Shown piece by piece: positions 1-37,370 of a DNA stretch of 37,370 nucleotides; positions within the stretch are counted from its first letter, which is position 1, and every line of letters begins with the position of its first letter. The notes beneath the pieces were generated by a model. It was given only the letters and a program-made list of their open reading frames with translations. It searched no databases and was not told where the DNA came from. The DNA is from a virus. The DNA is taken from positions 1 to 37,370 of IMG/VR virus record IMGVR_UViG_3300044614_002690. One strand, given 5' to 3'. The position numbers were made by a program, and so were the translations under genes.

Positions 1-127
1 CCCTCGACGGGCAGCTCCTCAAGATCGCCACCGTGAAGCGCCTCCCCCTGGCCGGCGAGATCGTGCTCACCCTCGCGAAGGCGTAGCGGAGCGCGCCGCA
101 CTCGACCTTTTGACCTTCGACCTTCCG
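1..127. repeat. Terminal direct repeat, left copy (circular assembly overlap)
   Basis: The first 127 bases are identical to the last 127 bases of the window. An exact repeat of 127 bp is the usual overlap left when a de Bruijn assembler with k=127 closes a circle, so this is most simply an assembly signature of a circular or circularly permuted molecule. A genuine packaged terminal repeat cannot be excluded, but the lambda-type terminase argues for cohesive ends located near the terminase genes instead. Confidence 0.93.
3..86 (+). CDS. 3' end of head-tail gene (duplicate of 37244-37329)
   Basis: Only the last 27 codons and the TAG stop are present here. It is the same sequence as the end of the gene at 36982-37329, seen twice because the window overlaps itself on the circle. 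It should not be counted as a separate gene. Confidence 0.9.
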   Translation, partial: LDGQLLKIATVKRLPLAGEIVLTLAKA

Positions 128-139
128 ACCTTCGACTTT
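101..139. repeat. Short tandem repeat, CGACCTT-type units
   Basis: About five degenerate copies of a 7-8 base unit (CGACCTT, TTGACCTT, CGACCTT, CCGACCTT, CGACTTT) fill the leader between the preceding stop codon and the ATG at 146. It partly lies inside the 127-bp terminal overlap. The leader has no Shine-Dalgarno sequence. Confidence 0.75.
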
Positions 140-145
140 TTTTCG

Positions 146-844
146 ATGTCCACCACCGTCACGCTCGACACCTCGGGCTTCACGCTCTCGCTCCAGCGCT
201 TCGTCACCCTCACCGGGGCCGATGCGGAAAAGGCCGCGCTGCGCTACAGCCGCGTCTTCATGCGCTACGTCATCGCGATCACCCCGCCTGGCGATGGCAA
301 GCAGGGCGGCCAGCGCGCCGCGCTGACCAAAGAGGACGAGTATCGCGCCCGCCGCGCCATCGAGGCCGACCTCGCCCGCCTCTTCATTCCGGTGCGGCTG
401 AAGGGCAAGCGCGCGGAGCAGTGGCCCGATGTCGCCGGCCTGCATAGTCGGGCTTTTTTCGCGGGCAAGACCCCGGGCAAGGCGATCAAAAAAATGGGCC
501 CGGCCAAGTATGTCGACGAGCGTAAGGTAAAAGCACTACAGCGCGACCTTTTCTCCCGCGTGGGCAAGCTCGCCGCGCACTGGCTGGCCGGTGCCCTCGC
601 CATCGCGACCACCGGCATCCCGCAGTGGGTGAAGCGCCACGGCCCGCGCGGGCGCCACGAGCTCACCCAGCCCGGCGCGCCGGTCTACCGCTTCACCGCG
701 CTCAACACCGGCGTGCCCGACAAGATCCTCGGGGAGCTGGATCGGCGCATGGGCTACGCCGCCGGCTACACCTCGCGCCAGATGAACGATGCCCTCGCCG
801 CCATCCTCGCCCGCCGCGCCGAGCAGTTTAACCGCGCGGCCTAG
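146..844 (+). CDS. Putative tail completion / minor tail protein (lambda Z position)
   Basis: This 232-aa protein starts at ATG 146; the open frame reaches back to a TTG at 110, but that stretch is repeat sequence. The protein is basic and mixed alpha/beta, with no signal peptide or membrane segment. On the circle it is the first gene after the head-completion gene at 36982-37329 and precedes the tail terminator candidate, which is the position of tail completion proteins (lambda gpZ, HK97 gp10 type). The assignment is by gene order; I do not recognise a diagnostic motif. Confidence 0.45.
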   Translation: MSTTVTLDTSGFTLSLQRFVTLTGADAEKAALRYSRVFMRYVIAITPPGDGKQGGQRAALTKEDEYRARRAIEADLARLFIPVRLKGKRAEQWPDVAGLHSRAFFAGKTPGKAIKKMGPAKYVDERKVKALQRDLFSRVGKLAAHWLAGALAIATTGIPQWVKRHGPRGRHELTQPGAPVYRFTALNTGVPDKILGELDRRMGYAAGYTSRQMNDALAAILARRAEQFNRAA

Positions 845-852
845 CTCCGCCC

Positions 853-884
853 CTCACTCCCTCACTCCATCACTCCCTCACTCC
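853..884. repeat. Tandem octamer repeat CTCACTCC x4
   Basis: Four head-to-tail copies of CTCACTCC (the third with A in first position) fill the short gap before the next ATG. With the similar array at 101-139 it shows that leaders of consecutive late genes are built from pyrimidine-rich micro-repeats rather than ribosome binding sites. Confidence 0.85.
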
Positions 885-899
885 CTGCCGCCCCTCCCC

Positions 900-1379
900 A
901 TGCCCCTCCTCTCCGCCTACTCCTTTGAGGCTCAGTTTCACGCCGCCTGCGTCGCGCGGCTGCGCGCGCTCATCCCCGCCGTCTCCGGCGTGGAGCGTGT
1001 GTGGGATGCCCGCTCCGCCGATCTCCTGCCCGCCGCGGCCACGGCCAAGATCGTGGTCGAGGCCTCGCCCTTCGCCCGCGCCAGCGGCCACATGAGCCCC
1101 GGCACCGACGGGCGCCTGCGCTACGACCACTTCCGCGGGCAGATCACGATCACGCTCAGCACCGAGAAAACCACGGCCGGCGGCGAGCTGCACGACCAGT
1201 GGCTCGGCCTCGTCCGCGAGTGCTTCCTGCCCGAGCGCCAGCCGCTCGCCGCCATGCCCTACCAGATCCTCCAGTTCGAGGAGACGGGCGGCTCGATCAC
1301 CTACATCGCCGATGGCGAGCGGCTGCGCTCCGAGCTGGTTTTCACCGCCGAGATCGGGCTGCGGCCCGGCTCGGTTTGA
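900..1379 (+). CDS. Putative tail terminator-like protein (lambda U position)
   Basis: The protein is 159 aa from ATG 900, chosen because the in-frame sequence upstream is repeat. It includes the segment ITITLSTEKTTAGGELHD, with no membrane segments. It lies between the tail completion candidate and the tail tube region, the place of minor tail protein U / tail terminator in lambda-like phages. The stop codon TGA is embedded in a TTTGACACGCC motif that recurs at other gene ends in this genome. Assignment is by synteny. Confidence 0.4.
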   Translation: MPLLSAYSFEAQFHAACVARLRALIPAVSGVERVWDARSADLLPAAATAKIVVEASPFARASGHMSPGTDGRLRYDHFRGQITITLSTEKTTAGGELHDQWLGLVRECFLPERQPLAAMPYQILQFEETGGSITYIADGERLRSELVFTAEIGLRPGSV

Positions 1380-1410
1380 CACGCCGCCCGGAGCAACACC
1401 ACGCCCCCTC

Positions 1411-1848
1411 ATGGCCGACTACACCCTCACTCCCGCCAACGTCCTCGCCTCCACCCAGGCCACCACCATCTTCGGCACGGCCGGCGCCGCGCTCACCGCC
1501 GGCCAGCCCCTCTACCAGGACACCGCCGACCTCGATGCCAGCGGGCGCGGCAAGTGGAAACTCGCCGACGCCAACGGCGCCTCGGCCACGATCAAGACTA
1601 TGGCCGGCGTGGCCCTCCACGCCGCCGCCTCCGGCCAGCCGGTGCGCATCGCCCTCGGCGATCCCGACTACACCCACGGTCTCACCACCGTCGCCGCTGG
1701 CGACATCGTGATCCTCTCCGCCACCGCCGGCGCCTTCGCCCCCGCGGCCGACCTCGCCACCGGCATGCGGGCCAACGTCGCCCTCGTCGCCACCTCCGCC
1801 ACCAAGGGTGTGCTGCGCATCACCACCGCCGGGGCCGACAAGGCCTGA
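1411..1848 (+). CDS. Beta-rich structural protein, decoration-like (DUF2190-like appearance)
   Basis: A 145-aa protein rich in Ala, Thr and Gly, with features common in phage decoration or fibre-associated proteins: GQPLYQDTADL near residue 30, GVALHAAASGQPVRIAL near 65-80, a VILSATAGAFAPAADLATG segment near 100-118. The resemblance to the DUF2190 style of capsid cement protein is from memory of the pattern, not from a search. It sits among tail genes, so it may equally decorate the tail tube. The ATG is 35 bases after a TTGACAC motif. Confidence 0.4.
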   Translation: MADYTLTPANVLASTQATTIFGTAGAALTAGQPLYQDTADLDASGRGKWKLADANGASATIKTMAGVALHAAASGQPVRIALGDPDYTHGLTTVAAGDIVILSATAGAFAPAADLATGMRANVALVATSATKGVLRITTAGADKA

Positions 1849-1890
1849 GCGTAGTTCCCCCGTCACTACACCTCGCCCACGCCTCCTCCC

Positions 1891-2274
1891 ATGCCTACCG
1901 ACATCTACGAATCTGAGAGCGGCATCCCGCACGGCAGCCGCCTCCTCACCATCACTCGCGCCGGGGTGCCCACGGTCTACAAGTGCGACTCTTTCCAGCC
2001 GAGCTACCCCACCAAGACGCTCAACCAGAACGACCAACTCGGCCGGGCCGCCCGCTTCAAAGTGGTCAACGATTTTCCCACCGCCTCGGCCACCCTCCAG
2101 CTTGCCAGCACCTCCACCCCCATCCCCGCGCGGCAGGAGACCTTCGAGCCCGAGGCCCACGACCAGGTGACGCGCTGGGTCATCACCTCCGTGTCCGCGC
2201 CCGAGGAGGCCGAGGGCATCCGCACGGTGCAGATCAACTGCCAGGGCGTGCCCCTGCCCCTCGCCCCCGCCTGA
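1891..2274 (+). CDS. Putative tail tube protein
   Basis: This 127-aa protein starts with MPTDIYESESGIPHGSR and has alternating polar/hydrophobic beta-type segments. It precedes the gene in the tail-assembly-chaperone position and the tape measure, where the major tail (tube) protein normally sits. The gene is followed by a strong GC hairpin (2303-2337), which would suit a highly expressed structural gene. There is no sequence-level proof of the tube fold. Confidence 0.4.
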   Translation: MPTDIYESESGIPHGSRLLTITRAGVPTVYKCDSFQPSYPTKTLNQNDQLGRAARFKVVNDFPTASATLQLASTSTPIPARQETFEPEAHDQVTRWVITSVSAPEEAEGIRTVQINCQGVPLPLAPA

Positions 2275-2302
2275 GCCCCCGGCGTATCCACCACGCCGCT
2301 AC

Positions 2303-2339
2303 GCGCCCCGTCTCCCGCTGAGCGGGGGCCGGGGCGCTT
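2303..2339 (+). terminator. GC-rich bipartite hairpin, copy 1
   Basis: Arms GCGCCCCG (2303-2310) and CGGGGCGC (2330-2337) enclose an inner stem CCCGC-TGA-GCGGG. The element is almost the same as the one at 36878-36910, differing only in the inner loop. Only TT follows this copy, so it may act as an attenuator or RNA stabiliser rather than a full rho-independent terminator. Confidence 0.6.
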
Positions 2340-2390
2340 CCGTTTACGCCCACCCTCGCCGCCACCCACCACCACGCCGCCGCCGCTCGC

Positions 2391-3107
2391 ATGCCCTCCG
2401 CCACCCAGCTCGCCCGCGAGATCCACGCCGACCTTTGGCGCCGCGTCTACGCCCCCGCCGCGCGCGCCGCGGCGGAGGCCGAGGCCACCCGCCAGGCGGA
2501 GGACTTCGTCGAGGGCCCGCGCCCGGTGGGCCCCTGGCTGCTGCGCCCGCTCACCGCCTACGATCTCCTGATCAGCGATGGCTACGAGTGCCCGCTCACC
2601 GCTGGCGATTGGCGCGACACCGCGCCGGCCCAGCTCCACTGGTTCGCCTGGCTGCTGCGGGCCGACGTCGAGGCCGGCGACTTCGCCCGGTGGCGCTTCA
2701 TCCGCCGCATGCGCCGTCGCCACCGCGACGCTGCGCTCTTCGCCGCCGACCTCGCCGCCACCGCCGAGTATGTGGAGCGCCATTTCGCCGACGCCTCTGC
2801 GCCCAAGCGCCTCGACCCGCGCACCGGCCAGCCGGTGGCGGCCCGCGCGCCCGGCACCAACTGGCTCGCGCCCCTCGTGGTCGGCCTCGCCTGCGAGACC
2901 GGATGGACCGAGCAGCAGATCCTCGCCCTCCCGCTCGGCCGCCTCTGGCAGTATCTGCGCATCCTCGACCAGCGGAAAAACCCCGGCGCCCCGACCGCCA
3001 CCGCGCTGGCCAAGGCACATGCCGCCTGCCTCGCCGAGACCGAGCGCGTGCTGCAAGAGCGCGTCGCCGCCGAGGCCACGCCCGCCACCGCCGCCACCGC
3101 CTCCTAA
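2391..3107 (+). CDS. Putative tail assembly chaperone (lambda G position)
   Basis: The 238-aa protein is largely helical, with Trp-rich segments (LHWFAWLLRADVEAG) and a C-terminal half resembling proteins before tape measures (VGLACETGWTEQQILALPLGRLWQYLRILDQRKNP). Its stop is two bases before the tape measure ATG. In lambda the equivalent genes G and GT use a programmed frameshift; I see no obvious slippery site and frameshift extension here, so the single protein may do the job. Assignment is by position plus general resemblance. Confidence 0.45.
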   Translation: MPSATQLAREIHADLWRRVYAPAARAAAEAEATRQAEDFVEGPRPVGPWLLRPLTAYDLLISDGYECPLTAGDWRDTAPAQLHWFAWLLRADVEAGDFARWRFIRRMRRRHRDAALFAADLAATAEYVERHFADASAPKRLDPRTGQPVAARAPGTNWLAPLVVGLACETGWTEQQILALPLGRLWQYLRILDQRKNPGAPTATALAKAHAACLAETERVLQERVAAEATPATAATAS

Positions 3108-3109
3108 AC

Positions 3110-4387
3110 ATGGCCTCCTTCACCTCCACTCTCCGCGCCGTGCTCACGATGGATACGCGCGCTTTTCAAGCCGGCGCCACCCGCGCGGAAAAGACCCTCA
3201 AGCAACTGCGCGAGAAGCTCGGCGCTGCCGGGGCCGGCAGCCTCACCCGTTTCCTCGGCATCGGCCTGCTCGTCACCGGCTTTACCCAAGCCCTCAACCG
3301 CGCGCAGGAGCTGCGCGACGAGGCGGCGCGGCTCGGCACCGCGCTCGACCCCAGCGTGCGCCGCACCGCCGAGCTGGCCGACAACTTCGACCGGCTCAAG
3401 AGCAGCGCCTCGGATATCGGCGTGAGCATCGTGGGCGGTCTCGCCGCCTACGGCGATTTTATCGGCACGCAGTATGCCCGCCTCTTCGGTCTCATCAAGG
3501 GCCAGTCCGTCGCCGAGACAGACGAGCGTATCCGAATCTCGGAGACGGCCGGCGCCAACGCCGACCGCCTGGAGCGCGAGCGCGCGGACCCCGCGGTGGA
3601 TCGCAACATCGCCGAGCGCGACCGCTTGCGCGAGGCCGCACGCCGCAAGGAACTAAACGACTTTGACCTTCTCAATCAGCTCGAGAAAGACCGCGACGCC
3701 CTGCGTGTCCGCGCCGCCGACCTTGGGCTCACCCTCGCTCAGCGCACCCAGGCGCAGGTTGACCTCGAGAAAAAGCTCGCCGAGATCGAGGAGCTGCGCG
3801 CCGCGATGCAGAAGCGCAGCGACGACGAGCGGGAGGCCGCCGCCCGCGAGGCCGAGCGCGCCGGCGCCGAGCGGGCCCGCGCCGAGCGCGACCGCGCCAA
3901 GGCCGCCGCCGCCGCGCTCGACGACATCATCGAGCGGACCGAGGCCGCTCTGAAAGCCGAGCGCGACTACGCCGACGCCGTCGCTGCCAGCAAGCGCGCC
4001 ACCGACGACCTCGCCACCGCCAACCGCGACCGCGTGGCCTTTGGCGTGGATGCCGCCGCCTCCGGCGAACGCGGCACGAGCGAGGAGCAGCGCCGCGCCC
4101 GCCGCATCCGCCAGCTTGAGGAAGAGGCCGCCCGCGCCTACGACCGCGGCGACCGCGTGACCGAGCGCCGCGACCAAAAAGGCAACGTCATCCGCGAGAC
4201 CGGCGAGCAGGAGGCCGCGCGCAAACTGGCCGAGGCCGACGCCCTCCGCGGCGGCTTCGGCAACCGCCTCGCCTCCGGCGAGCGCGACCCCCTCGCCGCC
4301 CAGAAGCAGAACCTGCAAGATGCCCTCGAGGCCGCCAAGGTGCTCCAGGATATCCGCGACTCCCTCCGCCCCGAGACCATCCGCTAA
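3110..4387 (+). CDS. Tail tape measure protein (short)
   Basis: A 425-aa protein starting at ATG 3110. The N-terminus is typical of tape measures (LTMDTRAFQAGATRAEKTLKQLREKL), followed by a hydrophobic segment near residues 45-60 and a second near 105-120. A long charged coiled coil of Arg/Glu/Ala fills residues 150-310. At about 1.5 Angstrom per residue of helix, 425 residues would specify a tail of roughly 60 nm, short for a siphovirus. No peptidase or lysozyme domain is visible. Confidence 0.75.
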   Translation: MASFTSTLRAVLTMDTRAFQAGATRAEKTLKQLREKLGAAGAGSLTRFLGIGLLVTGFTQALNRAQELRDEAARLGTALDPSVRRTAELADNFDRLKSSASDIGVSIVGGLAAYGDFIGTQYARLFGLIKGQSVAETDERIRISETAGANADRLERERADPAVDRNIAERDRLREAARRKELNDFDLLNQLEKDRDALRVRAADLGLTLAQRTQAQVDLEKKLAEIEELRAAMQKRSDDEREAAAREAERAGAERARAERDRAKAAAAALDDIIERTEAALKAERDYADAVAASKRATDDLATANRDRVAFGVDAAASGERGTSEEQRRARRIRQLEEEAARAYDRGDRVTERRDQKGNVIRETGEQEAARKLAEADALRGGFGNRLASGERDPLAAQKQNLQDALEAAKVLQDIRDSLRPETIR

Positions 4388-4402
4388 GCCCCGCCGCCGC
4401 CC

Positions 4403-5056
4403 ATGCCCACCGACATCACCGACCACGTCACCGCGGGCTTCCCCGCCTTTGGCGCCGAGGCCATCATCGGCCCCATCGTCGACGAGCGCCCCATCCCCGA
4501 GGATCTCGCCCACGTGGTGCGCCGCATCCCCATGAGCGTGCAGCGCACCGCCTACACGCCCCCCGCGCTCAACACCGCGCTGGCCGGCGCCGCCACCTTC
4601 TACTTCGTCGGCGATGTCGACCACCAGACGCAGCTCGGCGACCAGCTCACCTTTACCCGCCTGTATTCAAATATCCCTACAGCGCGCTTCGATTACGAGA
4701 CCTTCGCCGCCACCTTCCCCGGCATCGGCTACAGCGGCGCGGCCAACCGCGAGCCCTTCCAGCGCCCGGTGACTTCGCAGCTTCACCAGGAATACTACCT
4801 CGTCGGCACCGGCGGCAGCCACGCCAGCGCCGACCTCATCCCCGTGGTCGATGCCACCTCCTTCCGCAACTTCGGCGACACCACCGACCGCGACGCGGGC
4901 GACATCTACCTAATCACCTCGACCACCCCCGCCGCCGCCGACTGGATCACGGAGGTGGGGGACGCCGACTTCACCTACGTGGTCGCCGCCTCCACCGTGC
5001 GCCGATACCTCGGCAACATCTACGTCCGCACCACCCGGCGCGTGCGCCCCCTCTGA
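4403..5056 (+). CDS. Tail-associated protein, unknown
   Basis: The 217-aa product follows the tape measure. It starts MPTDITDHVTAGFPAFGAEAIIGP and has aromatic beta-strand-like stretches (ATFYFVGDVDHQTQLGDQLTFTRLY) and no membrane segment. Genes at this position encode distal tail or baseplate hub-linked proteins, but no named family is recognised. The start is an ATG after a CCGCCGCCC leader with no Shine-Dalgarno box. Confidence 0.5.
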   Translation: MPTDITDHVTAGFPAFGAEAIIGPIVDERPIPEDLAHVVRRIPMSVQRTAYTPPALNTALAGAATFYFVGDVDHQTQLGDQLTFTRLYSNIPTARFDYETFAATFPGIGYSGAANREPFQRPVTSQLHQEYYLVGTGGSHASADLIPVVDATSFRNFGDTTDRDAGDIYLITSTTPAAADWITEVGDADFTYVVAASTVRRYLGNIYVRTTRRVRPL

Positions 5057-5058
5057 GC

Positions 5059-5679
5059 ATGGCCACGCTGCCCGAGAAATTCGCGCGTGCGCAAGGCGCC
5101 TTTGGCGAGATCCTCCGCCGCTTCAACCTACTCCGCGACGTGGTGCGCCCGTGGACGGATGTGGAGGGCAAAGGCGGCATCAAGGTCACGGTCGCCGAGG
5201 CCAACGTAGTCATCGATGCGCAAGAGCTGGCGAGCCGGATCGGGGAGGCGGCGGCGGCGGTAGCCACCACCGCCGCCCCCTTCACGCTCTACGACGCGAG
5301 CAGCGGCGGCACGCTCAAGGTCTGCATCCGCCCCGGCACGGTCAACGGCATCAGCCCAACCTTCACCGACGCATCGCCTGCCGGGGTGCTCTCCGACGAC
5401 CCGCCGCCACTACTCACCATCACGGCCACGCGGTATTTCTGGCTCAAGGTCGTCGCCACCTTTGGCGCTCCTGACACCTACGAGGTAACGGTCGAAAACA
5501 CCGCTACGGGTAGCGCACCGGGCTCGGAGGATATTACAGCCACCGGATTCGAGTCTTACCTCTACCTCGGCCGCGCGACCGTCGCGAGCGGTGCGATTTC
5601 CGCCATCCATTCGCCGGTCCAAACAAATCTCGGCTGCGACACCGGCGGCACGATCAACGCGTGGTGGGCAGCGCCATGA
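5059..5679 (+). CDS. Tail/baseplate protein, unknown
   Basis: 206 aa. The N-terminal 70 residues look helical (EKFARAQGAFGEILRRFNLLRDVV), then Ala-rich, and the remainder is beta-rich with a Gly/Thr pattern (LTITATRYFWLKVVATFGAPDTYEV). It begins two bases after the preceding stop and overlaps the next gene by ATGA, so it belongs to a translationally coupled tail tip set. The helical tether plus beta head suggests an oligomeric appendage; function is inferred. Confidence 0.5.
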   Translation: MATLPEKFARAQGAFGEILRRFNLLRDVVRPWTDVEGKGGIKVTVAEANVVIDAQELASRIGEAAAAVATTAAPFTLYDASSGGTLKVCIRPGTVNGISPTFTDASPAGVLSDDPPPLLTITATRYFWLKVVATFGAPDTYEVTVENTATGSAPGSEDITATGFESYLYLGRATVASGAISAIHSPVQTNLGCDTGGTINAWWAAP

Positions 5680-6554
5680 GCGACCCCCGAATCACGCGGC
5701 AACGCCGTTTCGGCATCGGGGCAGGATGCGGCGCATCGGGGGAGTGGACCCCGCAGTTTGTTGCTCCGTCACCCGGCGGCATCATTCCACCGACCAACCG
5801 GCCGCCCCATTTCATAGGCAACTACCCCGCGTGGGACAATAGTATCTTTCCGAATACGATCTTCGAGGCGCCGTCGAACTACACCGGCTGTGAACTTGAG
5901 TATGTCATCCCCTCCGCCTCCGCTTCGGGCAGCGGCTTCAGCGCCTTTCTCACCGCCGGCACTCACACTTTCACATATACTCGAAAGGCCATGCCTAAGG
6001 CGTTCGCTCAGGCGGTCGCCGCTGATCCTTGGGGCTTGCTCGCGTTCGACGGCAACCCGATGTCCGGCGTATTGGCAGACCTCGAAGAGTTCGAGTGTTA
6101 CATGGCGATTAACCCGTATCCGCGATTCGACTACAAGCGCCCCAATATCCAAGTAGCATTCGCCGCAGCCACAGGAGGAAGCCGAGTCGTCGTCGGTGGG
6201 TTCACTTTTGACGGGGAAGATTTTGACAGCTACTTGGACGCCCCTGGCGCGGACGGTGCCAGCGATCAGCCTTACATACGAGTCGGTGGGATGCTAATGG
6301 GATTCCCGAGACACTTTACCTCTCCGCACCCAACGAAGGTCCGCATCCCCGGCGAGCTTGGAGCCTTCGACCTTGGCGTGCTCTTCAACGATCCGGCGGC
6401 GCCGGGTGTGACTGCTGCCGACATCTACGACCTCACCCCTCCCGCCTGCCGCCCCTACGACGAGCTGACCGTGACCGCCGGCATCAGCGCGCAGGCGGGG
6501 CAGGATTGGGGAGCGGCACAAGCCACCGCCACGATGCGGTTTTTGACCTCATGA
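5676..6554 (+). CDS. Tail/baseplate protein, unknown
   Basis: 292 aa, starting at ATG 5676 where ATGA overlaps the previous stop. It carries aromatic and proline segments (NRPPHFIGNYPAWDNSIFPN) and beta-rich middle and C-terminal parts. The gene body has visibly lower GC and different codon choice (for example ATA, AGG, TTT) than the neighbouring tail genes, which fits recent exchange of a host-contact gene. No catalytic motif is recognised. Confidence 0.5.
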   Translation: MSDPRITRQRRFGIGAGCGASGEWTPQFVAPSPGGIIPPTNRPPHFIGNYPAWDNSIFPNTIFEAPSNYTGCELEYVIPSASASGSGFSAFLTAGTHTFTYTRKAMPKAFAQAVAADPWGLLAFDGNPMSGVLADLEEFECYMAINPYPRFDYKRPNIQVAFAAATGGSRVVVGGFTFDGEDFDSYLDAPGADGASDQPYIRVGGMLMGFPRHFTSPHPTKVRIPGELGAFDLGVLFNDPAAPGVTAADIYDLTPPACRPYDELTVTAGISAQAGQDWGAAQATATMRFLTS

Positions 6555-6769
6555 CCCTCTCGCCCCCTGAGTCCGCCTGGCCGGCGGCGCGAGCGCTGCT
6601 GGCGGCGGTGGTGTGGAGGCACGAGCCGGCCGAGCGCTGCGCGGGCTGCTCCGGCCCGCTGCTCGTGGGCAGGCTCGACGGCGCCCCGGTGGCCCGCGCC
6701 TGCCACCGCTGCGGCCCCGCCGCCGAGCCCGCCCCGCCCCCGTCCTTTGACACGCCCCCCGGGGCATGA
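6551..6769 (+). CDS. Small zinc-ribbon-like protein in the tail operon
   Basis: 72 aa with two CxxC pairs, CAGC near residue 30 and CHRC near residue 51, separated by 17 residues, the spacing of a small treble-clef or zinc ribbon. It overlaps both neighbours (ATGA at 6551; next ATG at 6766 lies inside its stop). A zinc ribbon here could be a structural tail-tip component or assembly factor. The C-terminus (SFDTPPGA) is encoded by the recurring TTTGACAC motif. Confidence 0.55.
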   Translation: MTLSPPESAWPAARALLAAVVWRHEPAERCAGCSGPLLVGRLDGAPVARACHRCGPAAEPAPPPSFDTPPGA

Positions 6770-7626
6770 GCTACCCGAGCACCGCCGCGCCTGCTTACGG
6801 CGATACCCTCTACTTTCCCGCCGGCACCACCGCCCGCTTTCGCTTCACCGCTCGCCAGACTCCCACCGGCCTGCCCTACGACCTCACCGGCGCCACCCTC
6901 ACCCTCTACCTCAAGAGCTCCGAGACCGTCGCCGACGCCTCGGCCTCTCTCACCGCCACCGTCGCCAACGGCAAGCTCGTGGTGATGGATGCCCTGCTCG
7001 GCATCTTCGATTGGCTCCTCTTCCCCGCCGACACCTCGCCGACCGCCTACACCCCCGGCTCTCCCTGGTTCCGCACCGTGAAACTCACCACCGCCGGTGG
7101 CGATGTCTACACCCTCGCCGGCTCGGCCGGCCCCGTGGTGATGGATGCCACCGCGCCCGCCGTCGGCACCGCCGGCCAGCTCGTGGCCTACGCCCCCAGC
7201 GTCCGCGCCGAGGCCGTCGGCCCGTCTTCCTCCCCCGTGCCCGCCTACGCGACGATCACCTACGTGGACGACGCGCTCGATGCCCTCTTCACCCGCGCCT
7301 CCGCGACCAACGACGGCACCGGCAACACCACCCTCACCCTGCCCACCGGCAGCCGCCACCACACCGTCGACCTCGTGCTCACCGGCTCGGCCGGCACCCG
7401 CACCCTCATCGCCGCCACCACCGGCGCGGCCGCGGGCGACGTGCTCCGGCTCGACTACACCCTCCCCGCCACCGCCGGCCTCGTGGTCGAGCTGCGCAAC
7501 GCCACCGCAGGCGGCACCCTGCTCGACAGCCTCACCACCGACACCTCCGCCGACCCCGCCCTGATCTCCCTCACCTACAGCGGCACCGTCTGGCAGCTCA
7601 ACTCCGCCCTGTATCCGGCAGCCTGA
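6766..7626 (+). CDS. Baseplate upper protein-like (BppU-like) host-binding scaffold
   Basis: 286 aa. The first 130 residues match the general pattern of BppU-type N-terminal domains: PAGTTARFRFTARQTPTGLPYDLTGATLTLYLKS, then GIFDWLLFPADTSP, then a TVKLTTAGGDVYTLAG strand. Residues 150-286 are a beta-rich Gly/Thr domain. Such proteins connect the baseplate to receptor-binding proteins, and the next gene encodes the likely receptor-binding spike. Recognition is from pattern only. Confidence 0.5.
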   Translation: MSYPSTAAPAYGDTLYFPAGTTARFRFTARQTPTGLPYDLTGATLTLYLKSSETVADASASLTATVANGKLVVMDALLGIFDWLLFPADTSPTAYTPGSPWFRTVKLTTAGGDVYTLAGSAGPVVMDATAPAVGTAGQLVAYAPSVRAEAVGPSSSPVPAYATITYVDDALDALFTRASATNDGTGNTTLTLPTGSRHHTVDLVLTGSAGTRTLIAATTGAAAGDVLRLDYTLPATAGLVVELRNATAGGTLLDSLTTDTSADPALISLTYSGTVWQLNSALYPAA

Positions 7627-7652
7627 TACACCTCGTTTCGCTTTACTCTCCC

Positions 7653-9896
7653 ATGCCCACCAAACTTCAGCGCGTCGTTTCTTGGCTCACTAACACCGGC
7701 CGCACCAGCGCCTCGCAAGCCCGCAACGACCTCGGCCTCGGCAGTGCCGCCACTCTTGCAGCAGGCACCGTCGGGGCTGCGGTCATGGCGGCCGATACCG
7801 GGTCTGAGGGCCGCACCGCGCTCGGCCTCGGCACCGCCGCCGTGGCCAACACCGGCACCAGCGCCGGCAACGTGGTGGTGCTCGACGGCTCCGCTCGCCT
7901 GCCTGCGGTTGATGGGCGAAACCTCACCAACCTCCCCGCCTCCGGCGGCATCGCCCGCGTGGTCAACGCCAATACCACCGCCGCCAACGACGAGCGGCTG
8001 AACGTGGTGGCGTCCGCGACGATCACGGACCCCGTTTCGCCGGTGGAGGGCAAGGGCTACTCGGTTGCCGTCGTGAATGGCACCGCGACCGTAGGGGGAA
8101 CTGGATACAGCGTGGCCGGCACGATCATCGAGCGAGTGTATCACTCGGGCTCGTGGCGGACCGAGGTTTATCTCGACTCGACGCAGGCCATCCCCGCCTC
8201 CGAGAAAGGCGCCGCGAACGGGGTGGCTCCGCTGGTCGGCGGCCTAGTGCCCGCGGAGAATCTGCCAGTAACCCCAGACGCAAACCCTCTCAATTCCCTC
8301 GCCACTCACCGCTACCTGCGGCGAACCGGCGCAGATTTTGCCTCTGGCGGACTCACCACTGTTTCGACCATCTTCCTCCTCTCTCCGCGCCGACTGCCGC
8401 CGGGGCGCGTGGTCAATGTGCGTTTGCATAATGGGAGCACCGGCAATTTCCGTTTGTGCCTCGTCCGCCCTAATGGATCGGGCGGGGTCACAATAGTCGA
8501 GCGGTCTGCCGACATCGCCGGAACCTCCGGCACTCAGACTCTTGTTGCGGGCGTCGATTTTCCGCAGTGGATTCTCGACGGCGCGCTCCAGATCGGTGTG
8601 CAGTGCCAAAGCGGCGCCCCCGGCCTTCGCTACGACAACTCAATCGGCGAGGGATATCAGTTTCTCGCGAGCACCGCCTCGGGCACCGTCACTCTGTCAA
8701 ACACTGCGGGCGGGACAGTTTTTTATACGGTTGATGTCGCGGTAGAGGAGCCGCGTCGTGGAGGCGCAACGCTTGAGTGGGATGATTTTGGCTCGCTCCC
8801 TGTCGGTTGGACTAACGGAGGCTCTGCGTGGGCGTTCTCCCCGACTACGCGCGCCGCGACCTCCAGCACTGCTGGACTCACGAACCAACTCCGCACCGGA
8901 CTTCGCTACGGTCTCGATAAGCGCACGATTCGGTGGGAGTTCACGCTCGGATCGCTATCCTCAATTGCGGCTTTTCTCACCAACCCGGTCGAGGGTGGCA
9001 TCCAGTCCGGCTCGCTCGTTTACGTTTCCGCTGCGGACCAGCAAATCCAGATTTACGGCCGCTACACTGGCGCGAATGCCCCCACGCTGATTACCTCGGC
9101 TGCCTGCACGCTCGCGGCGAATACGCGCTACGTGTTTGAGTGGACGAAGTCAGGTCGCAGTTTTACCGCCGCGGTCAAAACGCTGGGTGGCACTACCGTC
9201 GCGACTATCACGCGCACCGCCACGCCTTGGGGATACTCGACGTATCCAGCCTACGGATACGATCAGGGCACGATGCAGGGTGCCCCCGGTGTCGCCGTCA
9301 TCGCCGGCAGCGTGTCCGTTTTTTCTTTCGACCATCGCGCGGCCTGCATGGTGTCCCCCAACCTCTACATTCTCGGCGACTCGATTACGGAGGGATTTTC
9401 CGTAACCGACGCACAGAAGTGGCCCGCGTTGGTTGAGGCGTCGCTTGGGTCCGCGCGGGTCGCTTATTCGGGTATTGGCGGTGCGAATACAGCTGGCTCC
9501 TTGGCTCGCCTCGCCGCCGAGATTTCGAGCCTGCGTCCGCGCAACGTGCTTATCTACCTAGGCACCAACCCAGACGGGTCCTTCGCGGCCAACATCGTCA
9601 CCCTCGCCTACGCCGCGCAGCAACTCGGGGCTAACGTTTACGTCGCGACGGTGCCCACGAGTTCCACCAATACGACCGCGATAAACGCCCTCGCGCCGTG
9701 GATCAGGAAAGTCGCCTTCGACCTCGCGCTTACGTCCGGTGGCGCTGGCACCTCGCTAATCACCGCGAGTTACACCAATACCGACGCAAACGGGAACAAC
9801 GCGACGGATAGCGTGCATCCAAACTCTGCCGGCCACCTCGCGATGTTCACTCGCATTGGGGTCGATGCGCCGGAGTTGCTGGTCGCATCGGACTAA
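7653..9896 (+). CDS. Tail fibre/spike with C-terminal SGNH esterase domain
   Basis: 747 aa from ATG 7653. The N-terminus carries a fibre attachment repeat seen in many tail fibres (ARNDLGLGSAATLAAG, then TALGLGTAAVANTG). The middle is beta-rich. The C-terminal 180 residues form an SGNH hydrolase: block I GDSITEG near residue 575, block III LGTN near 636, block V DSVHPN (Asp/His) near 719. Known SGNH domains on phage spikes deacetylate surface polysaccharide, so this protein probably binds and edits host glycan. GC drops over 8.3-9.8 kb relative to the flanks, as expected for an exchanged receptor-binding module. Confidence 0.82.
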   Translation: MPTKLQRVVSWLTNTGRTSASQARNDLGLGSAATLAAGTVGAAVMAADTGSEGRTALGLGTAAVANTGTSAGNVVVLDGSARLPAVDGRNLTNLPASGGIARVVNANTTAANDERLNVVASATITDPVSPVEGKGYSVAVVNGTATVGGTGYSVAGTIIERVYHSGSWRTEVYLDSTQAIPASEKGAANGVAPLVGGLVPAENLPVTPDANPLNSLATHRYLRRTGADFASGGLTTVSTIFLLSPRRLPPGRVVNVRLHNGSTGNFRLCLVRPNGSGGVTIVERSADIAGTSGTQTLVAGVDFPQWILDGALQIGVQCQSGAPGLRYDNSIGEGYQFLASTASGTVTLSNTAGGTVFYTVDVAVEEPRRGGATLEWDDFGSLPVGWTNGGSAWAFSPTTRAATSSTAGLTNQLRTGLRYGLDKRTIRWEFTLGSLSSIAAFLTNPVEGGIQSGSLVYVSAADQQIQIYGRYTGANAPTLITSAACTLAANTRYVFEWTKSGRSFTAAVKTLGGTTVATITRTATPWGYSTYPAYGYDQGTMQGAPGVAVIAGSVSVFSFDHRAACMVSPNLYILGDSITEGFSVTDAQKWPALVEASLGSARVAYSGIGGANTAGSLARLAAEISSLRPRNVLIYLGTNPDGSFAANIVTLAYAAQQLGANVYVATVPTSSTNTTAINALAPWIRKVAFDLALTSGGAGTSLITASYTNTDANGNNATDSVHPNSAGHLAMFTRIGVDAPELLVASD

Positions 9897-9897
9897 C

Positions 9898-10041
9898 ATG
9901 CCCGCCGACCCCTTCGTCCCGACCCGTCGCGGCCTGAGCCCGCGCGCCAAGATCGAGCTTTGGCACGTCGCCCTCGGTCTCGCCGTGCTGCTCGCCCTCG
10001 CCGGCCTCGGGCTCGCGCTGTGGATCGACCTCGCACGATGA
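9898..10041 (+). CDS. Small single-span membrane protein, holin/antiholin candidate
   Basis: 47 aa, too short for many gene callers but well placed between the spike and a lipoprotein gene it overlaps by ATGA. The N-terminus is basic (RRGLSPRAKIE), followed by one strong membrane segment (residues 23-43, VALGLAVLLALAGLGLALWI). Size, topology and position after the tail genes fit a lysis-cassette membrane protein. No family is identified. Confidence 0.5.
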   Translation: MPADPFVPTRRGLSPRAKIELWHVALGLAVLLALAGLGLALWIDLAR

Positions 10042-10877
10042 AGACCGCCGCCCGCAACGCCCCTTGGCGCTCCCTAGCCGCCCTCGCCCTGCTCCTCGTG
10101 GTCGCGCTCGGTAGTGGCTGCGCCACTACATCCGCGCCCGATACCGGCGCCCGCTGGTGGAACCCGCTCACATGGGGCAGCACCCGCGCCGCCACCGCCG
10201 CCGACCGCGCCGAGACCCGGCTCGACTCCGCCCGCGCCACCGAGACCACCGCCCGCACCGACCTCCTCCGGGCCGCTCAGCGCAGCGCCCACGAGGCCAG
10301 TCTCGCCCTCCTCTCCGCGCCGCCCTCGCGCCCGGTCGAGGTCGCGACCGAGGCCGCCCACGCCACCACCGCCGGCCTCGACCAAGCCCTCGGCGCGCTC
10401 GACGCCGCCACCCTCGCCCAGGTCCGCGCGCAGATCGCCGCCCTGCTCAGCGACAACGCCGCCCTCCGCGCCGACGGCGAGCGCTCGCGCGCCGAGCAGC
10501 GCACCCGCGACGCGCAGACCAGTCGCGCCCTCGCCGAGGCCACGCGCCGCACCGCCGACGCCGAGGCGGTGGCCGACACCGCCCGCGCCGATCTCCGCGC
10601 CGCCTACGACCGCGAGAGCGCCCTCGCCAACCAGCTCCGCCGGCAGCAATGGATCTCCGGCCTCACCACCACGGTGAGCGTGCTCGCCGGCCTCGCCGCG
10701 CTCGCCTACCGCGCCAACGCCTTCGGGCTGGCCGACGGCGTGGCGCGTGCTTTGGCCGATCTCCGCCGCCGCCAGCCCGGCGTGGCCGAGCTGACCACCA
10801 CCGCGCTTGATGCCGGCCTGAACCGCGCCGAGCAAACCACCGTCGCCCGCCTCGTCCAACGCCACCTCGCCTCCTGA
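10038..10877 (+). CDS. Coiled-coil lipoprotein, spanin-like candidate
   Basis: 279 aa. A signal peptide (residues 1-27) ends in a lipobox ending GSGC with Cys28. A long Ala/Arg/Glu coiled coil covers about residues 55-205, then one hydrophobic segment (TVSVLAGLAALAY, about 212-225). An outer-membrane lipid anchor plus periplasmic coiled coil plus inner-membrane span is the plan of unimolecular spanins, which fuse the two membranes at lysis; it is much longer than typical u-spanins. A GTAGTGGC-TGC-GCCACTAC hairpin sits exactly over the lipobox codons. Confidence 0.5.
   Translation: MKTAARNAPWRSLAALALLLVVALGSGCATTSAPDTGARWWNPLTWGSTRAATAADRAETRLDSARATETTARTDLLRAAQRSAHEASLALLSAPPSRPVEVATEAAHATTAGLDQALGALDAATLAQVRAQIAALLSDNAALRADGERSRAEQRTRDAQTSRALAEATRRTADAEAVADTARADLRAAYDRESALANQLRRQQWISGLTTTVSVLAGLAALAYRANAFGLADGVARALADLRRRQPGVAELTTTALDAGLNRAEQTTVARLVQRHLAS
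10111..10129. repeat. GTAGTG-type palindrome inside lipoprotein gene
   Basis: Perfect 8-bp arms GTAGTGGC and GCCACTAC with loop TGC. Related hairpins with arms GTAGTGC/GCACTAC and a 5-base loop lie at 33483-33501 and 36380-36398. Confidence 0.6.
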
Positions 10878-10887
10878 TTTTCCAACG

Positions 10888-11175
10888 ATGCCGCCGCTCA
10901 CCGAACGCACTCGATTTTCCCTCACCCTCGCGGCCGCGGTCGGCCTCGGCCTCGGCCTGCTCAAGGTCGGCTGGACCGGCGCGATGTTGCTCCGCGACAT
11001 CCGCGACGAGATCGGCAGCCTGCGCGGCGAGGTCAAGGCGCTGACGGAGGATCGCTGGACGCGCACCGACATGGAGCGATGGGCGAGCAAGTTGGAGCGC
11101 GCCAACCGCCAAACGGTGCCCCCGCTGGTGGTGCCAGAGGCGGCCCCGGTGCGTGGCGAAAAGCGAAGTGATTGA
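10888..11175 (+). CDS. Membrane protein with coiled coil (lysis-region, holin-like topology)
   Basis: 95 aa. One membrane segment at residues 10-35 (FSLTLAAAVGLGLGLLKVGWTG), then a charged coil (LRDIRDEIGSLRGEVKALTEDR) and a Pro-rich tail. It resembles small phage proteins that follow lysis genes, but no enzymatic motif exists. Its 3' end runs almost to the tRNA-Leu fragment of the attachment site; the sequence GCCCCGG at 11143-11149 inside the gene could pair with the tRNA 3' acceptor arm but is too far away for a real tRNA. Confidence 0.5.
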   Translation: MPPLTERTRFSLTLAAAVGLGLGLLKVGWTGAMLLRDIRDEIGSLRGEVKALTEDRWTRTDMERWASKLERANRQTVPPLVVPEAAPVRGEKRSD

Positions 11176-11190
11176 GGGAGAGCGGACAGC

Positions 11191-11251
11191 ACGGGACTTA
11201 AAATCCCTTGCCCGAAAGGGCGTGCGGGTTCGACTCCCGCCCGGGGCACCA
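11191..11251 (+). other. attP core: 3' portion of tRNA-Leu(UAA)
   Basis: From 11193 the sequence reads as a tRNA-Leu 3' part: anticodon stem GGGA/TCCC with loop CTTAAAA (anticodon TAA, 11199-11201), an extended variable arm (GCCC-GAAA-GGGC), a canonical T arm (GCGGG-TTCGACT-CCCGC, 11224-11240), acceptor strand CCGGGGC, discriminator A, and encoded CCA (11249-11251). The 5' acceptor and D arm are missing. A 3' tRNA fragment beside a tyrosine integrase is the standard identity segment that rebuilds the host tRNA gene on integration. Crossover probably lies in the anticodon arm, where the match begins. Confidence 0.88.
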
Positions 11252-11357
11252 CCTCTCAAGAGCGAAAAAAGGGCGCTGCCCTGCTGAGCCTCGGCCGCCC
11301 TTGCCTCACCAGTTTTTCCCACTTCGCCCCACTTTTAACCGCTTGCGACCCATACCA

Positions 11358-11375
11358 CCGGGACCAAAGTCCCGG
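11358..11375 (+). promoter_or_regulatory. Perfect hairpin just upstream of the integrase start
   Basis: Arms CCGGGAC (11358-11364) and GTCCCGG (11369-11375) with loop CAAA end two bases before the integrase ATG. It would hide the start codon region in RNA, or act as an operator or Xis/Int arm-site. No Shine-Dalgarno box is present. The interpretation is inference. Confidence 0.5.
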
Positions 11376-11377
11376 GC

Positions 11378-12412
11378 ATGGGCTCCGAACATTTTGGCCG
11401 CACGCGGCGTGACCGCGCTCTCTCCCCAGCCGAGCGGGCCGACGCTCGCGCGGCCCTCCAGATCCTCGTGGGCTCCGGTCTTTCCCTTGCCGCCGCCGCT
11501 CGGCGCGCGGTCGAGGGGCGGGCCGCTCTCCGCCGTATCAGCGTGGAGGATACGGCCGATCTTTTTTTGCGGGCCAAGCTGCCGCAGGTGCGCCCTCAGA
11601 CGTGGTCGTGGTTCGAGCAACGTCTGGGCCCCCTCCGTGACGCCTTCGGGACGCGCTCGATGGATGAGGTGAGCCGGGCGGATTTTCGCGCGTGGCTCAC
11701 CTCTCTCGCGGTAGGCGAGGCCACGCGCACGGGCTACGTGCGCGCTGCGCGTGCGCTGTGGCGCTGGGCCGCCGCTCAAGAACCTCCGCTCGCCGGGCCT
11801 CCCCCCACTTCGGGGCTCAGCGGGGCAATGAGCACCAAGGGGCGAACGGTGGGATTTCTCCGGGTGGAGGAGGCCGCGGCAATCTTGGCGGAGGCCTCGC
11901 CGTGGCGGCCTGCGCTCGCCCTGATGCTGTTTGCCGGGCTGCGGGTGGAAGAGCTGGCCGGGCAGGGCAAGCCGCCGCTCTTGTGGCGCGCGATCGATGT
12001 CGAGGGGCGCACCTTGCGGGTGCCGGCTGAGATCGCCAAGACCGGTCGGGCGCGCCTGCTCCAAGACCTGCCGCCGACGGTGTGGGCGTGGCTGTATCCA
12101 CGCGGTGGAGACGCGGAGCGGGTCTGCCCGGGGCAGTCGGTCAACGCGGTGCGGTGGGCCAAGGCGCGGGTGGAAAGACCGTGGCCGGCAAACGCTCTGC
12201 GTCACACGTTTGCGACCTACGCGGTCGCGCTGACTGGCGAGCCGGACCGGGTGGCGGGGTGGCTGGGGCACCTCGGGGGGAGCAACCTGCTGCATGGCCA
12301 CTACGCAGGCCTCGCGCGGCGGGCGGAGGGGGAGGCGTTTTTCGCGCTGCGGCCGGACCAATTTCGTGATTCCACGATATTGGTCCGGCACGAAAAAGCC
12401 CCGGCCGATTAG
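11378..12412 (+). CDS. int: Tyrosine site-specific integrase
   Basis: 344 aa. The catalytic domain has Arg I in LFAGLRVEEL (about residue 189), the second box NALRHTFATY (about 271-280), GH in AGWLGHLGG, and the tyrosine nucleophile in HGHYAGL (about residue 308). The usual HxLR box reads NALR, so the first histidine is replaced by asparagine, a tolerated variation in some family members. The N-terminal third is the core-binding domain. It lies 127 bp from the tRNA-Leu attP and converges on the repressor unit, with its TAG stop inside a terminator hairpin. Confidence 0.93.
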   Translation: MGSEHFGRTRRDRALSPAERADARAALQILVGSGLSLAAAARRAVEGRAALRRISVEDTADLFLRAKLPQVRPQTWSWFEQRLGPLRDAFGTRSMDEVSRADFRAWLTSLAVGEATRTGYVRAARALWRWAAAQEPPLAGPPPTSGLSGAMSTKGRTVGFLRVEEAAAILAEASPWRPALALMLFAGLRVEELAGQGKPPLLWRAIDVEGRTLRVPAEIAKTGRARLLQDLPPTVWAWLYPRGGDAERVCPGQSVNAVRWAKARVERPWPANALRHTFATYAVALTGEPDRVAGWLGHLGGSNLLHGHYAGLARRAEGEAFFALRPDQFRDSTILVRHEKAPAD

Positions 12413-12421
12413 GCCGGGGCT
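12392..12421 (-). terminator. Rho-independent terminator of the leftward immunity transcript
   Basis: A perfect 10-bp stem (12397-12406 with 12412-12421, AGCCCCGGCC/GGCCGGGGCT) and 5-base loop is followed on the minus strand by TTTTT (plus-strand AAAAA at 12393-12397). It terminates transcription coming from the repressor side. The integrase stop codon is in the loop, so the convergent genes share it. Confidence 0.85.
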
Positions 12422-12427
12422 CGGGGG

Positions 12428-12679
12428 CTAGGGCTGCTGGTCGTAGACCGCTTTTTCCCAGGAGGCGGGGGTGGCCTTGGGCTTGGGGGCCGGGCTCGCG
12501 GGTGGCGGTGCGAGCGGGGGCTGCGGGGCGAGGGCGGCGAGCAGGGTGTTGGTGCGGCGCTGCTCTTTGAGGAGCGAGTCGAGGCGGGCGCCAACGTATA
12601 GGGGGAACACGAGCCAGACGACGGCGAGGGCAAGGCCGATGAGGGCTCCGATGGGACCGAGGATTTCGAGGAGTGGCAT
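12428..12679 (-). CDS. Small membrane protein co-transcribed with the repressor
   Basis: 83 aa. One strong membrane segment at residues 5-30 (EILGPIGALIGLALAVVWLVFPLYV), then a short charged region and a Pro/Ala-rich cytoplasmic-type tail. It is the second and last gene of the leftward lysogenic transcript, before the terminator. Membrane proteins expressed from the prophage repressor operon are often superinfection-exclusion factors; that is inference from position, since no family is recognised. Confidence 0.6.
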   Translation of the reverse strand: MPLLEILGPIGALIGLALAVVWLVFPLYVGARLDSLLKEQRRTNTLLAALAPQPPLAPPPASPAPKPKATPASWEKAVYDQQP

Positions 12680-12723
12680 GGGGAAAAGTAGTTAGTGGGA
12701 GCGCGGTGGAGGGCGAGGCAGAA

Positions 12724-13197
12724 TCAGCGAGCGTCGTAGGGCTGCTCGTCCTCGGCCGCGGCCTGGGTGGTGTCGGGCTCGTCGTCGGCCCGAGGGTAGC
12801 GGACTTCGTTCTCCGGGCGTAGGGGGTGTGTGCGGACGAAGGCGGCGAGCTGGTGGAGCATGCCCGAGAGCTGCTGGTCGTTCTTCGCTTCTTCGAGGAG
12901 GAGGCGGAGGTCGTCGTCGATCTGCGTGCAGTCAGCGGCGATCTCGATGTCGGCGGTGCTGTGCCCGGCGCGTTCAATCTCGTCGCGGAGGTGGGCGACG
13001 AGAAGGTCGAGGTTGTCGCGTGGGTCAGGCTGGCAAGTGCAGAGGGCGCGGAGGGATCGCACCTCGGGGCGAGTGCCGCTGCATGCGCGGGAAAGCACGA
13101 CCTGGGAGAGGCCTGCGTGGGCGGCAATCTGGGTCTGCGTGGTGCCTTTGGTGGTGCAGATAAACGCGACGGCTCGGCCAAGGTGAGATGTGCTCAT
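12724..13197 (-). CDS. CI-like phage repressor, HTH
   Basis: 157 aa if started at the ATG at 13197, which has AAAGG seven bases upstream; the ATG at 13215 would add six residues but places the start inside the operator. The N-terminal domain has a Cro/CI-type helix-turn-helix near residues 20-40 (TQTQIAAHAGLSQVVLSRAC). The C-terminal part is acidic and helical, without a LexA/CI autopeptidase signature (no recognisable Ser-Lys cleavage motif). It is divergent from the early operon across paired inverted repeats, the layout of an immunity repressor. Confidence 0.82.
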   Translation of the reverse strand: MSTSHLGRAVAFICTTKGTTQTQIAAHAGLSQVVLSRACSGTRPEVRSLRALCTCQPDPRDNLDLLVAHLRDEIERAGHSTADIEIAADCTQIDDDLRLLLEEAKNDQQLSGMLHQLAAFVRTHPLRPENEVRYPRADDEPDTTQAAAEDEQPYDAR

Positions 13198-13205
13198 TGC
13201 AACCT

Positions 13206-13272
13206 TTAAAAGCATAAATTGGCAGAAAGGAAACTTTTCTCTTGATTCTTTTCCCGTTTGTTATGCTTTTAA
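13206..13272. promoter_or_regulatory. Divergent control region with paired operators
   Basis: TTAAAAGCATAA at 13206-13217 and its exact reverse complement TTATGCTTTTAA at 13261-13272 flank an AT-rich 43-bp spacer. Each copy contains TATGCT in the outward direction, a plausible -10 for the transcript on its side, so binding at either site would cover a promoter. This is the natural operator pair for the repressor encoded immediately to the left, and the early operon starts 5 bp to the right. Confidence 0.8.
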
Positions 13273-13276
13273 CGTT

Positions 13277-13474
13277 ATGAGCGCAAGCAATGCCCCTGCC
13301 GCAACCACGCCGGCGAAGCTCAGCGTGGCAGAGTTCATCGATGGCCAGTTGGCCATGTTTCAGCGGCGGCTCGGGCCCGAGGAGCGGGCCGAGATCCGCT
13401 GGTGGCGTGATCGCATCGCCCACCTGGCGAAGCAGGCGCCGAAGGCTGAGCCCATCCACCCCGCCGCTGCCTGA
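13277..13474 (+). CDS. First gene of early operon, small helical protein
   Basis: 65 aa from ATG 13277; the open frame extends upstream only through the operator. Residues 15-50 are predicted helical (KLSVAEFIDGQLAMFQRRLG). There is no clear helix-turn-helix, so calling it Cro is not justified although it takes the cro position. Unknown function. Confidence 0.6.
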   Translation: MSASNAPAATTPAKLSVAEFIDGQLAMFQRRLGPEERAEIRWWRDRIAHLAKQAPKAEPIHPAAA

Positions 13475-13509
13475 GCACCGGCCCCGACCCACCCACCAAC
13501 CAACCGACC

Positions 13510-13812
13510 ATGAGCCTCCGACCATTTACCACCTCTGCCGATCTTGCCCCCGGTGAGACTAGCTACTCGCTCCTTACGCTGCGCACCGTCGCCGTCGTCC
13601 GTCGCGGCTCGGTGCTTGATCTGCTCGACAGTGCCGAGCGCTTCCGCTGCCTCGCCGCCGGCATGACTCGGGCGCTGCGGGGCCCCGGCATCGGCTGCTT
13701 TCCCGCCAAGCTCAGGGCAGAGATGCGTCGCGAGCGACGCAAATGCGCTAGGAATGCGGTGGCCTATGCAGCCAACGCGTGGCTTGCCCTGCGCGCCGGG
13801 CTGCTCTGCTAG
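13510..13812 (+). CDS. Early protein, unknown
   Basis: 100 aa, starting at an ATG after a CCAACCGACC leader. The middle is Arg-rich and helical (KLRAEMRRERRKCARNAVAYA), consistent with nucleic acid contact. No known family is recognised. Confidence 0.5.
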   Translation: MSLRPFTTSADLAPGETSYSLLTLRTVAVVRRGSVLDLLDSAERFRCLAAGMTRALRGPGIGCFPAKLRAEMRRERRKCARNAVAYAANAWLALRAGLLC

Positions 13813-13829
13813 CCCTCCTTTTTTTTCCC

Positions 13830-14006
13830 ATGAAGCTAGGGGATACGACCACAGGAAGGGGTGAGGAGCCTACGCCGGAGGATATCCGGCGCGACCTCCT
13901 CGCCCTCGCGCTCCGACACCTGCGGGCCTCGCGTGAGGCCGAGACCGCCGCGCAGGCGCTCGATGAGGTGGCCAATTTTTACGCAATCGCGGAGGCGCCG
14001 CTGTGA
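13830..14006 (+). CDS. Small early protein, unknown
   Basis: 58 aa from ATG 13830, preceded by a run of T and CCC rather than a Shine-Dalgarno box. It is acidic, with one predicted amphipathic helix (PEDIRRDLLALALRHLRASREAE). It overlaps the next gene, whose GTG start shares GTGA with this stop codon, so the two are probably translationally coupled. Confidence 0.5.
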   Translation: MKLGDTTTGRGEEPTPEDIRRDLLALALRHLRASREAETAAQALDEVANFYAIAEAPL

Positions 14007-14281
14007 GCACCGAGGCCGAAGCCAAGATCCTCGCGGAGCTGGCCGAGCTGCGCGCGCTCGTGGCCAAGGGGATCACGCCGCGGCCGGTGCTGAGCGTGGC
14101 CGAGGCGGCGGAGCTGGCGAGCTGCGGCTCGGCCTCGGCGTTTCATCGCTGGTGCGCGGCCTGGAGGGTCAAGGCCTGCGGGCAGGGGCGCTACGCGCGG
14201 CGCGCGGTGGTGGCCGGCCTGGAACGCGAAACCAACAGCGGGCGGCGGCGCCGCCGCACCTCGGCCCCCTCTACTTCATGA
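14003..14281 (+). CDS. Excisionase/MerR-like DNA-binding protein (GTG start)
   Basis: 92 aa from GTG 14003. After a short Leu/Ala helix, residues 30-75 look like a winged helix of the excisionase type (VLSVAEAAELASCGSASAFH, then a wing GQGRYARRAVVAGL) and the tail is Arg-rich. It could be Xis or another early regulator. The gene is embedded in the overlapping early operon (GTGA before, ATGA after). Confidence 0.5.
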   Translation: MSTEAEAKILAELAELRALVAKGITPRPVLSVAEAAELASCGSASAFHRWCAAWRVKACGQGRYARRAVVAGLERETNSGRRRRRTSAPSTS

Positions 14282-14532
14282 GCACTCCCCTCCCTACCCC
14301 CTCCCTCTCGGTCGGCGCCCTGGTCGACGATCCGTCGGCGCTGCCAGAGCCGCGCCCGCCCTTGATCAAGCGCATGTGCATGCGGTGCGAGCTGGTGCTC
14401 GGCTGGACGGTGGGCGGCCCGGGGCAGGGCGGGCAGGTAAGCCACGGGCTGTGCGAGGTCTGCTACGCGGTGCAGATGGAGGAGCTCCTCTGCACGCAGC
14501 CGGTCGTCAAGCTCTCTGTATCCTCTCTATGA
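14278..14532 (+). CDS. Small zinc-finger-like protein
   Basis: 84 aa. CMRC near residues 36-39 and HGLCEVCY near 60-67 form a possible C2-C2 zinc site with a Gly-rich hairpin between. Small phage zinc proteins of this type often contact host transcription or replication factors, but no specific homologue is recognised. ATGA overlaps join it to both neighbours. Confidence 0.55.
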   Translation: MSTPLPTPSLSVGALVDDPSALPEPRPPLIKRMCMRCELVLGWTVGGPGQGGQVSHGLCEVCYAVQMEELLCTQPVVKLSVSSL

Positions 14533-14879
14533 ATACACCCACCATGCCCCCCGAGGGCCTCTCCGTGCAGGCCGTCGCGACCGCGACGGGCCTTGACCGT
14601 GCCTCGATCTACCGTGCGGCCGAGCTGGCCGGGCTGGGCTCGCCGGCGCATTTCCGGTATCGGGGGACCCACATCGTCTACTCGCTCGCGGGGCTGTGCC
14701 GGCTGCTCGATGGGCTGGAGGAGCTGCGCGAGGATGGGGCGGCGCGGCTGCTGCGCGACCTGCTGAGGAGGGCGCGGCAGGAAGCGGCGGTGGCGCAGGG
14801 CGCCACGCGCCCGGGCGAGCCCGAGGTGGAGTCGTGGCTGAGCCGCTTCGAGCGGCGGCAGGAGGAGGCCGCCGCATGA
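14529..14879 (+). CDS. HTH DNA-binding protein
   Basis: 116 aa. Residues 10-50 form a helix-turn-helix of MerR/excisionase style (LSVQAVATATGLDRASIYRA, then a wing FRYRGTHIVYSL). A charged helical C-terminus follows (LEELREDGAARLLRDLLRRAR). The start is fixed by the ATGA overlap with the previous gene. Probably an early transcription or replication regulator. Confidence 0.6.
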   Translation: MNTPTMPPEGLSVQAVATATGLDRASIYRAAELAGLGSPAHFRYRGTHIVYSLAGLCRLLDGLEELREDGAARLLRDLLRRARQEAAVAQGATRPGEPEVESWLSRFERRQEEAAA

Positions 14880-15394
14880 GCGCGCTCTGGAATGGGCGCG
14901 CGATGCCGGGCCGGGGCGAGACCGTGGCCACCCGGTGCCTCGACATCATCGAGCGCGGCATGGCGCGGCTGGGGCTGGAGCGGGCGCCGGCCGCGCTAAA
15001 CCAGGTGCTGGCGGCGCCGCGCTCGGCGCCGCAGCGGATGCTGACGAGGGAGGAGGTGGCCGAGCGAAACGCCAAGATCGTGGCGACGTGGGAGAGCATG
15101 CCGCTGGAGAAGCGCTCGATGAGCACGTTGTGTAAGCGCTACCGGCTGACCTACGAGACCATGCGACGAATCTTGCTGGCGGCGGGGCTGCGGCACCCGG
15201 CGGCCAAGGCGCAGTGCGCGCGCACGAGCGAGGAGAGGCGCGCGCGTGTGCTGGCGGCCTGGGCGAAGTGGGGCGGCGCGGCGAGCGTGGACGCGGTGGC
15301 GCGGCACGCAGGGACCAAATACCTCACGGCGCGCACCATCCTGCTCGAGGAGGGGCTGGTCGACGAATCCCGGTTTCGGAGGAGGGCGGCATGA
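14876..15394 (+). CDS. Protein with two tandem HTH-like modules
   Basis: 172 aa. Two similar modules follow each other: about residues 57-103 (EVAERNAKIVATWESM, then MSTLCKRYRLTYETMRRILL) and about 118-165 (SEERRARVLAAWAKW, then VDAVARHAGTKYLTARTILL). Each has an R/K-helix, a spacer and a helix-turn-helix ending ILLxxGL, so the protein looks like an internal duplication. It may bind a direct-repeat DNA site. ATGA overlaps on both sides. Confidence 0.6.
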   Translation: MSALWNGRAMPGRGETVATRCLDIIERGMARLGLERAPAALNQVLAAPRSAPQRMLTREEVAERNAKIVATWESMPLEKRSMSTLCKRYRLTYETMRRILLAAGLRHPAAKAQCARTSEERRARVLAAWAKWGGAASVDAVARHAGTKYLTARTILLEEGLVDESRFRRRAA

Positions 15395-15630
15395 GCGGCG
15401 AACTTTTCCCGACCATCACGCCGGTGAGCTGGCGGCGCGGGCTGGCGGCGGCGCGGGCGCGGCGGGTGGTGCGACGCGCGGAGGTGTTTGCCCGGGCGCG
15501 GTGTCCGCTGTGTGGGCAGCCGGGGCGGCTGCGGGTGGAGGCAGATGGGGTGTCGGCCGCGCACGCCAACGGGCTGTCGTGCTGGGTGCCGGGCGCGAGC
15601 GTGCCGATGGCCGAGGGGGGCGCTGCATGA
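15391..15630 (+). CDS. Small Cys-containing protein, HNH-like or zinc ribbon remnant
   Basis: 79 aa. An Arg-rich N-terminus is followed by CPLCGQPG near residue 38 and a later AHANGLSCW. CPLC with a distal His/Cys pair could bind zinc. Too short and divergent for a functional HNH nuclease call. It is coupled by ATGA to both neighbours. Confidence 0.5.
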   Translation: MSGELFPTITPVSWRRGLAAARARRVVRRAEVFARARCPLCGQPGRLRVEADGVSAAHANGLSCWVPGASVPMAEGGAA

Positions 15631-15836
15631 AAATCACCCCTGAAGATATTTTGCAGAGCCTGTGCGGCACGGCGTTTTTCGCGGTGGGTTTTCTCCTGCT
15701 GACTCCGACGTGGGGGGGCTATATTTTTCTCGTCGTGGTGTGCTCGTTCGCGGGCAAGGCCGTCTCGAATCTTATTTGGGACGAATTTTTCGCCGACGAG
15801 TATTTTGACGACGACGATGAGGGGGGCGCTGCATGA
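15627..15836 (+). CDS. Small membrane protein with acidic tail
   Basis: 69 aa. Two closely spaced hydrophobic segments (about residues 13-28 and 31-45) are followed by an acidic C-terminus (FADEYFDDDDEGG). It is the only membrane protein of the early operon, joined by ATGA overlaps. It might dock a complex at the membrane; no family is recognised. Confidence 0.55.
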   Translation: MKITPEDILQSLCGTAFFAVGFLLLTPTWGGYIFLVVVCSFAGKAVSNLIWDEFFADEYFDDDDEGGAA

Positions 15837-16318
15837 GCGGGGCCTCGATGTCGGCGGCGGAGGCCATCGGCTCGGCGGTGCGGCGCAACGGGCACTTGAT
15901 CCCGGGCGCGACCGCGCTGACCCCCTACGACGTGATGGCGGCGCGCGAGGAGGCCGAGCATTCGGATGAGGAGCGGCGCATCCGGGAGGAGGCGCACAGT
16001 GAGTGGCTCTGCTGGATTTTTGAGGGCGGCGCGGCGGACCTGGAGCGCGCGGCGAAGCGGCTGCTAAGCTACGCGCGGCGCTACCGCCCGGACCTGGTGA
16101 GCAACATGAGCATGGCCGAGGCGGGCGCGCTCTTCGGCCAGGGGCGGGCGGCGGTGCAGGCGCGGGAGAAGCGCATGTTTGAGCCGGAGATGGAGCGTGC
16201 GGGCTACCGCTCTACCCAGCTCCCGGGCGGGAAAAACCCGCGGAGCCGGGCCAAGATGGCGGCGGCGCAAAAGGGCAACCAACACCGGGCGCGCTCGGCC
16301 AAGCCGGCGATCCTCTGA
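15833..16318 (+). CDS. Early protein, unknown, helical
   Basis: 161 aa. The central part (residues 60-125) is helical and contains MSMAEAGALFGQGRAAVQAREKR, which resembles a recognition helix region of a sigma-factor-like or transposase-type HTH; the C-terminal 35 residues are basic (KNPRSRAKMAAAQKGNQHR). It closes the run of overlapping small genes; a 27-base gap with TTTTT follows before the ParB-like gene. Confidence 0.5.
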   Translation: MSGASMSAAEAIGSAVRRNGHLIPGATALTPYDVMAAREEAEHSDEERRIREEAHSEWLCWIFEGGAADLERAAKRLLSYARRYRPDLVSNMSMAEAGALFGQGRAAVQAREKRMFEPEMERAGYRSTQLPGGKNPRSRAKMAAAQKGNQHRARSAKPAIL

Positions 16319-16345
16319 GCCTGTATCGACTTTTTACCTACACCG

Positions 16346-18415
16346 ATGAACACGACCAAACATTCCCTGCCTTCCGTAGTCAGCGAGCCGCGCACCATCG
16401 CGGTAGCTCTGATCGACCGCTGTCCGCTTAATCCGCGCCTGATCTCCGACCAGGAGGCGGCCGACATCGGCCAGAGCCTGCGGGTGAAGGGGCAGGCGGT
16501 GCGCATCGAGGTGCGGCCGAGCCCGCGGGCGGAGGGCCGTTACGAGCTGGTCGATGGTGAGCGGCGGTGGCGCGGCGCGAAAATCGAGGGGCTCGAAACG
16601 CTGGAGGCGAACGTCGGCGAGTGGTCGGACGAGCAGGTCCTGCGTTTCGTGTGGATCACGGGCACGGAGTCGCGCCGGCTCTCGCTGCTGGAGGAGGCGA
16701 AGTGGGCGCGCACCGCGCTGGACAGCACGCCGGGGGCGACGCTGCACAGCGTGGCGGCGCTCATCGGGGTGGATGCGAACCTGCTGAGCAAGCGGCTCTG
16801 CCTGCTCGGTCTGGACGAGGCGACGCAAGCGGCGGTGCAGCGCGGGGCGCTGCCGTGGACCACGGCCTACGCGCTGGCGATGGTGCCGACGGCGGAGGCG
16901 CGGGCGGCGGCCTCGCGGCGGTGCCTGCACCCCGATGATGTGGAGGGGCCGCTCTCCTACCGCGACACGGTGGAGATGATCCGCACCGACTACGCGCGGT
17001 CGCTGCGGGGGCTCGCCTGGCTCAACGATCCCTTCCCCGAGGTGGAGGGCGCGGGGCCCTGCGCGAGCTGCCGCTATCGGGTGGGCAACAACCCGGACGA
17101 GTATGGCCAGATCAAGCTGCGCGGGGCGGACTGGTGCATGCGCCCGGAGTGTTTTGGGAAAAAAGAGGCGGCGCTGCGGGCGCGCTTGGCGGCTCGCGAG
17201 GGGGGCAAGCAGGCGCTGGCGCCGGAGGTCAACGCCGAGATTTTCCGGCCGGGGAGCGAGGAGCCGGAGGCGGCGAGCGGCTACGCGCTGGCGGCGAGGC
17301 CGATCCCGCGCGACCTGATCAAGGATGAGGTGGCGGCGAACCGCGCGCCGACCTTTGCCGAAGTATCGCCGGCGGCGCCGATCTACATCGCGACCAACGG
17401 CGCCGGGCGCTGCGTGGACGTGGTGCGGGTGGCGGAGGCGGTGGCGGGCACGGCGGAGCCGGCGATCTTCCGGGCCGAGGTGGTGGCGCGCTACGGCATC
17501 CGCAAAAACGCCGTAGCGCAGACTCACGAGGGCTGCGACGGGGAGTCGCTGACCACGCCGGCGCTGGCGGAGGCGGTGAGCAAGGGCGAGCCGAAGCCCG
17601 GCAGCCTTGCGGCGGAGGAGAAGCGCAAAAAGAGCACGGAAAAGGCGGCGGAGAAAAACAAGGCGAAGAAACTGCGCGCCTGCGCGGACTGGCTGCTGGA
17701 GCTGCACAATGCGCGGACCTCGCCGAGCAAGCCGGAGGGCTACGAATACGCGCTCGTGTCGCTGCGGTGGGAGCACGTGCTGCGGAGCGTGCCGGACGAG
17801 GACGCGCTGCTGGTGCTGCGCGCGCTGAGCGAGGAGGACCCGGCGAAGGGGCAGACGGCGAAGAGCGCCCTGGCGCAGTTTGTCGCGGGCATCGGCGGGG
17901 CGGAGGAGCTGGCCTCGGTGGTCGACGCGCTGCTGATCGCGGGCGCGCTGCGGGTGCAGGGCGTGGAGGCGCCGTGGGTGGTGGAGTGGCACCGCCACCT
18001 CGTGCTCACGGTGGAGGAGGCGCGAAAGCGGCAGGCGGGCGCGGAAGATGGGCAGGGCGAGGACGGGGCCTCGGGTGCGCTCGATGAGGAGGGCAACGCG
18101 GAGGCGGAGGCTGGCGACGCAGACGCGGCGAGGCCGGCGGTCGATGGGGAGGCTATGGTGAGCGCGGAGACGCTGGCGCGGGTGGAGCGGTTGCTCGACG
18201 CGGCGTTGCCGGGCATGAGCAGTTCGGCGCGGCCGAAGATCCTCGGCAACTACATCAAGCGCGCAGCGGGAGAAAGGAAGGCCGCTGAAGAGCTGACCGA
18301 GGCGGAGGCGCTCAAAATCATCGCCGCTCTGGAGAGCGCGCGGAAGGCCAAGACTGCGCCGGTCGTGGCGGTGCCGGTCGCGACGGCGGCGGAGATGGCT
18401 GAGAGCGAGGGCTAA
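16346..18415 (+). CDS. ParB/Spo0J-like protein
   Basis: 689 aa. The N-terminal ParB domain has IDRCPLNPR and the conserved phosphate-binding box GERRWRGA near residues 71-78, then an HTH region (SVAALIGVDANLLSKRLCLL). A Cys cluster CASC...CMRPECF at about residues 239-270 is common in phage/plasmid ParB-like proteins. The long C-terminal half is Ala/Glu-rich and low in complexity near 540-590. No ParA partner is present, so partition as a plasmid-prophage is not supported; the tRNA attP indicates chromosomal integration. A replication or host-chromatin role is more likely. Confidence 0.75.
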   Translation: MNTTKHSLPSVVSEPRTIAVALIDRCPLNPRLISDQEAADIGQSLRVKGQAVRIEVRPSPRAEGRYELVDGERRWRGAKIEGLETLEANVGEWSDEQVLRFVWITGTESRRLSLLEEAKWARTALDSTPGATLHSVAALIGVDANLLSKRLCLLGLDEATQAAVQRGALPWTTAYALAMVPTAEARAAASRRCLHPDDVEGPLSYRDTVEMIRTDYARSLRGLAWLNDPFPEVEGAGPCASCRYRVGNNPDEYGQIKLRGADWCMRPECFGKKEAALRARLAAREGGKQALAPEVNAEIFRPGSEEPEAASGYALAARPIPRDLIKDEVAANRAPTFAEVSPAAPIYIATNGAGRCVDVVRVAEAVAGTAEPAIFRAEVVARYGIRKNAVAQTHEGCDGESLTTPALAEAVSKGEPKPGSLAAEEKRKKSTEKAAEKNKAKKLRACADWLLELHNARTSPSKPEGYEYALVSLRWEHVLRSVPDEDALLVLRALSEEDPAKGQTAKSALAQFVAGIGGAEELASVVDALLIAGALRVQGVEAPWVVEWHRHLVLTVEEARKRQAGAEDGQGEDGASGALDEEGNAEAEAGDADAARPAVDGEAMVSAETLARVERLLDAALPGMSSSARPKILGNYIKRAAGERKAAEELTEAEALKIIAALESARKAKTAPVVAVPVATAAEMAESEG

Positions 18416-18418
18416 CCG

Positions 18419-18688
18419 ATGAGCTACACGCTTGACGTATCCACGGGGCAACTACTCAGCCCGGAGGGCAAGCCCGTGGCCGACCTGCACGGGCTGGGCA
18501 CGCCGGAGGGGCGGGCGCGGGCCGAGCGCATGCTCGCCGCACTCAACGCCGCGCCGGGGCGGGCCGAAGCGTTGAAGCGGATCGGCGCCGTGGCGCGCTA
18601 TCTGGCCGAGAGCGGCCAGGCGACGGAGGACGGCGTGCGCGCGCTGGCCGCGGTGGTCGCGGACCTGGTGCAGGAGGTGGCAAAATGA
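18419..18688 (+). CDS. Small helical protein, unknown
   Basis: 89 aa following the ParB-like gene with a three-base gap. It is mostly Ala/Arg helix (GRARAERMLAALNAAPGRAEALKRIGAVARYLAESG). It overlaps the next gene by ATGA. No known family. Confidence 0.5.
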   Translation: MSYTLDVSTGQLLSPEGKPVADLHGLGTPEGRARAERMLAALNAAPGRAEALKRIGAVARYLAESGQATEDGVRALAAVVADLVQEVAK

Positions 18689-18966
18689 GGCTCAACGGTC
18701 TCAAGCCCGCGGCGGTGGTCGGGCGCTGGATCTTTTATCGGCGGGCCTACGGCTGGCACCGAGCGGAGCTACAGCGAGCCTATGTCCAGGAGGCGCACCC
18801 GGGCGAGATCGTGGGGCTGGTGCAGGGCCCGCACGCTTCGCCGGGCGTCTACCCGCGCCGGCCGATGACCAACCCTTCGCCGCTGGTGCTGCCGCTCGAC
18901 GAGCTCGAGATCCACGCGGTGGTAGAGTGCGAGGGCGTGGTCGAGGGCGTGGTGCCGCCGGATTGA
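18685..18966 (+). CDS. Small protein, unknown
   Basis: 93 aa, beginning MRLNGLKPAAVVGRWIFYRRAYGWHRAEL, with a C-terminal beta-strand-like repeat of Val/Glu (VVECEGVVEGVV). Its stop lies in a GATTGACAGG sequence, one of the TTGACA-at-stop junctions of this genome. Unknown function. Confidence 0.5.
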   Translation: MRLNGLKPAAVVGRWIFYRRAYGWHRAELQRAYVQEAHPGEIVGLVQGPHASPGVYPRRPMTNPSPLVLPLDELEIHAVVECEGVVEGVVPPD

Positions 18967-19043
18967 CAGGGGCGCAAGTCTCCCCGCGTCCGCCGTCCGC
19001 CCCCGTCCCAGTCAGGTCCCCTCGTCCCTTTTCATCCCTATCC

Positions 19044-20363
19044 ATGTCCACCTTCCCCCGCGTCACCCTCGAAGAGCGTGCGCGCCGCTACGTCTCCGCG
19101 ATGGAGCCTTCTGTGTCGGGCGCTAACGGGCACACGGCGCTTTTTAACGTGGTGCGCGCGCTCCTGCACGGCTTCGATTTTACTCCGGCGGAGGCCCTGC
19201 CCTTCGTGCAGGAGTTTAACTCGCGCTGCGCCCCGCCGTGGAGCGAGGGGGAGATTGCTCACAAGCTCCGCTCGGTAAACGGCGTGGCGTCGAAGTTCCC
19301 GCGGGGCTATCTGCGCAACGAGCGCGAGTGGAATCCGACCGCGAAGGTGCGGCGTGACCACGGCATCCCCACGGAGGACGAGGTGGTGCGGAAGGTGGAG
19401 TTTGAGCCGGAGAAGCTGCGCCGGCTGGCAGGGCCGTGGCTTGGTAAGATCGACGCGGTGTGGCTGGGGGATAGGTCGGTGGTCGATCCGGCGCGCGTCG
19501 ATGCGGTCGATTTTTTGAAGCTGCTTTATCCCGGCTCGGTGGCGGCCGGTGGAGGTGACGGGGAGAAGGTGCTCGTATTCACAAACGAATACGGGCAGGG
19601 CGAGGCGCTGTGGCCGGATGATCCCGTGCCGAAGATGGGCAAGTGCGGGGTGTGGTTTCTTCCGCAGCCGGTCACGGGGCAGCGGCTGCCTAATCCCGAG
19701 GGCAAGCCGGGCCCTAATGGAGAGGCGCCGCTAAGCCGGCGCACGTGGCGAACGGTGAGCGCGTTTCGGTATTTCGTGATCGAGAGCGACTCGGCCCCGG
19801 TGGACGAGTGGCTGGCCTTCATCGTGCAGGTGCCTTTGCGAATCGAGGCGCTCTATACCTCGGGCTCGCGCTCGGTGCATGCTTTGATCCGAGTCGACCA
19901 GCCGACCAAAACGGCGTGGGATGAGGAGAAGCGGCGGATGATGCCCTTCCTCATGGGCGCGAAGATGTGCGGGGCGGACTCCGGCACGTGGTCGGCGGTG
20001 CGGCTCTCGCGCTTGCCGGGCTGCCTGCGCTTCGGGAAAATGAAGGCCGTGCGCGGTGCGGACGGGAAGCCCGAAAAGGACGAGCGAGGCCGCGATAAAA
20101 AGGTGTATGAGCGCTACCCTGCCCCAGGTATCCAGAAGCTGCTCTATCTGCGGCCCAATCCGCCCCTCGCCCCGCTGGTGTCGCTGCTCCCGGAGCGCGA
20201 TGTGGTGGCGGAGTGGCGGCGGCATGCGGCTCTCGGCGATGCGATGGGTGATGCCGAGCTAGGTCGTGGCTTAGCGCACTACGCCGTGACCAAGGCGGGG
20301 CGCGAGGGTGGGCTACGCGATGCACTGCGCGAGCTGCGAGCGCAGAAAGGAGTTGCCCGATGA
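19044..20363 (+). CDS. AEP-superfamily replicative primase
   Basis: 439 aa from ATG 19044. The N-terminal 100 residues resemble PriCT-type domains (FNVVRALLHGFDFTPAEAL, then PPWSEGEIAHKLRS). The catalytic region carries AEP-style motifs: I FVIESD near residue 242, II SVHALIRVD near 276-285, III LSRLPGCLRFGK near 321. Motif I has Glu-x-Asp rather than Asp-x-Asp/Glu. It overlaps the helicase gene by ATGA, so primase and helicase form one replication unit. Confidence 0.78.
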   Translation: MSTFPRVTLEERARRYVSAMEPSVSGANGHTALFNVVRALLHGFDFTPAEALPFVQEFNSRCAPPWSEGEIAHKLRSVNGVASKFPRGYLRNEREWNPTAKVRRDHGIPTEDEVVRKVEFEPEKLRRLAGPWLGKIDAVWLGDRSVVDPARVDAVDFLKLLYPGSVAAGGGDGEKVLVFTNEYGQGEALWPDDPVPKMGKCGVWFLPQPVTGQRLPNPEGKPGPNGEAPLSRRTWRTVSAFRYFVIESDSAPVDEWLAFIVQVPLRIEALYTSGSRSVHALIRVDQPTKTAWDEEKRRMMPFLMGAKMCGADSGTWSAVRLSRLPGCLRFGKMKAVRGADGKPEKDERGRDKKVYERYPAPGIQKLLYLRPNPPLAPLVSLLPERDVVAEWRRHAALGDAMGDAELGRGLAHYAVTKAGREGGLRDALRELRAQKGVAR

Positions 20364-22159
20364 TCGGCCCGGATGCTTCAGGCGGCGCCACAGGTGATCA
20401 AGCGGAGGCGGCGGGCGCCTTCATGCGGCGGGCGCTCGGCTCAGACATCGACGCGGCGGCCGGCGCGAGTGGTCGCGCGGTGTATCAGCCGAGCGATGCA
20501 GAGGCGCGCCGCGCGGAGGCGAGGGCGAGCGCGCCGACGGTGTTTTTGCCAGGCTTCAAGGACCGGGTGCCGAGTGATTTCGCGGCAGACCTCGGGCGCG
20601 TGTTGGCCAGTGCGCCGCTCTATCGGCGCGAGGACATCGTCGTGACCATCGACGAAAAGGGCATGCTCAAGCTCATGACGCCCGAGCGCTTCATCACCTG
20701 GGTAGACGACTACGCTGTAGTGAAAGAAAAATACGCCGTCGGCAGCGGGGAGAACTACGAGGAAAAGGAGCGGAAAAAGGCGATGCAGCCGAGCCTCGCC
20801 AAGGTGGTGCTCCAGTCCGATGCTTTCGCGAGGTGGGTGCGGCCGCTCGCCAGTGTGTATCAGGTGCGCATGCCCGTGATGCGCAGGAGCGGAAAAATCG
20901 AGTTGCTGCCCGAAGGCTATGACGCCGAGTCGCGGGTGTTTACCCTTTCGTCTGGAGTCGGTTTCGACGAGGCGATGGAAATCGCCAAGGCGGTCGCGCT
21001 GCTTCGCTCGTTCTACGGCGGTTTCCCTTGGGCGGACGGTGACCCGGAAACCGGGCGGTCGCGGTCGATGGCGGTGGCCGTATGCCTCGCGGTCTCCCTC
21101 TTCGGGATCGGGCTGCAATCGGTGGCGGCCGCCCGCATGGGCTACATGGTCCTGGCAAACGTGCAAGGCTCGGGCAAGTCGCTCGCGGCGCAAATCGGAA
21201 TCTGCGCGAGCTTCGGCCTGCCGAAAAACACCCCGCGCAGCGGCGAGGATGAGCTGCGGAAAGTGCTCGATACGGCGGCGATTCAGGGGGCGAGTTACTT
21301 GTTTTTTGATAACTTGAAAAACTACGTCGAGTCGCCGCTGTTGGAGGCGTTCATGACTTCGCCGATTTGGAGCGGGCGCGTGATGGGCTCTCAGCGCAGT
21401 TTCGAGGCGGAAAAAAACACCGTGCTGATTCTGACCGGGAATAATTTGAGCGTGTCGCCCGACCTCCAGCGGCGGCTGCTCCAGTGCGATCTCTTCGTGC
21501 GTGCGGCGGACATCCAGGAGCGGACCCACGAACGAATCCTCACCCCGGAAGTGGTGTCGCAGCCGGAGGAGCGCGGCAAGCTGCTCAGCGCCCTCTGGTC
21601 GATGGTGCGGCACTGGGATGCGCAGGGGCGGCCCGGGGCGGGTGCGGAGCCATTCAAAAAGCCGCAACTCGTGGCAAGTTTCGAGGAGTGGTCGCGGATC
21701 TTTGGGGGCATCGTGCAGGCCGCGGGCTTCGGCAATCCCCTGGAGAAGCCGAAGGCCGGAAAGGAGGCCGACGTAAAGGGCATGCACCAAAGGAAGCTGG
21801 TCTCGGAGTTGTCGCGCTCGCTATCCCCCCGCGCCCCCCTGCTGGAGTATAAGTCGCAGGAGGTCACCGACTGCATCGTCGAGAACGAGCTGTTCCCCTG
21901 GATGGTCAAGGGGCGCACGAGGAAAGATGAAGGGTCGGGCGAGGACATCTTTGTCCTCGACTCGGCCTCGCAATCAAACCTCGGGCTAATGCTTACCAAG
22001 GAAATGTCTGGCCGTGAGTTTTTCACGGATCGGGGCGCTCTCGTGCTGTTCGAGAACAACGGCGAAAGCGGGCGAGGCAAGCGATACAAGGTCACCCTGC
22101 TTGCCTCTCCAGAGGCGCTTGAGGCGCAGGCCTGCTCGAGCGAGGATGTCGGACCGTAG
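20360..22159 (+). CDS. AAA+ replicative helicase / primase-associated ATPase
   Basis: 599 aa. Walker A VQGSGKS lies near residue 268, Walker B YLFFDN near 312, sensor-1 VLILTGNN near 354 and a candidate arginine finger pair LQRRLL near 371. An alpha/beta N-terminal domain (residues 50-200) precedes the ATPase core. This is the pattern of phage and mobile-element DNA replication ATPases (DUF927/SF3-like) that partner an AEP primase, here encoded immediately upstream with overlapping codons. It is the last gene before a strong terminator. Confidence 0.78.
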   Translation: MIGPDASGGATGDQAEAAGAFMRRALGSDIDAAAGASGRAVYQPSDAEARRAEARASAPTVFLPGFKDRVPSDFAADLGRVLASAPLYRREDIVVTIDEKGMLKLMTPERFITWVDDYAVVKEKYAVGSGENYEEKERKKAMQPSLAKVVLQSDAFARWVRPLASVYQVRMPVMRRSGKIELLPEGYDAESRVFTLSSGVGFDEAMEIAKAVALLRSFYGGFPWADGDPETGRSRSMAVAVCLAVSLFGIGLQSVAAARMGYMVLANVQGSGKSLAAQIGICASFGLPKNTPRSGEDELRKVLDTAAIQGASYLFFDNLKNYVESPLLEAFMTSPIWSGRVMGSQRSFEAEKNTVLILTGNNLSVSPDLQRRLLQCDLFVRAADIQERTHERILTPEVVSQPEERGKLLSALWSMVRHWDAQGRPGAGAEPFKKPQLVASFEEWSRIFGGIVQAAGFGNPLEKPKAGKEADVKGMHQRKLVSELSRSLSPRAPLLEYKSQEVTDCIVENELFPWMVKGRTRKDEGSGEDIFVLDSASQSNLGLMLTKEMSGREFFTDRGALVLFENNGESGRGKRYKVTLLASPEALEAQACSSEDVGP

Positions 22160-22185
22160 GCGAAGGATCTACGGCAAGGATGAAG

Positions 22186-22217
22186 GCCGAGGCGCTGCGG
22201 TGCCTCGGCTTTTCCTT
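22186..22217 (+). terminator. Rho-independent terminator after the replication genes
   Basis: An 8-bp stem GCCGAGGC (22186-22193) / GCCTCGGC (22202-22209) with an 8-base loop is followed by TTTT. It ends the long rightward early transcript 27 bp after the helicase stop. Confidence 0.82.
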
Positions 22218-22664
22218 GGCTAGTTACTGAGCCCACGGGCTCGGCGGCGCGACAACCTAGACCCTTACGCAACCCTGACAGATTCAGCACGGGTTAGCCC
22301 GCCGCCGTTGCTGATTCTGACTTTCCCCGCGCCGCCGCGGCCTCCTCCCCGGCCCCTCTGCCTGTCTTTTTTAGGATACCCATGCTAACCCTGACAATTT
22401 TACGAAAGACCATGCAGACCGCTAACCAGTTGGCCAACAAGAGGGAGTGTCGTCTCCTGTTATAGCTTGATAGGGTATGCCAGGGTTTATTAACTTTCTC
22501 AAATCTCTAATCAGTGGGGGAGGGGCAAAACTACCGTGCCGCACCCTCCCCGGGTAAGGAATCTTTTCCCCGGCCGGCTCCTCTGCACGGAGGCCCCGTC
22601 CCCCGGCATGTTTTTGCGCGGGCTGTGTGAAATATCGTTTGCACTTTTGACACCCGCGCCGGGT
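22218..22664. other. Non-coding region, candidate cos site or replication origin
   Basis: About 450 bp without a convincing gene, lying immediately upstream of the small terminase as cos does in lambda-like phages. It holds repeated AACCCTGACA (22271 and 22388), GGGTTAGC (22301) matched by GCTAACCC (22384), an imperfect inverted repeat around 22278-22320 (CAGATTCAGCA / TGCTGATTCTG), the 10-bp palindrome GTTGGCCAAC (22429-22438), an AT-rich stretch at 22460-22510, and a hairpin GGGGAGGG (22517-22524) / CCCTCCCC (22544-22551). Which of these is cosN, cosB or ori cannot be decided by eye. Confidence 0.5.
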
Positions 22665-23489
22665 GTGAGCGAAAAAGCCGAGCAGCCGCTAGAGTTGTCC
22701 GCCGAGCCGCAGCGGCGGCGGACCGGCTACGCGCATCCGATTCCGCACTACTGCCCGATTTACGAAACGAACGAGCGAGGAATAAAAGTGTGGCTGAAAA
22801 AAGGTCGCGACGCCGGAGACCCTGTGCCGCTCGACGATGCCGAGGCCATGCCGGGCTGGTGGCGGCGCAACTCGCCGCAGACAGTGCCGGCCAAACTCAT
22901 TCTTGCCGCGCAGAGGGCGGCGGCTGTCCGCGGTGCCGCGGCCGATCCGGCGGCGATTGCCCCTGTTGCACCGCCCGCGCCTGATTCGCCGGCGCCCCCC
23001 GTGGCGCCTACAGTCTCTCCAGCGCGCGCACCGGCGCTCCCGGCTCCGACCCAGACTCCGCGCTCCTCGGTGGTGCTTGATGACTCGACCGAGGGCATCA
23101 CTTTGGCCGATGCGATGCCGCGCCTCGAGCGAATGCTGGCGCATGCGATCCTCGATTATGAGGCCAAGGCCAAGGACCCCTTGGCGGATGAGTCGAGCAT
23201 GGTGCTCGCCGATGCGAGGTTGAACAAAGCCATCGAGCGGCACCGGAAGCTCGAGAGCACGCTCAACGAGATGGCGCAGAAGCGCGGAGATCTCGTCGCA
23301 GTGGCCGAGCTGCGGCCTCAGCTCGCCGCGATTTTCGCGCGCCTCGCGGGCACCCTGGTCGAAGACACGATGCAGACCTTTGCGGTGTCGCGCCCCGCTG
23401 CGGTGGCTTTCGCCGACGCTTGGTTCGGTCGAGTGCGTGAGCTCCCGTTTGGCGATGCCGCGCAGATAGAGCAGGCCCGCGCAGCGTGA
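22665..23489 (+). CDS. Terminase small subunit (Nu1-like position)
   Basis: 274 aa if started at GTG 22665 (MSEKAEQPLE); the frame is open back to GTG 22536, but that segment overlaps the GGGGAGGG hairpin and reads poorly. An N-terminal HTH-type segment is followed by a dipeptide-rich Pro/Ala linker (about residues 90-135) and a helical C-terminal half (MPRLERMLAHAILDYEAKA) that would dimerise and contact TerL. Early residues include YCPIYETNERGIKVWLKKG, similar to Nu1-type recognition regions. It is directly coupled to terL (overlapping TGA/ATG). Confidence 0.65.
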   Translation: MSEKAEQPLELSAEPQRRRTGYAHPIPHYCPIYETNERGIKVWLKKGRDAGDPVPLDDAEAMPGWWRRNSPQTVPAKLILAAQRAAAVRGAAADPAAIAPVAPPAPDSPAPPVAPTVSPARAPALPAPTQTPRSSVVLDDSTEGITLADAMPRLERMLAHAILDYEAKAKDPLADESSMVLADARLNKAIERHRKLESTLNEMAQKRGDLVAVAELRPQLAAIFARLAGTLVEDTMQTFAVSRPAAVAFADAWFGRVRELPFGDAAQIEQARAA

Positions 23490-25762
23490 TGGATGACGCT
23501 CCACACACGCCGGAGCTTCCGCTCTTGATTGATCCAGCGCCGCCGACCGCGCGGCCCGCAGTCGCGGCTCGCGCGGTCGCGTTGTCGGTCGGGAAAGCGC
23601 CTTCTTTTGCCGCGCCTCGGTCGTTGCTGGGGTGGCTGGTCAACGACATTCTCCGCCCGGCTTTTCGCCCGATCCGCGCCGCGATGAACGTGTGGCGCTG
23701 GGCAGATCGCAACGTGGTGCTTGATGGCCGCGGCACCGGCCGGCCTGGTAATTTTGATTCTTACAAAACGCCGTGGACGCGCGCTCTCCAGGAGACGCTG
23801 ACCGATTCGCGCTTCGACGAGTATCACGCGATCAAGTCCTCTCGTGGTGGCTTCACCGAGGGCGCGCTCAACTGCATCCGCTACATGCCCGAGCATGCGC
23901 CCGGCCCGGTGCTTTTCGCGATTCATTCGGCGAAGCAGGGCGTGGCGACGAACAAAAATCGCCTCATCTCCACGCTGCGAGACGCAATCGAGGAGCCCGG
24001 CGTAGACCGCCGCCAGGACGTGACCGGCGCCATGATCCGCCTCCTAAACATGGTGATCAAAATCACCGGATCGCACACAGAGGAAGCGTTTCGCTCCGAC
24101 GGTTATCGGCTGGTGATCGGAGACGAGATCGAAGTGGTCGACGAGATTGAGGACAGCGGCTCGCTCCACAACCTCATGCGCTCGCGCAAGCGAGGCATCC
24201 CCGACGCCAAGCTCCTCACGATGTCGAAGCCGAAGCGCTGGTGCTCGTCGCATCATCGTGAAGTGGTGTCCGGCACGCTCGACGCCTTTCTCGTCCCGTG
24301 CCCGTGCTGTGGAGTCTTCCAGGAGCTCACGCTCGACGGGAAAAGCCCGACGCACTACCTGCGTATTGAAAAACCACTACGCCCGGGCCTGCCTCCTCTC
24401 TCGCCTCCGCTCGCCGTCAAGACCACGCCGCCGCTGGGGCGCCTAGTGTATCAGCATTGCACCGACCTAACTGGCGCGTGGGATTGGGAGCGCGTGCTAC
24501 GTGAGGCCTATTACCAGTGCATCTCGGGCTGTCGTTTCACGGGCGAGGAGCAGCTCGACGCCTCGCATGCTTGGATTTTTCCCGGCGATGACGAGCCCAC
24601 CACGCGAGTGCGCACCGAACTTTTGGCCGGAAAAAAACTGCGCGCGAAGTGGGCTATGGCAAACGCCGGCCGCTGGCTCGCGACCAATCCTCGCCCGATT
24701 CCGCGCCAGCGCAGCGCCCACTTTTCAGACCTGCACTGCCTTGATGACGACATGACGCTCGGACATGTCGCGCTGATTTTTGCAAAGGCATCTTCCGATC
24801 CTGCGGCGCTCGCGACGGCGATGAACGAGCATATGGGGTTACCTGTTAAAGAGACGGTAGTCGGCGCGCTTGACGGCGATCTCCTCGACCTCCTGCGCGC
24901 GCCCTACCGAGCCGGCGAGTTCCCGTGGGTGCCCGATGCGATCTACGTCGGCGGCGATACTCAAGACGCCCTCCAAAAAGCGGTTGTCATCGGCGTGCGC
25001 CTCGACGGGCCCGATTACGAGATCGCTGTATCCGATTGGCACTACATCCAAACCGCCGAGGACATGGATGCGCTGCTAGATCACGCGCACCCCCTGCCGC
25101 CCCCGCTGGCGGCTCTGCCCGCCGGGCAACTGACGCCACCTTCGGAAATGACCCCTACGCTGGCGTTCGTCGATGCTGCCGGCCATCGCACCGATTTCGT
25201 TTATGACCAAAATTTGAAAAATCCACGCATCCTCCCCTGCTACGGCCGCGAACAAAAAGGCCTCAAGCAAATCGTGTGGCGCACGCGCATCCCGCACCAA
25301 GACCGTGAAATCGACATCTACCACGTAGCTGACGAAAAACTGAAGCACCGGATATACACGGGGATGATCGGCAAAGCGCGAGAGATCCTCACCGCGTGGG
25401 CTGCGCGACATAGCCACGACTTGAAACGTTGCAACATCGGCGACCGCGGCAAGGCGCTCTCGGTGCTCGGTTTGCCTGGTCGCCTCTACCTGCCCGGCCT
25501 GCCTCGCCGTGACGAAAGCCAAGCTGAGTTTGATCGGCGTTTTGAAGAATTGCGCGGCGAACTCACGGCTGAAATTGCCGACGAAACGGGGAAGTGGACG
25601 CGTCTGCCCGGACGAAAAAACGATTTTGGCGACGCGCTAAAATATGCAGTGGCGGCGTTCGACTACCTGCGTCCAGACCTCGAGGCGGAGCGCGCAGTGA
25701 GAAAGTCGACTCTGCCCGCGCCGTCGATGGACGCGGCAGGCCGCATCCATCGGCAGAATTGA
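23489..25762 (+). CDS. terL: Terminase large subunit, GpA family
   Basis: 757 aa. Walker A-like KSSRGGFTEG lies near residue 117, as in lambda gpA; Walker B VIGDEIE is near 210; a Cys pair CPCC near 271 with CISGC near 340 matches the zinc site of the family; RNase H-type nuclease acidic residues are in GGDTQD (about 488), VDAAGH (about 560) and NDFGDALKYA (about 711). GpA terminases cut specific cos sites, so the phage should have cohesive ends. The stop TGA is part of the TTGACACCG leader of the next gene. Confidence 0.92.
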   Translation: MDDAPHTPELPLLIDPAPPTARPAVAARAVALSVGKAPSFAAPRSLLGWLVNDILRPAFRPIRAAMNVWRWADRNVVLDGRGTGRPGNFDSYKTPWTRALQETLTDSRFDEYHAIKSSRGGFTEGALNCIRYMPEHAPGPVLFAIHSAKQGVATNKNRLISTLRDAIEEPGVDRRQDVTGAMIRLLNMVIKITGSHTEEAFRSDGYRLVIGDEIEVVDEIEDSGSLHNLMRSRKRGIPDAKLLTMSKPKRWCSSHHREVVSGTLDAFLVPCPCCGVFQELTLDGKSPTHYLRIEKPLRPGLPPLSPPLAVKTTPPLGRLVYQHCTDLTGAWDWERVLREAYYQCISGCRFTGEEQLDASHAWIFPGDDEPTTRVRTELLAGKKLRAKWAMANAGRWLATNPRPIPRQRSAHFSDLHCLDDDMTLGHVALIFAKASSDPAALATAMNEHMGLPVKETVVGALDGDLLDLLRAPYRAGEFPWVPDAIYVGGDTQDALQKAVVIGVRLDGPDYEIAVSDWHYIQTAEDMDALLDHAHPLPPPLAALPAGQLTPPSEMTPTLAFVDAAGHRTDFVYDQNLKNPRILPCYGREQKGLKQIVWRTRIPHQDREIDIYHVADEKLKHRIYTGMIGKAREILTAWAARHSHDLKRCNIGDRGKALSVLGLPGRLYLPGLPRRDESQAEFDRRFEELRGELTAEIADETGKWTRLPGRKNDFGDALKYAVAAFDYLRPDLEAERAVRKSTLPAPSMDAAGRIHRQN

Positions 25763-25790
25763 CACCGCCTCTACGGTGTCATGAGCACGA
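25759..25790 (+). repeat. TTGACACCG hairpin leader, copy A (left flank of cassette island)
   Basis: TTGACACCG, six bases, CGGTGTC, then ATGAGCAC. Arms GACACCG (25761-25767) and CGGTGTC (25774-25780) pair perfectly and end at the ATG. Copy B at 30262-30293 differs only in the loop (and just outside). The two copies bracket the cassette array as near-identical direct repeats. Confidence 0.8.
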
Positions 25791-25951
25791 AAACCACACG
25801 CCCTCCCCGGCGCGCCGCTGCGCGCATTGCTGGCACACGCAACCGTGCAGTTGAGGCTGGGCAAGAGTATCGGTTAGACGACGAGAAACGGCGCGCTAAC
25901 GTAAGGCTCCCGCCAAAACAAAAACGCGCCGCGCCCCGAAATTGGGCCTAG
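25781..25951 (+). CDS. Small basic protein, unknown (56 aa)
   Basis: 56 aa, very basic with many Arg/Ala (starts MSTKTTRPPRRAAARIAGTR) and no membrane segment. It directly follows terL behind a hairpin leader ending at its ATG. The C-terminal codons run through a CGCTAAC box (25894-25900) in the same frame (A-N-V) in which later cassette genes cross their boxes. It may be a genuine small head or packaging protein or a product truncated by cassette insertion. Confidence 0.5.
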   Translation: MSTKTTRPPRRAAARIAGTRNRAVEAGQEYRLDDEKRRANVRLPPKQKRAAPRNWA

Positions 25952-25964
25952 TGCATGGTTCAGA
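25894..25964. other. Degenerate attC-like site (weak)
   Basis: CGCTAAC at 25894-25900 and GTTCAGA at 25958-25964 have the outer-box layout and spacing of the clear sites downstream, but the internal arms pair poorly. It could be a decayed first site of the array. Confidence 0.25.
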
Positions 25965-26047
25965 TCCGGGGCTCGATGAAAAGCTGATGCACCTCAAGGG
26001 CTGCGCCGCGAGGATCTGACGCCCGAGGGCCACGCATCACTAGCTTT
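25965..26047 (+). pseudogene. Decayed cassette with ORF remnant
   Basis: No intact gene. A frame ending at TGA 26061 reads LRREDLTPEGHASLALLNTKV after a likely frameshift near 26005, and the other frame reads GLDEKLMHLKG just before; joined, they look like one short coding sequence. Inverted repeats TCAGATCC/GGATCTGA and CTAGTG/CACTAG span the segment, so a structured RNA is an alternative. Low confidence. Confidence 0.3.
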
Positions 26048-26141
26048 GCTGAACACCAAGGTGTGACACAGCCCGACACCAGCGGCGCCGATGCTGCCGG
26101 ACGGTGCTAGCAGGGCTGTTGTCACTAGCGACTGGTTAGCC
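26048..26141. other. attC-like site 1
   Basis: Outer boxes GCTGAAC (26048) and GTTAGCC (26135-26141). Inner arms GTGACA-CAGCCC and GGGCTGTTGTCAC pair over 12 bp with one extra base in the right arm, like the extrahelical base of integron attC sites. The next gene starts 8 bp after GTTAGCC. Confidence 0.65.
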
Positions 26142-26148
26142 CTTTTTT

Positions 26149-26466
26149 ATGACCGACACACCTAAAACATCACGACTTATCGCGGCCATCGAAGATCGCG
26201 AGGGCGAACCCGTGGATTGGCGAACCGCGCCCGAAGAATGGGTGACGCTCGCCCGAGAACTGGAGCGCGAGAACGCCCATCTGCGGCGCGACAACGCGCG
26301 ACTGGAGGCCGCGCTGGAAGACCTGCGGCAGACGGTCGGCGGCTACTTGCACGGCGCTGACTGGAAGCACTGGCAGCAGTGCCATGCGAGCCGGTTCCAT
26401 TCTCCGGCTAACGCACAAGAGCAGACAACGGCGCGGACGGCTCCCGCCCAAAAACCGGAGGCTTAA
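26149..26466 (+). CDS. Cassette 1 protein, coiled coil
   Basis: 105 aa starting 8 bp after the GTTAGCC box. An acidic N-terminus (IAAIEDREGEPVDWRTAPEE) is followed by a coiled coil at residues 38-65 (LARELERENAHLRRDNARLE) and a short Trp-containing segment. The last 19 residues (from ANAQEQ) are encoded by attC-like site 2. Unknown function; length and coil suggest a small binding protein. Confidence 0.6.
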   Translation: MTDTPKTSRLIAAIEDREGEPVDWRTAPEEWVTLARELERENAHLRRDNARLEAALEDLRQTVGGYLHGADWKHWQQCHASRFHSPANAQEQTTARTAPAQKPEA

Positions 26467-26495
26467 ACGCCGTTGTCTGTCTCGCTTGGTTCTGT
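26406..26495. other. attC-like site 2
   Basis: Left box GGCTAAC (26406-26412). Perfect 12-bp inner arms CAGACAACGGCG (26422-26433) and CGCCGTTGTCTG (26468-26479) enclose a 34-base loop. The right box GTTCTGT (26489-26495) keeps only GTT. Confidence 0.6.
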
Positions 26496-26512
26496 CGTCG
26501 TGCCTAAATCTT

Positions 26513-26609
26513 TCGGAAAACTATTTTCCGATTTAGTGTTGACTATCGGAAAATAAGATTCCAGCTTAGTCATATCGAAGGGCCAGTAACCCGACGAATC
26601 CAAAACCAA
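26513..26609 (+). promoter_or_regulatory. Cassette 2 promoter with two operators
   Basis: Operator 1: TCGGAAAA-CTA-TTTTCCGA (26513-26531), a perfect palindrome. Then -35 TTGACT (26539-26544). Operator 2: imperfect, GGAA...TTCC centred at 26555 in the -35/-10 spacer. A shared leader starts CATATCGAAGGGC (26571). The TTGACT-to-ATG distance is 71 bp, the same as in the cassette 6 promoter. The HTH gene at the end of the cassette is the expected repressor. Confidence 0.75.
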
Positions 26610-26813
26610 ATGACCTCCACCACCATCAGCACCAAGTCCAAGATCGAAGCCTTCAAAAAGTCCCATCCTGTCGGCCAGTCCCGCAGCACCGGCAAATGGG
26701 GATTCGAGCGCGTGTGCGACTGCCTGAACCTCAACCGCTGCATCTACGACTCCAAGCGTGCCGCCGAGATGGCCCGCGCCGAAGCCGCCGCATGTGCCGC
26801 ATCCTGCGAATGA
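26610..26813 (+). CDS. Cassette 2 small protein (acr-like position)
   Basis: 67 aa, basic N-terminus and Ala-rich acidic tail, with CDCLNLNRCIYD in the middle (two Cys flanking). It is the first gene after the operator-bearing promoter and overlaps the downstream HTH gene by ATGA. Size and place match anti-CRISPR genes upstream of aca repressors, or toxins upstream of an HTH antitoxin; sequence alone shows no fold. Confidence 0.6.
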   Translation: MTSTTISTKSKIEAFKKSHPVGQSRSTGKWGFERVCDCLNLNRCIYDSKRAAEMARAEAAACAASCE

Positions 26814-27031
26814 GCTTCACCGACCAACTTCGCCCGCTCGTCGAAAAGGCAGGCGGGTCAACCCCGGCCGCCGCGATATGCGGCGTGACGCGGCAAACGG
26901 TCAACGGCTGGCTCCGTGGCGAACTTCCCAACCTCTCCACGCAAGCCGGTGCCTTGGTTCTTTTGCGCACCGCGAAAACCAAGCACGTCGTGGCACAAGC
27001 TCCGCGTAGAGCGTGCGACGCTCGAATATGA
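26810..27031 (+). CDS. Cassette 2 HTH regulator (Aca/antitoxin-like)
   Basis: 73 aa starting ATGAGCTTC, ATGA-coupled to the previous gene. The helix-turn-helix covers residues 17-40 (TPAAAICGVTRQTVNGWLRG). It most likely represses its own promoter at the CGGAA operators. After the stop at 27031 an overlapping frame stays open to 27134 (KLRVERATLEYERTFEAIPL...LANAEIRDAGGRS) and crosses attC site 3 in the A-N-A frame shared by other cassettes, suggesting a frameshift near 26990 has shortened the original protein. Confidence 0.65.
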   Translation: MSFTDQLRPLVEKAGGSTPAAAICGVTRQTVNGWLRGELPNLSTQAGALVLLRTAKTKHVVAQAPRRACDARI

Positions 27032-27094
27032 ACGCACGTTCGAGGCTATCCCGCTGCCACCGCTACAGGAAAACGGTGATGGGGAATACGTCTT

Positions 27095-27182
27095 GGCTAA
27101 CGCAGAGATCAGAGACGCGGGAGGACGGAGCTAGGCATCCCCCGTGACGTTCACCCGCGTTCTCTGCATCGTATGGTTAGCC
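27095..27182. other. attC-like site 3 (best example)
   Basis: GGCTAAC (27095-27101) and GTTAGCC (27176-27182) are exact complements. Inner arms CAGAGACGCGG (27110-27120) and CCGCGTTCTCTG (27155-27166) pair with one unpaired extra T in the right arm. The 34-base loop between is variable. This reproduces the R''-L''-loop-L'-R' plan of integron attC with its extrahelical base. Confidence 0.75.
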
Positions 27183-27195
27183 TCGTATTCACTTT

Positions 27196-27213
27196 CCTGC
27201 GACACGTCGCAGG
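27196..27213. promoter_or_regulatory. Palindrome upstream of cassette 3 gene
   Basis: CCTGCGAC-AC-GTCGCAGG, perfect 8-bp arms 14 bp after attC-like site 3. Possible operator, comparable to those in cassettes 2, 4 and 6, although this cassette has no HTH gene of its own. A second hairpin GCCGGGT/ACCCGGC lies at about 27268-27291. Confidence 0.4.
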
Positions 27214-27305
27214 CGCGTTCCCGCTACGGACTGAGTCCCGCCCCGCCGTGGCGTAAAACTAGGAGCCCCGCCGGGTGGGTGGCAAAACCCGGCAACTTCT
27301 CTCAA

Positions 27306-27950
27306 ATGGACCCAATACCCGAAACGATCCCAAAGTGGGATGATAACGGCGACCCGATCACGCTGGCAGCCGCCGCGCTTGATGCGCTAGAATGGCTGGA
27401 GTGGATGCGCAACTATCTCACCGCCGACAAGACGACGGAACTGGACCAAGTGCGAGCCAACCTCGGCCGATGCGCTTACAGGCTGCGCGAGCAAATCGAT
27501 TTGGCTAACGCGGAGACGAGGCGCGAGCGTAGCGGCATTGGCTCCGGCCCGTGGTTAGAGGAGTCCGGAAATAAATCGCACGATGTGCGAAGAAAAGTTT
27601 TGCGCAGTGTCGCACCGTGTGCGAATACTATCCCCGCAATGAAAACCTACACGATCAAAGCCCCCGGTAAATCCCTCGCCCTCCTCGGCCGCATCCTCTC
27701 CAACGGCACCTTCCGCAGCAACACCGGCCTGGCCATCGTGCTTTCCGGCGAGTGCGCCCGCCTCGGCCTCGACCCCAAGAAGATCGCCGCCAACCCCGAC
27801 GCGGCTCCGGTCGAAGTCCTCGGCAAGCTGGGCACCAACCCCGGTGGCGTGGTGATTGAAGAGCAGGGTAAGCCCGCCGCCTACGTGGCATGGGGCGAAA
27901 AAGCCGCCCTCGAAAACCGCACCCGCCAAGTAATGAAAAACGATCTCTAA
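27306..27950 (+). CDS. Cassette 3 acidic protein, open into the next cassette
   Basis: The cassette 3 product begins at ATG 27306 (MDPIPETIPKWDDNGDP) and is acidic and helical (LDALEWLEWMRNYLTADKTTELDQV). It crosses attC-like site 4 in the A-N-A frame, meets no stop codon, and continues through the cassette 4 operators into the separately promoted gene at 27639. Either the native stop was lost on cassette joining, giving a 214-aa fusion, or translation of the first part is rare. The native product is probably about 65-110 aa. Confidence 0.4.
   Translation: MDPIPETIPKWDDNGDPITLAAAALDALEWLEWMRNYLTADKTTELDQVRANLGRCAYRLREQIDLANAETRRERSGIGSGPWLEESGNKSHDVRRKVLRSVAPCANTIPAMKTYTIKAPGKSLALLGRILSNGTFRSNTGLAIVLSGECARLGLDPKKIAANPDAAPVEVLGKLGTNPGGVVIEEQGKPAAYVAWGEKAALENRTRQVMKNDL
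27503..27560. other. attC-like site 4 (short)
   Basis: GGCTAAC (27503-27509) and GTTAGAG (27554-27560). Right arm GCGGCATTGGCTCC carries the GCATTGGCT motif shared with sites 6 and 7; the left arm GGAGACGAGGCGC pairs with it imperfectly. At 58 bp it is near the lower limit known for attC sites. Confidence 0.5.
27576..27624 (+). promoter_or_regulatory. Cassette 4 operator pair
   Basis: Two perfect palindromes with the same arms: TCGCAC-GAT-GTGCGA (27576-27590) and TCGCAC-CGT-GTGCGA (27610-27624), centres 34 bp apart. A possible -35 TTGCGC (27600) lies between them, with an AATACT/TACTAT -10 just after the second. The downstream HTH gene at 28259 is the candidate repressor. Confidence 0.78.
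27639..27950 (+). CDS. Cassette 4 small protein A (acr-like position)
   Basis: 103 aa from ATG 27639, 14 bp after the second operator. The sequence has a short helical N-terminal half with LALLGRILSNGTFRSNTGLA and a beta C-terminal part (GGVVIEEQGKPAAYVAWGEK). It is the first gene of the three-gene cassette 4. I do not recognise the family. The size fits small phage inhibitors or toxins. Confidence 0.6.
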   Translation: MKTYTIKAPGKSLALLGRILSNGTFRSNTGLAIVLSGECARLGLDPKKIAANPDAAPVEVLGKLGTNPGGVVIEEQGKPAAYVAWGEKAALENRTRQVMKNDL

Positions 27951-27959
27951 TTTCCTGCC

Positions 27960-28262
27960 ATGAACATCATCGACCAAATCAACCGCCCCGCGCCAAAACA
28001 GTTCCGGATGCTCGCCCTTCAAGGCGAGGAAATGGACAACCAATCCACCGAAATCCTCGTGGAACTCCGCGATGGGAAAATCTACGAGTGCGACGACTTT
28101 GGTCGCGAAATCAAGGTGGCTGGCGAAAGCTCGATCAACGGATGGGGCGAGGCGCTCAACGGCCCCGCCTACGTGGTCGGCCCCGTGAGTGGCCCCGGTA
28201 AAACCTACGTGCCCAAACGCGAATGGGATCGCATTCTGGCCGGCAAGCACTCCCGCGCATGA
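27960..28262 (+). CDS. Cassette 4 small protein B
   Basis: 100 aa, acidic N-terminal half and beta-rich centre (TEILVELRDGKIYECDDFGR), with a glycine-rich loop GPAYVVGPVSGPGKTYVP. The gene is 9 bp after protein A and overlaps the HTH gene by ATGA. Unknown family; grouped with A as a candidate effector under the cassette repressor. Confidence 0.6.
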   Translation: MNIIDQINRPAPKQFRMLALQGEEMDNQSTEILVELRDGKIYECDDFGREIKVAGESSINGWGEALNGPAYVVGPVSGPGKTYVPKREWDRILAGKHSRA

Positions 28263-28489
28263 GCTTCGGCGACCGACTCCGAAAGGCCCGCGAAAAAGCG
28301 GGCCTGACTCAGGCGCAGGCCGCAACGCGGTGGGGCGTGAGCAAGCGCACGGTGGAGCACTGGGAGAAAGGTCAAAGGCTACCGCCTGCCGAGCGGGATG
28401 CGATCACGCGCGAGCGCCTCTTGGCTTCGCTTACTGAGCCCGCTTCGCCCGGCTCCTCTAACGTCAGCGGTGAGCCGCGCGGCGAATAA
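28259..28489 (+). CDS. Cassette 4 XRE-type HTH regulator
   Basis: 76 aa starting ATGAGCTTC. Clear XRE-family helix-turn-helix at residues 4-40 (RLRKAREKAGLTQAQAATRW, then VSKRTVEHWEKG). It should bind the paired TCGCAC/GTGCGA operators 0.65 kb upstream and repress the cassette. The last ten residues (SNVSGEPRGE) are encoded by attC-like site 5. Confidence 0.75.
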   Translation: MSFGDRLRKAREKAGLTQAQAATRWGVSKRTVEHWEKGQRLPPAERDAITRERLLASLTEPASPGSSNVSGEPRGE

Positions 28490-28561
28490 CTCTATGAAAA
28501 CACTTCTCACACAAGCCCCGAGCGACCAGCTGCCCGCGTTGGCTCCAGCGCCTTGTTGGGC
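28456..28561. other. attC-like site 5
   Basis: Boxes CTCTAAC (28456-28462) and GTTGGGC (28555-28561), the latter an exact match to the integron core consensus GTTRRRY. Inner arms GCGGTGAGCC-GCGCGG and CCGCGTTGGCTCCAGCGC pair with mismatches and one extra base in the right arm. The minus strand reads GCCCAACAAGGCGCTGGAGC, close to the classical attC left-hand consensus. Confidence 0.65.
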
Positions 28562-28565
28562 TCCG

Positions 28566-29181
28566 ATGGTTCGTCCTCGGGTGCTAATCGCCTGCGAATA
28601 CTCCGCCCGCGTCCGTGACGCCTTCCGGGCTGCGGGCTGCGGGCTGCGATGCCTGGAGCTGCGACCTCGAGCCGTGCGAAGGCGATCCGCAATGGCACAT
28701 CCGGGGCGACGTGCTGCCCGTGCTCGCGCAGGGCTGGGACTTGCTGATCGCGCACCCGCCATGCACTCACCTGGCGGTCAGCGGGGCGCGGCACTTCGCC
28801 ACAAAGCGGGCGGATGGGCGCCAGCAGGCGGGCATCGACTTCTTTCTGGCGCTGGCAAACGCTCCGGTGGCACGCTACGCCATCGAAAACCCGGTGTGCA
28901 TCATGTCGAGCGTCTGGCGCAAGCCAGACCAGACGATTCAGCCGTGGCAGTTCGGGCACGGCGAGACGAAGGCGACATGCCTATGGCTGCGCGGGCTCCC
29001 AAAGCTCACACCAACCAACATCGTGCCGGGGCGCGAGGCTCGCGTGCATCGTATGCCACCAAGCCCGACGCGCTGGAAAGAGCGGAGCCGCACGTTTGAG
29101 GGCATCGCCCGCGCTATGGCTACGCAATGGGCTCCGATTCTTCTGCCTAACGCCTCGGATGAGCCGATGCGCAGCCCCTGA
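28566..29181 (+). pseudogene. Cassette 5 DNA methyltransferase-like gene, frameshifted at a 7-bp repeat
   Basis: From ATG 28566 the frame reads MVRPRVLIACEYSARVRDAFRAAG, then switches: the continuation DAWSCDLEPCEGDPQWHI and WDLLIAHPPCTHL is in frame 28648-29181. The family is the phage cytosine methyltransferase-like protein (VLIACEFSG...IAHPPC...ENP...HRMPPSP). The break lies in three tandem GGGCTGC units (28627-28647); two units would restore AFRAAGCDAW. It is either a slippage-controlled ON/OFF gene or a pseudogene. It starts 5 bp after the GTTGGGC box and ends inside attC-like site 6. Confidence 0.8.
28627..28647. repeat. 7-bp tandem repeat GGGCTGC x3
   Basis: Three perfect copies. Seven is not a multiple of three, so gain or loss of one unit shifts the methyltransferase-like frame; two copies give an intact gene of about 202 aa. 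Confidence 0.92.
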
Positions 29182-29236
29182 CCCACGCCCGCCGGACGGA
29201 GCAGCCATGCGCATTGGCTCTGGCCGATTGTTCGAC
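29145..29236. other. attC-like site 6
   Basis: Boxes GCCTAAC (29145-29151, exact RYYYAAC) and GTTCGAC (29230-29236). Arms GAGCCGATGCGCA (29161-29173) and TGCGCATTGGCTC (29208-29220) pair over 13 bp with one mismatch. The minus strand ends GGCGTTAGGC, as classical attC sites do. Confidence 0.7.
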
Positions 29237-29255
29237 CTTCCGGCCAAAAGACATA

Positions 29256-29349
29256 CGAAAATAATTTCGCTTTTGGTGTTGACGATACGAAAAACATTTC
29301 GCATCGTCTGCATATCGAAGGGCAATCAAGCCCGAGACCAAAACACAAA
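29256..29349 (+). promoter_or_regulatory. Cassette 6 promoter with two operators
   Basis: Operator 1 CGAAA-ATAA-TTTCG (29256-29269) upstream of -35 TTGACG (29279-29284). Operator 2 CGAAA-AACA-TTTCG (29288-29301) in the spacer, extended by outer CGAT/ATCG. The CATATCGAAGGGC leader is shared with cassette 2, and TTGACG-to-ATG is 71 bp as there. Operator half-sites differ from cassette 2 (CGAAA against CGGAA). Confidence 0.75.
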
Positions 29350-29622
29350 ATGATCACCACCTACATCCTCGAAAATAACGTCTGGTCCTCCATCTCCGAT
29401 GCCGATTACGGGCGCGGAGAAAACAGCATCGCCAACCTCACCGAAGTCGGACGCGGCGCGATGGCCGCCCACTGGGGCAACGGAGACGACATGGACGAAC
29501 AGCTCGCCAGCATCGGCGGCGATGTGTCCCTCGAAGTCACTGAGCGCCACGAAAACGAAGTCATCGCCACGGCGCGCAGCGCCGACGGAAAGCACAGCGC
29601 CACCATCCGCGTCGCCCGCTAA
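29350..29622 (+). CDS. Cassette 6 small acidic protein (acr-like position)
   Basis: 90 aa, clearly acidic, with a helical middle (SIANLTEVGRGAMAAHWGNG) and a beta C-terminus (VSLEVTERHENEVIATARSA). It is the first gene after the operator-bearing promoter; its TAA overlaps the ATG of the HTH gene (TAATG). The family is not recognised. Acidic small proteins in this position are typical of DNA-mimic or anti-defence factors, but this is inference. Confidence 0.6.
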   Translation: MITTYILENNVWSSISDADYGRGENSIANLTEVGRGAMAAHWGNGDDMDEQLASIGGDVSLEVTERHENEVIATARSADGKHSATIRVAR

Positions 29623-29888
29623 TGAGCTTCGCAACCGAACTCGAAAAACACGTCGCGCGCCTCGGCATCGCCGAGAGCTGCGCGGCCCTCGACGTAACAC
29701 GGCGGACTCTCGAACAGTGGCGGGCGGGGCGCGAGCCGCGCCAAATCGTGCAGCGCGGAGCGCTGGTCATTCTTTCCGAGACGCGTCCGAAAACCAAGAA
29801 GGCCGCGCCCGGTGGGTCGAACGACCTCATCAGCCATGCGCGGACGGCTGACGAGAACCCTAATCCCCCGCGCAAATCTGGCAGCTAA
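29622..29888 (+). CDS. Cassette 6 HTH regulator (Aca/antitoxin-like)
   Basis: 88 aa starting ATGAGCTTC. The helix-turn-helix region at residues 12-38 (GIAESCAALDVTRRTLEQWR) is similar to that of the cassette 2 regulator (AAICGVTRQTVNGWLRGELP), so the two are likely paralogous repressors with diverged operators. The C-terminal 23 residues (SNDLISHARTADENP...) are encoded by attC-like site 7. Confidence 0.7.
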   Translation: MSFATELEKHVARLGIAESCAALDVTRRTLEQWRAGREPRQIVQRGALVILSETRPKTKKAAPGGSNDLISHARTADENPNPPRKSGS

Positions 29889-29916
29889 TCGCATTGGCTG
29901 CATGAACTGGTTAGCC
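29816..29916. other. attC-like site 7
   Basis: Boxes GTCGAAC (29816-29822) and GTTAGCC (29910-29916). Arms CAGCCATGCG (29831-29840) and CGCATTGGCTG (29890-29900) pair with one unpaired extra T in the right arm; outer spacers also pair partly (TCAT/ATGA). Confidence 0.7.
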
Positions 29917-29940
29917 TCTGTAACAACTAAACGAATACCT

Positions 29941-30159
29941 ATGAAACTTGAAGAACTGGTAGGAAAAACAATCCGCTCCGCAACTCGCATGAAGAAACCA
30001 GAATATGATGACGATGGTTGGCTGAAGCTGGAATTTACGGACGGCACTAGTTGCGTGGTCGTCGCTTACTATTGCGGATACACGGGCAAGTCCGAAGACG
30101 AATACCCCACTGGTATAAATGTCACTGAAAAAGAAGAAGGTTTAGTGCCTCTTGCCTAA
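29941..30159 (+). CDS. Cassette 7 small acidic beta protein
   Basis: 72 aa from ATG 29941. It begins MKLEELVGKTIRSATRMKKPEYDDD, then LKLEFTDGTSCVVVAYYC, a compact beta-rich acidic protein resembling small hypothetical proteins with a VGKTI...YDD...L.F.DGT pattern. The local AT content is the highest in the window, so it was acquired from elsewhere. Its TAA stop is inside the GCCTAAC half-site. Confidence 0.65.
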   Translation: MKLEELVGKTIRSATRMKKPEYDDDGWLKLEFTDGTSCVVVAYYCGYTGKSEDEYPTGINVTEKEEGLVPLA

Positions 30160-30176
30160 CAAGTCTTAGCCCACGC
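30154..30176. other. attC half-site, right end of the array
   Basis: GCCTAACAAGTC at 30154 matches the classical left end of attC (RYYYAACAA), followed by TTAGCCCACGC, but no matching GTTRRRY or right arm follows. Two more GCCCTAAC strings (30182, 30241) follow. The array appears to be broken here at the junction with phage DNA. Confidence 0.5.
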
Positions 30177-30208
30177 ACCCTGCCCTAACTTCTTCCGCCT
30201 ACCCTCGC

Positions 30209-30238
30209 GCCGCGCCACTCTGTGGACGCGGCTTTTTC
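30209..30238 (+). terminator. Rho-independent terminator closing the cassette array
   Basis: Stem GCCGCGCC (30209-30216) with GGACGCGGC (30224-30232, one bulged A), 7-base loop, then TTTTT (30233-30237). It insulates the array from the following gene and head operon. Confidence 0.8.
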
Positions 30239-30261
30239 GTGCCCTAACTCTTGTGCCCGGA

Positions 30262-30293
30262 TTGACACCGACTCTCCGGTGTCATGAGCACAC
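30262..30293 (+). repeat. TTGACACCG hairpin leader, copy B (right flank of cassette island)
   Basis: Arms GACACCG (30264-30270) and CGGTGTC (30277-30283) with loop ACTCTC, ending at ATG 30284 followed by AGCAC. It nearly repeats 25759-25790. Confidence 0.8.
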
Positions 30294-31345
30294 TTACCCA
30301 CGCCTCCCCGGCGGCGGCCTCGCGCGTCTTCGAGCCTGGCCGCCTTGCCTCCTCCGCCCCCTCCGCCACCCCCTCCGCCACCCGCTCCGCCTACGGTGCC
30401 GATCCGCGCCGCACCGCCTACGGCCTAGCGATCCCGGCGGAGATAGAGGAACTGGTGCGTTGGCGCACGGTCGAGTCGGAAAACCTCAAACGCAGGCCCC
30501 TGCTCCGCACCCAGAGCATGACCGATACCTCCATCGCAAGTCCTGCCTGTGCCTACTCCGCGCAGGGTGCTGAGAACGTGCCGCGCCGCGAGGTCGCGAT
30601 CACCGCCGCGCACACCGAAGCGGCCAAGCAGTGGTCCGGCTGGGGCACTGCGCTCAAGCCTGCGTGGGAGCCGATCTGTGTAGCGAGAAAACCACTACAG
30701 GGCACCGTCGCCGCCAACGTGCTCGCGCACGGCACCGGCGCGCTCAACATCGACGGGTGACGGGTGGCGGCGGAGGCCGGAGACGAGCCCATCACATGGG
30801 AGCAGCCGCGAGGCATGGGCTTCAGTGGCGGCACCGATGCCGGCCCCTGTGAGGCGCTGCCTTCCGCCCTCGGCCGCTGGCCCGCCAACCTCATCCACGA
30901 CGGCAGCGAGCAGGTCGTGCGGCTCTTTCCCGAGGATGCCGGTGCCGCCGCCGCCCGCTTTTTCTACTGCGCCAAGGCCAGCAAGGAAGACCGCGACGAG
31001 GGGCTGGAGCACCTGCCGGAGCGCGCCGCGCACGAACTGACCAAACGAAAAGAGGAAAGCGCAGGCGCGGAAAATCCGAGGGCCGGCATGACTGGCGCGC
31101 GCCGTAACATCCACCCCACCGTCAAACCCACCGACCTCATGCGCTACCTCTGCCGCCTGGTCACGCCGCCCGGCGGCCTCGTTCTCGATCCCTTCATGGG
31201 CTCGGGCAGCACCGGCAAGGCGGCGATACTTGAGGGCTTCCGCTTCACCGGCATCGACATGACCCCCGACTACGTGGAGATCGCCCGCGCTCGCATCGCC
31301 GAGGCCGCGGCGCGACCGCTTCAGGGCTCCCTCTTCGCGGCCTGA
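30284..31345 (+). pseudogene. Decayed site-specific DNA methyltransferase (N6-adenine/N4-cytosine type)
   Basis: One frame with a single TGA at 30758-30760. Before it: WSGWGTALKPAWEPICVARK and GTGALNIDG; after it: RWPANLIHDGSEQVV, FFYCAKASKEDRDEGL, NIHPTVKPTDLMRYLCRLV and the SAM-binding motif DPFMGSGSTG. Family members read NIDACRV where this has NID-G-stop-RV, so TGA probably replaces a Cys codon. The N-terminal part with the catalytic DPPY motif is missing and replaced by low-complexity Ala/Ser/Pro. It is most likely inactive, unless the TGA is read through and another subunit helps. Confidence 0.82.
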
Positions 31346-31615
31346 GATTGACACGCCCGCCCCATGCCTGCCGCGGCGTGCGCCCGCCGCGTCGCCGGGC
31401 GCTCATGACACCGCCGCCCAGTTCTGTCCCGCGCGCGCTTTTTATAGGGAAAAGCGAGGACGAGGGCGGCGGCCCATGCGCGCTTTGACAGCGCTCCCCC
31501 TTTGTCCGCCCTGGGAAGCGGAGTGTTTGTTCATGGATGAAAGCCTCCGCCCGCCGGCCCACCCCGGCGGGCGGAGTGTTCTCCCCGCCGACTTTGACAC
31601 GCGGGCCTCCGCATC
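31346..31615. other. Intergenic region before the head genes
   Basis: No credible gene. It contains two TTGACAC motifs (31348 and 31594), an inverted repeat CGCTTTT-TATAGGG-AAAAGCG around 31436-31456 that could include a -10 (TATAGG), and the 13-bp stem hairpin at 31545-31576. It probably holds the late promoter or a processing site for the head operon. Confidence 0.5.
31545..31576. terminator. 13-bp stem hairpin upstream of the head operon
   Basis: Arms CTCCGCCCGCCGG (31545-31557) and CCGGCGGGCGGAG (31564-31576) pair perfectly with a 6-base loop. No T-run follows on the plus strand, so it may be a transcript stabiliser or factor-dependent terminator rather than an intrinsic one. Confidence 0.65.
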
Positions 31616-31951
31616 ATGGGAGACGCCGCGCAAAACATCGCCACCGCCAAAAAGTATCTGCGCCGCAAATACGCCACCGACCTCACCGGCCTGCGCGCCC
31701 TCGCCGATACCGTCGCCACCGAGGCCCTCGGCGATGCCGTCACCCTCACCGGCCAGTCCTTCGAGGGCGCCTCGCACTCCGGCCAGCTCGTGTTCCCCCG
31801 CATCGACTACCTCGCCGCCATCGAGGACGTGATCCGCGAACTCGACACCGCGCTGGTGGCGTCGCCCGCCGAGGCCACGCGCGCCGTCTTTCGCGTCTGC
31901 CCCTCCGCCTACCACGCGCCCGAGTGCTGCCCGCCCTCCGCCACCGCCTGA
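31616..31951 (+). CDS. Head-tail joining protein, gpW-like
   Basis: 111 aa from ATG 31616. It is small and helical (NIATAKKYLRRKYATDLTG, ALADTVATEALGDAVTL), immediately upstream of the portal gene as lambda W is. A family-typical motif cannot be proven by eye, and the C-terminus is Cys/Pro-rich (APECCPPSATA). The start lies 22 bp after a TTGACAC motif, with GCGG-GCCT-CCGC pairing just before the ATG. Confidence 0.55.
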   Translation: MGDAAQNIATAKKYLRRKYATDLTGLRALADTVATEALGDAVTLTGQSFEGASHSGQLVFPRIDYLAAIEDVIRELDTALVASPAEATRAVFRVCPSAYHAPECCPPSATA

Positions 31952-31975
31952 GCCTCGGCCCCCTCCGCTCTCCCT

Positions 31976-33838
31976 ATGGTCACCCTCTTCGACGCCTCCG
32001 GCCGCGCCATCCCCGCCACCGCCTACGCCGCCACCTCGCCCGCGCCCGGCTGGCCGCTCACCACCTCCGATACCGGCGGGCGGAACATTCCGCCCCCGCG
32101 GCTCGATGCCGACGTGGCGCTCCTCCTCTCGCGCCACAAGCACCGCCTCCTCCTCGCTGACTCGCGCTACATCGGCACCACCTTTCCGCTGGTCTCCGGG
32201 GCCCTCGCGCAGAAGCGCGACTACATTTCTTCGGCCGGCTACGCGCCGACCTTTCTCGGCGAGGATGAGCGGTGGGGCGAGATCGCCCGCGCCGCGTTGA
32301 TCGAGGCCCACCAGCGCGCCGTGGTGCGCGGCCCCTTCCTCGATTGGGACAGCGCGTGGAAGATCGGCTCCACCCTCTACGACATCGACGGCGATTTTTT
32401 CATCCACTACTCGGCCGATGCCGACGGCTACCCGCAGGTGCAGTTCATCGAGGCTCACCGCATCAGCTCCCGCTACGGCGAAAACATCGTATCCAAAGGG
32501 CCCTACACCGGGCGCCGCATCCTCAACGGCATCATCTACGATGCCGTCGGCCGCGCCCTCGCCTACCGCGTGCTCGGCTCTACCCCCGAAGAGGATCAGG
32601 ACCTGCCCGCCGCCGAGATCGACCACTGCGCGCTGCCCCGCTGGTTCTCGGATGGGCGCCCCGTGCCCACCCTCACCGCCGGCATCCTCGAGTGGTATGA
32701 CCTCAAGCAGGCTCGCGGCTACCAGCAGCTGAAGCAGCAGATCGCCGCCGCGCACACCATCGTAGAGGCGACCGAGGACGGCAAGATGCCGGAGGACGCC
32801 GCGCGCGAGGCCGCTCGCCTCGCCGCCCTGCGCAACGGCGGCGCCTCCACCACCCCCGCCAGCCAGCGCCCGCCCGAGCCCTCGGTGCTCTCGCTCGATG
32901 GTGGCCTCATCCGCTACGTCAAAGCCGGCAAGGGCTCGGTCTCCATGCTCGAGAGCAACAGCCCCGGCGACTCTTGGATGAAGTTCGACGAGTCTCTCCA
33001 GCGCGCCGCCTACTTCGGCATGGAGTGGCGCTACGAGATGCTCGACCTCTCGAAACTCTCCGGCGCGCCCACCCGTGGATTTCAGGACCAGATCAACACC
33101 TCGATCTTCACCCGTTGGAGCGGCCACGTGCGCCACGTGCTGCGCGCCGAGCACCGCCTGCTCGCGCGCCTCATCCAGATCGGCCGCGTGCCCGACCACC
33201 CCGAGTGGATGCAGTGGGGCTACACCCCGCCGGCCGAGTTCACGGTCGATGGAGGCCGCACCAACACCGCCGATCTGGACAACATCCGCGCCGGCATCGA
33301 GTCGCACCCCGCCGTGATCGGCCGCTACGGTCGCACCGCTCGCCAGATTCTGACCGAGCAGGCCAAGTTCCTCCGCCTGCGGCAGCGGATGGAGCGCGAC
33401 TACGACCTGCCCCCCGGCGCCCTCGGCAGCCTGGCCCGCCCCGGCGATCCGCAGCCGGCCGGCGCCGCGCCCGCCGCCGCCGGTAGTGCTCCCGGCACTA
33501 CGCCGCCGCCGCGCCCCGGCGCGCCGCCCGCCGCCGCCGCTCCGGCCGCCGCGCCCGCCACCGGCGCCGCCGCGAAGAAGGCCACCGCCACCGCCGCCGC
33601 CGCGGGCGATGTGCAGGGCACCGCGCTAAATGGTGCGCAGGTGACCTCGCTCGCGCAGATCGTGGCTCAGGCCGCGCGCGGCGAGGTGCCGATCGAGACC
33701 GCCAAGGGCCTCGCCAACGCCGCTTTCCCGCTGATGAACGACCAGGAAATCGACGCCATTTTCGAGCCGCTCCGCAGCTTCCAGCCGCGCTCCGCCGCGC
33801 CGCCCGCCGCGCCCGCGCCGCCCGCCGCCACCCCCTAA
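31976..33838 (+). CDS. Portal protein, lambda family
   Basis: 620 aa. Features of lambda-type portals include RAALIEAHQRAVVRGPFLDW, YDIDGDFFIHYSADADG, VQFIEAHRISSRYGENI, the conserved GGLIRYVKAGKGSVSMLESN wing region, and FDESLQRAAYFGMEWRYEML near residue 340. After about residue 485 there is a long Ala/Pro linker (490-545) containing a GTAGTGC hairpin, then a C-terminal helical domain (LNGAQVTSLAQIVAQAARG) common in such portals. It forms the dodecameric DNA gate. Confidence 0.85.
   Translation: MVTLFDASGRAIPATAYAATSPAPGWPLTTSDTGGRNIPPPRLDADVALLLSRHKHRLLLADSRYIGTTFPLVSGALAQKRDYISSAGYAPTFLGEDERWGEIARAALIEAHQRAVVRGPFLDWDSAWKIGSTLYDIDGDFFIHYSADADGYPQVQFIEAHRISSRYGENIVSKGPYTGRRILNGIIYDAVGRALAYRVLGSTPEEDQDLPAAEIDHCALPRWFSDGRPVPTLTAGILEWYDLKQARGYQQLKQQIAAAHTIVEATEDGKMPEDAAREAARLAALRNGGASTTPASQRPPEPSVLSLDGGLIRYVKAGKGSVSMLESNSPGDSWMKFDESLQRAAYFGMEWRYEMLDLSKLSGAPTRGFQDQINTSIFTRWSGHVRHVLRAEHRLLARLIQIGRVPDHPEWMQWGYTPPAEFTVDGGRTNTADLDNIRAGIESHPAVIGRYGRTARQILTEQAKFLRLRQRMERDYDLPPGALGSLARPGDPQPAGAAPAAAGSAPGTTPPPRPGAPPAAAAPAAAPATGAAAKKATATAAAAGDVQGTALNGAQVTSLAQIVAQAARGEVPIETAKGLANAAFPLMNDQEIDAIFEPLRSFQPRSAAPPAAPAPPAATP
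33483..33501. repeat. GTAGTGC palindrome inside portal linker
   Basis: GTAGTGC-TCCCG-GCACTAC, perfect 7-bp arms with a 5-base loop, located within the Ala/Pro linker coding region. Same arms and loop length as the hairpin core at 36380-36398. Confidence 0.6.
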
Positions 33839-33844
33839 GCCAAG

Positions 33845-33870
33845 GGCATCTTGCAACGTTGCAAGATGCC
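33845..33870. terminator. Perfect 26-bp palindrome between portal and protease genes
   Basis: GGCATCTTGCAAC directly joined to its reverse complement GTTGCAAGATGCC, no spacer. As RNA it would fold into a hairpin; as DNA it could bind a dimeric protein. There is no T-run. It lies 6 bp after the portal stop codon and may trim or stabilise the head mRNA. Confidence 0.7.
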
Positions 33871-33901
33871 GCCCCCGCCCACCTCACGCCCCCTGCTCCC
33901 C

Positions 33902-34786
33902 ATGCGCTACGCCCACCTCCTCGCCTCGCTCCGCTCCACGCCGTGGGCCGCCCTGCCCGCGACCATCCAGACGGTCTCCGACCTGCTCTCCGCGCGCGTG
34001 CGTGGCCTCCGCCCGCCCCGCGCCGACGACGGCCTGCCGTGGGAAGGCGACGACGCCGAGCCCGCCGAGACCCCGCCGCCTCCGCTCTACCAGATCGCCG
34101 CGCCCGGCGTGGCGTTGGTGGAGGCGCGCGGCATCATCGGCAAGCACCTCTCGGGCATGGCCATGCTCTGTGGCGGGTGCGATGTGGAGCGCGTCGGCGC
34201 GGCGCTTGAGGCCGCTGCCGAGGATGCCGGCGTGCGCTCCATCGTGCTGCACCTCGATACTCCGGGCGGCACGGTGCCGGGCGTGCCCGAGCTGGCCTCG
34301 CGTATCCGCCAGATCACTACGCGCGTGCCGGTCTACGCCTTTGTCGACGACCTCTGTGCCTCGGCGGGCTACTGGATCGCTTCTGCCTGCTCCGGCATCT
34401 TCGCCACGCCCACCGCCACCCTCGGCAGCATCGGCGTCTACATGGCGCTGGTCGACGAGTCGCAAGCGTGGGCCGAGCAGGGCTGGAAGCTCGTGCTGGT
34501 CAAGGCCGGCACCTTCAAGGCCGCGGGCACGCCGGGGAGCGAGATCACGGACGAGCAGGTGGCGCAGTGGCAGCAAGGCGTGGATGCGCTATACGCCATG
34601 TTCACCGCCGACGTGCGCCGCGGGCGCCCCGCCGTGGCCGACGAGAGCATGCAGGGCCAGTGTTTCCTCGGCGCCGCCGCCCAGGCTGCGGGCCTCGTGG
34701 ATCAGCTCGTGGCGGACCGCGCCGAGGTGTTGGCTAGCCTCGCCATTGCGCTGCCCGCGCCGGCCGCCGCCGCGCCTGTGCTTTGA
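33902..34786 (+). CDS. S49-family head maturation protease
   Basis: 294 aa from ATG 33902 (the frame is open upstream through the palindrome). It is a ClpP-fold SppA-type enzyme: LHLDTPGGTVPG near residue 120, the nucleophile serine in CASAGYWIAS near residue 153, and the general-base lysine in GTFKAAGTP near residue 204. Enzymes of this type cleave scaffold and portal during capsid maturation (lambda gpC type). It is followed by the scaffold gene 27 bp downstream; the stop is part of TTTGACACGCC. Confidence 0.88.
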   Translation: MRYAHLLASLRSTPWAALPATIQTVSDLLSARVRGLRPPRADDGLPWEGDDAEPAETPPPPLYQIAAPGVALVEARGIIGKHLSGMAMLCGGCDVERVGAALEAAAEDAGVRSIVLHLDTPGGTVPGVPELASRIRQITTRVPVYAFVDDLCASAGYWIASACSGIFATPTATLGSIGVYMALVDESQAWAEQGWKLVLVKAGTFKAAGTPGSEITDEQVAQWQQGVDALYAMFTADVRRGRPAVADESMQGQCFLGAAAQAAGLVDQLVADRAEVLASLAIALPAPAAAAPVL

Positions 34787-34813
34787 CACGCCGCGCAGCC
34801 TTTACCCTTCGCG

Positions 34814-35344
34814 ATGAACTTCCTCAAAGCCGTCCAGACCGCTTCCGCCGCCGAGCGCCTTTTCAAGGCCGCCGGGCTCGACCTCCCCGCGCTCGCCGCC
34901 GCGGGCGATGACTCCGCCCTCGCCGCCCACATCGAAAGCCTCGTCTCGGCCGCGCGGCAGCAGGCCCCCGCCGCCGCCGCGCTCACCGCCGAGCACCCCG
35001 AGGTGGCCGCCCTGATCGCCGCCGCGCTCGCCCCGGTGCAGGCCACGCTCCGCGAGCAGGGCCTGCGCGCCACCGCGATCCAGTCCGCGCTCGCGCAGGC
35101 GGGTATCCAGCTCGCCGATACGGCGCCCACCGCAGAGATCGGCGCCACGCTCGCCGCCGGCCTGAAGGCGCAGGCCGCCAAGGAAGCCCGCGCGCTGCTC
35201 GCCGCCAAGGGCTTCTCCGCCCATGCCCTGGCCGACGCGCCCGCCGCCGATCCCACCCGGCCCGCGGCCAAGGCCGCCGAGCTTACCGGCCGGGCCCGCA
35301 CCGTCGCCGCCTTTGCCGCCGAGCGCGCCGCCCGCGCCGTTTGA
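34814..35344 (+). CDS. Putative scaffold protein
   Basis: 176 aa, about one-third Ala, almost entirely helical (VSAARQQAPAAAALTAEHPE, AGLKAQAAKEARALLAAKG). It lies between the protease and the major capsid gene as scaffold genes do (lambda Nu3 position, here a separate gene rather than an internal start). No motif is diagnostic. The TGA stop is within TTTGACAG. Confidence 0.55.
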   Translation: MNFLKAVQTASAAERLFKAAGLDLPALAAAGDDSALAAHIESLVSAARQQAPAAAALTAEHPEVAALIAAALAPVQATLREQGLRATAIQSALAQAGIQLADTAPTAEIGATLAAGLKAQAAKEARALLAAKGFSAHALADAPAADPTRPAAKAAELTGRARTVAAFAAERAARAV

Positions 35345-35401
35345 CAGCCCAGCCCTTCGTATCCGCCACCGCACTACTCACCTTAGCAACCGCTCAATAC
35401 C

Positions 35402-36361
35402 ATGCCTCAAGCCACCCTCCTCGACATCGCCAAGCTCAACGGCAACGACGCGGTGGTCGGTCTCATCGAAGAGAACCTGACCTTCGCTCCCGAACTCACG
35501 GTCGTGCCTGCGCGCACCGTTCGCGGCACCTCCTACCGCACCGTCTCTCGCGACACCTATCCCGGCGTCGGTTTCCGCAACGCCAACGGCGGCGTGGCCT
35601 ACACCAAGTCCACCTTCCTTAACCGCCTGCACGAGTGCTTCGTTTTCTCGGGCAACATCCGCGCCGACGTGGCGGTGATGAGCGCGCACGAGGACGGCCC
35701 CGACGCCTTCAAGGCCATCGAGGCCAGCGGCGTGATGAAGCAGGCCATGATCGAGATCGGCCAGCAGTTCTTCTACGGCACCGCCTCCGATGCCAAGGGC
35801 TTCCCCGGCCTGAAGGAGTTTCACGATGCGTTCTCTACCGAGCTGACCGCCCGTTCCGTCGCTCCCATCGTGCTCGATGCCGGTGGCACTACCGCCGGCA
35901 CCGGCTCCTCGGTCTACGGCGTGAAGTTCGGCGAGCAGGGCCTCCAGTTCATCTACGGCAACGGCTCCGCCCTCACCCTCTCCGACTGGTTCCGCCAGAT
36001 GGTCAACGACGGCACCGCCGGCCAGGACTACCTCGCCGAGTGCGCCTCGCTCAATGCGTGGATCGGCCTTCAGGCCGCCAACCCCTACTGCATCGGGCGC
36101 CTCAAGGATGCCACCGCCGACTCCGGCAAAGGCGTCACCGATGCCCGCCTAGCCGAGCTGCTCAGCCTCTACCCCGTCGGCTACAAGCCCGATGTCTGGT
36201 TCATGACTCGCCGCTCCGCCTTCCAGCTCCAGTCGAGCCGCAGCGCCACGAGCAACACCAGCGGCTCCGCCGGCCAGCCCCTCGCGCCGATGCCCACCGA
36301 GAGTAACGGCATCCCCATCGTCATCACCGACTCGCTGACCAACACCGAGGTGCTCAGCTAA
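35402..36361 (+). CDS. Major capsid protein (HK97 fold)
   Basis: 319 aa from ATG 35402. Typical elements include the N-terminal VVGLIEENLTFAPELTVVPA, the E-loop/strand region VSRDTYPGVGFRNANGGVAY, GQQFFYGTASDAKGFPGLKE around 115-140, and the helix ECASLNAWIGLQAANPYCIG. It belongs to the group of capsid proteins without a large N-terminal delta domain, consistent with the separate scaffold. Placement after protease and scaffold and before a strong hairpin supports the call. Confidence 0.82.
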   Translation: MPQATLLDIAKLNGNDAVVGLIEENLTFAPELTVVPARTVRGTSYRTVSRDTYPGVGFRNANGGVAYTKSTFLNRLHECFVFSGNIRADVAVMSAHEDGPDAFKAIEASGVMKQAMIEIGQQFFYGTASDAKGFPGLKEFHDAFSTELTARSVAPIVLDAGGTTAGTGSSVYGVKFGEQGLQFIYGNGSALTLSDWFRQMVNDGTAGQDYLAECASLNAWIGLQAANPYCIGRLKDATADSGKGVTDARLAELLSLYPVGYKPDVWFMTRRSAFQLQSSRSATSNTSGSAGQPLAPMPTESNGIPIVITDSLTNTEVLS

Positions 36362-36374
36362 ACCTCCGCCTCCC

Positions 36375-36403
36375 GGCCCGTAGTGCCGCAAGCACTACGG
36401 GCC
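36375..36403 (+). terminator. Strong hairpin after the major capsid gene
   Basis: Arms GGCCCGTAGTGC (36375-36386) and GCACTACGGGCC (36392-36403), loop CGCAA. There is no T-run; likely an attenuator or mRNA 3' stabiliser that raises capsid expression relative to downstream genes. It contains the GTAGTGC palindrome also found at 33483. Confidence 0.7.
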
Positions 36404-36437
36404 ACCCACCCACCACCACCTTCAAGCCCTTCCGCTC

Positions 36438-36848
36438 ATGTCCAACGAATTTGCCCGCAACATCAAGGACGCCGCCCTGCTTGTCACCCGCGCCCTTCCC
36501 ACCGCCGACGGCACCGTCACCTCCGCCGACTTGGACCTCGGCGCCGTCCTCGCCGGCCCCTCGCTCGAGAACGTCGAACTCTCCATCGAGGTGCCCGCCC
36601 TCTCCGCCACCCTCCTGCCCAACGCCGACACCCTCACGATCACCGTGCAGGGCGGCGCCAGCGCCACGCCCTCCACGAGCCTCAACCTCGTTAAGGTCAT
36701 CACCGGCACCGGCTCCACCATCGCCGCGCAGGAGATCCGCTTCCGCCTGCCGAGCGACTGCCCCCGCTACGTCAACGTGAAGTTCGTGGCCGCGGGCGGC
36801 ACTGGCGACCAGAGCGGCGTCTCCGCCACCGTCGCGCTGCGCTTCTGA
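36438..36848 (+). CDS. Head protein, possible decoration protein
   Basis: 136 aa, beta-rich with regular hydrophobic alternation (VELSIEVPALSATLLPNADT, TLTITVQGG, YVNVKFVAAGG). It follows the major capsid gene between two hairpins, the location of decoration or head-completion proteins. No family is recognised. Confidence 0.5.
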   Translation: MSNEFARNIKDAALLVTRALPTADGTVTSADLDLGAVLAGPSLENVELSIEVPALSATLLPNADTLTITVQGGASATPSTSLNLVKVITGTGSTIAAQEIRFRLPSDCPRYVNVKFVAAGGTGDQSGVSATVALRF

Positions 36849-36877
36849 TCTTCCTCCTCTTGGTTGTTGGTTCATCC

Positions 36878-36915
36878 CGCCCCGTCTCCCGCCCCGCGGG
36901 GGCCGGGGCGTTTTT
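36878..36915 (+). terminator. Rho-independent terminator, GC bipartite hairpin copy 2
   Basis: Arms CGCCCCG (36878-36884) and CGGGGCG (36904-36910) enclose a second stem CCCGC/GCGGG and are followed by TTTTTCTTTT. It is nearly identical to 2303-2337 except for the inner loop. Confidence 0.82.
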
Positions 36916-36981
36916 CTTTTCCGCCGCCCCTTCATCTTCCACTTCCCCCTTCACCTGCGCGGCGCGTCCGCGCGCCGCGCC

Positions 36982-37329
36982 ATGCCCTCCTTCTCCTCTG
37001 CTCAGGCCCGCCGCTTCGCCGCGCAGGGCGCCCGCCAGGGCGCTGCGGCCAACGCCAACGCCTCCGCCACCTACGCCGGACGCACGCTCTGCGTGTCGCG
37101 CACCGGCCTCGACCACCGGCGCGCGGTCGAGGCCGGCCCTTTCGAGGGCATGCCCGAGGCCACGATCCGCGTTTGCGCCGCCGACCACCCGTGGTTCTTG
37201 TCCGACGAGGCCGCCGCCCGCGCCGCCGTGGGCCAGTCGCTGACCCTCGACGGGCAGCTCCTCAAGATCGCCACCGTGAAGCGCCTCCCCCTGGCCGGCG
37301 AGATCGTGCTCACCCTCGCGAAGGCGTAG
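36982..37329 (+). CDS. Head-tail connector/completion protein
   Basis: 115 aa: basic N-terminus (SAQARRFAAQGARQGAAANA), C-terminal beta region with HPWFLSDEAAARAAVGQSLT and LLKIATVKRLPLAGEIVLTL. The last 86 bp are repeated at the window start. It lies after the decoration candidate and before the tail completion candidate on the circle, so it likely acts at the head-tail joint (lambda FII type). Assignment by order. Confidence 0.5.
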   Translation: MPSFSSAQARRFAAQGARQGAAANANASATYAGRTLCVSRTGLDHRRAVEAGPFEGMPEATIRVCAADHPWFLSDEAAARAAVGQSLTLDGQLLKIATVKRLPLAGEIVLTLAKA

Positions 37330-37370
37330 CGGAGCGCGCCGCACTCGACCTTTTGACCTTCGACCTTCCG
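37244..37370. repeat. Terminal direct repeat, right copy
   Basis: Identical to 1-127; see the left copy. Removing it gives a 37,243-bp circle in which 36982-37329 continues without break into 146-844. Confidence 0.93.

Follow-up and report, generated by a model that had tools for sequence, protein, structure and literature searches.

An attP core with a tRNA-Leu(UAA) 3' segment and a probable second core-type site in the integrase leader of a phage family

We analysed a viral DNA record of 37,370 nt (IMG/VR record IMGVR_UViG_3300044614_002690, hereafter the window) together with nine relatives obtained from IMG/VR scans, to which a later N-terminal scan added none. The 3' part of a tRNA gene lies upstream of the integrase gene, and the anticodon-stem arms of this segment recur, around a different spacer, just before the integrase start codon. 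The best explanation, which we consider probable, is that these phages carry an attP core plus a second, non-recombining core-type site in the integrase leader that would be used for autorepression, with binding and repression deduced here from sequence comparison. The features of the region are as follows.

11193..11251, + strand: attP core, from the tRNA-Leu(UAA) anticodon stem to CCA (direct reading; equivalent in nine relatives)
11193-11196, + strand: GGGA, inner four bases of the 5' strand of the anticodon stem (direct reading)
11197..11203, + strand: anticodon loop CTTAAAA, presumed 7-bp crossover (overlap) region, with arms GGGA and TCCC
11199-11201, + strand: anticodon TAA (direct reading)
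11204-11208, + strand: 3' strand of the anticodon stem, TCCCT (direct reading)
11209-11223, + strand: variable arm GCCC-GAAA-GGGC (direct reading)
11224-11240, + strand: T arm GCGGG-TTCGACT-CCCGC, perfect (direct reading)
11241-11247, + strand: 3' strand of the acceptor stem, CCGGGGC (direct reading)
11248, + strand: discriminator A
11249-11251, + strand: encoded CCA
11252..11357, + strand: presumed P' arm between the tRNA segment and the leader repeat, with putative arm-type integrase sites (by analogy with lambda-type anatomy)
11358..11375, + strand: CCGGGA-CCAAAG-TCCCGG, copied arms of the att core around a 6-nt spacer, proposed operator (from sequence)
11378..12412, + strand: tyrosine integrase, 344 aa (phrog_1, PDB profiles, Foldseek)

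Direct reading of 11193-11251 bears out the initial annotation, which had placed the 3' part of a tRNA-Leu(UAA), including CCA, at attP, and supports its view that the identity block running from the anticodon loop to CCA is long enough to rebuild the host tRNA. The right-hand limit given there, 11251, stands, whereas the tRNA-like block begins at 11193, two bases further in than the annotated 11191, because the C at 11192 is unpaired with T11208. The segment lies 126 nt 5' of the integrase gene and in the same orientation, and there is one tRNA-like copy per record in the window and its relatives. Its structure, together with an equivalent segment at the corresponding position in each of nine relatives, excludes a chance origin. 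Positions 1-127 are repeated exactly at 37244-37370; this 127-nt terminal direct repeat (genome of ~37,243 bp) indicates that the record is circular and that the tRNA segment is attP. On its own, this attP is textbook. As part of the explanation preferred here, and held with the same confidence as the whole, the phage would be temperate and would insert into the host tRNA-Leu(UAA) gene without breaking the tRNA. Several attP among the ten phages have one or more mismatched outer bases in the 5' strand of the anticodon stem, which places the left limit of identity within the stem and fits a crossover in the 7-bp loop; tRNA-targeting tyrosine integrases are known to use this loop as their overlap region (PMC8371274). 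An antisense ORF (10074-11252, - strand), starting MVPRAGVEPARPFGQGILSPVL, translates the tRNA segment and is likely a spurious gene call.

The segment could in principle be part of a complete tRNA whose 5' half is spliced on, as the initial annotation had warned, or displaced, and we give this almost no credence. A sub-threshold tRNA-Sec alignment, the sole tRNA-type covariance-model match in the window, uses GCCCCGG at 11143 as a 5' acceptor strand and requires a long insert. However, this heptamer occurs at chance frequency (31 in the window against 27 expected), and the copy at 11143 falls within an ORF and has no visible counterpart in the relative L002. The displaced half was rejected on these grounds; neither ARAGORN nor Rfam at the gathering threshold found a complete tRNA in the window. 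In tRNA-dependent lysogeny, the core is short, the host tRNA is broken and a full tRNA is encoded by the phage (PMC10865867); the window segment is long and a full tRNA gene is absent from the window, which does not conform to this pattern.

The window protein is a tyrosine recombinase by fold and catalytic residues. It matches the phrog_1 integrase family (E 4e-24), and its profile matches to PDB chains include XerC-like, XerD and XerA proteins; the match to Pfam Phage_integrase fell under the cut-off (E 0.002). An AlphaFold2 model (mean pLDDT 79.8, pTM 0.54) had the Tn1549 integrase, XerA and the integron and lambda integrases as its best Foldseek matches, at low TM-scores (~0.3), probably because of the domain arrangement. 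R189, K221, R275, H298 and Y309 are invariant across the ten integrases. The histidine of the HxxR motif (box II, residue 272) is replaced by N in the window and L002 and by D in the other eight. The window also encodes, at 16346-18415, a ParB-like protein (ParB_N, HTH_ParB).

The ten integrases form one supported group in the tree, over which the target tRNAs are scattered and whose internal branching is for the most part unresolved. All ten phages have a class-II tRNA 3' segment at the same place, ending 113-176 nt before the integrase ATG. The possibility, raised in the initial annotation, that related prophages integrate elsewhere was partly realised: the targets differ (Leu UAA, CAA or UAG and Ser CGA), each with its own segment. 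As every relative carries the segment of its own target, it is the segment, not kinship, that predicts the insertion site. In L009, a complete tRNA-Ser(CGA) lies directly 5' of the integrase gene, as expected of the attL product; the attR was not present in the L009 record, and the rebuilt tRNA of an integrated form was observed in this relative alone, not for the window phage. This complete tRNA stands upstream of the leader copy, which implies that crossover takes place at the tRNA and not at the leader. The tRNA-Leu(UAG) segment of L028 (~2300-2358) has no encoded CCA, so the tRNA gene of its host probably lacks CCA as well. In L007, L011 and L023, a clear intrinsic terminator-like hairpin with a T-run directly follows the tRNA segment, and it seems that the rebuilt tRNA gene receives its terminator from these phages; no intrinsic terminator after the segment was found on the + strand of the window, and among the ten phages it was clear only in these three.

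The second component of the proposed system, which the earlier reader of the sequence had missed, is the inverted repeat in the integrase leader. In the window, only 2 nt separate it from the integrase ATG, and it reproduces the arms of the anticodon stem while the loop differs. A search of all 37,370 nt for GGGA-N5..8-TCCC gave just two sites, at 11193 and 11360, with 3.7 occurrences expected by chance anywhere in the 37 kb and a chance of ~0.7% for a 70-nt leader. Across the available sequence, the arm pair was present exactly twice, in the att core and in the leader, in the window, L002, L004, L007, L009, L011 and L023. In 10/10 phages, the leader repeat begins 18-38 nt 5' of the integrase ATG, and the 7-base crossover is replaced by a 6-nt spacer in seven of them and by an unrelated 7-nt spacer in three, never by the anticodon loop. 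The targets, read from the segments, and the leader repeats are listed below.

Window, Leu(UAA): CGGGA-CCAAAG-TCCCG
L002, Leu(UAA): AGAGA-CTAAAG-TCTTT
L021, Leu(UAA): AGGGA-CAGGAA-TCCTC
L004, Leu(CAA): GTAGA-CTCGAA-TCTAC
L018, Leu(UAG): TTAGA-TTTCCG-TCTGG
L028, Leu(UAG): CGAGA-CGACAA-TCTCG
L007, Ser(CGA): CCTGA-TTGATAG-TCAGG
L009, Ser(CGA): CCTGA-CGCATT-TCAGG
L011, Ser(CGA): CCTGA-CGAGAGG-TCAGG
L023, Ser(CGA): CTTGA-TTCCGAG-TCAGG

Two of these copies, in L018 and L021, are degenerate (8 of 10 positions). In most relatives, the left half-sites have GTGTG or a similar stretch outside the five tRNA-matching bases, irrespective of the tRNA, and this stretch is possibly a tRNA-independent part of the integrase site. 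The L007 leader (~1485-1540) has further half-site copies, TCAGGTGTGC and GCACACCTGA, besides the proposed operator. No sigma-70-like promoter was found near the window leader; like the two degenerate copies, this counts against the operator reading.

The correspondence between leader arms and target tRNA was scored by matching every leader to the right-hand stem pentamer of the phage's own tRNA and to alternative pentamers. The arms of the phage's own tRNA scored 8-10 of 10 in all ten leaders, with a Fisher p of 1.6e-12 against all pentamers and of 1.1e-6 against the 64 pentamers starting with TC, as all real ones do; the control region, 40 nt 5' of the leader, gave p 0.98. When the tRNAs were permuted among phages, the observed sum was reached in 8 of 200,000 permutations, and in 1-2 of 720 with one leader per stem class; the Fisher and permutation tests treat the phages as independent, and the more cautious figure is that of the class-level test. 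Two members had already shown the repeat when the remaining eight were obtained, so that only those eight are independent of the hypothesis. For the window by itself, p was 0.05 against all pentamers and 0.16 against those starting with TC, a modest match; the leader copy is suggestive in the window alone and convincing in the ten-phage family, as judged by these sequence comparisons. To see whether such copies are general among integrases, 60 distant loci were scanned automatically; three candidate tRNA arms emerged, of which two, in L062 and L083, are clear Ser(CGA) arms, and none of the three had a leader copy above background, a small control.

A tyrosine recombinase has to recognise the arms of its site, and the crossover spacer must match between partners. 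In the proposed mechanism, the integrase would exchange strands across the 7-bp anticodon loop while bound through the inverted anticodon-stem arms, and the phage 3' part would leave attL with a restored tRNA, immediately 5' of the integrase gene and reading toward it. The leader repeat would be a dedicated core-type site in which the arms recognised by the integrase are kept; because the integrase recognises those arms, they would change whenever the target tRNA changes. The spacer, altered in length or sequence, would let the leader bind integrase without recombining, which would stop recombination between attP and the leader. When integrase is abundant, its occupancy of the leader site would then repress integrase expression, a negative autoregulation. 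There is precedent for integrase autorepression in KplE1 IntS, with att sites overlapping the promoter (PMC2951348), and in E. coli 536, whose IntI represses the promoter of its own gene (PMC7286903). The broader proposal, an integrase clade with a dedicated "dead" copy of the crossover site as operator, co-evolving with each switch of tRNA target, strikes us as evenly balanced between right and wrong.

Two other readings of the leader repeat were considered. The attP might be ordinary and the repeat an accessory core-type site of the intasome, required for recombination and not a regulator. Haemophilus phage HP1, another phage with a tRNA-Leu(UAA) segment in attP, has repeated GGTATTTAAA elements there and extra integrase sites outside the crossover; the leader is, moreover, within lambda-type arm distance of the core. 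However, the repeat starts 18-38 nt before the ATG in every phage, while the distance from the tRNA segment to the ATG varies over 113-176 nt. A position tied to the start codon and not to the core is as expected of an operator, and we regard an accessory site as unlikely.

Control at the RNA level, in which an mRNA hairpin before the AUG would limit translation, perhaps bound by integrase or as a mimic of the anticodon arm, seems to us slightly less likely again. Hairpins are predicted in most leaders, and on the mRNA strand five of the six positions that break the palindrome could still pair as G-U, although these G-U versus A-C counts (5:1) are few. Nothing in a plain hairpin would call for a stem of the same sequence as that of the target tRNA, however, and tRNA mimicry is improbable given that the loop and the anticodon are not retained. 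A DNA operator built on the arms of the att core remains our preferred reading.

The initial annotation also expected the segment to help name the host, which was not achieved: the exact 59-nt segment was missing from 84,980 species genomes. Near-identical records aside, a 48-nt part of it had no match in IMG/VR, and neither the alignment of the integrase against bacterial genome contigs nor a plasmid search gave a match. The sole phage match was a weak one to an Akkermansia phage integrase, from which Verrucomicrobiota is only a weak lead as host group.

If the dead-copy operator exists, the specificities of recombination and self-repression would stay locked together, and target switching would need protein, attP and operator to change together, which bears on host-tRNA changes. 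The leader copy may also be a natural record of integrase specificity. The arms are present twice per phage, with one copy under the constraint of the host tRNA and the other not, so that the bases truly read by the protein could be inferred. The integrase leader may also help to predict the integration sites of metagenomic phages.

One of the closest known arrangements is the argW-intS region of KplE1 (CPS-53) in E. coli, where the tRNA also comes first, co-oriented with the integrase, and attL lies upstream of the integrase gene. Its integrase is negatively autoregulated (PMC2951348), as proposed here, but through att sites that overlap the promoter, whereas the window has putative core-type operator arms in the leader. 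No copy of the att core was found in the KplE1 intS leader, nor of the core in the int leader of satellite phage P4, by an ungapped search for longer copies, which, given that spacers differ, has less power than the arm-plus-spacer test. P4, which targets a tRNA-Leu gene (leuX), likewise has its att core upstream of int and co-oriented, with arm repeats around the int start, but its 20-bp core is without an anticodon arm. We found no published description of a leader copy of an att core in the open-access literature, where older integrase papers are sparse, and its novelty over known integrase autoregulation is provisional. HP1 shares an attP with a tRNA-Leu(UAA) 3' segment that includes the anticodon loop and CCA, but this attP lies 3' of int and hence outside the integrase leader. 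Finally, MrpR/SroF of SPbeta-type phages also present a tyrosine-recombinase-like fold in the role of a DNA-binding regulator, as indicated by weak Foldseek matches and PDB titles; these are dedicated repressors, whereas the window protein retains its catalytic residues R, K, R, H and Y.
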